NCBI GenBank assembly: GCA_016933695.1
Contig: JAFGAL010000001.1
Span: 124,001-188,000 of the forward strand
DNA: 64,000 nt
Source: Candidatus Zixiibacteriota bacterium
GTDB taxonomy: Bacteria; Zixibacteria; MSB-5A5; GN15; PGXB01
Direction: 5' to 3'
Part shown: positions 1-64,000 of the stretch, in pieces
Numbering within the stretch: position 1 is the first letter of the stretch
How the letters are laid out: every line of letters starts with the position of its first letter
Position numbers and translations under genes: made by a program
Notes under the pieces: model-generated
Databases searched by the model: none
What the model saw: only the letters and a program-made list of their open reading frames with translations
What the model was told of the DNA's origin: nothing

Positions 1-1434
1 CGGCTTCAGTTCCAGCGCCTTTTCGAATGACTCGATGGCCTGATCAAGACGTCCGTACCGCATGAAAATTTCGCCGCGCGAATCGTAGGGATTGGGTTCA
101 TCGGGCACCAGGGCGATGTACTGGTTCAGGGCGAACACCGCCTGTTCAAAATCACCGTGCAGCTGATAGGAATACGCCAGCTGATTGTAGGCCTGTTTAT
201 AGAGCGGATCGATCTCGATCGCCTTTTTCAAGAATTCAACCGACTTGTCAAAATGGTACTGCTGGTACTCGTAGATCCCCAGCCACAACCAGGCTTCTTT
301 CTCATCGGGGTACCGTTTGACCAGCGTCCGTAAAATTTCAACCGCCTCCTCCGGCCGCTCATCATACCAGGCGACCCGGCTGAAAATGTACAGCTGTTCT
401 TTTACCGTGGCCTTTTCGGCATATTTCCGGGCCAGGTCAATCATTTCTCGACGGGAATGATACATCCGCAATTCCGACAGATAGTAATATGCCATGGCAA
501 AGGACGAATCGAACTCGATGGCTTTGGTGAAGCTGGTGGCGGCTTCATCCAGAAACATTTTGGCTTTGTACTCCAGCCCCTCCAGATAATGCCGATACGC
601 ATCCGAAGAATGCGTGGTAATATCGGCCACGCTTCGGTCGGGCTCTCGTCGCGCCACCTCCGGCAATGACAGGTCATTGCGGATGTCGGCGGCCAGTTTA
701 TCGATTACTGTGAAGATGGATTCATCCGGTTCACCGGATACTCGTTGTGAAGATTCCACTTCGCCGCTTTCGACCTCGATCAACTGCGAGGTGATCTCCA
801 GATGCGGCGTGACCTGCAGAATCGAGCCGAAAATAATCCAGCGGGCGCCGGTCTGATCGGCAACCGCAAGGGCATCCGCTTTGCTGATGTGACGGGTTTC
901 CGCCTTATCCATCAGTTTCAGCACATCGTGCAGACGCTGGCTGGACAGAACACGAACATATTGCGATTCGGACAAATCGGTAATCAGTAGATTGGTGGCG
1001 ATTTCACCCAGACGGCCGGAATCGGATTCATCCGCGATATTATCGAAATACATTACTGCGAGGCTGTTGCGGGCGGCGATCGCTTCCAGGTCGGGTTGAA
1101 TCTGTATATTCCAGGGCTTGGCCAAAAGGATGACCAGTATCACCGCCACCGCGACTGTGGCGGGAATGGCGGATTGCCACCAGCGGCGAAGGGGCGTTAT
1201 ATTTTCCGATACGTTGTCGTTTTCCTCCGGGCCGGCCAGAGTACCGATGGTATCGCGGACGTCGTGGTCATTACGCAATAGTCTGCCGGCCAGCTGGAAT
1301 TTTCGGGCGCGGGCATTACAGGACTCGCATTCCAGCAGATGGATTTCAAACTCCTCGCGCTCCTGATCGCCGAGCATCCCCAGCTCATACGCATAGAGCT
1401 TGTTGCCAAGACGTTTGTCGATGCAACCGCTCAT
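1..1434 (-). CDS. Zinc-finger (zf-HC2-like) / single TM / TolB-FlgO-like / TPR protein, probable anti-sigma or sigma-linked regulator (3' end beyond window)
   Basis: Translated by hand from the minus strand: MSGCIDKRLGNKLYAYELGMLGDQEREEFEIHLLECESCNARARKFQLAGRLL...WWQSAIPATVAVAVILVILLAKPW...NSLAVMYFDNIADESDSGRLGEIATNLLITDLSES...; TPR-like repeats follow (AYNQLAYSYQLHGDFEQAVFALNQYIALVPDEPNPYDSRGEIFMRYGRLDQAIESFEKALELKP). Open to position 1, so absent from the ORF track. Overlaps the upstream sigma gene by ATGA. Confidence 0.85.
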   Translation of the reverse strand, partial: MSGCIDKRLGNKLYAYELGMLGDQEREEFEIHLLECESCNARARKFQLAGRLLRNDHDVRDTIGTLAGPEENDNVSENITPLRRWWQSAIPATVAVAVILVILLAKPWNIQIQPDLEAIAARNSLAVMYFDNIADESDSGRLGEIATNLLITDLSESQYVRVLSSQRLHDVLKLMDKAETRHISKADALAVADQTGARWIIFGSILQVTPHLEITSQLIEVESGEVESSQRVSGEPDESIFTVIDKLAADIRNDLSLPEVARREPDRSVADITTHSSDAYRHYLEGLEYKAKMFLDEAATSFTKAIEFDSSFAMAYYYLSELRMYHSRREMIDLARKYAEKATVKEQLYIFSRVAWYDERPEEAVEILRTLVKRYPDEKEAWLWLGIYEYQQYHFDKSVEFLKKAIEIDPLYKQAYNQLAYSYQLHGDFEQAVFALNQYIALVPDEPNPYDSRGEIFMRYGRLDQAIESFEKALELKP

Positions 1435-1985
1435 TTAATATCTCCCTTCTCGAGGCAGATTTCCAGCATCGCACGGGCCCGGGAGAGCGTCACATACAGG
1501 TAGTTCGGGGTTAATCCGCATCGCCGGCAGATTTCCGTGGTGGAATACCCCTGATAATGCAGGTTGAGGATGCGTGCATGCTTGCTGTTGGCACCGCTGA
1601 TCTTGCGCAGACAATCCAGCAGTGCGGCTTTCAGTGCCGGATCAATCTCCCAGTCAGCCGCCGCAACCTCGCTTTCCGGCATTGGACCCTGTTTGCTCTT
1701 CCGTACCCGTTTCGACTTCAGATAGTCCAGGAACTTGTTATTCAACACCTTATAAGCCCACGCCGCGAAGCTTTTCTCGATAACGATATCGCGATACTTG
1801 TCGGCGATCGTTACCAGGGCGTCCTGTACAATCTCCTCGACATCCGAGTCGCTCGTTATTTTCTGTTGAAGAAACAGCCGAAAGCTTACAGTCAAATGAG
1901 TAAAAAGCCGCTCCTCGGCGATTTTATCCCCCTGACTGGCATCGGTGTAAAGCGCGTTAATGTCCATAATCTCGCTAGTTCCCAA
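1431..1985 (-). CDS. ECF-type RNA polymerase sigma-70 family factor
   Basis: DVEEIVQDALVTIADKYRDIVIEKSFAAWAYKVLNNKFLDYLKSKR (region 2) and HARILNLHYQGYSTTEICRRCGLTPNYLYVTLSRARAML (region 4 HTH). Confidence 0.9.
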   Translation of the reverse strand: MGTSEIMDINALYTDASQGDKIAEERLFTHLTVSFRLFLQQKITSDSDVEEIVQDALVTIADKYRDIVIEKSFAAWAYKVLNNKFLDYLKSKRVRKSKQGPMPESEVAAADWEIDPALKAALLDCLRKISGANSKHARILNLHYQGYSTTEICRRCGLTPNYLYVTLSRARAMLEICLEKGDIK

Positions 1986-2156
1986 TGGAATACACGATTA
2001 TAGGTAATCCATCGTCAAAAAGCAATCGTCTCTTTCGGGCTATTATTCACGTAAACCGATGCATCAGGCCGTTTTTACCTTTTTTGCCGTATTTTTGTAA
2101 GAAAGCCGTTTCGGATTCAACAGTTCGGGTAAAGAACATACCCTCTTCTTAATTAA

Positions 2157-2366
2157 TGGGCCTGAATATGATAACACGGCTTTGACTGACATCTTCAGGC
2201 CCAACCCGTTAAGCTGACGTACTAACCTCACCAAAGCGTTTCGGAGAAGCACGATAATCCGTGAATGCCGCCGGTATATAAACGGCAGAGTCCCCCTTCG
2301 GTCCGGCGGCATTTACGGTGTACATAACACCGGGGAACAGCCTGATTGGCTGTTCCCCGGTTTTTA
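2157..2366 (+). ncRNA. Candidate structured RNA: three consecutive perfect inverted repeats ending in a rho-independent-like terminator
   Basis: TGGGCCTGAA(2157-2166)/TTCAGGCCCA(2194-2203); AATGCCGCCGG(2264-2274)/CCGGCGGCATT(2303-2313); ACCGGGGAACAGCC(2329-2342)-tgatt-GGCTGTTCCCCGGT(2348-2361), then TTTT. No plus-strand ORF. Confidence 0.4.
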
Positions 2367-2385
2367 TGAAAAACCCTCGGGGCCG

Positions 2386-3609
2386 CTATTCGTACCGAAG
2401 GGCGTCGATAGGGTTGAGTGCGGCGGCCTTGCGGGCGGGGTAAAATCCGAAAAAGACTCCCACGATACCCGAAAACATAAAGGCGATAAAGACAATCTCG
2501 GAACTGATGACGGTATGCAGGTCGGTCATGTGATTCAAAACAAACGAGATCGCCAGCGACAGCAGAATCCCGATAAGGCCGCCGGACAGACTAAGGACCA
2601 TTGCCTCGGCCAGAAATTGGGTCAAGACGTCGCTTCCGCGTGCCCCGACTGAAAGCCGAATCCCGATTTCGCGGGTGCGTTCGGTGACCGAGACCAGCAT
2701 GATGTTCATGATACCGATCCCGCCCACGACCAGCGACACGGCCGCAATTGCGCCGAGAAGCATGGTCATGGTTTTCGAGGTCGAGGTGACCGCCTCGGTA
2801 ATTTCGGCCTGGTTGCGAATCGTAAAGTCGTCGTCCTCGCCCTCCTCGAGACGATGCGAAGCTCGCAGAATCTGGCGCATTTCCTCCTGTGCGTCCTCCA
2901 TCGATTCGGTGGTCAGGGCGCTGGCGTTGATCATATCCACGGATTGACGACTGCCTTTGAGTCGATAGTACACGGTGGTCGACGGCGCGAGAATGACATC
3001 GTCCTGGTCCTGCCCCATACCGCTTTGTCCCTTTTCCTGCAGGACACCGATCACCTCAAAGGGAATATTGCGGATGCGGATTCGTTCGCCGATCGGGTCC
3101 TGATCGGGAAACAACTCATCCGCAACGGTTTTGCCCAGAATGGCCACCTTCTTGCGCGATGAAATATCACGGTCGGTGAACAGGTCTCCCGCGGCCAATT
3201 TCCAGTTTCTGATTTCGAAATAGTCGGTGGACACACCGTATATCTCGGTGAACCAGTTATTGCCGCCGCCGATCACCTGTCCGCCGGAACGAACCACGGG
3301 CGAGGCACTGCTGACCAGGGTGGCTTCTTTTTTCAGTTTCTCGACGTCGTCGAACGTAAACCGGTTGAAACTCCCGGCACCACCCCGCACACCACCGCTA
3401 CTGGAACTTCCGGGAAACACCACGATGAGGTTGGTGCCGAGCGCATCGATACTTTGTTCGATCTGGACCTGGGAGCCGCGTCCCACCGCCACCATCACGA
3501 TCACGGCGCTGACGCCGATAATGATTCCCAGCGAAGTCAGCAGACTGCGCATGCGGTTTTTCAGAATACTCTTGAACGCCGCCTTGATAATATTCTTAAG
3601 TTGCATCAT
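2386..3609 (-). CDS. ABC transporter permease, MacB/FtsX family
   Basis: RMRSLLTSLGIIIGVSAVIVMVAVGRG N-terminus, MacB periplasmic core, FtsX C-terminus (GGIGIMNIMLVSVTERTREIGIRLSVGARGSDVLTQFLAEA). Confidence 0.93.
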   Translation of the reverse strand: MMQLKNIIKAAFKSILKNRMRSLLTSLGIIIGVSAVIVMVAVGRGSQVQIEQSIDALGTNLIVVFPGSSSSGGVRGGAGSFNRFTFDDVEKLKKEATLVSSASPVVRSGGQVIGGGNNWFTEIYGVSTDYFEIRNWKLAAGDLFTDRDISSRKKVAILGKTVADELFPDQDPIGERIRIRNIPFEVIGVLQEKGQSGMGQDQDDVILAPSTTVYYRLKGSRQSVDMINASALTTESMEDAQEEMRQILRASHRLEEGEDDDFTIRNQAEITEAVTSTSKTMTMLLGAIAAVSLVVGGIGIMNIMLVSVTERTREIGIRLSVGARGSDVLTQFLAEAMVLSLSGGLIGILLSLAISFVLNHMTDLHTVISSEIVFIAFMFSGIVGVFFGFYPARKAAALNPIDALRYE

Positions 3610-3615
3610 GGTTCG

Positions 3616-4377
3616 TTACCCCTGTTTGACGGTCAGATAATCGCGGTCCTGCGGCATGGCCGCGAGATCATCCACGGCCCTGCGGCGGTTCATGACCGGA
3701 TTATCATCGATAATAACACCGTCGCGCATCGCCACCACGCGTTTGGCATACACGGCGATTTCCGGTTCATGGGTAACCAGAATGACCGTAATCCCCTGAT
3801 CGTTCAGTTCCTGAAACACGGTCAGGACGTCGATGGAACTGCGGCTGTCGAGATTTCCGGTCGGTTCGTCGGCCAGCACGATCGCGGGCCGGTTGACCAG
3901 CGCCCGGGCGATGGCCACGCGCTGTTGCTGGCCGCCGGAAAGCTGATTCGGTTCATGATCCAGCCGGTCTCCCAAACCGACTCGATTGAGTGCATCGATC
4001 GCCGCCTGATGCGGATCGGCAATGCGCCGGGTGCGATCGTAAAACAACGGCAGTTCGACATTCTCCAGCGCGGTGGTGCGCGCCAGCAAATTGAATCCCT
4101 GAAAGACAAATCCGATTTTCTGATTGCGGATATCGGCGTAGTCGTTCCGGGTCAAAGCATTCACCGGAGTGCCGTCGAGAATGTACTCCCCGGTGGTCGG
4201 TTCATCCAGGCAACCGATCAGATTCATCAACGTCGATTTACCCGATCCTGATGACCCCATGATGGCGACGAATTCACCGCTGTGCACCGTCATATCCACG
4301 CCGCGCAGAGCGTGCACCGAAATCTCACCCATTCGGTAGTTTTTGGTGATGTTTCGGAGTTCAATAATCTTTGGCAT
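3616..4377 (-). CDS. ABC transporter ATP-binding protein, MacB/LolD family
   Basis: Walker [10 protein letters not shown], signature [15 protein letters not shown], Walker [13 protein letters not shown]. Start trimmed from 4395 (GTG) to the ATG at 4377. Confidence 0.92.
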
Positions 4378-4418
4378 AATCAGTCTCTTTTCCACAAGCG
4401 TATATCACGTGCGATCGA

Positions 4419-5714
4419 TTAAAATCCCGGAGGGCCGGAAGGCGGACCGCCGGATGATCTGCCTCCCATCAAGCCCCCCTGAGTTGCATTGGTTGCTTTC
4501 GTACTCGAGGTGCTACCGGTAACGGCGGTGACGATTTGCATCCCTTCGTCCAGAGAACGTGAACGGACGATCTCAGTGATACTACCGTCGGTCATACCGG
4601 TCAATACCGGTTCCATCGACAATTGCCCGTCGCTGTCAAGAAACCAGACCAGACTCATATTGGCGGGGCGTTTGTTGCCTGTTCCCGGCACCATCCCCGG
4701 TCGTTGCCCGCCCGGTGCGGTTGTTGCAGTCGAATCGGCATCGGCAAACGGCGGACGTTCCTGTTGACGTTTTTTCTGTACCGCCACCGACATGTCCTCA
4801 GTCGGCTGAATACGCAGGGCGGCATTGGGGACCAGAAGCACGTCGTTTTTCTGCTGGATGATAAAATCCACGGTGGCGGTCATGCCCGGCAGAAGCAGGC
4901 CCTCGTCGTTCGCCGCGTCGATCACCACGGTATAAGTCACGACATTGGACACGTTCTCGGGCTGGAGGCGAATCTGCGTGACTCTGCCGGTGAAGGTTTG
5001 ATCTGAATACGCGGGGACTTCGAAACGTGTCTCCTGTCCCACTTTGATATCACCGATATCACTTTCATCGACATCTGCCAGAATCTCCATGTGTGATAAA
5101 TCCTCGGCGATCAAAAACAAAGTCGGCGCCGACAGACTGGCCGCAACGGTTTGGCCCTCTTCGATATTTTTCTCGATAACGGTGCCGTCGATGGGCGAAT
5201 AGACGTAGGCATAATCGAGATTGCTTCGCGCCCGCGTCAGAGCGGCCTCGGCCGATTTTACCAATGCATTTTGCGCTTTCACGGCGATTTCCAGCGAAAG
5301 GTAATCGGCATCGGAAATCAGCCCCTTCTCATGCAGCTGTTCGCCCCGGGCGTAATCGGCCCGGGCCTGTTCCAGTTCGGCTTCGGCGCGTTCCACGCCC
5401 GCCTCGGCATCCAACAGCGAGGCTTTCAACAGGAATGTGTCAAGCACCGCCAGCAGTTGGCCTTTGGTGACGATATCATTGTAGTCTACAAAGACGCGAT
5501 CAATAATCCCGGAGACCTGGGTTCCGACATCCACGGTCGTAACCGGGCTGAGCGTGCCACTGCATGAAATGGTATTTTCCAGATCACCCCGAGTAACCAT
5601 TCCGAACTGCATCTGCGTCTTGCCGTTCCCATTGAATGCGCCGAAAATACCGTATGCCGCCCCGGCCAGCCCCACGATGATAACCGTCCAGATAAGAGAT
5701 TTCTTTCGTTTCAT
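4419..5714 (-). CDS. Efflux periplasmic adaptor, MacA/HlyD (RND-MFP) family
   Basis: SCSGTLSPVTTVDVGTQVSGIIDRVFVDYNDIVTKGQLLAVLD lipoyl/barrel-sandwich domain; coiled coil; adjacent to the MacB-like pair; Gly/Pro-rich tail. Confidence 0.9.
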   Translation of the reverse strand: MKRKKSLIWTVIIVGLAGAAYGIFGAFNGNGKTQMQFGMVTRGDLENTISCSGTLSPVTTVDVGTQVSGIIDRVFVDYNDIVTKGQLLAVLDTFLLKASLLDAEAGVERAEAELEQARADYARGEQLHEKGLISDADYLSLEIAVKAQNALVKSAEAALTRARSNLDYAYVYSPIDGTVIEKNIEEGQTVAASLSAPTLFLIAEDLSHMEILADVDESDIGDIKVGQETRFEVPAYSDQTFTGRVTQIRLQPENVSNVVTYTVVIDAANDEGLLLPGMTATVDFIIQQKNDVLLVPNAALRIQPTEDMSVAVQKKRQQERPPFADADSTATTAPGGQRPGMVPGTGNKRPANMSLVWFLDSDGQLSMEPVLTGMTDGSITEIVRSRSLDEGMQIVTAVTGSTSSTKATNATQGGLMGGRSSGGPPSGPPGF

Positions 5715-5900
5715 GACTTCATTGCTCCCCGTATATGCACGGTGCTGGTATTCGTTTTCATGGTCTATGACAATCGGGGGGGTGTGCAGGACTAATTAAA
5801 TTTACCGCCGTCGTTCCAATACCAAGCCGCTCTTGACTTTCGGTTGAAACCTGTGTATGATGTCATATCTGATTATTTCAAACCAATCATGGGAGGCGTT

Positions 5901-7052
5901 ATGTCTACAACCGCCAAAATACTGGCTATTCTTTTGTCGTGCATTGCCCTGTCTGTCATGAGCTGTTCCGATGATTCCGGAACCAATGCGTCGAATCAAC
6001 CACAAACCGTCAGTGGCACGATCGGCCCGACCGGAGGGACTCTCGAAATACCGGGCGTGATTACGCTGGACGTGCCGGTCGGAGCATTGTCAGTTGAGAC
6101 CGATTTCGTCATTACCCGCAATGATTCTCCGCCCGATCCCGACGGAATGCTCGGGCCGGTCTCATCGGATTTTACTATCGAACCAGCGGGAACCGATTTC
6201 AGCGTTTCGGCGGAGATCACGCTGGCATACGATCCCGCGGATATGGGAGGCGGGCAGGAGCATGAAATCATGCTGTATACGCACGATGGCACCTCATGGA
6301 CTGAGTTAACCACCCAGAGAGACACCGCCGCCAATGCGGCCTCGGCCGAAATCGACCACCTATCGGATTTCTGCGCCATGGTTGATACATCACTGGTGTT
6401 GCAGGGTGACGTGTACGCCAAGCTGGTTGTCGCCAAGACAATGTATTTTACCGACATGGGCGGTACGGGGTTTGTCTATTCGACCGATCGTGCCATAGCC
6501 TTGTTCGACAGCGCCTATGCGCCATGTGTTCCGGTTCTCCCGATACATAATGTTACGGTCAGTTGTGACGGCAATGCGTTGGAATGGGATGGTGATCTCG
6601 TACAATATGTGTATCCACCGGTCGACAATCCCTACCCGATATCGTTTTTGGATCCGGATGCCTATTACCATTTCGTCGTTACGCCAGGATCGGGCGTGGC
6701 CGCTCTGGAGGATTCCATTTTGTTTCCAATACAAACACCCTATATCACCAGCCCGAGCAATGGGGCATCGGTGCCGGGTTCATCGGCTCTCACCGTGGAA
6801 TGGGAAGAAGGCGGAAGCGGGACGGTGGAGATCATTCTTATCACCAACGACGGCGATTCGGCGTTTTTCGCGGAAACCGACAACGACGGGACGTATACGA
6901 TTTCACCGGTTGACATGGATCAGCTTTCATCCGGAACGTATGCCATGATTCTCAATCACTACAACAAGAAAAATATCTCGGCGACCGGATATGATCCGCG
7001 GGGATTCATCGCGGCGCGGGTCATGAACACGATCTCGATAATCGTTCAGTAA
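5901..7052 (+). CDS. Lipoprotein with ZU5-like domain
   Basis: Start refined to MSTTAKILAILLSCIALSVMSCSDD (GGGAGG RBS, lipobox); SGTIGPTGGTLEIPGVITLDVPVGALSVETDFVI is ZU5-like. Confidence 0.65.
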   Translation: MSTTAKILAILLSCIALSVMSCSDDSGTNASNQPQTVSGTIGPTGGTLEIPGVITLDVPVGALSVETDFVITRNDSPPDPDGMLGPVSSDFTIEPAGTDFSVSAEITLAYDPADMGGGQEHEIMLYTHDGTSWTELTTQRDTAANAASAEIDHLSDFCAMVDTSLVLQGDVYAKLVVAKTMYFTDMGGTGFVYSTDRAIALFDSAYAPCVPVLPIHNVTVSCDGNALEWDGDLVQYVYPPVDNPYPISFLDPDAYYHFVVTPGSGVAALEDSILFPIQTPYITSPSNGASVPGSSALTVEWEEGGSGTVEIILITNDGDSAFFAETDNDGTYTISPVDMDQLSSGTYAMILNHYNKKNISATGYDPRGFIAARVMNTISIIVQ

Positions 7053-7068
7053 AAAAAGTATATCGAAC

Positions 7069-7096
7069 AAAGCGGGAGACTATGGTCTCCCGCTTT
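7069..7096. terminator. Bidirectional terminator between convergent genes
   Basis: AAAGCGGGAGAC-tatg-GTCTCCCGCTTT, 12-bp perfect stem with A and T tracts. Confidence 0.85.
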
Positions 7097-7101
7097 ATTT
7101 A

Positions 7102-8946
7102 TCACGCCTGCGCCCCTGAGGAGGCGGCCATATCGACACCGAAAAAGAGGCATTCCAGATCCTGCGCCAGATTGTCGAGATCGGCCAAAAATGCCGCCTT
7201 CTGTTTTATGGAAAACTGCTCGGCCAGTTTACGATAATACGCGATGCCGTTAACCAGATTATCCCGAAAGGTCAGCAGGTCTTTGGTGGTCCGCTCGATA
7301 AGACCCATCGAGGATTTCTCGATATCACGGCGAAGGTATTCGACGTATAGCCGCAATTCGGTAATAAAAACATGGGGCCGTTTCTCGGGAATCGGCAGGG
7401 AATCGCGACCGTAGATGAAACTGACCAGTTTCTCGAAACTGATCGGCCCGCTGAAATTAACAATATTCGGTCCGCAACACACCGCGGGGTTGGCATTGCC
7501 GTTGATTCCGTTTTTAATCAGTGCCCCGCCGGCCAGATCACAACAGATGCACGATTTGCTCAGGACAATGTTGCGTTGCAGAATTTGTTGCGTGGGTGAC
7601 AAGCCGTTTTCCGACAGTCGCCTGATTTTCATCATCTGATACTGGTGCGAAGCGCGGCAAATCGGGACACTGGAGAATTCGGTGTCCATTCCCAGATATC
7701 CCTTGGCACAGGGACTTCCCGGCTGACCGCTGTGTATGCGCTGTCGTCGCACTTCCTCGCTGGCCGACGTGCGCAGAGTCCAGAAAGGAACACCCAGCGG
7801 TGAACAGTCACTGAGGATGACGTCGCGTTCCCCCGCCTCGGAAAGCTTACGCACATGGACTGAATCGACATTGGTCACCTCGGGAACGAGCAGAAACGGC
7901 GTGCCCCATCCAACTCCGGCAACATGATAATACGTCAACAGGAAATCATGCTCTTCGGGCACACCGACTCCTCCCTGCACCGTGATCGCAACATCATCGG
8001 GAAACGTCACATTGTGCCGTCCCGCTGCCGTGACGGCTTTGACGCACTCCTGTTGCATTTTACCGACCAGCTCGGACCGTTTCGAGCAAAACTCCTCGAG
8101 AATCGGCCCCATCAGCAGACCTTTGGTCGGAAACGCATGCCCGCCGCAATTCAATCCTGATTCGACACGGAACTCGGACACCCAGACTCCCCGCTTGGCC
8201 AGATAAGCGCCCTGAATCGCCGCCGAGCGAAAATCGCTGACTTTCAACACGACTTTCTTTTTGATTCTCCCCTGGGCATCGGGAAAGAAATCATCAAAGT
8301 GCGCGATGTACCCGTACAGGCGACGGTTGATTCCGGCCGAGAGTACAATCGACGAACGCAGGGTACTGTTGGCGTACCCCCGAAGTCCCGACATCGCCAG
8401 AGCGTATTCCGGCGGCAGGGGATTTCCATTGCGATAGGCATCGCGGTCGAGTGCGGTCATGATATTGACATCGATACTGCCGGGACATATCCGACGGCGA
8501 AGTTCATCCTGTTGCCGGGCCTTATGGTCGGGATCGGACGTTGTCAGCATCTGTTTATAGGAGAGCTTCAGCGCGCAGTCCGGGAGTAACTCGAAATACC
8601 GGGTAATATCGCTGTCGGGTTCGAATGGTTCGGTCCGGAGTTTCTGCATCTGTTTGGTCACCAGTCGATCCAGAAGATTCAAATAGGCCGTAATGCGTCT
8701 GGCGCGATGATCCTCTTCACGAATGGGAATCTCCTCGTAGGGCAGATTGTTGCGTTCACAGTGCACGCGGCGCATTTGTTCGATCAGGATATCATCGCCG
8801 ATGGATACCACCGAGTCGATACCGAACCTGGCGACATGGAGCGGCGTGTCGATCGTGAAGCCGGTTCCCATCACAGGGATATAAAACGTATGCGGCTTGC
8901 CGCCGGTAAACGGCCATTGGGTTTGCATTGCATGACAATCCGGCAT
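7102..8946 (-). CDS. Uncharacterised ~614-aa protein, possible FMN/TIM-barrel (nitronate monooxygenase- or glutamate synthase-like) enzyme
   Basis: Long ORF with coherent composition; VPEEHDFLLTYYHVAGVGWGTPFLLVPEVTNV and a C-terminal CICCDLAGGALIKNGINGNANPAVCCGPN Cys cluster. Family assignment is weak. Confidence 0.5.
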   Translation of the reverse strand: MPDCHAMQTQWPFTGGKPHTFYIPVMGTGFTIDTPLHVARFGIDSVVSIGDDILIEQMRRVHCERNNLPYEEIPIREEDHRARRITAYLNLLDRLVTKQMQKLRTEPFEPDSDITRYFELLPDCALKLSYKQMLTTSDPDHKARQQDELRRRICPGSIDVNIMTALDRDAYRNGNPLPPEYALAMSGLRGYANSTLRSSIVLSAGINRRLYGYIAHFDDFFPDAQGRIKKKVVLKVSDFRSAAIQGAYLAKRGVWVSEFRVESGLNCGGHAFPTKGLLMGPILEEFCSKRSELVGKMQQECVKAVTAAGRHNVTFPDDVAITVQGGVGVPEEHDFLLTYYHVAGVGWGTPFLLVPEVTNVDSVHVRKLSEAGERDVILSDCSPLGVPFWTLRTSASEEVRRQRIHSGQPGSPCAKGYLGMDTEFSSVPICRASHQYQMMKIRRLSENGLSPTQQILQRNIVLSKSCICCDLAGGALIKNGINGNANPAVCCGPNIVNFSGPISFEKLVSFIYGRDSLPIPEKRPHVFITELRLYVEYLRRDIEKSSMGLIERTTKDLLTFRDNLVNGIAYYRKLAEQFSIKQKAAFLADLDNLAQDLECLFFGVDMAASSGAQA

Positions 8947-8950
8947 AAGA

Positions 8951-9520
8951 CTACCTCTTTCTCAAACCATCAATCATCATGTTCACCATCGTATCGACGT
9001 ATTTGGACAGCGAGACATTGAATCCATCAATTGCCCAGGGGAATTCGATCGATTTCAATGACATGACCATGATATGCGCGGTCAGATTGATATTGGGAAC
9101 AGACAATTCTCCGCTTTTGACTCCATATCGAAGAATCTCTCTGACGATTTCCTTTTCATTTTCGATCAGGCGCTTGCGGGCCTCCTCGACATGGGGCCAG
9201 TATTCCCCCCAATTCTTCTGCGTAACGCGGTAGACCACGATTAACTCGTTCAGTCTTTTCATCTTTGTCAACAAATGGGCGCGAAATTTACCCACCACAT
9301 CGGTTTCCCTCTCGATGGCGGATCGGATCATTTCCAATAACTGCCGAGACTCCATATCAACCACATCATCAAAGATCTCGGCCTTATTCCGGTAGTACTT
9401 GTAAACCGTCGCCTTGGATACATGAGCGTCCCGCGCGATATCATCGGTGGTTGTCTTTTTCAGCCCATATTGCGAGAACATGGTTCGTGCCGCTTGTAAA
9501 ATAAGCTGTTGCTTATCCAA
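8951..9520 (-). CDS. TetR/AcrR family transcriptional regulator
   Basis: ILQAARTMFSQYGLKKTTTDDIARDAHVSKATVYKYYRNKAEIFDDV. Confidence 0.9.
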   Translation of the reverse strand: MDKQQLILQAARTMFSQYGLKKTTTDDIARDAHVSKATVYKYYRNKAEIFDDVVDMESRQLLEMIRSAIERETDVVGKFRAHLLTKMKRLNELIVVYRVTQKNWGEYWPHVEEARKRLIENEKEIVREILRYGVKSGELSVPNINLTAHIMVMSLKSIEFPWAIDGFNVSLSKYVDTMVNMMIDGLRKR

Positions 9521-9707
9521 TGATTCGACTCCCCAAAAGTAAACGTTTTATTCATTATACGTTTTATCGTTTAATTCGCAATATTTTTTTTCTTTTTTTT
9601 CCGAATTATGCGATCGGGCGAGTCCAGCCGACGGGCGCTGTAATATTATGCTTCTTAAAACAACATAACGAAAAGATGACCGATTACATACTCAGAAGGA
9701 GGATTAT

Positions 9708-11822
9708 GTGCTAACACCGGAAAAAAAGCTAGCAAAGACCATACTGCTTCTGGGATTGACCGCTCTTTTCATGGTTTGCCCCCTTTCCGCCACAACCGTG
9801 GATACTGACCGTATGGAGCAGGTTTGCCATAACTGGTTGCGCTACTTGGTGCATTCCGAAGGGTCCTGGGCGGGATCGAGCACGCCCCAAGTAATTGCCG
9901 TCGATGACATTACCGTCGAGGGAAGGCTGTTGGGGCGTTGTTTTGCGATTGCTCCCGACGGCTATGTTGTGGTTCCGGTCCTCAGGGAATTATCGCCGAT
10001 CAAGGCCTTTTCCGAAACAGGGCGTCTTGATTTCGACGATAATTCGGAACCCTGCGATTTGATTCGCGATGACCTGCGCGGTCATATTGATGATTTTGCC
10101 GTGCGGTATGGGGATATGGGTGCTGCAATGGATGATAAAACCGACGATGCCTTCGCAATCAGAATCCATAATGCCTGGAATCGGCTTCTGCTGGACGAAA
10201 AGGAATTCGACGCTTATCTGATGTCCAAAGGCGACACGAAACTGGAAGAGGTCGGACCGCTTCTGACCACCGCCTGGAGTCAAACCACACCATATAACAA
10301 TTACTGCCCGCCGGGAGATGGGGCCACGTGCGTGGTCTGGTGCCTGGCGACGGCGCTGGCACAGATATTGAATTATCACCAATGGCCGCCGGCCGGATTC
10401 GGGAATCATCTGTACTGGTGGGATGGCGATAACTCCTGCGGCGGAACCACCCCCGGTCGGACTATTTACGCCAACTTCGCGGATCGGTTGCAGTATAACG
10501 AAACAACACATGACGTTGCCGAGTTAAGTTACGAGTGCGGTGTTCCGTACAGTGTTGACTACGGCGTCTGTTACTCGATCGGGTATCCCGATCCGATTAT
10601 GACATTTCTTCCCGCCCATTTCGCGTATGCATTCCCCATTACCAAATTGCGGAGAAATAATTATGCGGCATTCGAATGGTTTGCTGCCATACAGACTGAA
10701 ATTGACAACGACCGACCGATTCATTACTTCATCTATAATCATGCCATTGTCTGCGATGGCTGGCGAACCGACAACACCCTGATGTTTTATCATATGAATT
10801 ACGGATGGGGCGGTGGGAACAACGGGTGGTATGCAGTGGACGGATTATTCTGCAACTGGACCGGATGTGATCCACAGAGAGAATACATGTATACTAATAT
10901 CTATCCCGATCGGGAATTTATGTTCTATGCCGACACCATTATCGGGACCGCTCCGCTGGACATCGCTTTCACGTCAAGTTCCGATCGCACGGTGAAAAAC
11001 TGGTCGTGGGAATTCGGGGACGGGACCACGTCCGAAACGCAGAACCCGGTGCATACCTACGATACTGCCGGCATGTATAATGTATCGCTGACCATGGACT
11101 ATGGGAATGATGAAACCCGCGGAGACACGCGAACAGATTATATCTACGTCCTGGCAGATTCTTTGTGGATTGCCGATGCATCCGGCGATGCCGGTGGAAC
11201 GGTTGAAGTAGTTATTTCGGCTCGTAACGATGCCCCGCTTGAGAAAATAACCCTGCCGGTGTTGTACGGCGGGACATTGTCCCTGACACTCGATTCGCTT
11301 TCAACGGTGGGATGTCGCACCGCGGACTTCGACACGGTATATCAGAGCCATATCGATCCGGCCAATAAAAGAGCAACATATATCCTGCAGGCGTATACCG
11401 GTGGATATTATGCCGCTCAACCCTGGTTGTTGCCGGGCACGGGGGACATCGCGCGGCTGTATTTCACGATATCGCCTTCGGGAACCGTAACGCAGGAAGC
11501 GACCATTACGGTCGGTGACTACATGACTCATGCCCTGACCTTTCACGGGGACATTTACGGATTCAAACATCTCTATCAGCCGATGATCGAAGCGGGCACG
11601 GTTGCAATCGATCTGGTGTGCGGTGATCCCAATGACGACAACGCGATCAACCTGCTGGATATTCTGTACTTGATCGATTTTATTTACGGCGAGGGTGATC
11701 CGCCGCAACCGGCAACATCGGGTGATGTCAACGCCGACGGCGCCACCAATTTGCTGGATTTGCTTTATCTGATCGACTTCCTGTACGGAACTCCGCCGGG
11801 ACCAGCCCCGAATTGTTTATGA
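9708..11822 (+). CDS. Secreted C10 (streptopain-like) peptidase with PKD domain and C-terminal dockerin-like repeats
   Basis: GTG start after AAGGAGGA; WCLATALAQILNYHQWP (Cys region), NHAIVCDGWRTDN (His region), MNYGWGGGNNGWY; PKD NWSWEFGDGTTSETQNPVHTYDTAGMYNVSL; dockerin-like DPNDDNAINLLDILYLIDFIYG...GDVNADGATNLLDLLYLIDFLYG. Confidence 0.85.
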   Translation: MLTPEKKLAKTILLLGLTALFMVCPLSATTVDTDRMEQVCHNWLRYLVHSEGSWAGSSTPQVIAVDDITVEGRLLGRCFAIAPDGYVVVPVLRELSPIKAFSETGRLDFDDNSEPCDLIRDDLRGHIDDFAVRYGDMGAAMDDKTDDAFAIRIHNAWNRLLLDEKEFDAYLMSKGDTKLEEVGPLLTTAWSQTTPYNNYCPPGDGATCVVWCLATALAQILNYHQWPPAGFGNHLYWWDGDNSCGGTTPGRTIYANFADRLQYNETTHDVAELSYECGVPYSVDYGVCYSIGYPDPIMTFLPAHFAYAFPITKLRRNNYAAFEWFAAIQTEIDNDRPIHYFIYNHAIVCDGWRTDNTLMFYHMNYGWGGGNNGWYAVDGLFCNWTGCDPQREYMYTNIYPDREFMFYADTIIGTAPLDIAFTSSSDRTVKNWSWEFGDGTTSETQNPVHTYDTAGMYNVSLTMDYGNDETRGDTRTDYIYVLADSLWIADASGDAGGTVEVVISARNDAPLEKITLPVLYGGTLSLTLDSLSTVGCRTADFDTVYQSHIDPANKRATYILQAYTGGYYAAQPWLLPGTGDIARLYFTISPSGTVTQEATITVGDYMTHALTFHGDIYGFKHLYQPMIEAGTVAIDLVCGDPNDDNAINLLDILYLIDFIYGEGDPPQPATSGDVNADGATNLLDLLYLIDFLYGTPPGPAPNCL

Positions 11823-11846
11823 GACATACACCTGTCATTCCATGAC

Positions 11847-11878
11847 AAAAGCGGGATGGGTGCCATCCCGCTTTTTTT
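11847..11878 (+). terminator. Rho-independent terminator
   Basis: AAAAGCGGGATGG-gtg-CCATCCCGCTTTTTTT. Confidence 0.9.
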
Positions 11879-11949
11879 ATATGGCAATCGTTTTCCGCCG
11901 GCTATATTTACGGCTGACCAGCTGTCAAATCATCGGGGAGGATTCTATC

Positions 11950-12708
11950 ATGTCAAAAGATGCGGGGTGGTGGCATGAGTTTTTTGTGACGTTTCGACCG
12001 GTATTCGATATCATTCCGGCCAGAAGCACCAATGCCCAGGTACGTTTTATCATCGAGAAATTGCAAGTGCGTCCCGGACACTCTTTTCTGGACTGCCCCT
12101 GCGGTATCGGGCGGATTGCCATTCCACTGGCCCAAAAAGGAATTCGGGTGACCGGCGTGGATATTACGGCATCGTATCTGGATGAAATGACCAGGCGGGC
12201 TTCTCGTCGGAAGGTGACCGTCACCGCCATCCAGGCCGATATGCGCCGGATTCGAATTCACAACGCGTTTCATGCCGCCGCCAATATGTGGACTTCTTTC
12301 GGTTTTTTCGAAAAGGAGTCCGACAACCTGCTCGTGTTAAAAAAAGTCCATAAGGCACTCAGACCGGGCGGGAAATTCCTGCTTCACCTGATCAACCGCG
12401 ACTATATCATCAGCGACTTTCGCGAACGCCTTTGGTTTGCGGCGGGCGATGTCAAGGTCCTCAATACCAACCACATGGACTACGCGACGTCGATTATGAC
12501 CACCGACTGGCATTTTATTGAAAAGGGAAAAGAAACATCGCATCGCATTACCCTGCGACTCTACCTCTATCATGAGCTGGCGGCCATGTTCCGGCAGGTG
12601 GGATTTGTCGATGTCGAGGGATACGGATCGACCAAGGGTGAACCGGTGGGTCCTGATCGACATTTTATCTATATCATCGGGACCAAGCCGGGCTGGCACG
12701 GACGATAG
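11950..12708 (+). CDS. Class I SAM-dependent methyltransferase
   Basis: FLDCPCGIGRIAIPLAQKGIRVTGVDITASYLDEM; start refined to ATG 11950 (MSKDAGWWHEF) because the upstream part overlaps the terminator. Confidence 0.85.
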   Translation: MSKDAGWWHEFFVTFRPVFDIIPARSTNAQVRFIIEKLQVRPGHSFLDCPCGIGRIAIPLAQKGIRVTGVDITASYLDEMTRRASRRKVTVTAIQADMRRIRIHNAFHAAANMWTSFGFFEKESDNLLVLKKVHKALRPGGKFLLHLINRDYIISDFRERLWFAAGDVKVLNTNHMDYATSIMTTDWHFIEKGKETSHRITLRLYLYHELAAMFRQVGFVDVEGYGSTKGEPVGPDRHFIYIIGTKPGWHGR

Positions 12709-12941
12709 TCGCATTGATAGCATTGGCCGGCAATCGCCGTGTTTCCGGATACTCTCCTGATGATCGAAATCGGTTTCCCGCCCGTCTTCGCATGCGGTTT
12801 GCCGGGCTTTTCGCTTGACAATTCGGTCATCGCATAACACCTTACACTGCACATATGCCCTTTGATATGACGGGATTTTTCGTCCCTGACCGAGCGAATT
12901 GCCGGGGGAGGAAGACTCCCTTTCATCTTTGTTGAGGATAC

Positions 12942-14696
12942 ATGAGCGGTTATAATAAAGGCATTGTTTCACACCTGCCGTCAGACATCAAGCCCGGTGA
13001 TTTCCGCCTGCTGGAGAATCAAATATTGGAATATGCCCACACCGGTGTCCCCCGCACTCCGTTTTTACAGAAAACCGCGTTGATGTTATTATCGTTTTCA
13101 TCCTGCGACGCGGTGCGCCTGATTCTGCTTGAACGTGGCCAGCGCTTCTGCTGTCTGGCCTCGAGCAATGCGGTCATTCCTTTTCGTCACGAGATCAGCC
13201 TTGCTCCGACCGGACACCCCGGCAATCCCATCTGGAGTGAACCCAACAATGACGAGTTGGAGCAGTTCTGCCGCAATATCGTCAAACGCGAAGTGGATTT
13301 CTCGAAACCGTATTTCACCCGAAACGGCAGTTTCTGGTCGGGAGATATCACACGGCTGGACATTCCGGCCATGAAAGCATCCGAGAACGGTGATTCACTC
13401 TGCATGAGTATTGACGGATCGGTGCATACCATGGCGCTGGTTCCCATTTTGGCGGCCAAGGATCGGATCGGCCTTCTGGCACTGCAAAGCGAACACAAAC
13501 AGTTCCTGTCTGAAGCGCAGATCGAATCGTACGAACATCTGGCGCACACGCTGGGGATCGCGTTCATGCACCGGCGTTTGCATGTCGCCCTGCGCGAACG
13601 GGTCAAGGAATTGACCTGCCTGTACGGCATCGCCAAGCTGGTGGCAAATCCGGAGATCACTCTTGAAGAACTTCTGCAAAAGACGGTGGAATTGCTTCCG
13701 CCGGCCTGGCTGTACCCGGATATCGCATCGGCGCAGATCGTGGTCGACCGTCGACCGTATCGCACCGCCAATTATCACAAAGGCGTCCAGAATTTGCGCA
13801 GTGATATTTTCATTGACGGGAAAAGGCGCGGATTCGTGGAAATCGGCTACCGGGAAATTCGACCGCAACTCGATGACGGCCCCTTTCTTATCGAAGAGCG
13901 CAATCTGATCGATACGATCAGCCGGGAAATCGCGGTCATTATCGAGCAAACCCAGGTTGAACATGAAAAACAGCAACTGCAGGATCAGCTTCGTCATGCC
14001 GACCGTCTGGCCACGATTGGCCAACTGGCCGCCAGTGTTACCCATGAGTTGAACGAACCGCTGGTCAACATTCTCGGTTTTGCGCAACTGGCGGTCAAAG
14101 AACCCAATATGTCGGAACAGGCACAACAGGACATCACCAAAATCATCAACGCGGCATTGCACGCCCGCGAAGTAATCAAGAAACTGCTGATCTTCGCCCG
14201 CGATACCACCGCCGCCAAAACCCTGATGAATCTCAATGACCTGGTAGAGGACGGTCTGTTCTTCCTGGAATCGCGATGCAACAAGAGCGGAATCGAGCTG
14301 GTGCGCAATCTCGCGGAAAATATGCCGGACATTATCGCCGATCATTCCCAGTTGCTTCAGGTGCTGACCAACCTGGTGGTCAATTCCATTCATGCCATGC
14401 CCGAGGGCGGAACCCTGACTCTGCATACCGCGTTCAACGAGCGTGAGGCCGTGCTGATTGTCGAGGATAGCGGGACCGGCATGACCAAAGAGGTCATGAA
14501 GAAAATCTTCAGCCCGTTTTTCACCACCAAGGACCTCGACCAGGGCACCGGGCTGGGTTTGTCGGTGGTCATGGGAATTATCAATTCCCACAGCGGAAAA
14601 ATCGACGTGGCCAGCAAGGTCGGAAGCGGCACCAAAGTAACCATTCGTCTGCCGCTGGAAACAGCCGAAGACACAGAGGAGTACGGCAATGGGTGA
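12942..14696 (+). CDS. Sensor histidine kinase (GAF-like N-terminus, HisKA/HATPase)
   Basis: H-box SVTHELNEPLVNILGFAQLA; N-box LTNLVVNSIHAMPEGG; G1/G2 VEDSGTGM...FFTTKDLDQGTGLGLSVVMGI. Confidence 0.92.
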   Translation: MSGYNKGIVSHLPSDIKPGDFRLLENQILEYAHTGVPRTPFLQKTALMLLSFSSCDAVRLILLERGQRFCCLASSNAVIPFRHEISLAPTGHPGNPIWSEPNNDELEQFCRNIVKREVDFSKPYFTRNGSFWSGDITRLDIPAMKASENGDSLCMSIDGSVHTMALVPILAAKDRIGLLALQSEHKQFLSEAQIESYEHLAHTLGIAFMHRRLHVALRERVKELTCLYGIAKLVANPEITLEELLQKTVELLPPAWLYPDIASAQIVVDRRPYRTANYHKGVQNLRSDIFIDGKRRGFVEIGYREIRPQLDDGPFLIEERNLIDTISREIAVIIEQTQVEHEKQQLQDQLRHADRLATIGQLAASVTHELNEPLVNILGFAQLAVKEPNMSEQAQQDITKIINAALHAREVIKKLLIFARDTTAAKTLMNLNDLVEDGLFFLESRCNKSGIELVRNLAENMPDIIADHSQLLQVLTNLVVNSIHAMPEGGTLTLHTAFNEREAVLIVEDSGTGMTKEVMKKIFSPFFTTKDLDQGTGLGLSVVMGIINSHSGKIDVASKVGSGTKVTIRLPLETAEDTEEYGNG

Positions 14697-16041
14697 ACAT
14701 GAATCCCGGCGACGCATTTTGGTGGTCGATGACGCCCCGGATACGCTGGAGGTCCTTCAGCGCAATCTGACCATAGAGGGGTACATGGTTATCACCGCGC
14801 CGGGAGTCGAGGAGGCCTGTCGTATCCTGGATACCGAGACATTCGATCTGGTTATCACCGATTACAAAATGCCAAAAATCACCGGTCTGGATCTGGTACG
14901 ACATGTCCGCGAAAATTTCAAGGATACCGGGATCATGATGATTACCGGGTACGCCTCGATCAACGGGGCGGTGGAAGCGGTCAAATCGGGCGCGGAGGAT
15001 TATCTGGCCAAGCCGTTCACCGAAAAGGAACTGATCGGCGCGGTTAAACGCGCTTTGGAAAAACTCGATGCCCGTCGCACGCTCGACACCGGAACGGAAA
15101 AGAAACGTCTGTCAGCCTACGGCATTCTGGGAGAATCCTCGGCGATGCAGAGGGTGTTCAAAGCAATCGAAAAAGCGGCATCCACGTCCGCAACGGTCCT
15201 GATCACGGGTGAAAGCGGAACCGGTAAGGAACTGGTGGCGCGCGCCATTCATTATAACAGTGATCGCAAATCGGCGCCGTTCGTGCCGGTCAACTGCGGC
15301 GGGATCCCCGAAGGACTTCTGGAAAGCGAGTTGTTCGGGCATGTTAAAGGCGCATTCACCGGTGCGGTCGATTCCCGCGCGGGATTTTTCCAGACCGCCG
15401 ATGGCGGAACGATTTTTCTTGATGAAGTCAGTGAGACCAGCCTGGCGATGCAGGTCAAACTCCTGCGGGTATTGCAGGACAAGGAAGTCTGTATGGTCGG
15501 GTCATCGCGATCCCGCAAAGTCGACGTGCGCATTGTCGCCGCCACCAATAAAGACCTGCTGGGACTGGTTAGAAAGGAGGTGTTTCGCGAGGATCTCTTC
15601 TTCCGACTGAGTGTGATCACCATCGCGATTCCCTCGCTTCGCAATCGCGGGAATGACATTTTCCTTTTAATGCATCACTTCCTGCGAAAATTCGCGGATG
15701 AACTCGACAAACCGCCGCTTCGCTTTTCCGACGATGCCCTGCGGATATTGAAAAACTACTACTGGCCGGGCAATGTTCGCGAGCTGGAAAATGTTATTCA
15801 GCGGCTGGTGGTCATGACCGACGGCAATGTGATCGAGGCGCCCGATCTGCCGTCGCTGATGCGTTCGTCCGGTATCCGTGCACCAAGTCTGAATCGGGCT
15901 CTTGGCGAAGTCGAACAGGAGCATATCCGAAATGTGTTAGCCAGCGTTAACGGGAATAAAACGAAAGCATCCCAGATACTCGGCATCGATCGCAAGACCC
16001 TTCGTGAAAAGCTCAAAGACGACAAGAGCTTGAACGAATAA
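14689..16041 (+). CDS. Sigma-54-dependent response regulator, NtrC family
   Basis: Receiver ILVVDDAPDTLEVLQ...VITDYKMPKITGLDL; AAA+ GESGTGKELVARAIHYNS and GAFTGA; Fis-type HTH NKTKASQILGIDRKTLREKLK. Confidence 0.95.
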   Translation: MGEHESRRRILVVDDAPDTLEVLQRNLTIEGYMVITAPGVEEACRILDTETFDLVITDYKMPKITGLDLVRHVRENFKDTGIMMITGYASINGAVEAVKSGAEDYLAKPFTEKELIGAVKRALEKLDARRTLDTGTEKKRLSAYGILGESSAMQRVFKAIEKAASTSATVLITGESGTGKELVARAIHYNSDRKSAPFVPVNCGGIPEGLLESELFGHVKGAFTGAVDSRAGFFQTADGGTIFLDEVSETSLAMQVKLLRVLQDKEVCMVGSSRSRKVDVRIVAATNKDLLGLVRKEVFREDLFFRLSVITIAIPSLRNRGNDIFLLMHHFLRKFADELDKPPLRFSDDALRILKNYYWPGNVRELENVIQRLVVMTDGNVIEAPDLPSLMRSSGIRAPSLNRALGEVEQEHIRNVLASVNGNKTKASQILGIDRKTLREKLKDDKSLNE

Positions 16042-16239
16042 GCCAAAAAATTCGGGGAATATTTCCCCGGTGGTTCAAATATCCCCAAAATTCAAGCAAT
16101 CCAATAATAGCACCGTCTTGTCAGTCGCTTATCTGTCACTGCCGAGACAATCGTGTAACAGATAATCATTCAACATGATAAGAGATTTTAATTATTAAAA
16201 TTTTGGCGTCAACAATAAATTTGTTTCGACTCTAAGTTA

Positions 16240-16255
16240 TGGTATATCATTTGCT
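16240..16255 (+). promoter_or_regulatory. Putative sigma-54 (-24/-12) promoter
   Basis: TGGTATATCATTTGCT fits TGGCAYRNNNNTTGCW with exact GG-N10-GC spacing; directly downstream of an NtrC-family gene. Confidence 0.5.
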
Positions 16256-16327
16256 TGTCGTTTAAATGTCTAAACGGAGGACAAAACCGACGACTGAAAC
16301 AAAACTGTCAGATAGCATTTGAGATAT

Positions 16328-16400
16328 AGGGACATATCAACTACCACAGGGTGACTCCTTTAAAATTAGTGGACAAGATGTGTCCCTTTTTCTTTTAATC
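16328..16400 (+). ncRNA. Structured 5' leader / attenuator-like hairpin upstream of the redox operon
   Basis: AGGGACATAT...ATGTGTCCCT followed by TTTTCTTTT, enclosing CCAC...GTGG; downstream of the putative sigma-54 promoter. Confidence 0.45.
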
Positions 16401-16447
16401 CCAGACGCTGTCTGACATCATCATCAACCGGCTCCAGAGGAACGCTT

Positions 16448-16765
16448 ATGCCGGCTCCCACCGGGGATGAGTACATTGGATTGTGCGCTACCTGCATACA
16501 CGCCCCCACTTGTGTCTATCGTGCCAGACGCGGCTACGATGCCGTATATTGCGAAATGTTCGACGATTCTCCGGAAACACCACCCGATCCACAATCAAAT
16601 AATCCGAACAATCCGACACCGCACGGGCATACCGCTTCCGCACAGAATGACAAAACTCATGAACCGGAACAGATTAAAGGTTTATGTATAAATTGCGCTC
16701 ATCGCGACACCTGCCGTCTCCCCCGCCCCCGGGGCGGCGTCTGGCATTGTGAGGAGTATGCATAA
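16448..16765 (+). CDS. Small Cys-rich protein with duplicated putative metal-binding motif
   Basis: GLCATCIHAPTCVYRARRGYDAVYCEMF and GLCINCAHRDTCRLPRPRGGVWHCEEY form a tandem duplicate; first gene of the redox operon. Confidence 0.7.
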   Translation: MPAPTGDEYIGLCATCIHAPTCVYRARRGYDAVYCEMFDDSPETPPDPQSNNPNNPTPHGHTASAQNDKTHEPEQIKGLCINCAHRDTCRLPRPRGGVWHCEEYA

Positions 16766-16789
16766 AACGAGCAGAAATGAAAGGCAGTC

Positions 16790-17641
16790 ATGACTTCTGA
16801 GCAAATCACGACAGCAAACAGGCCCAAGGGTCCCGACCAGGAACCTCTGATTGCCATTCTTGAGGAGATACAGGCCAAATACGGCTATCTTCCCGAGGAG
16901 CAATTGCGCGCCGTGGCTGAGGAAACCGGCCGGTCATTGGTGGACATTTACGGGGCCGCGACGTTTTATAAGGCTTTCAGCCTCAAACCGCGCGGGAAAC
17001 ACCTGATTTCCGTCTGTCTGGGGACCGCCTGTCACGTTCGCGGTGGACCGACCATTGTCCAGGAAGTTCAGCGTCTTCTGGGGATCAAGGCCGGCGAAAC
17101 CACGCCGGATAATGAATTCACTCTGGAAACGGTTAATTGTCTCGGTGCCTGCGCCCTCGGCCCGGTGATGGTGGTCGACGGGCATTATTTCCCCAAAGTT
17201 CAGGTTTCCAAGGTATCGGAAATTCTTGAGCACGTGCAAACCGGTCTGGATGTCATTCAAGTCGAAACCGACGAACGGGTGTTCCCGATCGAAGTTAGTT
17301 GTGCCCGGTGCAATCACAGCCTGATGGATTCCCGCCATCTGATTGACGGCCACCCGGCCATTCGGGTCACCGTTTCATTCGGCAATAAGCACGGTCGATT
17401 GACGTTGTCCAGTGTGTATGGCAGTTACAATGTCGATTGCGAATTCACGATTCCGCCCGATACGGTTGTCAACATGTTCTGTCCGCATTGTCATGCCGAA
17501 TTGATCGGTGGCGCGGCCTGCTCGGAATGCGGCGCGCCCATGGTTCCGATGATTATTCGCGGCGGAGGTGTCCTGCAAATCTGCACCCGACGAGGATGCA
17601 AGGGGCATTTGCTGGATTTGGGCGGGACCACGCTGGAATAA
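16790..17641 (+). CDS. NuoE/HndA-like [2Fe-2S] NAD(P)H oxidoreductase subunit with C-terminal zinc-ribbon-like extension
   Basis: LIAILEEIQAKYGYLPEEQLRAVAEETGRSLVDIYGAATFYKAF; CLGTACHVRGGPTIVQEV...ETVNCLGACALGPVMVVD; C-terminal CPHCHAELIGGAACSECGAPM. Confidence 0.92.
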   Translation: MTSEQITTANRPKGPDQEPLIAILEEIQAKYGYLPEEQLRAVAEETGRSLVDIYGAATFYKAFSLKPRGKHLISVCLGTACHVRGGPTIVQEVQRLLGIKAGETTPDNEFTLETVNCLGACALGPVMVVDGHYFPKVQVSKVSEILEHVQTGLDVIQVETDERVFPIEVSCARCNHSLMDSRHLIDGHPAIRVTVSFGNKHGRLTLSSVYGSYNVDCEFTIPPDTVVNMFCPHCHAELIGGAACSECGAPMVPMIIRGGGVLQICTRRGCKGHLLDLGGTTLE

Positions 17642-17677
17642 CGACGACAGAGAATTGTCGCAAGGAGTAAACAGACA

Positions 17678-20600
17678 ATGAAAAAATACTTATCGGTTCA
17701 GGAGTTTGCCGACTTTCGACAACGCATCCTGAGCGAAAAAGATGTTGAATATGACAAACCGACGCTGGTCGTCTGCGCCGGCGCCGGCGGCCAGGCCAGC
17801 GGCGCCAATGATGTCATCAGGGTCATGAAGCGGTACATTCTGGAACGCGGTCTGCAGGAACGAGTGGCCATCAAAATTACGGGATGTCACGGTTTCTGCG
17901 AAATGAATCCGTTCATTCTGGTTCAGCCGGGCCGTCACCTGTATCCAAAGCTGAAGATTGAGGATGTTTCCAAGGTTGTTGACTCCGCGGTGAACGGTTA
18001 TGTCCTTGACGGTTTGGTATACAAAGATCCTCATGACAAGAAGGTCTACCGCAATGAGGACGACATCCCCTTCTTCAAAAAACAGACCAGAAATATCATC
18101 AGCAGAAACGAAAAAATCGACCCGATTCGCATCGTCAATTACATCGAGCAGGGCGGCTATGCCGCCGCGGAAAAGGTCCTGGCCAATCCCGATCCGAACT
18201 GGATTATTGCTGAAATTCAAAAATCCGGTTTGCGGGGGCGTGGCGGCGCGGGATTTCCGACCGGCAAGAAATGGGAATTCGCCCGTGCGGCGAAAAGCCC
18301 CGACGGTCAGAAGTACATGATCTGCAACGCCGACGAGGGCGATCCCGGGGCGTATATGGATCGCAGCCTGTTGGAGGGCAATCCGCATTCGATTCTCGAG
18401 GGGCTGCTCATAGCGGGCGTCGCGATTGGTGCCACCAAGGGATATATCTATGTCCGCAGTGAATATCCGCTGGCGATCAAACATGCCATTATCGCGCTGC
18501 GCCAGGCGCGGGAAATCGGTTTACTGGGAAAGAACATCCTCGGCACCGGAATCGATTTCGACATCGACATTTTCCGCGGCGCGGGCGCCTTTGTCTGCGG
18601 TGAGGAAACCGCACTGATTAAATCCATCGAGGGCTATCGCGGCGAGCCGCGCCAGCGTCCTCCCTATCCGATCCAGAAGGGTCTATGGGGGCGGCCGACC
18701 TGTATCAACAACGTCGAAACGCTGGCCAATATCCCGCTGATTATAATCAACGGAGCCGAGGAATACGCCAAAATCGGTATTCCGGGTAATACCGGAACCA
18801 AGATTTTTTCGCTGGTCGGCAAAATCAAGACGACAGGCCTGGTGGAAATTCCTCTCGGAACCAAACTCAGCAAAGTTATCTATGACATCGGCGGAGGCCC
18901 GTCGGGCAACGCCAAAATCAAGGCGGTGCAAACCGGTGGCCCGTCGGGCGGTTGTATCCCGGCCCGTATGTTCGATCTGTCGATCGACTATGAAAGCCTG
19001 GCCAAGGCCGGCTCCATCATGGGTTCCGGCGGCATGATTGTCATGGACGACAATACCTGCATTGTCGACATCGCCAAATATTTCATGGGATTCATGAAGG
19101 ATGAATCCTGCGGCAAATGTTTCACCTGCCGTAAGGGTACCCAGCGCATGTATGAAATCCTCGAGGATATCACGCAGGGTAAGGCGACGATGGAAGACCT
19201 CGACCTGCTCGAAGAGCTGGCACTGGTGGTGCGTGACACCTCACAGTGCGGTCTGGGGCAGTCGGCCCCCAACCCGGTGCTGAGTACCCTTCGTTATTTC
19301 CGTGACGAGTACGTGCGGCACATCAAGGACAAGCGTTGCGACGCCTTTGTCTGCAAGGATCTGGTCGGGGCACCGTGCCAGTCGGCCTGTCCGCTTGACA
19401 CCGAAGCCTGGCGCTACGTGGCGCATATCGCCCGGGGCGAGTACGACGACGCGTATCGGGCAATCCGCGAGGCCAATCCGTTCCCATCGGTGTGCGGTCG
19501 CGTCTGCCATCACCCGTGCGAATCCCGATGCAAGGCGGGAACGACGGGCGGTGAACCGGTGGCGATTCGTGCTCTCAAACGGTTTATCACCGACCGTACC
19601 GATCCGTCGGTGTACAAGCCGCTCCGCGAAGTCTGGACCAACGGTGAACCGCCGCGCGTAGCGGTGATCGGCGCCGGCCCGGCCGGATTGACGACCGCGC
19701 ACTATCTTTCGCTGAAGGGATTCAAGGTCACCATCTTCGAGGCCGAGGATGAACCGGGCGGCATGCTTTACTGCGCAATCCCGGAATATCGGCTTCCGCA
19801 TGATGTGATTAGAAAAGAAATCAGCGCCCTGCTCGACGACAATATCACCCTGCGGTGCAACACCGCGCTCGGCCGAGATATCACGGTTGACGGGCTGATG
19901 GAAGAGGGGTATCAGGCGGTTCTGCTGGCGCTCGGCGCACACAAGAGCAAACCCCTGCACCTCGAAAACGAAGATGTCGAGGGGGTATATCCTTCCATAG
20001 AATTCCTGAAATCGTTCAACATGCGCGGCGGTCAGATGGCCAAAGGCCGCGTCGGTGTGATCGGCGGCGGCAACTCCGCGATCGATGCCGCGCGCACCGC
20101 CCTGCGCCAGAAGGATGTCGACAGTGTCACGATTCTATATCGCCGCACCCGCGACGAAATGCCGGCCTTCGCCGAGGAAATCGAGGCCGCCGGTCAGGAA
20201 GGCATTTTGATCGAAACGCTGGTCTCCCCGACACGGGTGATCGCCGAGGGCGGACGGCTGGTCGGTCTGGAATGCATTCGCAACGAACTTGGCGATGTCG
20301 ATTCCAGCGGACGGCGGAAACCGGTGCCGGTCAGCGGTTCCGAATACACGGTCGAACTCGACACGCTGGTGGTTGCGATCGGCGAGGATTCGGGTATCGA
20401 TGCGATCTCGCCGGCCCGCATGAGCGGCGTCGAGACGACCAAGTGGAACACGGTCAAGGTCGACCGGGGTTCGCTTCAGACCAATCGGCCCGGCGTCTTT
20501 GCGGCGGGCGACGTGGTCAGCGGGCCCAATACGGTGGTCGACGCCATCGCCGCCGGCAAACGTGCGGCGGTCATGATTGACCGGTATGTCCGCAAGGTGC

Positions 20601-20875
20601 CGCTCGATCAACCCGCCGAGGTTCGTCTGCCGAAAGTGTTTATCGAACCGCCGACCGTCGACGAAACCGAGGAACGTCAGCTGGGTCGAATCGAAACGCC
20701 GCGTGCTCCCGCCGAGTGGCGCAAACGCAACTTCGCCGAGGTGGAAGTCACATTTTCGATCGACGAGGCGACCCACGAGGCATGCCGTTGTCTGCGGTGT
20801 GATCTGGAGTATACCCGGCCCAAGGAAGAAGAAGAAGAAGAAGCGACCACAGCCGTAGCCGCTGGAGGTAAATAA
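17678..20875 (+). CDS. NuoF/HndC-like flavoprotein fused to GltD/NfnB-like FAD-NAD(P) oxidoreductase
   Basis: [21 protein letters not shown] (FMN/NADH), [14 protein letters not shown]...C (4Fe-4S), then [15 protein letters not shown]...[16 protein letters not shown] (GltD Fe-S), [37 protein letters not shown] and [19 protein letters not shown]. Confidence 0.93.
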   Translation: [1065 protein letters not shown]

Positions 20876-20878
20876 TAC

Positions 20879-21556
20879 ATGATAACACTATACATAAACG
20901 GCCTGAAAGTCTCGGTGGAAGAGGGCACGACGCTGTTGGAGGCGGCCCAATTTTTGGGCTTTCCTATTCCCACGCTGTGCCACATGGAGGGGCTGACGCC
21001 GTACGGCGCCTGTCGCCTGTGCGTGGTGGAGATCGGAGAGGGAGACCGCACCCGGCTGGTGTCATCGTGCACCTATCCCGCCGAAGAGGGACTGCATGTC
21101 CGAACCGCATCGGTACGGGTGATGCGGGCGCGGCGCATGGTCCTGGAGCTTCTGCTGGCAACCTGCCCGCAATCGAAAGTCATTCAGGATCTGGCGTCGA
21201 AGTTCGAAATCCGTCAGCAGAGATTCCGTCAGGAATACGACGACTGCATTCTCTGCGGTCTGTGCGTGCGCATGTGTGAGGAGCAGATGGTCGCCAAGGC
21301 GATCGGGTTCCGCGGCCGCGGCGAGACCCGCAGTATCGGGACACCGTTCGACGTGCCGTCGGATGTCTGTCGCCTGTGCGGCGGATGCATTTACGTCTGC
21401 CCGGCCTGCACCCTGCGATGCACCTATACCGAACCGGAGAAGGCGATCTGCGGCGGATGCGCCAACCTGGCGCCCCCGTGTCTGAAGAAAGACAGTTTTG
21501 ATGACATGATGTGTTACATGGACCCCTGTGTGGCATGTGAGATCAAGAAAGATTGA
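20879..21556 (+). CDS. NuoG/HoxU-like ferredoxin subunit ([2Fe-2S] plus [4Fe-4S])
   Basis: CHMEGLTPYGACRLCVVEIGEGDRTRLVSSC; CILCGLCVRMCEEQM; CRLCGGCIYVCPACTLRC. Confidence 0.9.
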   Translation: MITLYINGLKVSVEEGTTLLEAAQFLGFPIPTLCHMEGLTPYGACRLCVVEIGEGDRTRLVSSCTYPAEEGLHVRTASVRVMRARRMVLELLLATCPQSKVIQDLASKFEIRQQRFRQEYDDCILCGLCVRMCEEQMVAKAIGFRGRGETRSIGTPFDVPSDVCRLCGGCIYVCPACTLRCTYTEPEKAICGGCANLAPPCLKKDSFDDMMCYMDPCVACEIKKD

Positions 21557-21578
21557 CGTTATCTGGAGGAATAGAAAG

Positions 21579-23168
21579 ATGTCGATTACCCTTTCGAGAG
21601 TAAATACTTCAGCCGCAACGCTGACTAAAAACCGGACCGAGGGTTCGGTGACGCCCAACTCGGGTATGTGTGTGACCTGTGTCGACGGCTGTATCGGCAT
21701 GTGTGAAATCGGGAAATCCGCCTACCGGGGTCATGAGGTTATTTATCCCCAACCCTTCGGCGTGATTACCACGGCATCGGAAAAATCCTACCCCGTGGAC
21801 TATTCGCATTTCAACATCATGGGCACTGCAGTCGGCGCCCACGGTATCGAAGCCGACAGCGACAAGGCGATTTTCCCCAATGTCAACCTCGAAGTGCATT
21901 TCGGGCACGACAAGGGCATTAAATTCCGTTATCCCTGGATCATCCCGGGCATCGGTTCCACCAACATCGCCAAGAACAACTGGGAAGGCCTGGCCATCGG
22001 TTCGGCGCTGGCCGGAACCGGTCTGACTATCGGCGAAAACGTGGTTGGGATGGACATGGAGGCGAAGTTCAAAGACGGCAAAGCCATCGACACCGTCGAT
22101 TTGAAACGCCGTGTCAAACTGTACAAAGACAACATGCGTGACGGCTATGGCGCGATCATCGTGCAGGCCAATGTCGAGGATACGCGACTCGGCACCCAGG
22201 AATACGCCATCAGTGAGCTGGGCGTGCAGATCGTGGAGATGAAATGGGGCCAGGGTGCGAAGAATATCGGCGGCGAGGTCAAGATCAAGGATCTGAAAAA
22301 AGCCCAGGAGTTGTTTGAACGGGGTTATGTCGTTATTCCGAACCCGACCGATCCCGACGTTATCCGGGCGTTCGAACGCGGCGTGTTCAAGGAATTCGAG
22401 CGGCACTCCCGTCTGGGTATGGTTTCCGAGGACGGGTTCGCCCAGCGGGTGGACGAGCTTCGCAAAGCCGGCGCGAAGTATATTTTCCTGAAAACCGGCG
22501 CGTATGCTCCGGCTGATTTGGCGCGGGCGATCAAGTTCTCGTCGAAATACAACATCGATCTGTTGACGGTCGACGGTGCCGGCGGTGGCACCGGTATGAG
22601 TCCCTGGCGCATGATGAACGAATGGGGCGTTCCGCCGGTGGAACTGCACTCCCTGCTGTACAACTACGCCAAGATTTTACATGACAAGGGCAAGCATGTC
22701 CCGACGCTGGCGGTGGCCGGCGGATTCACCTTCGAGGATCAAATCTTCAAGGGACTCGCCATCGGCGCACCGTATGTCAAGCTGGTCGGCATGGCGCGCA
22801 GTCCGATTGCCGCGGCCATGGTCGGCAAGACTATCGGCACCGCCATCGACAACGGCCAACTGCCGGTGTACGTGGAGCGCTTCGGGTCCAGTCGCGACGA
22901 GATTTTTGTCACGTCCGGCACCCTGCGCAAGGAAATCGGCGACCACGAGTTTGAGACGCTTCCGACCGGAGCGATCGGGCTGTACACGTACTATGAACGC
23001 CTCGCCCAGGGCCTGCGCCAGCTGATGTGCGGCTCGCGCAAGTTCAACATCGACAGCATCACCCGCACCGACATCGCGGCGCTGACGCACGAGGCGGCCG
23101 AGGTTTCCGGCATCCAGTACATAATGGACGTCGACAAGAAGGAAGTTGCGGACATTCTGAACGGATAG
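21579..23168 (+). CDS. FMN-binding glutamate synthase-family (GltB central domain-like) protein
   Basis: TVDGAGGGTGMSPWRMMNEWGVP, VAGGFTFEDQIFKGLAIGAPYVKLVGMARSPIAAAMVGK. Start refined to ATG 21579 after TGGAGGA. Confidence 0.9.
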   Translation: MSITLSRVNTSAATLTKNRTEGSVTPNSGMCVTCVDGCIGMCEIGKSAYRGHEVIYPQPFGVITTASEKSYPVDYSHFNIMGTAVGAHGIEADSDKAIFPNVNLEVHFGHDKGIKFRYPWIIPGIGSTNIAKNNWEGLAIGSALAGTGLTIGENVVGMDMEAKFKDGKAIDTVDLKRRVKLYKDNMRDGYGAIIVQANVEDTRLGTQEYAISELGVQIVEMKWGQGAKNIGGEVKIKDLKKAQELFERGYVVIPNPTDPDVIRAFERGVFKEFERHSRLGMVSEDGFAQRVDELRKAGAKYIFLKTGAYAPADLARAIKFSSKYNIDLLTVDGAGGGTGMSPWRMMNEWGVPPVELHSLLYNYAKILHDKGKHVPTLAVAGGFTFEDQIFKGLAIGAPYVKLVGMARSPIAAAMVGKTIGTAIDNGQLPVYVERFGSSRDEIFVTSGTLRKEIGDHEFETLPTGAIGLYTYYERLAQGLRQLMCGSRKFNIDSITRTDIAALTHEAAEVSGIQYIMDVDKKEVADILNG

Positions 23169-23297
23169 GATACGACCTGATTTTACCTGACAGGTATTCG
23201 CGTTAACGGCGCGCCGCCTCGCATCCGGGGCGGCGCGTTTCGGCACGGATCGGATGAAGCCCATGCCGGCGGTTCACCCGGTGGGAAAGGGACGCCC

Positions 23298-26200
23298 ATG
23301 AACCACCCGAAAACAGCAATCGACCGACTGCTCTCCGCCCTGCAGGAGCGGACCAAGGAATTGAACTGCCTGTACCGGATCGAAGAAATTCTCAGCAACC
23401 GTTCCCGCCAGCCCCGCGATGTCATTCCCGACATCATGCAGGCTCTCCCCTCAGGATGGCAGCACCCCGAACGGTGCCAGGTCAAAATCACATTCGAGGA
23501 TCATCAGTATACCACGCCGGGATACGTCGAACCGTCGTCGGAGTGCAGTGCCGATATCGTGATCCAAAACATTGTGGTCGGCACCATCAGTGTGTCGTAC
23601 CCCGGATCGATGCCAGTACTTGACAGCGGCCCGTTTTTAAAAGAGGAAATCCGCCTGACCCAAACCGTTGCGCGACGGCTGGGGCATTATATCATGCACC
23701 AGAAAATGCACCGGTTCATCAGCGAATGGAAACCGTTCGAAAAAGACCGCACCGCCGATGCCACGGGCGGAGCACAGGTCGTGCTGGAACTGCTTCGCCA
23801 AACCGATCCGGAATTGTATCTGCGCATCTCCCGCCGCATGCTTAACCAGCTGTGCTGGAATTCCGTGCCGGAGGCGGAGCGCCTTCTGCATGAGTTGTGC
23901 GCCGATCACGAACGCATCGATCACGGTCTGACCGACGATCAGAACCGTCCGCAGACCCACCGTTCGCTCGGTCTTTCCGCCGAAGCCGGTGCGGTGGCGT
24001 TCAAAATCGCCGCCGACCATTTCAGCGAGGGTGAAATTCTCACGCGTATCCACCAGTGGGTGCATGAAGACAAGCTGAGTTTTCTCTCACAGGTAATCAA
24101 CCGCAACTTGTCGCTGGCGGAGGTGGCCGACGCCATTGACCGCTACAACAATCTCACCGCCGATGAACCGGAGCCGCCTTCACATGCCACCACCGGAGTG
24201 CAGGTGGCGCTGATCCGGCGGTTCCTTTCCGATCAACTGCAGTTTATCAACGTCGGCAAGCACTTCATCACGATTCGGGATTTTTCCCGTCTGCTGGACA
24301 ATGTCATCTTCAGTCCGGAAAGCTACGGCAAACTGGGCGGCAAAAGCGCGGGGATTTTTCTCGCCTCGCGGATTCTCGAACGCAAGGCCGAGGAAAACAA
24401 AGTACTCGGGCGGGTGCACATTCCGAAAACCTGGTACCTCACGTCGGACATCCTGTTGCAATTCATGCACTACAACAATTTCGACGAGGTGGTCGAGCAG
24501 AAATACAAACCGCTCAGTCAGGTGCGATTGGAATATCCAAATGTCGTGCAGTCGTTCAAGGGCGGCCGGTTTTCGCCGGACATCAGGAAGGGACTGGCGC
24601 TGGCGCTGGACGATTTCGGCAACCGCCCGCTGATCGTCCGTTCCTCGAGTCTGCTTGAGGACCGTATCGGAACGGCCTTTTCCGGCAAGTACATCTCGCT
24701 GTTTCTGGCCAATCAGGGTAGCAAGCAGAAACGACTGGATGAACTGACGGACGCAATCGCGGAAGTGTACGCCTCAACCTTCGGGCCGGACCCGATCGAG
24801 TATCGCGCCGAACGAGGACTGATCGATTTCGCGGAAGAAATGGGTATTATTATTCAAGAGGTGGTCGGCACGCGGGTCGGACCGTACTTCCTGCCGTCGT
24901 ATGCCGGCGTGGCGTTCAGCCGCAACGAATTTCGCTGGTCGCCGCGCATTCGCCGCGAAGACGGTCTGATTCGCATGGTGCCGGGACTCGGCACCCGCGC
25001 GGTGGACCGTCTCAGTGACGATTACCCGGTGCTGATCGCCCCCGGTCAGCCGGGACTGCGCACCACGATCGATATCGATGATGCCCGGCGCTACTCCCCC
25101 AATACCATCGACCTGATCGATCTGACGACGCATCGCTTCGAATCCATCGACCTCGATCATTTCCTGAAAAAGTACGGTTGTCATGTTCCCGGCATCAACA
25201 ACATCGTGTCGATTCTCAGCGGCGACACCCTCAAACGCCCCACCGGGCTGGGGATCGATTTCGACCGGGATCAGCTGGTGGCCAATTTCGAGGGATTGAC
25301 CTCCGGGACCAATTTCGTTAAACGCATGCAGGCCATTTTGCAAACACTGGAAGAAGCGATGGGCATGCCGGTCGACGTCGAATTCGCCTCCGACGGCAAG
25401 GAGTTGTACTTACTGCAATGCCGGCCGCAGAGTTATTCCGATGCCGCGCTTCCCGATCCGATCCCGAAAGATATTCCGAGCCGACAGTGTCTCTTCTCCG
25501 CCGACCGTTACGTGTCCAACGGCCGGGTGCCCGATATCATGCACATCGTTTACGTCGATCCCCTGCAATACGCGGAACTGAAAACCCGCAACGAACTGCT
25601 TGCGGTCGGACGAGCGGTCGGCAAACTCAACAGCCTGTTAACGCGACGCAAGTTCATCCTGATGGGACCGGGACGCTGGGGCAGTCGCGGCGATATCAAA
25701 CTTGGCGTCAGTGTCACCTATTCCGACATCAACAACACCGCCGTGCTGATTGAAATCGCCCGACGCAAAGCGGGCTATGTGCCCGATCTGTCGTTCGGAA
25801 CGCATTTCTTCCAGGATCTGGTGGAGGGCGGCATTCGGTATTTGCCGTTGTACCCCGACGATCCCGGCATCATATTCAACGAGCGGTTTCTGACCGAATC
25901 GCCCAATGCGCTCGGTGATCTGCTTCCCGAATTCGCGAGCCTGGACAGGGTCGTGCGGGTGATTGACGTGCCGCGTGTCACCGACGGGATGATTTTGCGG
26001 GTGCTGATGAACGCCGATCTGGACGAAGCGGTCGGGATGCTGGTGCCGCCGTCGCCCGGCGGGCACGCGCTGGGAGTCACGACCCAGACCACCGGGGCCA
26101 ACCGCACCAACTACTGGCAATGGCGGACGCAGATGGCGGAACGTCTGGCGCGGGAGCTTGACGGCCGTCAGTACGGTGTCGCGGGGCTGTATCTGTTCGG

Positions 26201-26483
26201 AAGTTCCAAGAATGCCACCGCCGGGCCGGCCAGCGATATCAATTTGCTGGTGCATGTACGCGGGACCGATGAGCAGTTGCATCGCCTGGAGTTATGGATG
26301 GACGGATGGAGCCGATGTCTGGCAGAGGCCAACTACATTCGCACCGGTTATCGCACCGAAAAGCTTCTGGATGTGCACTATATCACCGACGATGATATCG
26401 CAAACAAATCGAGTTTCGCCGTCAAAATCGGGGCGGTCACCGACGCCGCCGCACCCCTTCCCCTGAAGAGTTATCGGGACTGA
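23298..26483 (+). CDS. Chimeric protein: sensor-like N-terminus, PPDK N-terminal (PEP/pyruvate-binding, ATP-grasp) domain, C-terminal nucleotidyltransferase domain
   Basis: RPLIVRSSSLLEDRIGTAFSGKYISLF...YLLQCRPQS (PPDK_N); C-terminal GLYLFGSSKNATAGPASDINLLVHV (NTase GS-D-x-N-like). Confidence 0.8.
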   Translation: MNHPKTAIDRLLSALQERTKELNCLYRIEEILSNRSRQPRDVIPDIMQALPSGWQHPERCQVKITFEDHQYTTPGYVEPSSECSADIVIQNIVVGTISVSYPGSMPVLDSGPFLKEEIRLTQTVARRLGHYIMHQKMHRFISEWKPFEKDRTADATGGAQVVLELLRQTDPELYLRISRRMLNQLCWNSVPEAERLLHELCADHERIDHGLTDDQNRPQTHRSLGLSAEAGAVAFKIAADHFSEGEILTRIHQWVHEDKLSFLSQVINRNLSLAEVADAIDRYNNLTADEPEPPSHATTGVQVALIRRFLSDQLQFINVGKHFITIRDFSRLLDNVIFSPESYGKLGGKSAGIFLASRILERKAEENKVLGRVHIPKTWYLTSDILLQFMHYNNFDEVVEQKYKPLSQVRLEYPNVVQSFKGGRFSPDIRKGLALALDDFGNRPLIVRSSSLLEDRIGTAFSGKYISLFLANQGSKQKRLDELTDAIAEVYASTFGPDPIEYRAERGLIDFAEEMGIIIQEVVGTRVGPYFLPSYAGVAFSRNEFRWSPRIRREDGLIRMVPGLGTRAVDRLSDDYPVLIAPGQPGLRTTIDIDDARRYSPNTIDLIDLTTHRFESIDLDHFLKKYGCHVPGINNIVSILSGDTLKRPTGLGIDFDRDQLVANFEGLTSGTNFVKRMQAILQTLEEAMGMPVDVEFASDGKELYLLQCRPQSYSDAALPDPIPKDIPSRQCLFSADRYVSNGRVPDIMHIVYVDPLQYAELKTRNELLAVGRAVGKLNSLLTRRKFILMGPGRWGSRGDIKLGVSVTYSDINNTAVLIEIARRKAGYVPDLSFGTHFFQDLVEGGIRYLPLYPDDPGIIFNERFLTESPNALGDLLPEFASLDRVVRVIDVPRVTDGMILRVLMNADLDEAVGMLVPPSPGGHALGVTTQTTGANRTNYWQWRTQMAERLARELDGRQYGVAGLYLFGSSKNATAGPASDINLLVHVRGTDEQLHRLELWMDGWSRCLAEANYIRTGYRTEKLLDVHYITDDDIANKSSFAVKIGAVTDAAAPLPLKSYRD

Positions 26484-26593
26484 GCGACTTTTTAACGTTT
26501 CCGCTTGACTTCGCTTTTTAAATATCGTAAAAATGGAGTAATTTAATCAAATAAACAATCGGGACATTAATCCCAACCGGGAGTTAACATACA

Positions 26594-27940
26594 ATGGATT
26601 TGGAATTACTTTCGCGGGTGCAATTCGGCCTGACGATCGCATTTCACTACATATTCCCTCCGCTGAGTATCGGTCTGGGACTGATACTGGTCATTATGGA
26701 GGGGATGTATATGAAAACCGGCGACCGGTTGTACCATAACATGACCCGTTTCTGGGTGAAGATTTTCGGATTGATTTTCGCTCTCGGCGTCGCCAGCGGT
26801 ATTGTCATGGAATTCCAGTTCGGCACCAACTGGGCGACATATTCGCGTTTCGTCGGCGACGTGTTCGGAAGCGCGCTTGCGGCCGAGGGGGTGTTCGCGT
26901 TTTTCCTGGAATCGGGATTCCTGGCGATCCTGCTGTTCGGCTGGGACAAGGTCAAACCGCGCACGCATTTCATCTCGACCATTCTGGTGGCGTTCGGAGC
27001 GCATTTCTCGGCGATCTGGATCGTGGTCGCCAACTCCTGGCAACAAACTCCGGCCGGGCACCATATTGTCGGCGTCGGCGACGCCGCCCGCGCCGAGATT
27101 GTCGATTTCTGGCAGGTGGTGTTCAGCCCGTCCTTTCTCGATCGTATCAGCCACGTCTACATGGGCGCCTGGCAGGCGGGGGCGTTTTTCGTTCTCAGCG
27201 TGAGCGCCTTCTATATCCTGCGTAAAAAGCATCTTGATTTTGCGCGCGCTTCGATAAAAATCGCGATTCCGGTCGCGCTCGTAGCCTCGCTCTTGCAGTT
27301 GGCAACCGGGCACAGCAGTGCCGAAACACTGGTGGAAACTCAGCCCGCCAAACTGGCGGCATTCGAAGGACATTATGCTGTCAGCGCGCCGGCCGGCATG
27401 TACCTGTTCGGCTGGGTGAACGAGGAAGACGAAAAAACGATCGGTTTGCAGATTCCCGGTCTGCTCAGTTTTATGATCGGGCTTGATGCCGACACGCCGG
27501 TGACCGGGCTGAAAGCATTCCCGTCGGAGGACCGTCCGCCGGTCAATCTGGTGTTTCAGAGTTATCACATCATGGTTGGGATCGGGATGATTCTGATCCT
27601 GCTGGCTTTATTCAATGCCTACGGCTGGTGGCGCAAATGGCTGTTCGAAAAGCGGTGGTATCTGAAAATCCTGATCATCGCGGTGCTCCTGCCACAACTG
27701 GCCAATCAACTGGGATGGTTTTCAGCGGAAGTCGGCCGTCAGCCGTGGATTGTCTACGGTCTTCTGCGCACGTCGGACGCGCTGTCGGTGAGTGTCGGAT
27801 CGGGCCAGGTGATCACCTCGCTGATTCTGTTTTCGCTGATTTACCTTTTACTATTCGCGCTGTTCATATATCTGCTCAATGAAAAGATTCAACACGGGCC
27901 GGAAATAGAGGCCGCAATACAAGAGGGGCACATGGCATGA
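26594..27940 (+). CDS. cydA: Cytochrome bd ubiquinol oxidase subunit I
   Basis: [79 protein letters not shown]. Confidence 0.97.
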
Positions 27941-28965
27941 ACTTCACATTGGATCTCAATACGGTGTGGTTCGGACTGGTCGGGGTGCTGTTCACGGGCT
28001 ATGCGATCCTCGACGGGTTTGACCTCGGTATCGGTGCACTGCATTTATTCACCAAAAGCGACACCGATCGCCGCGTCATGATTAACGCCATCGGCCCGGT
28101 CTGGGACGGCAATGAAGTCTGGCTGGTCACCGGCGGCGGGGCATTGTTCGCGGCCTTTCCGGAAGTGTACGCGACGTCGTTTTCCGGATTTTACATGGCG
28201 ATGATGTTGCTTCTGTTCGGGTTGATTTTCCGTGCCGTGGCAATCGACTTTCGGTCCAAACAACCGATGCGCTGGTGGCGGCAGTTCTGGGATGTCAGTT
28301 TCAGCGTTTCCAGCATTGTCTCAAGCCTGTTGATCGGGGTGGCGCTGGGCAATATCGCCTGGGGCATTCCGCTGAACGAGGAGTTCGAGTTTGTCGGCTC
28401 GTTCTGGGGACTTCTGCACCCCTATGCCCTGCTGGTGGGGGTGACCACCGTGGCGCTGTTCATGATGCACGGCGCGATCTACGCCGTCATGAAAACCGAC
28501 GGGGACCTTCAGGCCAGGGTACGCGGCTGGGTTAATAATACTATTATCATTTTCGTGATCTGCTATGTCATGACAACGCTGGTGACGCTGATTTATGTCC
28601 CGCACATGACCGCCAATCTCAAGGCTTTTCCGGTGCTGTTTATCATCCCGATTCTGAATGCGCTGGCTATTGCCAATATCCCGCGCGAAATTCATCACGA
28701 GCGGGAATTCCGGGCGTTTTTATCGTCGTGCGCGTCGATGGCGGCCCTGTTGGCGTTGTTCGGGATCGGTATGTATCCGAACATGATTTTATCGCGACCG
28801 ATGGTCGATTACAGCCTGACCATATATAACGCGGCATCATCGGCCAAAACGCTTAATATCATGCTGATTATCGCATTGCTGGGTATGCCGCTGGTGATCG
28901 CGTACACGATCAGTATTTACTGGATATTCCGCGGTAAAGTGAAACTGGACGCGAGCAGTTATTGA
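27937..28965 (+). CDS. cydB: Cytochrome bd ubiquinol oxidase subunit II
   Basis: FTGYAILDGFDLGIGALHLF...GPVWDGNEVWLVTGGGALFAAFPEVYATSFSGFY. Confidence 0.97.
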   Translation: MNFTLDLNTVWFGLVGVLFTGYAILDGFDLGIGALHLFTKSDTDRRVMINAIGPVWDGNEVWLVTGGGALFAAFPEVYATSFSGFYMAMMLLLFGLIFRAVAIDFRSKQPMRWWRQFWDVSFSVSSIVSSLLIGVALGNIAWGIPLNEEFEFVGSFWGLLHPYALLVGVTTVALFMMHGAIYAVMKTDGDLQARVRGWVNNTIIIFVICYVMTTLVTLIYVPHMTANLKAFPVLFIIPILNALAIANIPREIHHEREFRAFLSSCASMAALLALFGIGMYPNMILSRPMVDYSLTIYNAASSAKTLNIMLIIALLGMPLVIAYTISIYWIFRGKVKLDASSY

Positions 28966-28990
28966 ACCGGATTGAAAGACGACCAACACA

Positions 28991-29020
28991 AACGGCAGGA
29001 ATAAAGCCTGCCGTTTTTTA
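28991..29020 (+). terminator. Rho-independent terminator after cydB
   Basis: AACGGCAGG-aataaag-CCTGCCGTT-TTTT. Confidence 0.88.
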
Positions 29021-29609
29021 TAAGAATTGTCCGTTAATAAAATCCGGGAAACTTTAGGGAGGAGACTCTCGTCTTATATGATACCAGGCTTGCTGGATAA
29101 ACATTCCGCCATAAAAAATGGCGGGTGCATGTGATCTAGATGACACATGCACCCTTCAAAACGACCATACCTAATGTATTGGCGTGTGTATATCCGGTAG
29201 GTCGCCGCATTTATTCTATCGCCAGATCAGGATGCTAAATTTAGCCTGATCCGACTTACAATCACCTTGCCCCCCCTTTTAAAGGGTCCCGAGGGCAAAG
29301 CAAATTATAATCACAGCATCCAAACTTTATACGTTTTTGATCGGGATGTAAAACAAGTTGTTAGCCCCCGGCTAGGCGGAAAGTCAGGCGGTAAGGTTGT
29401 TTTTGCACTGCCGAGGCGTTACTCATCGGCATCCGTCTAAGGCGGATGCCCCGATCATGAATAAATTACGTCATTTTTCCCTTTTTGTCAATAAGAAAGC
29501 GCATATCACCGATGACATTTTGGCAAAAATCGCAGGAACATAGCCTTCACAGGATGTGTTTACAAAACATATAACTCATTACACCATAATAAAAAACAGG
29601 GGAAAACCG

Positions 29610-30386
29610 ATGAAATTTCCATGTATTGTGTTTTTCGCTATCATTTTCGCAACAGCGGTATCGGCAGAAATTCACACCGAAACCGTTGAATACCATCACG
29701 GTGATATTGTTCTTGAGGGATATCTGGCGTACGACGACGCGCTATCCGGCAAACGTCCCGGGGTGCTGGTCATTCATGAATGGACCGGTATCAATGATTA
29801 CACCAAATCGCGGGTCCGGCAGTTGGCCGAGCTTGGCTATATTGTCTTCGCGGGAGACATTTACGGCAAAGGAATTCGTCCGCAAACCAGCGAAGACGCC
29901 GCGCGGCAGGCTACGATCTACCGTTCCGACCGCGCTTTGATGCGCGCACGGGCCAAAGCCGGGCTGGACTGGCTGAAAAACCATGACCTGACCGATCCGC
30001 ATCGGACTGCGGCCATCGGCTATTGTTTCGGCGGCGGAACAGTGCTGGAATTGGCGCGTTCCGGAGCGGAACTGGGCGGTGTGGTCAGTTTTCACGGGAA
30101 TCTGGATACGCCCGATCCCATCGATGCCAAACAGATCAAGGCCAAGGTGTTAGTGTTACACGGTGCCGATGATCCCCACGTATCAGAGGAGCAGATAGCG
30201 GCGTTTTTCGAAGAGATGCGTGCGGCGGGAGTCGACTGGCAGATGGTATTTTACGGTGGTGCGGTGCACAGTTTCACCAATCCCGGGTCGGGGGATGATC
30301 CGTCGCGGGGTGTCGCTTACAATACAAACGCCGATCGGCGGTCATGGGAGGCAATGAAAGGCTTTTTCGCCGAGTTGTTCGAATAG
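29610..30386 (+). CDS. Secreted dienelactone hydrolase family protein
   Basis: Signal peptide MKFPCIVFFAIIFATAVSA; GYCFGGGTVLELA nucleophile motif; HGADDPHV; VHSFTNPGS. Start refined to ATG 29610. Confidence 0.9.
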   Translation: MKFPCIVFFAIIFATAVSAEIHTETVEYHHGDIVLEGYLAYDDALSGKRPGVLVIHEWTGINDYTKSRVRQLAELGYIVFAGDIYGKGIRPQTSEDAARQATIYRSDRALMRARAKAGLDWLKNHDLTDPHRTAAIGYCFGGGTVLELARSGAELGGVVSFHGNLDTPDPIDAKQIKAKVLVLHGADDPHVSEEQIAAFFEEMRAAGVDWQMVFYGGAVHSFTNPGSGDDPSRGVAYNTNADRRSWEAMKGFFAELFE

Positions 30387-30390
30387 GCGG

Positions 30391-30657
30391 CTATTTACCG
30401 CGTCCCCCGGTTTTTTTGCCGGAGAGCGAGACAATCAACAGGCCGAGGACGAATCCGATCAGCAGAGTCAGCGGAAACAACAACGCCTGTGACATACTCA
30501 GATGCCAGAACAGAAAGTGCAGGGTGACAACCTGCGTGTTCTGCAGGAGAATAATCACCGCCAAAACGGCAATGATGACGATGATCGCTTTCTTGACGCC
30601 TCCCATACCCTGGGGGCCGCCATTCGATTGACCGGAATTTGCCATAGGACTTGCCAT
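30391..30657 (-). CDS. LapA-like (lipopolysaccharide assembly protein A domain) membrane protein
   Basis: VAVIILLQNTQVVTLHFLFWHLSMSQALLFPLTLLIGFVLGLLI: two TM segments with LapA/DUF1049-like pattern. Confidence 0.75.
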   Translation of the reverse strand: MASPMANSGQSNGGPQGMGGVKKAIIVIIAVLAVIILLQNTQVVTLHFLFWHLSMSQALLFPLTLLIGFVLGLLIVSLSGKKTGGRGK

Positions 30658-30662
30658 ATCTT

Positions 30663-31574
30663 TTACGGTTTGATCTCTTCGTTCGTTTTCAGGGGTACGG
30701 GAAGCGGAGAGCGAAGATGTACATCCCTCTGCGGAAACGGTATCTCGATACCGTACTGACGGAATTTCCCGACAATGGCCTGATTGATCTCGGAACGCAC
30801 CAGATAATACCGCTTGGGGCTGTCAATCCATACCCGCAGACGCATGTTCCACGACGAGTCGCCAAATTCCATCAACAGCACGTCGGGCGCGGGCGTTTTG
30901 AGGGCTTCCCGATGTTCATCCGCGGCCTCACGCAGGGCTTTCAGGACGGTTTCAAGATCGGATGCATAGGACACTCCCACGTCGATATCCAGCCGGATTT
31001 TGCTGTCGCCGTGCGACCAGTTGGTCACTCGCTCCGAAATAAACTCGGCGTTGGGAACAATGATGGTGATATTATTCAGCGTCCTGATCGTAGTCGAGCG
31101 CATATTGATTGCCATCACGTTGCCTTCGGTCCCGCCGACTGTTACCCGGTCACCGACTCGGATCGGCTGTTCGAACAGAAGAATCAAACCGGCGATGAAA
31201 TTCGACGTGATATTCTGCAAGCCGAATCCAATCCCGACCGACAGCAGGCCGAAAATCACCGCCAACCCGCCCAGGTCGATGCCCACGAATTGAAATGCGA
31301 ACAGCGTTCCGACAATCATCACCAGATAATGCCCGATCCGCACCATGCGGTAACTGGTGCTGTCGTCGATCGCAAAACGATTCAGGATACGCCTCAGGAC
31401 TATGCGATTAACAATGCGCGAAATCAGCAGAAAGACCAGCAGGACAATAATGAACATGAGCAGTGACGACACGGTTACCGGTGTTTGATTCAATTCGAAC
31501 AGCCGATAGTGCAAAACACTGCTGAGCAGATCAAATGCTTCCGAAAGCGATGCGGGAACCGTCATGACGCCCAT
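30663..31574 (-). CDS. Mechanosensitive ion channel, MscS family
   Basis: SVGIGFGLQNITSNFIAGLILLFEQPIRVGDRVTVGGTEGNVMAINMRSTTIRTLNNITIIVPNAEF. Confidence 0.95.
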   Translation of the reverse strand: MGVMTVPASLSEAFDLLSSVLHYRLFELNQTPVTVSSLLMFIIVLLVFLLISRIVNRIVLRRILNRFAIDDSTSYRMVRIGHYLVMIVGTLFAFQFVGIDLGGLAVIFGLLSVGIGFGLQNITSNFIAGLILLFEQPIRVGDRVTVGGTEGNVMAINMRSTTIRTLNNITIIVPNAEFISERVTNWSHGDSKIRLDIDVGVSYASDLETVLKALREAADEHREALKTPAPDVLLMEFGDSSWNMRLRVWIDSPKRYYLVRSEINQAIVGKFRQYGIEIPFPQRDVHLRSPLPVPLKTNEEIKP

Positions 31575-31682
31575 CTTTCAACAAAGGGACCCCTGTTGTT
31601 CTGATGGTATCATACCACTGGTGAGAGTTCAACAAAAAACTGCTACATGAGAACCGCCGTTTCCGCGAACTGGAATGAACGA

Positions 31683-32753
31683 TTAAACCGAGGCGGGACT
31701 GGAAACCTGTTTTTTTACATCATACATGGCGCGATCGGCCCGGTCGATCAGAATGTCCATGTCATCAAACATATCCGGCCCGGTCTGCACAATACCGATA
31801 CTCAACGAAAACGCGGCAAAGCGTCTGGTGAAGTCTTTTTGGATGCGGTCGCAATACCGGGCGGCTTCGGACTCGGCGGTGTTGGGCAGGATCACGCAAA
31901 ACTCATCGCCGCCGAAACGACAGGGAATATCGGTCTCCCGCGACAGCGAAAGCAAAATCGCCCCGATATTGCGAAGCACGTCGTCGCCCTTCTGGTGACC
32001 GAAGGCATCATTGATATGCTTGAATCGATCGACATCGAAATACACCAGACTCAACGGTGTTTTATTGCGCTCCGCCAGCGCCAGGTCACGGCGGAGAAAT
32101 TCCTGAAACGAACGTTTGTTATACAGCCCGGTCAACCCGTCGCGACGGGACAACTCCTCGAGTTCGCGCGTGCGTTCGGCGACTTTTTTCTCGAGATGGC
32201 GCGCGTATCCCTCGGTTTTTTCCCTGGCGATTTCGACCTGGGACATCAAACTGCGAATGTACGCATCGATTACCAGTTGCGTGTCGAAATGGAGGATTTT
32301 CTCCAGCGCGGCAAATAGTTCATCGCGTCCGGAGTCCTCTTCGACAAACCGCTCCAGATGGTTTTGCAAAATGGTCTTGAGATTCCATACCGCGGTGAGA
32401 TACTGATTCGATTCGACGCCGATCCGCCGATGCACCATCCCCACCCGCAAACGATTGTTGACATAGGCCGCGTCGTAAAACCCGCCGAACAATTCCACCA
32501 GATATTGTTTCATGGTTCTATGCATGCGGCGCAGCGTGTCGGCGTCGCCGATCAACACCGCCATGTCATCATTGGCGGCGAGAACATCATAAAACGCCGC
32601 GGCGATCCGCTCGGTATTCTGACGGATGAATTCCTTGCATCCGGCAAGCAGTTCGACATCACGGGCGGTAATGCCAAGCAGTCGTTTGCGGCGGTCGATA
32701 TCGAGTTCATCGATCCGCATCTGTTCCATCAGGGTCTGGTCAAGCAGTCGCAT
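31683..32753 (-). CDS. Diguanylate cyclase with N-terminal globin-coupled sensor domain
   Basis: Globin-like VNNRLRVGMVHRRIGVESNQYLTAVWNL (putative proximal His); GGDEF motif FGGDEF; RETD I-site 5 aa upstream. Start at 32753 favoured (GGGAG RBS) over GTG 32849. Confidence 0.88.
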   Translation of the reverse strand: MRLLDQTLMEQMRIDELDIDRRKRLLGITARDVELLAGCKEFIRQNTERIAAAFYDVLAANDDMAVLIGDADTLRRMHRTMKQYLVELFGGFYDAAYVNNRLRVGMVHRRIGVESNQYLTAVWNLKTILQNHLERFVEEDSGRDELFAALEKILHFDTQLVIDAYIRSLMSQVEIAREKTEGYARHLEKKVAERTRELEELSRRDGLTGLYNKRSFQEFLRRDLALAERNKTPLSLVYFDVDRFKHINDAFGHQKGDDVLRNIGAILLSLSRETDIPCRFGGDEFCVILPNTAESEAARYCDRIQKDFTRRFAAFSLSIGIVQTGPDMFDDMDILIDRADRAMYDVKKQVSSPASV

Positions 32754-32890
32754 TTCCGTCTCCCATGCGGCAATTGCGGTTATTGGCAACACATCCAAGG
32801 CGGGTTTTTCCGCGAAAGACACGAGCCTTACCGTTGTTTTTCGGTTCACCGCGCGATTTATTAAGGCCAGGATGGGCCGATATCATCCAT

Positions 32891-32920
32891 AAAAAACGGC
32901 CGCTCGTCGTGAGCGGCCGT
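32891..32920 (-). terminator. Terminator for the porin gene
   Basis: Minus strand ACGGCCGCTC-acgac-GAGCGGCCGT followed by a T tract. Confidence 0.85.
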
Positions 32921-32945
32921 CTTGGCATATCGATGCCGAAAGGAA

Positions 32946-35177
32946 TTAGAAATCGAATTGAATGCCTGTGCGAATTATGAACAACGAACCCGATTCGATC
33001 CCATAGACATATCCCTGATTGTCGGTCAGGTCGGCGTAATCGGCATCGGCCGTCAGCCGCACCCCCGGCGAAACCTCATAGGCGATGCCCAAAGAGAACT
33101 GGATCAGTTCATAGTCCAGATCGGAATAATCCGGCATTTCGGTAAACTCGAATTTCTCCGGATCGTTGCCGATTTCGCCCGGGAACACCGGATCGGCGGA
33201 GATTCGATCGGAAACATCGGGCATGGTAACCGACTTATATTCGGCAGTGGACTTGTTGTAGCCGATCGTCCCGACCAGGCGGACTTTCGGATCAGGCATG
33301 AAACTGGCGGTAAAATACACATTGTGCGCGTTCGACTCGTAGTCGGCCATGGTAAACTCGGAACCATAGTGCCGCGCTTCCGGACCGTCACCACCGGTGA
33401 CGGTAGCAATGCCGGCCGCTCAGCCGTCGAACAGCGCCACGGCGACCGGTCCCCGGGATTTATAATAACCGAACGTGTAGCCGGTCAGCACCGACCATTT
33501 CGGACTGGGATTCAGGGTCAGGTTGGCGTGGGGCCGCAGTGACAGATGTTTGACATCCAGCGAGTCCAGATCACCGTTCTTGTCATACTGCCCTTTCACA
33601 CCAAACATGATACTGGTCTTCATGGTCGGCCGATAAGTCGCACTGAACTCGAACATATGCGCATCGGTCGGTTGGGTCGTGATATTCTGATAGCGCAGGT
33701 TTTCGCGCAGATAGTACGAGAACAGGTATCCGGTGAACGTTCCGCCCGGAGTCACATCCGGTTCCATAATATCCCGCCCGGCCGCCTCAAACAGGCCGCG
33801 GAACGAACGGAAGGGAGCGGAGGTTTTCTCGAACCGGTACTTGATCATGTTCGAGTACCGCAGTCCCTTGCGATAGCGGATTTTGGCCTGACCGTAGAAT
33901 TTGTCGGTCTTATAATGCTCGTCGATCGTTGGGTAGTCGTACCGGTCGACATGATTGTACCCCGCCATCACGCTTACCGTCGTTTGTGGTGAAACCCGTG
34001 AGATCACCTCGGCGGATGCTTTCGCGTCGGCCCGATCCAGAACGGAATACCGCACGAAATCGAAATTGGTAATCGCCGCTTCGGTATTGGTACCGTCCAT
34101 TCCCTCGCGATAGTCGGCCAGATCGATAAACGGATCGTCTGAGGTCAGCCGCGTTCCGGCGATTTTGGCGATCAGACGGGTTCGTTGCGCCAGCAGCATG
34201 GTATAACTGGCCGCACCGGTCCAGGCATCCGCCTCCAGATCGGTGCCCTTGTTTTTAGCGATACTGTAGCCGATCGAACTGGAAAACCGTCCCTTGCCGA
34301 TATCCCCCTTGAACCGCAGTTTGTGGGACATCTTCTGCGTTTCGGGATAAGTGCCGTACGCCATCGTGGTGTCATCGTAATTCAACCGTGAGGCGAACTC
34401 ACTCTGACTTCCGCCGGTCATCGGATGCTGGGCGTTGTCGTAATACGCCGTGACATCCTCGGCCCTGGAGTCAAAATAGCGAAACCCGAACTGGTAGCCG
34501 ACCGTGAAATCGGAAACATCGGCCTGAATACCGGTCTGGAACTGATGCGTCTGCCGGTCGACATCCATCGTTTTCGACGTCAGATGACAGCTGAAGCAGT
34601 GGTTCGATGCGACTTTCTGTTCTTCGCCTTTCTTGAATATCGACCGATGCGCGACCATCATGCGGATATTGTTCTTCCGCGACAGCAGGATATCGACATC
34701 GGTGCCCGCCTCGAAACGATGCGTGTTATAATCCGCGCCGAGATCCTGAATTTCATGTGAAAGGATTTTTCCGCCGGGATCGCCGGCCGCGGTCATTTCG
34801 CGGGCCGCCATGTTCGCCAGCAAATCCTGACCATCCTGGCGGATCATCGAGCGGCAGTACGCCATGCCGCGGAAGCGATCGCCGAATATCCCGGTGATCA
34901 TCCCGTCGATATTTTTCTGATCGAAATAATGCCCGTCCACCGTGATCAACTTGTCGACGTCACGGTACTGATAGACCCCCTTGAATTCCGGCAGAAACTC
35001 GTCATTGCCGAGATTGTACTCACCGACTTTCTTGGCGTAATCAGTCAGGCTGGTATAATGCGAACCGACCCAGATCGAATAGTTCTGCACCGGTTCGCTG
35101 TCCCGGGCGCTCGCCGCAACGGTCATGACAACGAGGGCCGACAGGACACACAATGCAATCATGGACTTATGCTTCAT
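32946..35177 (-). CDS. MtrB/PioB-like decahaem-associated outer-membrane beta-barrel, interrupted by one in-frame UGA (candidate Sec) at 33420-33422
   Basis: ORFs 33420..35177 (585 aa) and 32946..33350 are in the same frame, with no other stop between them: ...YYKSRGPVAVALFDG[UGA]AAGIATVTGGDGPEARHYGSEFTMADYESNAHNVYFTASF... The terminal aromatic of a beta-barrel (GIQFDF*) exists only downstream of the UGA. Next to a DmsE-like decahaem gene. Confidence 0.75.
33380..33415 (-). promoter_or_regulatory. Putative bacterial SECIS-like element downstream of the in-frame UGA
   Basis: mRNA after UGA: GCGG CCGG CAUUGCU ACCGUCACC GGU GGUGACGGU CCGG; wait-free pairing is CCGG(5-8)/CCGG(37-40) lower stem and ACCGUCACC/GGUGACGGU upper stem with GGU loop, first loop G 25 nt after the UGA. 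Confidence 0.4.
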
Positions 35178-35186
35178 GCCTCCCTC

Positions 35187-36149
35187 CTATCTCGTTAAGG
35201 CGTTGCCGGACGTGGACAGGGCCTGCGACGGCAGATCCGATCCGTGAACTTCGGCATGACACTGCGTGCACTTGGTCAGCATGCCTTTCTTCCAGCCGTC
35301 GGTGGTGGACACGATCGTGCGGTCGTTGGCCTCCGTGGTCTCATCCAGACCGACGACCGTGGCGTGGAAGTGCATGGCGTGGCAGTTCAGGCACAGTGCC
35401 GGTTCCGATTGCACCAGCAGGTTGTCGGACACCGACCCGTGCGGGGTGTGGCAGATGGAGCAGTCCTCCATCACCGGGGCGTGTTCGTACACGAACGGCC
35501 CCTCTTTGTCGGCGTGACAGGTGAAACACATCTCGCGCCCGGTGTTGTCCTGCACCAGTCGCGCCTCGCCACCGTGGACACCGTGGCAGTCCAGACAGGA
35601 TAGTTTGCCCTCGCGGACGGGGTGATGCGACGGCATGAACGACTCCGCGCGGATGTCGGCATGGCAGGTGTAGCACAACTCCGGCGGCCGGTTTGCCATG
35701 GCCGCTTCGGGCGAGGCATGGATGGTGTGACAGCTGGAGCAATTCAGATCCGCGGCCTGATGATGCGAAAACGACCAGTCATCGAATTCCGGCGTATTGT
35801 GGCATCCCAGACACAGCGGGCTGTCCTCGAACTGGTCGGCGGTGGCCGGATTGGTAATCAATGCCGGATCGGCTTCCTCGATATGTGCCGAGCCGGGCCC
35901 GTGGCAGGATTCGCAGGACACGGCACCCCGCGAGTCGTCGGCCGCATACGCCAGTCCGTGGACGGTTTTTTGAAAGGCCTCCCCGATTTCATCGTGGCAA
36001 TCCAGACAGGTGGCGCTTCCGACAAAGGCCGCATCAGGCGGCGCCTTGCCGTCCGCCGGGATCGCGACCCAGGTCAGGAGGGCGATCACCAGCATACCCT
36101 GCAGGATTCCCGTGACAAGAGCGGGGTGTTTCTCTCCCATTCTCCTCAT
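35187..36149 (-). CDS. DmsE/MtrA-family periplasmic decahaem c-type cytochrome
   Basis: Ten CXXCH motifs counted (CLDCH, CESCH, CLGCH, CSSCH, CYTCH, CLDCH, CFTCH, CSICH, CLNCH, CTQCH). Start at ATG 36149 has a GGGGGA RBS; the ORF extends to 36176. Confidence 0.92.
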   Translation of the reverse strand: MRRMGEKHPALVTGILQGMLVIALLTWVAIPADGKAPPDAAFVGSATCLDCHDEIGEAFQKTVHGLAYAADDSRGAVSCESCHGPGSAHIEEADPALITNPATADQFEDSPLCLGCHNTPEFDDWSFSHHQAADLNCSSCHTIHASPEAAMANRPPELCYTCHADIRAESFMPSHHPVREGKLSCLDCHGVHGGEARLVQDNTGREMCFTCHADKEGPFVYEHAPVMEDCSICHTPHGSVSDNLLVQSEPALCLNCHAMHFHATVVGLDETTEANDRTIVSTTDGWKKGMLTKCTQCHAEVHGSDLPSQALSTSGNALTR

Positions 36150-36182
36150 ACATTCCCCCGAGCTATTTATATGCATTGGTTC

Positions 36183-36800
36183 TTACTTTTTATCCGACGG
36201 AATCATCAGGCCCCTGGCGAAAATCGGGATATTGTTATCCATCACGATATCCGGCGTGAATTTCTTGCCCTGCATGCGGTTCCAGAGACTTTGCCCCATC
36301 GTGCAATCCATTACCATGCCCACGAAACAGCGGGCGGTAATAATGGGATTCACCTTTCGTATTTGGCGTTGTTTGATCAGGCGCGCCAGGGCTTCTCCCA
36401 GAATTTTAATATACGGCGCCCGAACCATGGCGAACACTCTTCCCGACATGGTATGTCGTTCCAGAGATGAATAGAGAAGAAGCCGCGATAACTCCTTGTG
36501 ACCAAGATAGGTGTCAAAAATATGCTTCGCAACCGCAAAAAGCAGGACCTCGACATCATCGATTTTCGCCAGTTGCCGCTTGAGATCATCAAGGAGGACT
36601 TTGCTTTCCAGCGATTTCAACACCTCGTCATACAGTTTTTCCTTGCTGGCAAAATGACGATACAGCGCCGGTTCGGTAATGCCGCAGGCTTTGGCCAGCA
36701 TTTTGACTGTCATGCGGTCGAATCCGTACCGGGCGAACAGCGTGGTCGCCTTGGTGACGATTTGTTTCCGTCGCAAATCCGAGGCCAGGCGTTTACTCAT
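36183..36800 (-). CDS. TetR/AcrR family transcriptional regulator
   Basis: KATTLFARYGFDRMTVKMLAKACGITEPALYRHFASKEKLYDEV. Confidence 0.92.
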   Translation of the reverse strand: MSKRLASDLRRKQIVTKATTLFARYGFDRMTVKMLAKACGITEPALYRHFASKEKLYDEVLKSLESKVLLDDLKRQLAKIDDVEVLLFAVAKHIFDTYLGHKELSRLLLYSSLERHTMSGRVFAMVRAPYIKILGEALARLIKQRQIRKVNPIITARCFVGMVMDCTMGQSLWNRMQGKKFTPDIVMDNNIPIFARGLMIPSDKK

Positions 36801-36821
36801 GAATTTCGTTCCACCGGTATG

Positions 36822-36839
36822 TTAGTGATCATTAACTAA
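36822..36839. promoter_or_regulatory. Putative TetR operator (site 1)
   Basis: TTAGTGATCATTAACTAA, near-palindrome upstream of the TetR gene; matches the site at 40676 on the opposite strand. Confidence 0.45.
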
Positions 36840-37174
36840 CTTATTGCCAATAAACAGCCTTGTGAAATAAATGTCAAGCGGAAAAATGACAATGTCATGA
36901 CATTGCGACGAGGTTCCGTACAAAAAAGTACTGCCAGGTAATCAGTTACACCCGTTGACATTGTCAACATACGCGTGACGGCACCCCGGAAATTCGCAGA
37001 CCTGTCATCGAGATTCCGGTGTCTTTATTGCGCCATCACGGACATCTTGTATCTTTTTTCACGGTTTTTTAAAAAACCGTTGCCCTTTTCGGCGCCATAC
37101 TGTATACATACCGATGAAGGATTGCACACAATCATATTTGTTCATATTGCACGCGCGTAGCGCAAGGAGGAGAG

Positions 37175-37693
37175 ATGGCAAAGAGACTGTTTATGCTTCT
37201 GGTGCTGACCTGTTTTCTCGCGGCCATGGTGACACTTGCGGTGGCACAGGAGAAGAAGGCCGAGGAACCGAAACACGAGTATGTCGGTGACGACAAGTGC
37301 AAGATGTGCCACAAGAAAGACGGCGTTCATCCCTCATGGCTGGAAACCAAACACGCCAAAGCCTGGGAAAGCCTGAAGCCGGAAGATCAGAAAAAAGAGG
37401 AATGCGTCGGCTGTCATTCCACCGGCACCACCGCCAAGGGCGAACTGCTGACCGGGGTGCAGTGCGAAGTCTGCCACGGCCCGGGAAGCGACTACAAAAA
37501 AATGTCGATCATGAAAGACCGCGAGCAGGCGATTGCCAACGGCCTGTTGATCCCGGACGAAAAGACCTGCCTGCAGTGCCACAACGAGAAGGTGCCGGAA
37601 GAATTCCGCGCCAAGGAAAAGTTCGACTATGAGAGAATGAAGGCGACCGGCATTCATGTGCTGGCGACGAAGGAAGCCGAGGAAAAGAAATAG
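37175..37693 (+). CDS. Tetrahaem c-type cytochrome, cytochrome c554-like
   Basis: CKMCH, CVGCH, CEVCH, CLQCH; signal peptide MAKRLFMLLVLTCFLAAMVTLAVAQ. Confidence 0.88.
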   Translation: MAKRLFMLLVLTCFLAAMVTLAVAQEKKAEEPKHEYVGDDKCKMCHKKDGVHPSWLETKHAKAWESLKPEDQKKEECVGCHSTGTTAKGELLTGVQCEVCHGPGSDYKKMSIMKDREQAIANGLLIPDEKTCLQCHNEKVPEEFRAKEKFDYERMKATGIHVLATKEAEEKK

Positions 37694-37743
37694 GTCGGTT
37701 TTATGTCCCGTCACAAGGGACATGCCCTATAGAAGCGAACAAG

Positions 37744-37776
37744 ACCGGACGGTTGATCAACAGCCGTCCGGTTTTA
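37744..37776 (+). terminator. Rho-independent terminator
   Basis: ACCGGACGG...CCGTCCGGT-TTTAT. Confidence 0.8.
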
Positions 37777-37821
37777 TATGGGGACAATCATTGTGGCCGC
37801 GGCATTTAACCTGCAAAGGCA

Positions 37822-40647
37822 TCACCGGTAGCCGAAGATCTCCGCCCAGATAATCAGCAGAATCAGCGACAAACCGATACACAGCGCGATCGTGCCGAAA
37901 ACCCTCATCCCGCGCACCACCACCGGCGGAAGCGGCTCCACCAGATGCTTTTTGATTTCGCGGGTTTTCATCAATTCCTCGTATTCGCGCGGACGGTCCT
38001 CTTTTAATTCTTCCAGCGGGACCCGTCCCGTGAAAATCACCGTGTCCATCGGGAATTTGTCCGGGCGGAAATGCGTGTTGAAGAAATGCACCGTAAAGAT
38101 AAACGCGGTTGCCAGCAGGGCTTCGTCGGAGTGAATGATGGTCGCGACGTTAATGATCCATCCCGGCAGAAACCGTGTGAAGAATTCCGGGAACCAGAGC
38201 ATCAGCCCGGTGGTGCCGATCACTATAACGCCCCAGAACACCGCAAAATAGTCGAATTTCTCCCAGTAGGTCCAGCGCCCGTAACGCGGCCGCGGTCCCG
38301 CGCCGACAAACCATTTCAACGTGCCGACAAACTCGCGCCAGTCGGTGCGATTGGGAAGCATCGACTCGCGTTTGAACAGCATGTGCCGCCAGCTCAGCCC
38401 GGTTTTGAGTTTGATGCGGATCAAATCGAAAATATGCATGCCGAAATACGCGAACGTGATAATGGCGCAGAGACGGTGGATGTATCCGGCCGATTCGAAA
38501 CCGCCCAGCACCCCGGACAGCCATTGCGCCCAGCCGAGATACGAGAATTTCAGCGTCATACCGGTAACCGCCAGCCCCAGAAAACTGATAATGACCATGA
38601 AATGCAGGCGGCTGTGCAGTGACGTGAACCGACGGTACTCCAGCCTTCCTTTCCAGGCGGCGCGACGTTTGCGGTTCTCGCGCATCATCTGGAACGAGCG
38701 CGGCAACCACATCAGCGTATGCGTTCCGGCTACCGCCAGGGTTCCCACCAGCAAAATGGTCATGAACCAGAAGGTATAAAACAAGATCGGGTATTTATTC
38801 TTGTCATGATGCGTGGCATGGGTTAGATACCCCGCAAACTGCCGGTGCGAACCGGGGTGACAGGCCCCGCAGGTGGCCACGATATTCTGGCGGGACAGCA
38901 TCGAATGCGGATTTTCCGGCGGCAGGATGTTATGCGCCCCGTGGCAGTCATAACACTTGGCGGCGGCGGAGTATCCCAGCTTGGATACTTTGCCGTGGAA
39001 CGTCTCGAAGTACGATTCGGTCACCTCGCGATGACATCCGCCGCACTGATTCATGATTTCGGCGCGGAAGCCGTCGGAATCGGTCCGCACGATGGCATGC
39101 GACTCATGACAATCACTGCAAATCGGAAGCGGTTCGTCCGCGTCGGACACTTCCGGCGAATGAATACTCCTGGTGAATTCTTCATAAATCCCCTTGTGGC
39201 ATTCGGCGCAGGTTTGCGCCATATTGGCCCGGTGCACGCTCGATGCCGGATCGTCTTTGGGAAGCACATGATGGGCGGTGTGGCAATCGGTGCACTTGGC
39301 GGTCACCACCAAGCCGCTTTTCTTGAGGCCGATTCCGTGAATGCCTTCCAGGTAACTGCTGACCGGATCAAGTTCCCTCTCGCCCATCGATGTGACGGCC
39401 ACACCACCCTCGCCGTGGCATCGCCCGCACAGATCCGGAACCGCCGTCGGGAACGTCGGCGAATACGGATCGCGATGCGCTTTGACACGGTGCGCTCCGT
39501 GGCAGTCGACACATTCCGGGGCACGTTGATCGCCGCGATCGGCCAGTTTACCGTGCGTGCTTTCATGGTACAGCACCACCTCTTCACTGTGGCAGATCGA
39601 GCAGTCCACCCGATCTGCGACGGTTGCGCAGGGTCGGTCATGACTGCGGGTGGCGCCGGTATGGCACTGGGCGCAACTGACCGTGCGATGGATCGAACCG
39701 TGCGTTTCCAGCGTGTCGACATACATCGACACTGTCTCGCCGTCGCGGACCGCGGTCACATTCCTGTTGGCATGACATTTCAGACAATCCTTGTCGGCCA
39801 TCCCCTCTTCGTAGAACACGCGTCGAATTTCATGCGGGGCATGGCAGTCGACACAGGCCGGCACCTTGTTCGGCTCTTTTTCCCACAATTCGCCGCGAAT
39901 GACTTTCTGGTGCACCTGTTCGATCCGTCCGTGGCACTGCTGGCACATGGTCGCGACATTGTCGCGATGAATGGTCGAGCGCGGATCGGTATGCGGCAGA
40001 ACCGAATGCGCGGTATGGCAGTCGCCGCAGACGGCGGTGACGGTCAGTCCCTGTTTGAACAGCCCGATACCGTGAATACTCTGCGAATAATGACTGAGGA
40101 TACTGTCCTGTGGAATATCATAAGTGCGGGTGACGGCCGTACCCTCCTTGTGACATCGCCCGCACATGAACGGGATATTGAATTTGGCGGTGCGGGAATC
40201 CGGCGCGGATGCGCCCATAATATCATGTGCGCCATGACAGTCCCAGCAATGCGGGGCCAGCTTCTCACCTTTGGCCACCGACTGCCCGTGCAGACTCCGG
40301 GCGTACTCCCCCGCGATATCATCGTGACACAATCCGCAATCGACCGGTGCGAGGTTTTCCGCGTGCGGCAGTTCGGCATCCATCAAATCGGCATGGCACC
40401 CGATGCATTCGACATCGACATGTTTCGACGCGTTGAATTTCGCCAGGTCGATATACAGCGACACCTCATGCCCGCCGCGTTCCTTGGTCAGGTCGGGATC
40501 CTCATGACACATCATGCAGTCATCGACCGACTGCGCGAAAGATCTCGGCGCCGAACCGAACAGCAGTACAAGCACCAGCAGGCATACCGCTCCCGCTTTG
40601 CCCATACACCATAGACTTTTTCTGTCCTGATTAAGCCGCCCGTTCAC
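37822..40647 (-). CDS. 19-haem c-type cytochrome fused to a b-type (FdnI/HydC-like) membrane domain, CbcL-like architecture
   Basis: Nineteen CXXCH motifs counted; C-terminal four-TM cytochrome b-like region (RLHFMVIISFLGLAVTGMTLKFS..., FFNTHFRPDKFPMDTVIFTGRV). ATG at 40605 is an alternative start with a better signal peptide. Confidence 0.9.
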   Translation of the reverse strand: MNGRLNQDRKSLWCMGKAGAVCLLVLVLLFGSAPRSFAQSVDDCMMCHEDPDLTKERGGHEVSLYIDLAKFNASKHVDVECIGCHADLMDAELPHAENLAPVDCGLCHDDIAGEYARSLHGQSVAKGEKLAPHCWDCHGAHDIMGASAPDSRTAKFNIPFMCGRCHKEGTAVTRTYDIPQDSILSHYSQSIHGIGLFKQGLTVTAVCGDCHTAHSVLPHTDPRSTIHRDNVATMCQQCHGRIEQVHQKVIRGELWEKEPNKVPACVDCHAPHEIRRVFYEEGMADKDCLKCHANRNVTAVRDGETVSMYVDTLETHGSIHRTVSCAQCHTGATRSHDRPCATVADRVDCSICHSEEVVLYHESTHGKLADRGDQRAPECVDCHGAHRVKAHRDPYSPTFPTAVPDLCGRCHGEGGVAVTSMGERELDPVSSYLEGIHGIGLKKSGLVVTAKCTDCHTAHHVLPKDDPASSVHRANMAQTCAECHKGIYEEFTRSIHSPEVSDADEPLPICSDCHESHAIVRTDSDGFRAEIMNQCGGCHREVTESYFETFHGKVSKLGYSAAAKCYDCHGAHNILPPENPHSMLSRQNIVATCGACHPGSHRQFAGYLTHATHHDKNKYPILFYTFWFMTILLVGTLAVAGTHTLMWLPRSFQMMRENRKRRAAWKGRLEYRRFTSLHSRLHFMVIISFLGLAVTGMTLKFSYLGWAQWLSGVLGGFESAGYIHRLCAIITFAYFGMHIFDLIRIKLKTGLSWRHMLFKRESMLPNRTDWREFVGTLKWFVGAGPRPRYGRWTYWEKFDYFAVFWGVIVIGTTGLMLWFPEFFTRFLPGWIINVATIIHSDEALLATAFIFTVHFFNTHFRPDKFPMDTVIFTGRVPLEELKEDRPREYEELMKTREIKKHLVEPLPPVVVRGMRVFGTIALCIGLSLILLIIWAEIFGYR

Positions 40648-40675
40648 ATTGTCCGCCTGATTTATCCGCTATTGG

Positions 40676-40689
40676 TTAATAATCACTAA
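40676..40689. promoter_or_regulatory. Putative TetR operator (site 2) in the divergent cytochrome promoter region
   Basis: TTAATAATCACTAA; reverse complement TTAGTGATTATTAA is 13/14 identical to 36822-36835. Confidence 0.45.
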
Positions 40690-40724
40690 CTTAATTGCCG
40701 CAACTATTAGAGTCAAGTAAAATT

Positions 40725-40740
40725 TGTGATGGGATTCACA
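40725..40740. promoter_or_regulatory. CRP/FNR-family-like (or Rex-like) palindromic site
   Basis: TGTGA-TGGGAT-TCACA matches TGTGA-N6-TCACA exactly; followed by TTGACG-N18-TATATT. Confidence 0.5.
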
Positions 40741-40856
40741 TTCTTTGTTGACGCCGGGATCAAAATGTCTTTATATTGTGGTGCAATTAATATGTAATCA
40801 TGGGGCAATATAGTCGTTGTGCCGCATACATCACCCAAAAAGGCAGGAGATTGTTT

Positions 40857-43394
40857 ATGAAAAAGTACATGATTAACGTCCGGAGGTCCTCCGCGGCGAT
40901 ACTGTTTTTGGTACTGATCGGGGCCGCCGTGTCAGCATTGGCTCAGCATCCCGCCATTTACCTGCTGGACAGCGAGGGTGAATTCATTAATCCCATGCAG
41001 GACGAAAATGCCGACAAACCGTTCAGCACCAAACAAACCTGCGGCATGTGTCATGACTACGACGAAATCTCCATGGCGTTTCATTTTCAGGTCGGCTGGG
41101 ATGTCATCAGCGACGATTTCGGCGATTCCACCGGCAAACCATGGAACCTGTCCAACGGCATGATGGGTAAATGGTGTCCCATGTATTTCCGCCAGCTTGC
41201 GAAAAAGGAGAATGAACATGAGGATGAAATCGACCTGACGGTGTACGACTTTGTCGGATTCTCCGCCGAGGGGGACCATCCCCCGTGCGGGGCGTGTCAT
41301 GCCGGCGGCGGCGGAATGGAATACGACCGTGAAGGCAATCGCTATGACGAATACCTTGCCGAAAACCCCGAACTGCGCGAAACACTTGACGGCGATTATC
41401 ACAACAGCAACTGGGACAAAAGCGGCGTGGTGGAGGTCGACTGCCTGATCTGCCATCTGGAGGGATACAGTTTCGACGAACGTATCGCCCAGCTCGAGGA
41501 AGGCAATTATCGCTGGGCGGTCGTGCAGGCGTCGCGCCTCGGCTTTGTCGACGGATCGGTGCGGCGTGGCGGCGAACCGACCGTGACCTACAACAAGCGG
41601 TTTTTCAACGAGGACGGCACGATCACGATGAAAATGTCGTGGCCGCCGCCGGACGACAACTGCGTATTCTGTCACGGACGGGCCGACGTGCGCAAGCGCG
41701 GGTTTTCGTGGAATGATATTTTCAATCCCGACATTCACAATCAGCAGGGGGTCAGTTGCGTGGCCTGCCACCCGGCGGGGTCGGATCATCAGATCGCCAA
41801 GGGCAACGCCAATGCATTGATGGTCGCCAACGATCTCGACAACACCATGCTGACCTGTGCAGAGTGTCATGAAGGGGGCGTCCTCGGCGCCACCGTTCCC
41901 CGGCATCACAGCGTGCGGCCGTCTCACCTGCAGGCGATTTCCTGCGAGGCGTGCCATATTCCCAGTTTGAAACGCGCGGCGGCACTCGGTATGGATCCGC
42001 TGACCGGGTCGATTTCGTTCGCGACCAATCCCCTCGGTGCAAAGGAATTCGGCGAACGCGCGGAATGGAAACCGGTGTACAATCGCCGCAATGGTCATAA
42101 GATTTATCCGCTTAACAGCATGCAGGCGACGTTCTGGTGCAACTTCGACACAGACAGCCTGCTCTACCCGCTATTCCTTCGTGAACATGTAGCGGGATGG
42201 GATTTATTCTCCGACCAGGTAACCGATGACGACGAGGACGGCGAACCGGAAGTCAACACGGATGAGGAGATAATCGCCGGTCTGAAAGCGTTCAGTCAGT
42301 CACTGCAGGACAATCAGCGCTTTACGCAAGTTCACCCGGCACTGGTGAAAGGCGGCAAAGCGTATCACCTGGGCGACGACGGGACCCTGCAAGAGCTGGA
42401 TTACGACGTGTTGCCGTGCATCAGTTATTCCATCAACCACAACGTGGCGCCGGCCCGAATGGCGCTGGGGTACAACGGATGCGGCGACTGCCATGAGTCC
42501 GACAGCCACTTTTTCAAGGGACGCCGCGTGATCGATTTGCACGGGGCCGACGGCAAACCGGTGACCGAGGCGATCGGCCGGGAGCTGGGATGCAGTCCCG
42601 TTTCGTTCGCGGTCAATTCGTTCCACCAGTCATTCCTCAGCCCGATGATCAGTATCGGCATTATCCTGGTGGTATTTTTAATGACGTTGCACTATCACAG
42701 TTACGGACCGAAGCGAATCCCGTTCGTACCGTACACCGGCGAGGTCAAACGCTTTTCATTGTACGAACGCGGCATTCACTTGTTCCGTCTGTTGTCGTTC
42801 GTGCTGTTGACCATCACGGGGCTGATTCTGGCGTTTAACTGGAGCGACTGGCAACAGCTACTATTCCGGTCACCGCAACAACTGCTCTGGGTGCATATCG
42901 TTGCGGGAATCGTCTTCATCCTGACCACGATCCTCGGGATTTTCGCCTGGTTCCGCGATGCCATTTTCGCCTCGTATGACAAAGTCTGGGTGCAAAGAAT
43001 CGGCGGGTATCTCGGTCACAAGGGCCATGTTCCTTCCGGACGGTTCAATGCCGGGCAGAAAATGTTTTTCTGGTACACTGCCATTTTCGGATTGCTGATG
43101 TCGGCAACCGGCCTGATTCTCATTTTCAAGCCCTGGTTTTCGCTATCGGTCATCTGTATGACCTCCACGATTCACAACCTGGTCGGTTTCTTCCTGATTG
43201 CGGGCGTGCTGTCTCATGCCTATCTGGGCACGGTGGCCAATCCCGGCACGTGGCGGGTGTTGGTGGATGGATATGTCACCTACGATTGGGCGCATCACCA
43301 TCACCCCAACTGGTACGCGATGCTTCGCGAGAAGGGGCTGGTCCCGAAAGACCACGGTGACATGCACGACAACGATTCGGAGACGTCGGCTTAA
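40857..43394 (+). CDS. Octahaem c-type cytochrome fused to a b-type membrane domain
   Basis: Eight CXXCH counted (CGMCH, CGACH, CLICH, CVFCH, CVACH, CAECH, CEACH, CGDCH); C-terminal TM cytochrome b-like domain. Start refined to ATG 40857. Confidence 0.88.
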   Translation: MKKYMINVRRSSAAILFLVLIGAAVSALAQHPAIYLLDSEGEFINPMQDENADKPFSTKQTCGMCHDYDEISMAFHFQVGWDVISDDFGDSTGKPWNLSNGMMGKWCPMYFRQLAKKENEHEDEIDLTVYDFVGFSAEGDHPPCGACHAGGGGMEYDREGNRYDEYLAENPELRETLDGDYHNSNWDKSGVVEVDCLICHLEGYSFDERIAQLEEGNYRWAVVQASRLGFVDGSVRRGGEPTVTYNKRFFNEDGTITMKMSWPPPDDNCVFCHGRADVRKRGFSWNDIFNPDIHNQQGVSCVACHPAGSDHQIAKGNANALMVANDLDNTMLTCAECHEGGVLGATVPRHHSVRPSHLQAISCEACHIPSLKRAAALGMDPLTGSISFATNPLGAKEFGERAEWKPVYNRRNGHKIYPLNSMQATFWCNFDTDSLLYPLFLREHVAGWDLFSDQVTDDDEDGEPEVNTDEEIIAGLKAFSQSLQDNQRFTQVHPALVKGGKAYHLGDDGTLQELDYDVLPCISYSINHNVAPARMALGYNGCGDCHESDSHFFKGRRVIDLHGADGKPVTEAIGRELGCSPVSFAVNSFHQSFLSPMISIGIILVVFLMTLHYHSYGPKRIPFVPYTGEVKRFSLYERGIHLFRLLSFVLLTITGLILAFNWSDWQQLLFRSPQQLLWVHIVAGIVFILTTILGIFAWFRDAIFASYDKVWVQRIGGYLGHKGHVPSGRFNAGQKMFFWYTAIFGLLMSATGLILIFKPWFSLSVICMTSTIHNLVGFFLIAGVLSHAYLGTVANPGTWRVLVDGYVTYDWAHHHHPNWYAMLREKGLVPKDHGDMHDNDSETSA

Positions 43395-43416
43395 ACACGC
43401 AAACGACGAGTATTTT

Positions 43417-43447
43417 CGGGGAAGGGCTTTCCACTCTTCCCCGTTTT
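43417..43447 (+). terminator. Rho-independent terminator
   Basis: CGGGGAAG...CTTCCCCG-TTTT. Confidence 0.8.
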
Positions 43448-43621
43448 CCCATACATTTATTTTGTTCTGTTCAAAATTTGCTCATCAAACGGGGATAAAT
43501 ACCCGCTCGCTTACTAAGGACGGACGCGGCTTTCGTCGATAACCTACGTACATCCCGAATGTCGTCTTTGATTAACACGGTAGACACCTAATATCCTAAT
43601 AACCGTAGCACGGAGGGTCAC

Positions 43622-44035
43622 ATGTACGAACCCGGTTACAACGACAGTTACTTTGGGGGCACCATGCTGCTCGTATGGTTTGCCGTCTATCTGTACTATG
43701 CGTATTCGCAGTATAAGATAGCCGCCAAAACCGGACACGATTCGCCCTGGTGGGCGTTCATTCCGGTTTTGAATGTCTTCCAGTTCATTCAAATGGCGCA
43801 GAAACCACTCTGGTGGTTTTTCGCCTGCCTGATCCCCATCGTAAATATAATCGTGATCGCCTGGTTGTGGTCAGAAGTGGCCAAAGCCTGCCAGAAAAAC
43901 CCGATCTGGGGTGTGATGATGATCATCCCGTTCTTGAATTTTATCGCGATCGGCTATCTGGCATTCAGCAGTCCCGTTTCGATCACTCCCGCGCCGACAC
44001 CCACGCCGGCCCGTCAGCCGGAAAAAGTTGCTTAG
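43622..44035 (+). CDS. DUF5684-like small membrane protein
   Basis: YSQYKIAAKTGHDSPWWAFIPVLNVFQFIQMAQKPLWWFFACLIPIVNIIVIAWLWSEVAKACQKNPIWGVMMIIPFLNFIAIGYLAFS. Confidence 0.75.
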   Translation: MYEPGYNDSYFGGTMLLVWFAVYLYYAYSQYKIAAKTGHDSPWWAFIPVLNVFQFIQMAQKPLWWFFACLIPIVNIIVIAWLWSEVAKACQKNPIWGVMMIIPFLNFIAIGYLAFSSPVSITPAPTPTPARQPEKVA

Positions 44036-44058
44036 GCGAATTGGTGTTCTCTCAAGCA

Positions 44059-44089
44059 AACCGCCGGGATACGCCCCGGCGGTTTTTTT
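44059..44089 (+). terminator. Rho-independent terminator
   Basis: AACCGCCGGG...CCCCGGCGGTT-TTTTT. Confidence 0.85.
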
Positions 44090-44154
44090 ATCATGTCAAT
44101 TATGCCGTTCCTGGCTTGACAAGCCCGTCCTCCTTGTCTATATTCAGGCAAACG

Positions 44155-44345
44155 ATATGGTGCCGTCCATGACGGATGGAGAATAGGGAAGGCGGTGCAA
44201 GTCCGCCACAGCCCCGCTACTGTGACGGCTACTCTTCGGGCGAGACGCCACGTGCCATAACGGCAGGGAAGGCGCCCGCGAGGGGTTTGAAGCCGAAGTC
44301 AGGAGACCTGCCGTATCACCAATCACGCAGTGGTTGCCGTCAGCG
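44155..44345 (+). promoter_or_regulatory. Cobalamin (adenosylcobalamin-type) riboswitch
   Basis: GGTGCCGTCCATGACGG...GGGAAGGCGGTGCAAGTCCGCCACAGCCCCGCTACTGTGA...GCCGAAGTCAGGAGACCTGCCG: recognisable B12-box-type core; upstream of a TonB receptor. Confidence 0.92.
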
Positions 44346-44482
44346 CGGGCTGACCGGAACGTTCAGTTGCGCCGGCGGCGCTGGGAGATGCCGTGAGGCG
44401 CTTGTTTTTTACTCTCCTCCGCTGTGTTGACGGATGCGCGCGCGGAGCATCAGTCGACACGATAAACAAATCTCAAAAACCA

Positions 44483-46756
44483 ATGAGATATCTCTACCGC
44501 CTGCCGGTTTGCGGAATGGCGTTATTATTGCTCTTTCCGCTGTCGGCGGGCGCCCAGTCCAATGTCAGGATTTCCGGAAAGGTGTTCGATACCGAAACCG
44601 GTGCCCCGATTGCCGGAGCAACGGTGACGGTTTTTTCGACCGCGTTCCGGACTATCACCGATGAGTACGGGACGTTTTCCTTTGCCGATCTGCCGGAAGC
44701 GACCTATTCCATCCAAGTGACCTGTATCGGCTATGGGGATCACACCGATTCGGATATCCGGGTCAAGCCCGATATCACCATCCACCGTGATATTCGCCTG
44801 CGTCCCCGGGTGTATCATCTCGGTTCGCTATCGGTCCGCGATACCCGCCCGCCGCTGTCCAGCGATCGAGTGATCGTGCTTAACAATGATGACATCCGCA
44901 ACACCCGCGCCCGGGATATCCCCGATGTGCTTACCACAGTCGAGGGGGTGCTGGTGCAGAAAACGGGCGGCGCTGGCGGCCGCACCGAGGTGAAAATCCG
45001 GGGCGGCGACGCCGAACAGGTGCTGGTTTTGGTCGACGGTCAGCGGATCAATCCATCCGGGACCGGAACCGCCGATGTAAGCACGATCCCGCTGGACATG
45101 GTGGAAAAAATCGAGATCCACAAGGGAGGTGCGTCGGCCGAGTATGGCCCCGATGCGTTTGCGGGTGTGATCAGCATCACCACCATTCAGCACCGAACCG
45201 ATGAACCCCTGCAAATCACCGCCGGACGGGACTGGGGACAGTGGAAGGGCGAACAGTACCACCTGGTCGTGCAGAATCCGATTCCGCTTGCGACTTGGAC
45301 GGGCAAGTTCGGCTATTCCCTGGATCAGTCGGTCGGGGACTTCGCTTACGCCTATTCGGTTCCTCCACGCGACAATGTCTATACCGGAGACCGGAGTAAT
45401 AACCAGTCCGAGATCTATAATTATTTCGCGTCCGGTTCCTATCGCGCCGCCGAGAAAATCAGTATCGGGTATTCCGGGCAGTACTATCGCGGACGGCGCG
45501 GTCTCCCGGGATGGGCGTCGAAACCGAACGAATTTGCCCAATCGGTCGACCGTCGCGCTTTGATTTCGACCACGGTCATATATCAGCCGATCACGGAACA
45601 CGGGTACACGCTCGAATCCGGATACTCGCATTTCGAACAGCATTTCTATGATCGTAAAACAATGCCGGTGCCTTTACAATTCGACAGTCGTTTCGACAAC
45701 GATATTATCACGATTAAACACACGCAACGGCATCACTTTCTCGAGGGGCAAACCATCCGCACCGGAATGGAATATCGCCGCGACAATTTCGATCACGAGG
45801 ATGCACGGTACGAATTCAACTCGATGGGCAGGTCGCATCGCGACAACGCCGCCGCGTTCGTGTCGGTCAGTCACGGTTTCGATCTGTCAAAATACAAACT
45901 GGCCGAGACCGTTGCGCTCAATGCCGCTTTGCGCTATGACTGGACCGAGACGCGCAAGGACTCGACCGGCTGGCAGGACACGGTTACGACCAACAGCGTG
46001 TCATCCTGGTCACCTAAAGTCGGCCTGGCGGTCTCCGGCGGAAAACGATTGACATATGTCCTTCGCGCCAGTTACGGCAGATCGCTTCGCATCCCGTCGA
46101 TCAATGCCCTGTTCTGGAAAGGCGATGCCCGTTCCGGCGGCAATCCCGGACTCAGACCGGAAAAATCCGAACATTCCGAAGCGGGACTGGAATTATCGAC
46201 AGAAATCGGGTCAATTGTTATCAGCGGCGGGATGACCTATTTCCATTCCTTTTTAACCGATCTGATTATCTGGACCACCAGTATGAATGTCTGGCGTCCG
46301 GAAAATCTGCAAAAGGCGCAAATAACCGGGCATGAGGATTTTTTGAAGCTGTCGGCGTTCGACGGTAAAATCTCGCTGATGTACCAGAACACGATCACCA
46401 CCGCGAAAAATAAAGACACCGCGCACACGGTGGCGGGCAGGGATCTGGTTTTCACTCCGCATTATCTCACGTCATTGACGGCCCGGTTTGATTTGAAATA
46501 TGTTTCCGGATCGTATGCGATCCGATGGTGCGACCGGGCGTACACCAACGAGGCCAATACCAGCTATTACGACGCCTACCGCGTCGATGATCTCACTGTC
46601 GGTGTCCGGTACGATCCGACATCGACTATCGAACTTTCTGCAGACGTAACCATCAACAATATCCGGGACGTGGACTATGTCCTGATTACCCACTACCCCA
46701 TGCCGGGTCGCGAATGGCGGTTCGGCATCGGCATTACCTTTGGATTGGAGAAATAA
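44483..46756 (+). CDS. TonB-dependent receptor, probable cobalamin receptor (BtuB-like)
   Basis: CarboxypepD_reg-like N-terminus, plug ARDIPDVLTTVEGVLVQKTGGAGGRTEVKIRGGDAEQVLVLVDGQRINPSGTGTADVSTIPLDMVEKIEIHKGGASAEYG; downstream of a cobalamin riboswitch. Confidence 0.9.
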   Translation: MRYLYRLPVCGMALLLLFPLSAGAQSNVRISGKVFDTETGAPIAGATVTVFSTAFRTITDEYGTFSFADLPEATYSIQVTCIGYGDHTDSDIRVKPDITIHRDIRLRPRVYHLGSLSVRDTRPPLSSDRVIVLNNDDIRNTRARDIPDVLTTVEGVLVQKTGGAGGRTEVKIRGGDAEQVLVLVDGQRINPSGTGTADVSTIPLDMVEKIEIHKGGASAEYGPDAFAGVISITTIQHRTDEPLQITAGRDWGQWKGEQYHLVVQNPIPLATWTGKFGYSLDQSVGDFAYAYSVPPRDNVYTGDRSNNQSEIYNYFASGSYRAAEKISIGYSGQYYRGRRGLPGWASKPNEFAQSVDRRALISTTVIYQPITEHGYTLESGYSHFEQHFYDRKTMPVPLQFDSRFDNDIITIKHTQRHHFLEGQTIRTGMEYRRDNFDHEDARYEFNSMGRSHRDNAAAFVSVSHGFDLSKYKLAETVALNAALRYDWTETRKDSTGWQDTVTTNSVSSWSPKVGLAVSGGKRLTYVLRASYGRSLRIPSINALFWKGDARSGGNPGLRPEKSEHSEAGLELSTEIGSIVISGGMTYFHSFLTDLIIWTTSMNVWRPENLQKAQITGHEDFLKLSAFDGKISLMYQNTITTAKNKDTAHTVAGRDLVFTPHYLTSLTARFDLKYVSGSYAIRWCDRAYTNEANTSYYDAYRVDDLTVGVRYDPTSTIELSADVTINNIRDVDYVLITHYPMPGREWRFGIGITFGLEK

Positions 46757-46757
46757 C

Positions 46758-47993
46758 ATGAATCGCAATTCGAGCACGATGACATTATATCGGCATATTG
46801 CCGTTTTCGGAGCATTGTTTCTGCTATTGCCGGCATTGCTTTATGCAATAGACCCCACCGCGTACGTGGTCAATTCCGAGGGAGAAACACTGTCGAAGAT
46901 AAACCTAACCACCGGCGTGGTGAGCAACAATATCGTTATTCTCGGCACGGACGTGGATTGCTATCCCAATCAAATTATTATTCGTGACACACTGGCATAT
47001 GTAATCAATTCCGGAACCGATGAAATTCAAATCATCGATCTTGTCACCGAACAGACGGTGTCGTTTATCAATACCGGCGCGTCGACCAATCCCTACTGGA
47101 TGGAATTCTCCGACGATCGTTACGCATTCGTGTCGTTTCTGCTTACCAATGAACTGGCCAAAGTTGATATGCAGAAGGGAAATGTCGTGCAAACCATCCC
47201 GGTCGGTCACAGCCCGGAGGGGGTGCTGATCACTCAGGGTAAAGTGTATGTCGCCAACAGCGGTTACAACTGGGGAACCGGCGACTGGGAAATCGGAAGC
47301 GTGATGGTGTATGATATCGCAAGTGAGATGATTATCGATACGGTGTATGTCGACTGGAATCCGCAGTATATGGCGCTTGATGATTCCGGACGTATTCATG
47401 TCGTCTGTACCGGTGATTATTATTCGTCATTCGGGGCAATTGACGTTATCGATCCCGCTACCGACACGATCATGGCGAGTTTTTCTATCGGCGGTTCACC
47501 GGGACAGATCACCATCGGCCCGGATCATGTCGCCTATCTGGCTGGAGCCGGATGGACCTTCTCCGGGTATGTCTATTCGTACAACAGCCTGAATTTCGAT
47601 ATCTATCATGACCAGTCCAATCCGATTACGGTCGACTTGAATTGCATGACTGCGGTGGCGTATCAGGACAGCACCTGTTTCACGGGCAGTTTCACCGATT
47701 TTATCAATATCATCGATTCGTCGGGAGGCGATCTCGGCAGTTACGCGGTCGGCGATGCCCCGGTGCATATCGATTTCAATTATCTGCCGGGCGACGCCAA
47801 CAGTGATTTCGCGGTCAATCTGCTGGATATATTATTTCTGATCGACTGGATTTACACCGAGGGACCGAAACCGTCGTACGCCATGTGGCGGGCGAATGCC
47901 AATGGTGATTTCGCCTATAACCTGCTGGACATTTTGTATTTGATCGAATATGTCTATTCCGACGGTCCGCGCCCGAAAGTCGGCCCCCGCTAG
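46758..47993 (+). CDS. Secreted YncE-like beta-propeller with C-terminal dockerin-like repeats, candidate BtuG-like cobalamin-binding partner
   Basis: PTAYVVNSEGETLSKINLTTG..., AYVINSGTDEIQIIDLVTEQTVSFINTGASTNPYWMEF, IPVGHSPEGVLITQGKVYVANSG propeller blades; GDANSDFAVNLLDILFLIDWIY...NANGDFAYNLLDILYLIEYVY. Confidence 0.8.
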   Translation: MNRNSSTMTLYRHIAVFGALFLLLPALLYAIDPTAYVVNSEGETLSKINLTTGVVSNNIVILGTDVDCYPNQIIIRDTLAYVINSGTDEIQIIDLVTEQTVSFINTGASTNPYWMEFSDDRYAFVSFLLTNELAKVDMQKGNVVQTIPVGHSPEGVLITQGKVYVANSGYNWGTGDWEIGSVMVYDIASEMIIDTVYVDWNPQYMALDDSGRIHVVCTGDYYSSFGAIDVIDPATDTIMASFSIGGSPGQITIGPDHVAYLAGAGWTFSGYVYSYNSLNFDIYHDQSNPITVDLNCMTAVAYQDSTCFTGSFTDFINIIDSSGGDLGSYAVGDAPVHIDFNYLPGDANSDFAVNLLDILFLIDWIYTEGPKPSYAMWRANANGDFAYNLLDILYLIEYVYSDGPRPKVGPR

Positions 47994-48273
47994 GTGAGAT
48001 AATCATTCACCAATACCGGGGCCGGAAAACCGCCCGGCCCCGAATACCCCGGCGCACTCAAGTAATTATCTCCGTATAAGTTAGAGATTTTCGTCAAGAC
48101 CATAACGATCAACCATCGAAAACTCTCGATGTTTTTTACAGAGTCACCCCTCTTTCTCCTGCCATTTAACAAATTCCACCGGCCGATTCTGTACCCAAGA
48201 GTGGATTTTTTGCATCTTGTTTTTTGGAAGGTCCTTTGTAATCGGCTGATTATTAAGGCGCTTAAAATCATAT

Positions 48274-48291
48274 TTGTGAAAATATTCTCTA
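48274..48291. promoter_or_regulatory. Rex-like operator, site 1
   Basis: TTGTGAA-AATA-TTCTCTA resembles TTGTGAAWWWWTTCACAA. Confidence 0.4.
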
Positions 48292-48350
48292 AATGGTTGT
48301 GTTGAACCGAAGTTTTCCATATATTATGAAATGGAGGTATAAACAGTTAT

Positions 48351-48368
48351 TAGTGAAAATTTTCACTA
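48351..48368. promoter_or_regulatory. Rex-like operator, site 2 (18-bp perfect palindrome)
   Basis: TAGTGAAAATTTTCACTA, perfect palindrome, 16/18 to TTGTGAAWWWWTTCACAA, 48 bp upstream of the HdrC-like ATG. Confidence 0.55.
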
Positions 48369-48415
48369 GGAACGACCACGAACTTCCAGTTGAGCTTACA
48401 CATAAAGAGGTTGTA

Positions 48416-48823
48416 ATGCCACAAAAAATCACATCGAAATCCATTGATGACAATCTCAAACGCCGAGCGCGCGAAATCAGCGGACAGATCGCCCAGAAAT
48501 GTTTCCAGTGCGGAACCTGCACCGGCTCCTGTCCCATGATCGAGCATATGAATGTCACCCCCCGGGGACTCATGGCGCTTCTCCAATGGGGTCAGGCCGA
48601 CAAAATAGCCGAAGCCAACACCCCCTGGATTTGCGCGTCATGCCATGTCTGCCAGGTGCGCTGTCCGCGCGGCGTGGAACTGCCGAAAGTCATGGAGGCG
48701 TTGCGCCAGGTAAAACTGCGTACCAATGTCAACCAGATCGAACCCGCCAACCTTCAGCCGGAAGAAATCATCGACCTCCCGCAGATCGCCATGGTTTCGG
48801 GATTCCGCAAGATGACATCGTGA
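48416..48823 (+). CDS. HdrC-like 4Fe-4S dicluster protein
   Basis: CFQCGTCTGSCPM and CASCHVCQVRCPRG; start refined to ATG 48416 (AAAGAGG RBS). Confidence 0.88.
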   Translation: MPQKITSKSIDDNLKRRAREISGQIAQKCFQCGTCTGSCPMIEHMNVTPRGLMALLQWGQADKIAEANTPWICASCHVCQVRCPRGVELPKVMEALRQVKLRTNVNQIEPANLQPEEIIDLPQIAMVSGFRKMTS

Positions 48824-48831
48824 GGTAACCC

Positions 48832-49722
48832 ATGAGTATCAGTTATTATCCCGGCTGTACGCTGAAGACCAAGGCCAAAAACCTGGAAACGTCCGCGCTG
48901 GCAGCGATGGCGGAGCTGGGCATCGAAGTCGAGGAACTTCCCCGCTGGAATTGTTGCGGCGCGGTGTATTCGCTGGCCGACGACGACTTGATTCATATCA
49001 TCGCCCCGGTGCGTGATCTGATCCGGGTCAAAGAGCGCGGCCACGACACGGTTATCACGCTGTGCTCGATGTGTTATAACACGCTGGCACGCGCCAACGA
49101 CCTGATGAAACACGACGAGGAAAAGCGTAAAACCATCAATATGTTCATGGACGAGGAACCGGACTACGCCGGCGAGGTCCGCGTGGTGCACCTGCTGGAC
49201 TATCTTCGCGACGATTACGGGTGGGACAAACTCAAGGAAAAAGTCAAAGTCCCGCTTGCCGGTTTGACAGTCGGGCCGTACTACGGATGCACGCTTTTGC
49301 GTCCGCGCGAGGTCGCATTGGATCGTCCCGACAAGCCGACCCTGTTCAATGAATTCATGGCGGCACTGGGCGCCACCGTGGTCGATTTCCCGATGGGAAC
49401 CGAATGTTGCGGCAGTTACCAGGTGCTGGGCAATCCCGATGCCGCGCTGAAAGTCTCGTATGACATTCTCAACGATGCCAATCAGCACAATATCGAGGCG
49501 CTGGCGCTGACCTGCCCGCTCTGCGATTACAATCTCGGACGGCGGCAGAATCTCATGCGCGACAAGTTCGAGGGCGTGCCGGAAATCCCGGTGTACTATT
49601 TCACGCAGCTATTGGCGGTCGCGCTCGGGCTTTCTCCGGAGGTCTGCCATTTCGAGCTGAACCGGGAAAGCGCCATCGGCCTGTTGAAAGACAAGAATTT
49701 CCTCAAGGAAGTTCCCGCATAA
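48832..49722 (+). CDS. HdrB-like CCG-domain protein
   Basis: YYPGCTLKTKAKNLETSA...WNCCGAVYSL...LCSMCYN and YYGCTLLRP...GTECCGSYQ...TCPLCDYN: two CCG motifs. Confidence 0.92.
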   Translation: MSISYYPGCTLKTKAKNLETSALAAMAELGIEVEELPRWNCCGAVYSLADDDLIHIIAPVRDLIRVKERGHDTVITLCSMCYNTLARANDLMKHDEEKRKTINMFMDEEPDYAGEVRVVHLLDYLRDDYGWDKLKEKVKVPLAGLTVGPYYGCTLLRPREVALDRPDKPTLFNEFMAALGATVVDFPMGTECCGSYQVLGNPDAALKVSYDILNDANQHNIEALALTCPLCDYNLGRRQNLMRDKFEGVPEIPVYYFTQLLAVALGLSPEVCHFELNRESAIGLLKDKNFLKEVPA

Positions 49723-49761
49723 CGATAACAAGAAGTTTGTGTATAAAGTGGCGAGGTTAAG

Positions 49762-50526
49762 ATGAGTACAACCAATGAAGGAAGCGGCGCGGTGGCGGCG
49801 AAGGTCGAAGCCAAGCTGATTCCGATCCACGTCATGGGTAAACGGTACGAGGTGCCGGAATCGCTGACCATCATGAAGGCCATCGAATACGCCGGGTACA
49901 AATACATTCGCGGATGCGGCTGTCGCGGCGGCGTCTGCGGCGCCTGCAGTACGGTGTATCGCAAACCGGGTGACTACAAAATATACACCGGCCTGGCCTG
50001 CCAGACCGTGGTCGAGCCGGAAATGTATCTGACGCAGTTGCCGTTTTATCCGGCCCTGCGCACTACGTATGAATTCTCGGAACTGGAAGGCAAACCGGAA
50101 GAAATCTTCGAGTTGTATCCGGAGTTGTTCCGCTGTGTTGCCTGTAACGCCTGTACCAAGGTATGCCCGATGGATGTCGAGGTGCTGGATTATATCTCGG
50201 CGCTCAAGCGCGGCGATATCAAGGCCGCGGCCGAAATTTCCTTCGACTGTATCCAGTGCGGCCTCTGCGCCAGCCGGTGTTTCGCGGAAATGCCGCAGTA
50301 CCACATCGCTCAGCTGGCACGGCGAATCAACGGGGCGTATTTGACCCCGCGCGCCGAACATCTTAAAACGATGGTCGCGAATATCGAGGCCGGGCGCTTT
50401 GCCGAGGGGCTGAATGAACTGAAGGCGATGGATACCGACACGCTCAAGAAAACCTATCAGGAGCGTGAGCTGGAGCCGGCCACTGCCGGTGACGACTGGA
50501 CGCCCAAAGACACGCGGTATCTCTAA
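49762..50526 (+). CDS. Fumarate reductase/succinate dehydrogenase-like iron-sulfur subunit
   Basis: CGCRGGVCGACSTVYR...C (2Fe-2S); CVACNACTKVCPMD; CIQCGLCASRCFAE. Confidence 0.85.
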   Translation: MSTTNEGSGAVAAKVEAKLIPIHVMGKRYEVPESLTIMKAIEYAGYKYIRGCGCRGGVCGACSTVYRKPGDYKIYTGLACQTVVEPEMYLTQLPFYPALRTTYEFSELEGKPEEIFELYPELFRCVACNACTKVCPMDVEVLDYISALKRGDIKAAAEISFDCIQCGLCASRCFAEMPQYHIAQLARRINGAYLTPRAEHLKTMVANIEAGRFAEGLNELKAMDTDTLKKTYQERELEPATAGDDWTPKDTRYL

Positions 50527-50550
50527 ACAGGATCGAACAAGAGGTTTGTT

Positions 50551-52221
50551 ATGCCATATCCAGAGGAATTAAAACAACTCATCAAGACCGTGGAAAGCAC
50601 CCGCGTCGAACGAGTGGAACGCAAAAAGAAAAACGAGGAAGTCCCGTTTTTAAGTCTCGACCAACGCGCGGAGATGCTGAAATATCATCCCGATGTTAAG
50701 GAAGAGGGGCGTCGTGAACTTATGGTTGGCCCCAGCAAGGGATACCGGATCGCCCATGAAATGGCCGATCTGCTTGAAGCCCGCAGTCGGGTCGATCCGG
50801 CCAAAATCGACCTGTCGAAAATTGACTATGAAACCGACGTGCTGGTGATCGGCGGCGGCGGGGCCGGAACGGCGGCGGCGCTCTATGCCAAAAATAACGG
50901 CGCCAAGGTCATTATCGCCACCAAGCTTCGTCATGGTGACGCCAACACCATGATGGCTGAGGGCGGGATTCAGGCGGCGACCAAGGGACATAAAGATTCG
51001 CCGTATTTTCATTATCTCGACGTGATGGGCGGCGGGCATTTCAAGAATGTCCCGGAACTGGTCGAGACACTGGTGAACAAGGCTCCCGATGCGATCAAGT
51101 GGCTGGAGTCGCTGGGATGCGGATTCTCGAAAGACGCCGACGGCACCTTGCGCACCATTCACGGCGGCGGCACTTCGCGCAAGCGGATGCACTATGCGGC
51201 CGATATCACCGGCGCGGAAATCATGCGGACGATCCGCGACGAAGCCCGCAACTATCCCAATGACATTCATGTGATCGAGTTCTCCCCCGCGGTCGAGTTG
51301 ATTCTCAACGACAAGGGGCATTGCGCGGGCGCGGTGTTGTACAATCTCGAAACCGAAGAATATATCATTGTCAAGGCCAAGGCGGTCGTGATGGCCACCG
51401 GCGGATGCGGACGTCTACACATTCAGGGATTCATGACCACCAACCATTACGGTGCCACCGCCGACGGTATTGTCATGGGATATCGCGCCGGAGTCGGGAT
51501 CTGTTTCCTGCACACGGTGCAGTATCATCCGACCGGTATCGTTTTCCCGGAACAGGCCGAGGGTATTCTGATCACCGAGAAATTCCGCGGCTCCGGGGCG
51601 AACCTGGTCAATATCGACGGCCAGCAGTTTGTCAACGAGCGCGAACCGCGCGACGTGGAAGCCTCCGCGATTATCAAAGAGTGTATCGTCAACGGCAAGG
51701 GCATTCCGACGCCAACCGGCAAACTCGGGATCTGGCTGGACTCCCCGATGATCGATATGCTTCAGGGCGAAGGTACGGTGGAGCGCGAGTTCCCCGGGAA
51801 ATTTATCCTGTATAAACGATTCGGCATCGACATTTCCAAGGAACCGATGCTGATTTACCCGACTTTGCACTATCAGAACGGCGGGCTGGATTTCAAAAAC
51901 ACTGGTGACACCTCGGTGCCCGGGCTGTTTGTCGGCGGCGAGGTCGGCGGCGGCATTCACGGCGAAAACCGCCTGATGGGTAACTCGCTTCTTGACATCA
52001 TGGTCTATGGACGAATCGCCGGCGCATCCGCCGCGGCGTATATCAAAGAGAAATACGAAGACGGCGCGCTGACGCTGGAGCATGTCGTAAAATACAATAA
52101 AGAAGCCGACGAGGCGGGCGTTCCCGAGGACCGGGTGGCTCCGATGATTCTTCCGGACTACACCGATCCGCGCATCCGCGAGCGACAGTTGACCGCGCAT
52201 TACGTGGGAACCCTGCGCTGA
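50551..52221 (+). CDS. Fumarate reductase/succinate dehydrogenase-like flavoprotein subunit
   Basis: VLVIGGGGAGTAAALYAK; MAEGGIQAA; ADGIVMGYRAGVGICFLHTVQYHPTGI; EPRDVEASA; YPTLHYQNGGLDF; GEVGGGIHGENRLMGNSLLDIMVYGRIAG. Confidence 0.9.
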   Translation: MPYPEELKQLIKTVESTRVERVERKKKNEEVPFLSLDQRAEMLKYHPDVKEEGRRELMVGPSKGYRIAHEMADLLEARSRVDPAKIDLSKIDYETDVLVIGGGGAGTAAALYAKNNGAKVIIATKLRHGDANTMMAEGGIQAATKGHKDSPYFHYLDVMGGGHFKNVPELVETLVNKAPDAIKWLESLGCGFSKDADGTLRTIHGGGTSRKRMHYAADITGAEIMRTIRDEARNYPNDIHVIEFSPAVELILNDKGHCAGAVLYNLETEEYIIVKAKAVVMATGGCGRLHIQGFMTTNHYGATADGIVMGYRAGVGICFLHTVQYHPTGIVFPEQAEGILITEKFRGSGANLVNIDGQQFVNEREPRDVEASAIIKECIVNGKGIPTPTGKLGIWLDSPMIDMLQGEGTVEREFPGKFILYKRFGIDISKEPMLIYPTLHYQNGGLDFKNTGDTSVPGLFVGGEVGGGIHGENRLMGNSLLDIMVYGRIAGASAAAYIKEKYEDGALTLEHVVKYNKEADEAGVPEDRVAPMILPDYTDPRIRERQLTAHYVGTLR

Positions 52222-52241
52222 TCGCCCGGCATATGAAGAAC

Positions 52242-52272
52242 GAACCGCCGCGGGTTTCCCCGGCGGTTTTTT
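52242..52272 (+). terminator. Rho-independent terminator
   Basis: AACCGCCG...CGGCGGTTTTTTA. Confidence 0.75.
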
Positions 52273-52330
52273 ATTGGTTTTTTGCTAATGACAAATAATC
52301 TTAGACGAAACCTTTAAAACGGGACGCATT

Positions 52331-52801
52331 ATGATACACCTTGATATCCCCGGCCTCGGACCGATTGAACTGCGGTTTTTGGTATGCGATTATTCCGGCA
52401 CGCTGTCGGTCGACGGCGTTCTGGTGCCGGGAATCGAACGGTATCTCAGCATGGCAAGTCAGCTGCTGGACGTGCACATCATTACTGCCGACACACACGG
52501 CAAGGCGCGTGATCAACTGGCAAAAGTCAACGCCACGGTGCACATTCTCGAGGGGGATTTGCACGATGCGGTAAAAGTCGACTATATCACCTCACTCGGC
52601 GCGGAGTATTGTATTGCACTCGGCAACGGCAACAACGACATCGGGATGTTGCGCGCGGCACGGATCGGCGTGATGGTACTGCTCGAAGAGGGGTGCTCAT
52701 CCGCCGCAATGCAATCCGCCGATATCGTGGTGCGTTCCGCCGCCGATGCCATCGACCTGGTGCTCAATCCCAACCGCCTGAAAGCAACCCTGCGCTGTTA
52801 G
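52331..52801 (+). CDS. HAD-like hydrolase (soluble P-type ATPase-like)
   Basis: VCDYSGTLSVDGVLVPG, ITADTHGKARD, ALGNGNNDIGMLRAARIGVMV. Confidence 0.8.
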   Translation: MIHLDIPGLGPIELRFLVCDYSGTLSVDGVLVPGIERYLSMASQLLDVHIITADTHGKARDQLAKVNATVHILEGDLHDAVKVDYITSLGAEYCIALGNGNNDIGMLRAARIGVMVLLEEGCSSAAMQSADIVVRSAADAIDLVLNPNRLKATLRC

Positions 52802-52808
52802 TATTGTC

Positions 52809-53006
52809 ATGCACTGCCCTAAATGCGAACAGGACGGGAGAGAAAATCCTCTGCACCATCACTGGAACAATATCTACAAATGTTCCAACGGGCATGTCTT
52901 TGCGCTGAAAGTCTCCCCCACTCCCGACGGTCAGGTGTATACAATGGTATTGATCGATCCCGACTCCCCGGATCAGGAATGGACGGTGGATATCAGCGGC
53001 GAATGA
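52809..53006 (+). CDS. Small zinc-ribbon-like protein
   Basis: MHCPKCEQDGRENPLHHHWNNIYKCSNGHVFALKV: CxxC...C motif; weak. Confidence 0.5.
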   Translation: MHCPKCEQDGRENPLHHHWNNIYKCSNGHVFALKVSPTPDGQVYTMVLIDPDSPDQEWTVDISGE

Positions 53007-53054
53007 CTGCTGGCTTTCCCACCGCAAGTGGCCTGTTGAAAAAGCCGGGAAGAT

Positions 53055-53173
53055 GTCATCGCGAGCGATTCCGCCGTAAGGCGGATGACGTGTTGCGATC
53101 TCATTGCATTTTGTTTCATGCTGTTGGAGATTGCTGCGTCGTTCACGATACATCTCGAACTCCTCGCAATGAC
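53055..53173. repeat. Degenerate MITE/REP-like intergenic repeat with terminal inverted repeats
   Basis: GTCATCGCGAG (53055-53065) and CTCGCAATGAC (53163-53173) are inverted copies with 1 mismatch; internal CCGCC-gtaa-GGCGG hairpin and ggagattgctgcgtcgtt. Confidence 0.55.
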
Positions 53174-53306
53174 CTTGTCAACATGCCTCAAGCGGCGGGG
53201 CACCATGATCCATATTAAAAAGATGTAGATACAAGGTCGTAATCTCGTCGAAGATCCCGAGGAACGAGGGAAAGAGTTTCGACATCTTCCTGTACCATTT
53301 AATAAG

Positions 53307-53355
53307 CAATCGTCGAAACACCCTCCCTCACTTTGTTCGGGAGGGGGATTTCGAC
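53307..53355. repeat. Intergenic inverted-repeat (REP-like) hairpin
   Basis: GTCGAAA-ca-CCCTCCC-tcactttgttc-GGGAGGG-gga-TTTCGAC. Confidence 0.55.
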
Positions 53356-53409
53356 GGTATATCATACCACAGTTTATCCTACCACGGTATTGACTTATAT
53401 CATACAAAA

Positions 53410-53434
53410 AGGCGGAATCGAGATGATTCCGCCT
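53410..53434 (-). terminator. Rho-independent terminator downstream of glmS
   Basis: Minus strand AGGCGGAATC-atctc-GATTCCGCCT-TTTT. Confidence 0.88.
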
Positions 53435-53465
53435 GGTATGGTTATTCTCGCAAAGGTATCTAAGA

Positions 53466-55295
53466 CTATTCGACTGTCACGCTCTTGGCCAAATTACGCG
53501 GCTGGTCGACATCGCATCCGCGCAGGACTGCGATATAGTACGCCAGAAGTTGCAACGGGATGATCGACAACAGCGGCGTGAACAGGTGATACGTGTTCGG
53601 CACATAGATCACATGTTTGACCTTGTCGGCGATATCGGTGTCGCCTTCGCTGGCGATGGCGATGACATTGCCGTGTCGCGCCTTGACCTCTTCGATATTG
53701 GAAAGCACTTTATCGTACACCGGGTCTTTCAGCGCAATCACCACCACCGGCATATTCTCGTCGATCAGCGCAATCGGGCCGTGTTTCATCTCCGCGGCGG
53801 GGTATCCCTCGGCGTGGATGTATGAAATCTCCTTGAGCTTCAGCGCACCCTCGAGCGCGGCGGGGTAATTGACACCGCGTCCGAGATAGAGGAAATTGTT
53901 GTGCTGATAGTACTGCTCGGCGATTTTCTTTATTCCATCCTCGTTTTTCAGAATCGTTTCGACCTGTCCCGGAATGGCGTTAAGCTGATTGAGCAGTTCC
54001 ATCCCCTTGACAGGCGACACCTGGCGCATCCGCCCCATCAGCAAAGCGATTGTTGCCAGCACCATCACCTGCGACGTGAACGCCTTGGTTGATGCCACCC
54101 CGATTTCCGGCCCGGCGTGGGTATACACGCCGCCGTCGGTTTCGCGGGCGATCGACGATCCGACCACGTTACAGATTCCCAGCACCGTCGTGCCAGCGTT
54201 CTTGGCTTCGCGCAACGCCGCCAGCGTATCGGCGGTTTCGCCGGACTGGCTGATCACGAACAGCAGGGTCTGTTCATCGATAATCGGCGAGCGATACCGG
54301 AACTCGGAAGCGTATTCCACCTCGACCGGCACCCGCGCCATTTCCTCAATCATGTACTCCCCGATCAGCGCGGCATGCCACGACGTTCCGCAGGCGGTGA
54401 TGATAATGCGTTCGATCTTGCGCAGTTCGTCGTACTGCAGGTTGAGTCCGTTCAGACGCGGGATCCCTTCTTCGAAATTCAATCGTCCGCGGATGGTATT
54501 CCCCAGGGTTATGGGCTGTTCGTGAATCTCTTTCAGCATGAAATGCGGATAGCCGCCTTTTTCGATCTGGTCGAGCGTCATCGACACTTTTTCGATCTGC
54601 GGCGTGCATTTGATCTTTTCGCGTGTGGTGATTTCGAATCCCTTGGAGGTAACCGTGGCGATCTCCCCTTCCCTAAGATACACCGCCCGGTTGGTATGTT
54701 TCAGGATGGCGGAAACATCGGACGCCACGAAATTTTCGCCGTCGCCCTGCCCCACCACCAGCGGCGATCCCTGGCGGGCGGCAACGATAGTGTCCTCGGA
54801 ATGCGAGCAGATCACCGCGATGCCGTAGGTCCCCTCCACCTGCGACAGGGCAATACGCACCGCCTCGGTGAGATCGCCCTCGTAATACTCTTCGACCAGG
54901 TGCACCAACACCTCGGTGTCGGTCTCGGTATCGAATTTATGTCCCTGATTCTGAAGATACGCTTTCAAGGCACGGTAGTTTTCGATAATGCCGTTGTGCA
55001 CGAGTGCTATTTCATGTTTGCTGTCGAAGTGCGGATGCGCGTTGATCACGCTCGGTTCGCCGTGGGTTGCCCAGCGGGTATGCGCGATGCCGTGGGTTGC
55101 AGGATACTCTTTCCCCTCGATGATTTTTTCCAGGCAGGTGATTTTGCCCGCACATTTCTCCGCAAGCAGTCCGTTCCCCTTCTGAGCGAGAACGAATCCC
55201 GCGGAATCATATCCCCGATATTCCAATCGCCGTAATCCGTCCAGCAGAATCGGCAAGGCCTGCCGATTACCCGTATACCCGACTATTCCGCACAT
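53466..55295 (-). CDS. glmS: Glutamine--fructose-6-phosphate aminotransferase (isomerizing)
   Basis: MCGIVGYTGNRQALPILLDGLRRLEYRGYDSAG; SIS domains; DQPRNLAKSVTVE C-terminus. Confidence 0.98.
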   Translation of the reverse strand: MCGIVGYTGNRQALPILLDGLRRLEYRGYDSAGFVLAQKGNGLLAEKCAGKITCLEKIIEGKEYPATHGIAHTRWATHGEPSVINAHPHFDSKHEIALVHNGIIENYRALKAYLQNQGHKFDTETDTEVLVHLVEEYYEGDLTEAVRIALSQVEGTYGIAVICSHSEDTIVAARQGSPLVVGQGDGENFVASDVSAILKHTNRAVYLREGEIATVTSKGFEITTREKIKCTPQIEKVSMTLDQIEKGGYPHFMLKEIHEQPITLGNTIRGRLNFEEGIPRLNGLNLQYDELRKIERIIITACGTSWHAALIGEYMIEEMARVPVEVEYASEFRYRSPIIDEQTLLFVISQSGETADTLAALREAKNAGTTVLGICNVVGSSIARETDGGVYTHAGPEIGVASTKAFTSQVMVLATIALLMGRMRQVSPVKGMELLNQLNAIPGQVETILKNEDGIKKIAEQYYQHNNFLYLGRGVNYPAALEGALKLKEISYIHAEGYPAAEMKHGPIALIDENMPVVVIALKDPVYDKVLSNIEEVKARHGNVIAIASEGDTDIADKVKHVIYVPNTYHLFTPLLSIIPLQLLAYYIAVLRGCDVDQPRNLAKSVTVE

Positions 55296-55304
55296 GTCGT
55301 ATCC

Positions 55305-56645
55305 TTATTTCAAAAAGGTCATGACTTCGTCTCTGATCAGCCGCGACAGTTTGTTCGAATCGGTCTCCACGATCAGGCGATATATCGGTTCGGTATTCGA
55401 TTTGCGGATCTGAAACCAGCCGCGTGAAAAATCGAAGCGAAGTCCGTCCCTGCGGTCAATCTGTAAATTATCGAAACTCTTCCGGGCCGCTTTTTCCATT
55501 TTGGCGACTTTCTGTTCATAGCCCTGGGGAAGCGGCGCCTTCTGCTTTATAGTGTAGTATTTCGGCAGGGTTCCCACCAAACCTGAGACCGTAAATCCGC
55601 TTTCCGCCAGAAGTGAAGCGGTTATAGCCGCTCCGAGCAGCGCGTCGCGCCCGGCATGAAACGCCGGATAAATCACGCCGCCATTGCCCTCACCGCCGAT
55701 CACCGCCCGGTGACGGCGCATTCCGGCGACAACGTTCGCCTCGCCGACCGGAGTATAAAACGTTTTGGCTTTCGCTTCGGCCGCGACGTCCTCGGTCACC
55801 CGCGAGGTCGACAGATTAACCACCACTTGGCCGCGTTTTTTGGCGAGCACATGCTTGACCGCCAGCGCCAGGGTTAATTCCTCGCCGATCGCCTGCGCCT
55901 GCTCGTCGATCAACGCCAGACGGTCGGCGTCGGGATCGCACGCCATTCCGATATCGGCGCGATGTTTTTTCACGGCATTGGCCAGCATGGTCAGATTTTT
56001 GGGAATTGGCTCGGGCTGATGTACAAAGTCACCATTGCCGAGGCAGTTGATCCGAATCACTTTTACACCGAGCTTTTCCAATAAACGCGGCAGGGCGTCG
56101 GAACCCGCGCCGTTGACCGCATCGACCACCACTTTGAGTTTTCTGCGCTTGATAGCGGGCTTGTTGATAATCGGAAGGCCGACCACGGCTTTGATATGCC
56201 GATCCACCCAGGCGAAATCCTCGGTGACCGTGCCGATTTTGATATATGACTTCAGGGCATAACTCTTTGTTTCATGGATTTTTACCAGTTTGTCCAGAAA
56301 TGCCTTGTCGATGAACTCGCCTTTGTTATTGAAGAATTTCAGCGCATTCCACTGTGACGGATTATGGCTGGCGGTAATGCAGATGCCTCCGGCGGCTTTG
56401 AGACCGGTGACGGCGATCTCAACCGTCGGCGTCGGCACGATGCCGAGATCGACAACGTCGATCCCGACCGACACCAGCGCCGAAATAACCGCATGTTTGC
56501 ACATCTCACCGGATACCCGGCTGTCGCGTCCGACCACAACTTTGCCTTTTTTTATGACTGTGCCGTACGCGGCGGTAAATCCGGCGATTTTTATCGGGTC
56601 CAGACCCGGTCCGATCACGCCCCGAATTCCTGAGGTTGAAACCAT
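55305..56645 (-). CDS. glmM: Phosphoglucosamine mutase / phosphomannomutase family
   Basis: STSGIRGVIG; TASHNPSQWNALKFFN; GMACDPDADRLALID; VRKSNTEPIYRLIVE-type C-terminus. Start refined to ATG 56645. GlmM assignment leans on its position next to glmS. Confidence 0.85.
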   Translation of the reverse strand: MVSTSGIRGVIGPGLDPIKIAGFTAAYGTVIKKGKVVVGRDSRVSGEMCKHAVISALVSVGIDVVDLGIVPTPTVEIAVTGLKAAGGICITASHNPSQWNALKFFNNKGEFIDKAFLDKLVKIHETKSYALKSYIKIGTVTEDFAWVDRHIKAVVGLPIINKPAIKRRKLKVVVDAVNGAGSDALPRLLEKLGVKVIRINCLGNGDFVHQPEPIPKNLTMLANAVKKHRADIGMACDPDADRLALIDEQAQAIGEELTLALAVKHVLAKKRGQVVVNLSTSRVTEDVAAEAKAKTFYTPVGEANVVAGMRRHRAVIGGEGNGGVIYPAFHAGRDALLGAAITASLLAESGFTVSGLVGTLPKYYTIKQKAPLPQGYEQKVAKMEKAARKSFDNLQIDRRDGLRFDFSRGWFQIRKSNTEPIYRLIVETDSNKLSRLIRDEVMTFLK

Positions 56646-56827
56646 TATGTGCGTGCTCAAGAAAATGTCTCCGTTAAAATATAAATCAATTGACGATTTA
56701 TAAACATACGCCCCAAAAACCCAAAATGCAAATGACAATCTTAAACGGACGTGTGCTAAGTTGTTGACTTTGTCGGCAACAGCGGCGTATTTTAAAGGAC
56801 AACGGGTTAAAAGTCAAGGTTTATGGC

Positions 56828-57628
56828 GTGTCGGTTTTTCTTTTTCACGACCTGGAATTACACTACGAACGATCCGGCGAGGGCGATTTCGCCCTGGTTT
56901 TTATCCATGGACTCGGCGGAAACAGTGAGTCCTGGAAATATCAACGGGAGTTTTTTCGGCAAAATTATGATATAATCACCGTTGATCGCTTCGGTCACGG
57001 ACGATCCTCATCCGATATTGACCCGGTTTTCGCGGCGAGAACCGATGCCGAAGCGATCGACGCGCTGATGCGTTCGGTTATCCAGAAGCCGTTTTTTGCC
57101 GTCGGCCACAGTTTTGCCTCCGCCATTCTGCCGGAAATGATCAAACTGGAAAATCCCCTGCTTAAGGGAGTCGTGTTTGTCGACTGCGTGTATCAGGGAT
57201 GCGACGATATTATTGACACCCGGGTGACGTTCGGCTCTACCATGCTGGAATATGATGACGAACGGCTGAAAATCAAGGCCGATGCCTGGTATTCGGAACT
57301 GATCGGGCCGGCCGAGCCGGAGCAGACGGATTTAATTCTGTCATCGTTTCAGCGGACCGATTATCGCTGGATGTTTCACGCGGTGGCGGGATGCCGGGAG
57401 TACAACGAAAAATACCCGGCCGCAATAACGCCGATAATCGAAAGCCTGCCGATTTTGGTCTGTGAAGCGGAACACGGCACCGGCGATAGTTTCCGCAAAT
57501 CATGGATCAATCATTTTAAAGACGCCCACTATTATCTTTTCGATAATGCCCATCATTTCTTTTTCATCACCGAATCGGAGAAATTCAATCGGATTCTGGA
57601 AGACTTCATAACTCAGCATACTCCATAA
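56828..57628 (+). CDS. Alpha/beta hydrolase
   Basis: VFIHGLGGNSESWKYQREFFRQNYDIITVDRFGHGRSS; GHSFASAIL nucleophile elbow. GTG start. Confidence 0.85.
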   Translation: MSVFLFHDLELHYERSGEGDFALVFIHGLGGNSESWKYQREFFRQNYDIITVDRFGHGRSSSDIDPVFAARTDAEAIDALMRSVIQKPFFAVGHSFASAILPEMIKLENPLLKGVVFVDCVYQGCDDIIDTRVTFGSTMLEYDDERLKIKADAWYSELIGPAEPEQTDLILSSFQRTDYRWMFHAVAGCREYNEKYPAAITPIIESLPILVCEAEHGTGDSFRKSWINHFKDAHYYLFDNAHHFFFITESEKFNRILEDFITQHTP

Positions 57629-57807
57629 GCGCCTGCAAATAGACATCGCAATTAGGACGCCCGTTTGCATAATCGGCAGTGTTTTTCACACCGTGCAGAA
57701 TGCAACACCTCCCGTAAACCGTTGTCCTGCCACACAATACAAATTGCCTGCGATTAGCCCCCAATTGGTACGCCGCTTGAGCTATTACCCGGTCAGGGAT
57801 AATACTT

Positions 57808-60102
57808 ATGAATACGATTTGGGGCAGAATACTCACTGGCATCTGCGGCGTCATTCTTATCGCGGGTTCGGCACTCGGTGCACATCGAACGATCACCGGC
57901 CGGACGCTTGATAAAAACGACCTGCCGCTCGTCGGCGCGACGGTGCTTTTATATCATCATGACCGGTATGTTACGGGAGCCGCGACAGACATTTCCGGCG
58001 CTTTCTCATTCGCAATTGACGACTCTCTTCTCACGGCATTGGAACTCAGAATCTCATCGGTCGGTTACACATCGCTAACTTACACCATTAAATCTGACAG
58101 TGATACCTCCGCGATTATTCTGTATCTCGATGAAAACGCCATTCAACTGAACCGGATCACGGTTCGTCCGATCCGCGAAGCCAATCTGGCCCAACTCAAA
58201 CTCTCCTCCGCCACGATTTCTCGTCAGTCGCGTCATTCGCTGGTGTCCACCAACCCGGTCGCCGCGATCAAACAGCCGCAGGTGATGCGCGAAGGATCGA
58301 GCCATTCCTCGAAACTGCGTGTTTACGGAACCAGCCCGACCTACTACCTCAACGGAACCGCCATCGGCTATGACCCAAATCACTACGGCATGTTCAGTAT
58401 TATTCCCGGCACCGCCTTGAACAGTCTGACGGTGTATCCGCTGGGAACCGACGCGTCGTTCGCGCTTCCGGCGGCGGTCACGATGGATTCGCCCACGACG
58501 TTCTCGAGCCGTCTCCAGGGGGCGATGAATCTTTCGACCACCGACGCCACCGCAACGATGGGATTGGGCGGTGGCCGGTATTTTTTAACGGCGTCTCTGC
58601 GCAAGTCGGTGCTTGACAAGCTGGTCGATGAACTCAATGTCGACGGTGACCGCACCAGTATTCCCCCGACTAATTTCCAGGATGTTTTTGTCTCAACCGG
58701 TTTGCGGCTGTCGTCGAATACGTGTTTGCTGGTCGATCATTACCAGGTGCGCGATTATTTGTCCTACCAGCTCGATCCGACCGACCTCAATCCCGAGGGA
58801 ATCGACACCTATCAGCACACCAATGAAAAATACTACGGGGCGAAACTGCAGACAATCGGACGGCATACCAGTTTCAAACTGCAGATGTCGGCGCGATCAA
58901 GCTATGAAATCTACCGGGCGTATCCGCCGGAGAATTACAATAAAGGCGATTATCATGTATATCTGAACAGCGAGCGCCGGACCTACCAGGCCTCCGCCGA
59001 AACCGGTCTCAATGTCGATTCCTGGGAGATTACCATCGGTGATCAGGGGCAGTATATCGCCGACCGGGAGATTGTCATGGACCAGTACGGCTGGAATTTC
59101 CTTCCGCCCGATGCCGCCAGCGACAATCCGTTTCTCTACCAGTACGAACTGAACGAATTGTATCAGAACTACGTTTCGAACGATAACGAATTCAACAACG
59201 CCGCATATGCCACGGTATGTTATCATTTCGCCCACGGCAAAATCTCCAGCGGCATCCGGCATGAATATTTCGGCACTCTCGGCAAAAAGCGGGAATGGGT
59301 CAGCCGCCACACCCTGACCTTGTACCCGGCGGAACATCATCAGGTGGAGTTGTTCTACGGCACGTTCGCGGAAAACCCCGCCAATAAAATCATCCAGCCG
59401 TACCAGGTACCGATTCATGACAACCTGGAAAATCTGCGTCCGGTGCTGACCAGATTGCTGGCGGTCAAATACACCTACGGGCCGGCGCGTATCGATGTTT
59501 TCCGCAAGACCATTAGCAGACTTCCGGTACTGACGCCGGATTTCAGCGAGGTTGCCAAAGACGGTTCGGTCGGAGAGAGTTTCATTACAATGCAGTCAAC
59601 GGGGGCAATCGAGTTTTACGGAGCCAATATCGCCCTGGCAATGGATCGCCTTCCCTATGTTCACGGGAATCTCCAAATGTATTACGGGTATTCCCACGCC
59701 GATAAGATCGTCGGAAATGTCACCATGCCGTACGAACTCAACGCCGAACACCGGTTTTACCTGTCATACGGGCGCCGCCTGGTCGGATGTGTGAGTTTCG
59801 GGACGGAGTTTGCGGCACGCTCCGGCTACTACTACACACCGGTCTGGACCGCGGATTACGACAAGGGCCTGAACCGGTATTCCCAGGAATACTATGAAAG
59901 CCATTTACAGACCGAAAATTCCGAGCGGTTCCCGGTCAATTATACGCTCGACATGCATTTCGATTTCGACTTCGGCAAGGTTGCGTTGTATCTCGGCGTT
60001 TCCAATGTCACCAATCATGACAATCCAATTATCAATTCCTCCGACGGATATGTTTACGACGCCGGTATCCTGCCGAATATCGGCCTGACTTATTCCTTCT
60101 AA
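57808..60102 (+). CDS. TonB-dependent receptor-like protein with CarboxypepD_reg-like N-terminus
   Basis: TITGRTLDKNDLPLVGATVLLYHHDRYVTGAATDISGAFSF; plug-like region; many beta-strand repeats; terminal LPNIGLTYSF. Confidence 0.75.
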   Translation: MNTIWGRILTGICGVILIAGSALGAHRTITGRTLDKNDLPLVGATVLLYHHDRYVTGAATDISGAFSFAIDDSLLTALELRISSVGYTSLTYTIKSDSDTSAIILYLDENAIQLNRITVRPIREANLAQLKLSSATISRQSRHSLVSTNPVAAIKQPQVMREGSSHSSKLRVYGTSPTYYLNGTAIGYDPNHYGMFSIIPGTALNSLTVYPLGTDASFALPAAVTMDSPTTFSSRLQGAMNLSTTDATATMGLGGGRYFLTASLRKSVLDKLVDELNVDGDRTSIPPTNFQDVFVSTGLRLSSNTCLLVDHYQVRDYLSYQLDPTDLNPEGIDTYQHTNEKYYGAKLQTIGRHTSFKLQMSARSSYEIYRAYPPENYNKGDYHVYLNSERRTYQASAETGLNVDSWEITIGDQGQYIADREIVMDQYGWNFLPPDAASDNPFLYQYELNELYQNYVSNDNEFNNAAYATVCYHFAHGKISSGIRHEYFGTLGKKREWVSRHTLTLYPAEHHQVELFYGTFAENPANKIIQPYQVPIHDNLENLRPVLTRLLAVKYTYGPARIDVFRKTISRLPVLTPDFSEVAKDGSVGESFITMQSTGAIEFYGANIALAMDRLPYVHGNLQMYYGYSHADKIVGNVTMPYELNAEHRFYLSYGRRLVGCVSFGTEFAARSGYYYTPVWTADYDKGLNRYSQEYYESHLQTENSERFPVNYTLDMHFDFDFGKVALYLGVSNVTNHDNPIINSSDGYVYDAGILPNIGLTYSF

Positions 60103-60107
60103 TAAAA

Positions 60108-60129
60108 AACCCGTCCTTTCGGACGGGTT
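60108..60129 (-). terminator. Rho-independent terminator
   Basis: Minus strand AACCCGTCC-gaaa-GGACGGGTT-TTTTA. Confidence 0.85.
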
Positions 60130-60154
60130 GGATATTGGTGAAATTACATCTTAA

Positions 60155-61036
60155 TTAAATATCGAATCCTCCCTCATACAGGTCGGTGTGCGCCGGCGTG
60201 GCCCGGAGATGATAGGTCTTGGCCCAGGCTTTCATTTGGGTTTCGGCGTATGAGGCAATATCCTCCGCATAGACTTTGTTCAGATCCTCGGCGGCGATCA
60301 GCCAGAAATAAGTCCAGGCGCCATGTTCGAACGCCGGCACGTCGTATGAACTGGAACTGGTCGACGCGGTCGCCATCATCGTTCCGGCTTCGGCATCACC
60401 ATGGAAATCACCGATTACACAGCAATCCAGCGTCATCGTCTTTTTCGTGCAGTTGATCGCATTGAAATACTGCATGACATAACCATGCGTCAAATAGTAC
60501 AGATCGGTGGAAATGATACTTGATCCGTATGTCTGGACTTTGACACCATGGCCGGAATAGCAAAAGGCGACTTCATCACCGGGAACGGCCTGGTTAACCA
60601 GCCATTGCAAGCCGGCGGTTATGTTATCGGCGGTGGCGTTGCCGTCAAGGTCCATTACCACTGTGAAGCCCTGGCTCTGGAGATAACTCTTCATCGCCAC
60701 GGCATCTTCATCGCAATACTGCAGATCGTTGACCGTGCCTTCATAATCAGAGATGCCGACAATGTAGGCGTACTTGTGCGCCGGATTGGGATTGGGATCG
60801 TCACCGCCCGGATCGGGAGGCGGCGGAGTCGGTTTTTTATCCAGGCTCGGCATTGACGCGGGTTGCATAATCGCCACCTGCACTTCGGCCTGCGGACGCA
60901 ATTCGACAAATTCCGGGCGCTGGAGCATGGTCCCGATATCGGTGGTATCAGAATTGTTGACGGTGGGTGACTGGCTGCATCCGAACAGCATCAAGAGTGC
61001 AATACTGACGGCAAAAAGCGTGAGTAGCTTTTTCAT
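60155..61036 (-). CDS. Caspase-family (C14/metacaspase-like) lipoprotein
   Basis: Lipobox MKKLLTLFAVSIALLMLFGCSQS; YIVGISDYEG...LQYCDEDAVAMKSYLQSQGF; VAFCYSGHGVK (His) and TLDCCVIGDF (Cys). Confidence 0.85.
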   Translation of the reverse strand: MKKLLTLFAVSIALLMLFGCSQSPTVNNSDTTDIGTMLQRPEFVELRPQAEVQVAIMQPASMPSLDKKPTPPPPDPGGDDPNPNPAHKYAYIVGISDYEGTVNDLQYCDEDAVAMKSYLQSQGFTVVMDLDGNATADNITAGLQWLVNQAVPGDEVAFCYSGHGVKVQTYGSSIISTDLYYLTHGYVMQYFNAINCTKKTMTLDCCVIGDFHGDAEAGTMMATASTSSSSYDVPAFEHGAWTYFWLIAAEDLNKVYAEDIASYAETQMKAWAKTYHLRATPAHTDLYEGGFDI

Positions 61037-61292
61037 GGTTCTCTCTCCATTAACTAACGTTGGCGTGATGCGACCGGGGAGTCGCACGGTTAGCTACAAT
61101 TCGACGGTGGTTTTCCTCCTTTCCCTTTCAGGCACTGCCCCGTGTTGATGTAAAGAGAGAGCTGAAATACACGTAATCCATGAAAACAATATAGCCTTTT
61201 TGAAAATAATGGAAAGCATTTTCAGACAAGGAAAAACGCCGCGCCCGCCCGGACGGCGGTAACGCGTCGTTTTATAACAAGTTACGGGGAAT

Positions 61293-61400
61293 CTATAAAT
61301 CCGGCACGGTTGTAAACTGCCAGACCGGTCCGGCGATTTCGCCGCCGTAGCAGTCGTGCGCCACGACATAAAGCCTGTCAGCGAATTCATCCAGACCGTT
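61293..61400 (-). pseudogene. Possible remnant of an extracellular Fn3/Big-like domain gene
   Basis: Minus-strand reading frame INGLDEFADRLYVVAHDCYGGEIAGPVWQFTTVPDL*, typical of an Ig/Fn3-like repeat end, with no start or upstream partner. Confidence 0.3.
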
Positions 61401-62188
61401 TATTTCGTCAGGACCTTTACCATCTGGCTGTGGATTCGGCCGTTGGTTGCCAGGATGTACTTATCATAAATCGAATATCCGGCACCGGCGAAGTCGGTCA
61501 CCTTGCCACCAGCCTCGGTTACGATCACAATTCCGGCGGCGGTGTCCCACGGATGCAGTTTCAGTTCCCAGAATCCGTCGAATCGCCCGCAGGCCAGATA
61601 ACACAAATCCAGCGCGGCCGATCCGGCCCTTCGGATTCCCCGCGCCAGTTTGGCGAAACGCCGGAATTGCTTGAGATTGTCCTCGCGCGAGGAACCGATG
61701 TCATACGGAAAACCGGTTGCCAGAAGCGCATGTTCGAGCTTGGCCTGGTCGGTGACCGTGATTTTCCGTCGATTCAGCCAGGCGCCGCCGCCTTTACAGG
61801 CGCTGAACATCTCATCGCGCATCGGATCATAGATGGCGCCAAGTATCATTTCGCCCTGACACTCAAGAGCAATCGAAACGCAGTAAAACGGGAAATTATG
61901 CGCGAAATTGGTGGTCCCGTCCAGCGGATCGATAATCCACTTGAATTCCGATCCGTTGTCGATACTCGCTTTCTCCTCGGTCAGGATCGAATGATCGGGA
62001 TATTGATGTTGAATGCTGTCGATAATATAACTCTCGGATGCCAGATCGGCATCGGTGACCAGATCGACCCGCCCTTTCAGCTCGATGCGGTGATGTTGTC
62101 GAGCCTTTTTGTCGAGAATTTCTCCGGCGCCAAGTGCGGTGATCCGGGCAAATCGGGTTAATTTGCGAAGGTAGTGAGGTGATATCAT
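61400..62188 (-). CDS. Inositol monophosphatase family protein
   Basis: EEKASIDNGSEFKWIIDPLDGTTNFAHNFPFYCVSIAL; HPWDTAAGIVIVTEAGGKVTDF. Confidence 0.93.
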   Translation of the reverse strand: MISPHYLRKLTRFARITALGAGEILDKKARQHHRIELKGRVDLVTDADLASESYIIDSIQHQYPDHSILTEEKASIDNGSEFKWIIDPLDGTTNFAHNFPFYCVSIALECQGEMILGAIYDPMRDEMFSACKGGGAWLNRRKITVTDQAKLEHALLATGFPYDIGSSREDNLKQFRRFAKLARGIRRAGSAALDLCYLACGRFDGFWELKLHPWDTAAGIVIVTEAGGKVTDFAGAGYSIYDKYILATNGRIHSQMVKVLTK

Positions 62189-62191
62189 GGA

Positions 62192-63985
62192 TTACATCGC
62201 AGTCCTTACGCTTTCCTGTTTGAATTGCATTTGATACAGTTTATAGTAAATACCTTTTTGTTCAAGCAGTTCGTGATGTTTGCCCATTTCACGGAGCTTG
62301 CCGTGATGCAGGACAATAATCTTATCCGCCTTTTCGATTGTCGAGAGACGATGGGCAATCATGATGGCGGTGCGATTCTCCAAAAGATTATCCAGCGCCT
62401 TTTGAATCATCTTCTCAGTCGCCGTATCGACCGAACTGGTGGCTTCATCGAGAACCAGAATATTCGGATTGAACGCCAGCGCCCGCGCAAACGACAGCAG
62501 CTGTTTCTGCCCGGTCGAAAGAGTCGCGCCGCGCTCTTTAACCTCCGCATTCAGACCGCCTTCGGCGTCAATCACATAATCATACAGATTGACCCGCCGC
62601 AGGGCGGCACGGATTTGATCATCGGTGATATCCCTGTTGCCCAGACGAATATTGCCGGCATAATCACCCGAAAAGATAAAGACATCCTGCAGAACCAGTC
62701 CCAACTGCTCGCGAAGAACACCAAGCGGGTAAGCCTTCAATTCCACGCCATCAAGTTTGATCGATCCTTTTTGATAATCGTAAAAGCGAAACAGCAGTGA
62801 TACCAGAGAGGTTTTCCCCGCCCCGGTCGCGCCGACAATGGCGACTTTCTCCCCCGGTTCGACCGTAAAGGTCACATCCCGGAGTACCGGTTCATCCGGG
62901 TTGTATCCGAACCAGACACCATCGAATTCGATTTTACCGTTAAACTGCTTTGGTGCCGTCGTTTTTTGCACGTCAATCTGATCCGGCTTGGTATCCAGCA
63001 ATTTGAAAATGCGCTCTGATGACGCCATTGAGGCCTGCAGAACATTATATTTCTCGGCCAGATCGCGAATCGGATGATAAAATCGCTGAACCAATTGAAT
63101 AAACGCCACCAGCTCGCCGAAGGTCAGCGCCGCCGCGATAATCTGCACCCCGCCGTAATAAATCAGCACCGCCAGTGAAACGGAACTGATCAACTCGACT
63201 GCCGGGAAAAAGGTGGCGTAATAGTAAATCGACCGAAAGTGTGCATCACGCAAGTGTGCATTAATTGTGGAGAACCTGTCAAAAACCCGCTTCTCACGGG
63301 TAAAAAGCTGGATAATGGTCATTCCGGTGATATGTTCCTGCACGAATGCGTTCAACCGGGCCAGCCGGGTCCGAACTTCACGGTAAATCGCGCGAACTTT
63401 TTTTCGAAAAATCGCGGTTGCGATTATTAACAGCGGCAAAACCATGAATGTCAGCAGAGCCAATTGCCAGTTATAGTATAACAGGGCGATGACAATCCCG
63501 ATTAAAACAATAATATCGCCGAAAACCGAGACCAGCCCCGATGAGAACATTTCATCGAGCACGTTGACGTCGTTGGTAACTCGTGTCACCAGCCGTCCAA
63601 CCGGGTTTTTATCGAAAAAACCCAGATGCAGGCGCTGAAGATGCCGAAAAATCTGCATGCGGATATCAAATTGCACTTTTTGGCCGATAAACATCGTGAT
63701 ATACATCTGTAAAAACGACAGCGCAAAGCCCGCCAACAGGATACCGGCATACGCCAGCGCCATGCGGGCCATGCCGCTCATGTCGTTTTGCATGATATAC
63801 CGGTCGATGGTGATCTGTACCGTAATGGGAAGAAGAAGCTGAAGGCCGGAAGCCAATACCAGAAGAAAGGTCGCCAGTGCCAGCCAGAGCCGATACGGCC
63901 GAACATAGGTCAGCAAGCGCCGCATCAGGCGGGAGTCATAGGCCTTCCCCAGTACTTCCTCTTCATGATATCCGTTGGTACTCAC
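62192..63985 (-). CDS. ABC transporter, fused permease/ATP-binding (MsbA/MdlB-like)
   Basis: TM domain; Walker A GATGAGKTS; LSTGQKQLLSFARAL; ILVLDEATSSVDTATE. Confidence 0.93.
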   Translation of the reverse strand: MSTNGYHEEEVLGKAYDSRLMRRLLTYVRPYRLWLALATFLLVLASGLQLLLPITVQITIDRYIMQNDMSGMARMALAYAGILLAGFALSFLQMYITMFIGQKVQFDIRMQIFRHLQRLHLGFFDKNPVGRLVTRVTNDVNVLDEMFSSGLVSVFGDIIVLIGIVIALLYYNWQLALLTFMVLPLLIIATAIFRKKVRAIYREVRTRLARLNAFVQEHITGMTIIQLFTREKRVFDRFSTINAHLRDAHFRSIYYYATFFPAVELISSVSLAVLIYYGGVQIIAAALTFGELVAFIQLVQRFYHPIRDLAEKYNVLQASMASSERIFKLLDTKPDQIDVQKTTAPKQFNGKIEFDGVWFGYNPDEPVLRDVTFTVEPGEKVAIVGATGAGKTSLVSLLFRFYDYQKGSIKLDGVELKAYPLGVLREQLGLVLQDVFIFSGDYAGNIRLGNRDITDDQIRAALRRVNLYDYVIDAEGGLNAEVKERGATLSTGQKQLLSFARALAFNPNILVLDEATSSVDTATEKMIQKALDNLLENRTAIMIAHRLSTIEKADKIIVLHHGKLREMGKHHELLEQKGIYYKLYQMQFKQESVRTAM

Positions 63986-64000
63986 GGCTACATGTTCTCC

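Follow-up and report, generated by a model that had tools for sequence, protein, structure and literature searches.

An in-frame UGA in a gene for a large barrel protein

This locus raises the question of whether a TGA that splits an otherwise intact gene is a stop or a codon for selenocysteine (Sec), and, if the latter, what Sec might do in the protein. In the stretch of Candidatus Zixiibacteriota DNA that was analyzed (64,000 nucleotides; here, the window), two open reading frames on the minus strand, 33420..35177 and 32946..33350, lie in the same frame and are split by a lone TGA at 33422-33420, with no further stop. Reading through it yields a complete 743-aa product with the C-terminal sequence GIQFDF, encoded at 32949..35177 (minus strand; TAA stop at 32946-32948), in which the UGA (33420..33422) would specify Sec586. 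The 157 residues C-terminal of this position (32949..33419, minus strand) are kept in homologues and are predicted to form the final barrel strands. An earlier note, made by reading the window, had described this frame, and its account was correct to the base.

The assembly is a draft of 33 contigs that is 82% complete, and a lone UGA in such an assembly normally hints at a sequencing error (of a true TGG or TGC) or at a nonsense mutation in a pseudogene. We searched 134 genomes of the phylum and found homologues in 61. Nearly every copy that spans the UGA site has a single in-frame TGA and no other stop; the exception, G037, is further broken. A protein-guided alignment of the site contained 56 nonredundant sequences, i.e., that of the window and 55 homologues with 29 to 56% identity to it, and TGA occupies the same column in all of them (56/56). 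The earlier note had expected Cys or UGA at this column: UGA was found throughout, and neither Cys nor any other codon occurred in the 56 sequences, so the Cys-containing homologues that are usual, if not obligatory, for selenoproteins are absent here. Residues H603, G605, P653, S685, and G730, all past the UGA, are invariant, which argues that the C-terminal part is translated. Given the same TGA in sequences from separate genomes and conservation beyond it, the error and pseudogene readings are ruled out, with a residual probability that we consider negligible. The predicted Sec is thus invariant across the phylum, an observation new in this analysis.

A conserved hairpin downstream of the UGA

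The mRNA 3′ of the UGA reads GCGG-CCGG-CAUUGCU-ACCGUCACC-GGU-GGUGACGGU-CCGG and can form a hairpin resembling a bacterial Sec insertion element (bSECIS) at 33380..33415 (minus strand). ACCGUCACC and GGUGACGGU (33404-33396 and 33392-33384) pair into a 9-bp upper stem capped by the apical loop GGU (33395-33393), the two CCGG segments form a 4-bp lower stem, and the 7-nt bulge on the 5′ side has U as its last nucleotide. The UGA is separated from the loop by 24 nt, the first loop G being nucleotide 25. This geometry had been drawn in the earlier note, and RNAfold returned the identical structure at −30.9 kcal/mol (z = −2.4), a stability matched by 4 of 200 shuffled sequences. The bSECIS rules call for a hairpin 16 to 37 nt past the UGA, a loop of 3 to 9 nt with G among its first two nucleotides, and a stem of 4 to 16 bp; with 9 bp, a GGU loop, and a spacing of 24 nt, the window hairpin lies within all of these ranges.

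Among other positions in genes of the same family, 0.4% have a stem of at least 9 bp whose loop has G among its first two nucleotides, and minimum free energies of −24.2 kcal/mol or lower are reached at 0.2%. All nine pairs arise in 1.8% of synonymous recodings of the window hairpin stretch; under this synonymous null the window hairpin by itself is only moderately unusual, and the case for it depends on the family. Across the family, 76% of sequences have, after the UGA, a stem of 6 bp or more whose loop has G among its first two nucleotides; elsewhere in these genes, 7% of sites do. Forty-three sequences share the register, and every one of them forms pair 3, as AU (17), GC (11), UA (10), or CG (5); pairs 4 and 6 are likewise formed in 43/43. 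We compared the observed pairing with 1,000 synonymous recodings in which the protein was kept. With the register fixed, 295 pairs were observed versus 219 ± 7 in the null (maximum of 1,000, 241); with the best register chosen freely for observed and null sequences alike, the numbers were 332 versus 275 ± 6 (maximum of 1,000, 293). These sequences are related by descent, and the figures therefore express the strength of conservation rather than a number of independent events. As judged from these alignments, compensatory changes preserve the putative hairpin more than the protein requires; the predicted hairpin is far past chance in the single sequence and overwhelmingly so across relatives.

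The genome encodes selenocysteine machinery

The presence of selA, selB, selC, and selD was a check that the earlier note had proposed, and all have counterparts in this genome: tRNA-Sec (74.8 bits; cutoff, 47), selB (325.8 bits), selA (485.5 bits), which adjoins selB on contig C7, and selD (376 bits). The selD frame itself contains a UGA at SCAGU, in the motif SCAGUASK, which we take to be the usual Sec/Cys site of SelD. Among 40 relatives, 37 have selB over the cutoff. As a side observation, selD (L049:1401-2451, minus strand, contig C13) is a second predicted selenoprotein of this genome and may serve as an internal control for UGA recoding.

A conserved UGA followed by a conserved hairpin would also fit programmed readthrough, in which a near-cognate tRNA inserts Trp or another residue, or a reassigned codon, possibly with a truncated 585-aa form made as well. 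We regard this as improbable. The full Sec machinery, including tRNA-Sec, is encoded, the selD of the same genome has a UGA at a known Sec site, and the hairpin follows the spacing and loop rules of bSECIS elements. A reassigned codon would be expected to be scattered, but in homologues UGA occurs about once in 740 codons, and at one fixed site; a 585-aa product would lack five strands at the end of the modeled barrel (see below). From the invariant UGA, the covarying hairpin, the sel genes, and tRNA-Sec, we infer that Sec is inserted: the UGA at 33422-33420 almost certainly encodes selenocysteine, as the earlier note had proposed in preference to a nonsense mutation or an error. The hairpin 24 nt downstream would direct SelB and Sec-tRNA(Sec) to recode it.

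The barrel protein belongs to the GSU2204 family and resembles MtrB

The protein is well supported as a member of the GSU2204/OmcL family by profile comparison. NCBIfam NF041027, “GSU2204 family CXXCH-containing (seleno)protein,” matches residues 13 to 585 (E = 9.5e-171; 569.5 bits; cutoff, 350) over profile positions 3 to 580 of 580, with the match ending at the residue that precedes the UGA, and 47/47 aligned family members match this profile. Searches of the window protein against PF11854 and TIGR03509 gave no match; among the 47 family members, PF11854 is found in 10 at E ≤ 1 and TIGR03509 in 1. A sequence search of the PDB found no match to the protein, and neither did a search of plasmids.

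An AlphaFold2 model of the protein is a large β-barrel (pLDDT, 83), and its top match among solved structures is Shewanella MtrB (6r2q_B; E = 3e-21), with the next best at 4e-9. The window protein is thus predicted to be a large outer membrane barrel of the MtrB fold, which bears out the MtrB/PioB-like identity given in the earlier note.

One highly divergent fragment of the GSU2204 type (L076:1081-1770; 29% identity; FNGUAG) carries both the UGA and a hairpin in the corresponding place, after which its frame is broken; its assembly has 5% contamination, and the fragment is perhaps from another lineage. We considered it as a second subfamily of Sec-containing MtrB proteins and rejected this idea: the fragment matches the final 92 positions of NF041027 with 81.8 bits and, used as a query, finds only the GSU2204 family in the phylum. 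We read it as a probable divergent member of that family, possibly from a different lineage.

A decaheme cytochrome gene precedes the barrel gene

A gene for a decaheme c-type cytochrome of the GSU2203/OmcK family (35187..36176, minus strand; ten CXXCH motifs; NF041028 above its cutoff) ends 9 bases ahead of the barrel start. In nearly all loci with sufficient upstream DNA, an open reading frame with ten CXXCH motifs lies directly upstream of the barrel gene; the exceptions are L056, with four motifs, and the divergent L076. Because of the two family matches, the MtrB fold, and the decaheme neighbor, we take the pair to be an OmcK-OmcL (GSU2203-GSU2204) module, and we infer that the two proteins form a complex. 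The barrel and the decaheme OmcK-like cytochrome encoded upstream would make up an electron conduit, as MtrB sheathes MtrA. No gene for an outer, MtrC-like cytochrome adjoins the window copy.

Several other genes lie near the pair. In many relatives (L022, L025, L028, L030, L033, L043, L053, L071, and others), an open reading frame with 11 to 15 CXXCH motifs is found downstream of the barrel gene; it could encode an outer cytochrome, and the window copy is without one. Two large multiheme cytochromes are encoded in divergent orientation in the window near the conduit genes, at 37822-40647 (minus) and 40800-43394 (plus); both are fused to a formate dehydrogenase gamma-like, b-type membrane domain and are possibly inner membrane partners. 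Directly downstream of the barrel gene, 31683-32849 (minus) encodes a fusion of a protoglobin sensor domain and a GGDEF diguanylate cyclase, and a gene for a TetR-type regulator (36183-36800, minus) lies immediately 5′ of the decaheme gene, in the same orientation.

A possible role for Sec586

We consider it very probable that the window gene encodes a selenoprotein of the GSU2204/OmcL family, made by UGA recoding, which would act as an MtrB-like barrel conduit with its decaheme partner, Sec586 having a redox or ligand role as set out below. The protein has an invariant CXXCH motif (34584..34598, minus strand; C194, C197, and H198, with H193 also invariant), present in 51/51 covering sequences, and only three columns in the entire protein are invariant thiols or selenols: C194 and C197 of HCxxCH and U586. 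In the model, the CXXCH turn (residues 192 to 196) and the Sec loop (residues 584 to 602), which follows a long strand, are separated by 14 long strands; as this number is even, the two would share a barrel face. The restriction of invariant thiols and selenols to these columns and the predicted shared face are further additions of this analysis. Model confidence is lowest in the Sec loop (pLDDT, 44 to 52), and closeness of the two sites is suggested by strand parity alone.

The C terminus of outer membrane barrels is periplasmic. Five strands follow the Sec loop in the model, which puts the Sec face opposite the C terminus and points, with uncertainty, to the cell surface: the strand count is odd, with one N-terminal strand unaccounted for. 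Sec586 would take part in redox chemistry or act as a metal or heme ligand, most likely where electrons exit or enter the conduit. Our tentative proposal, which may well turn out to be wrong, is that Sec586 and the single CXXCH make up one functional center at the exit of a conduit of the OmcKL type, creating a selenium-dependent route of extracellular electron transfer in this phylum, in Geobacter, and in ANME-partner bacteria. Such a center could take the form of a heme at CXXCH with Sec nearby or of a selenol/dithiol switch.

A selenoprotein in which Sec is structural or binds metal, and does not transfer electrons, would differ from this proposal only in the role of Sec. Sec586 could share a metal site with C194, C197, H198, and H603, a selenenylsulfide could lock the barrel loops, or the barrel could be a porin for a metal or a small molecule. 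The invariant set, which includes C194, C197, H198, G585, U586, and H603, fits ligands as well as it fits a redox site, and, as a heme site, a single CXXCH within a barrel would be unusual. This alternative sits poorly with the decaheme gene that precedes the barrel gene in nearly all loci reached, with the downstream 11- to 15-heme frame in many of them, and with MtrB as the top fold match; moreover, GSU2203 and GSU2204 are up-regulated as a pair in Geobacter sulfurreducens with the iron oxides hematite and magnetite (PMC4070692). On balance, a structural or metal-binding Sec is possible but rather unlikely. As to the conduit that we prefer, an invariant Sec without a Cys substitute suggests that selenium is essential to its task, which would link selenium supply to extracellular electron transfer.

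Relation to known selenoproteins and electron conduits

The earlier note knew of no described MtrB/PioB porin with Sec; this was mistaken, as NF041027 and two reviews name the family. “MtrB/PioB family outer membrane beta-barrel protein” appears among selenoproteins in a 2022 review (PMC9312934), and the GSU2204 family, with NF041027, is given as a selenoprotein in a 2026 review (PMC13188914). Sec in Geobacter GSU2204 itself is indicated by the NCBIfam name and by PMC13188914. In the 2022 review, a 2008 paper (PMC2398784) is given as the source of the family; the main text of that paper has no mention of MtrB or the outer membrane. It is thus well supported that the GSU2204 family was already known as a predicted selenoprotein and that the window gene adds a member from a GN15-related lineage of a poorly studied phylum.

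The selenoprotein lists in both reviews assign the GSU2204 family no function. OmcK-OmcL is discussed as an extracellular electron transfer conduit in HotSeep-1 and Seep-SRB2 (PMC10553843), in a text in which the words selenocysteine and selenoprotein are absent. OmcK is GSU2203 (PMC4070692) and OmcL is its partner porin, so that OmcL is probably GSU2204. Joining the Sec annotation of NF041027 and the reviews to the OmcKL conduit is the new link of this analysis. Usual gene calling divides the barrel gene at the UGA, so that the final barrel strands are lost, and conduit genes like OmcL are easily miscalled.

The window protein shares its profile match, CXXCH, UGA, and decaheme neighbor with the NF041027/GSU2204 family; it comes from a phylum other than that of the Geobacter reference, and we found no difference in kind. 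The OmcKL conduits of G. sulfurreducens, HotSeep-1, and Seep-SRB2 have the same pair of genes, for a decaheme OmcK-like cytochrome and an OmcL-like barrel. The ExtKL selenocytochrome of Geobacter (GSU2937-2936; NF040886) is also a selenoprotein in an electron transfer gene cluster, but it is a multiheme cytochrome and not a barrel (PMC5877670). With Shewanella MtrB (6r2q_B) and PioB, the window protein has in common the fold (TM scores, 0.63/0.72) and a decaheme partner of the DmsE/MtrA type; in contrast, identity is 12%, PF11854 and TIGR03509 are not matched, and the window protein has the additional, predicted Sec.
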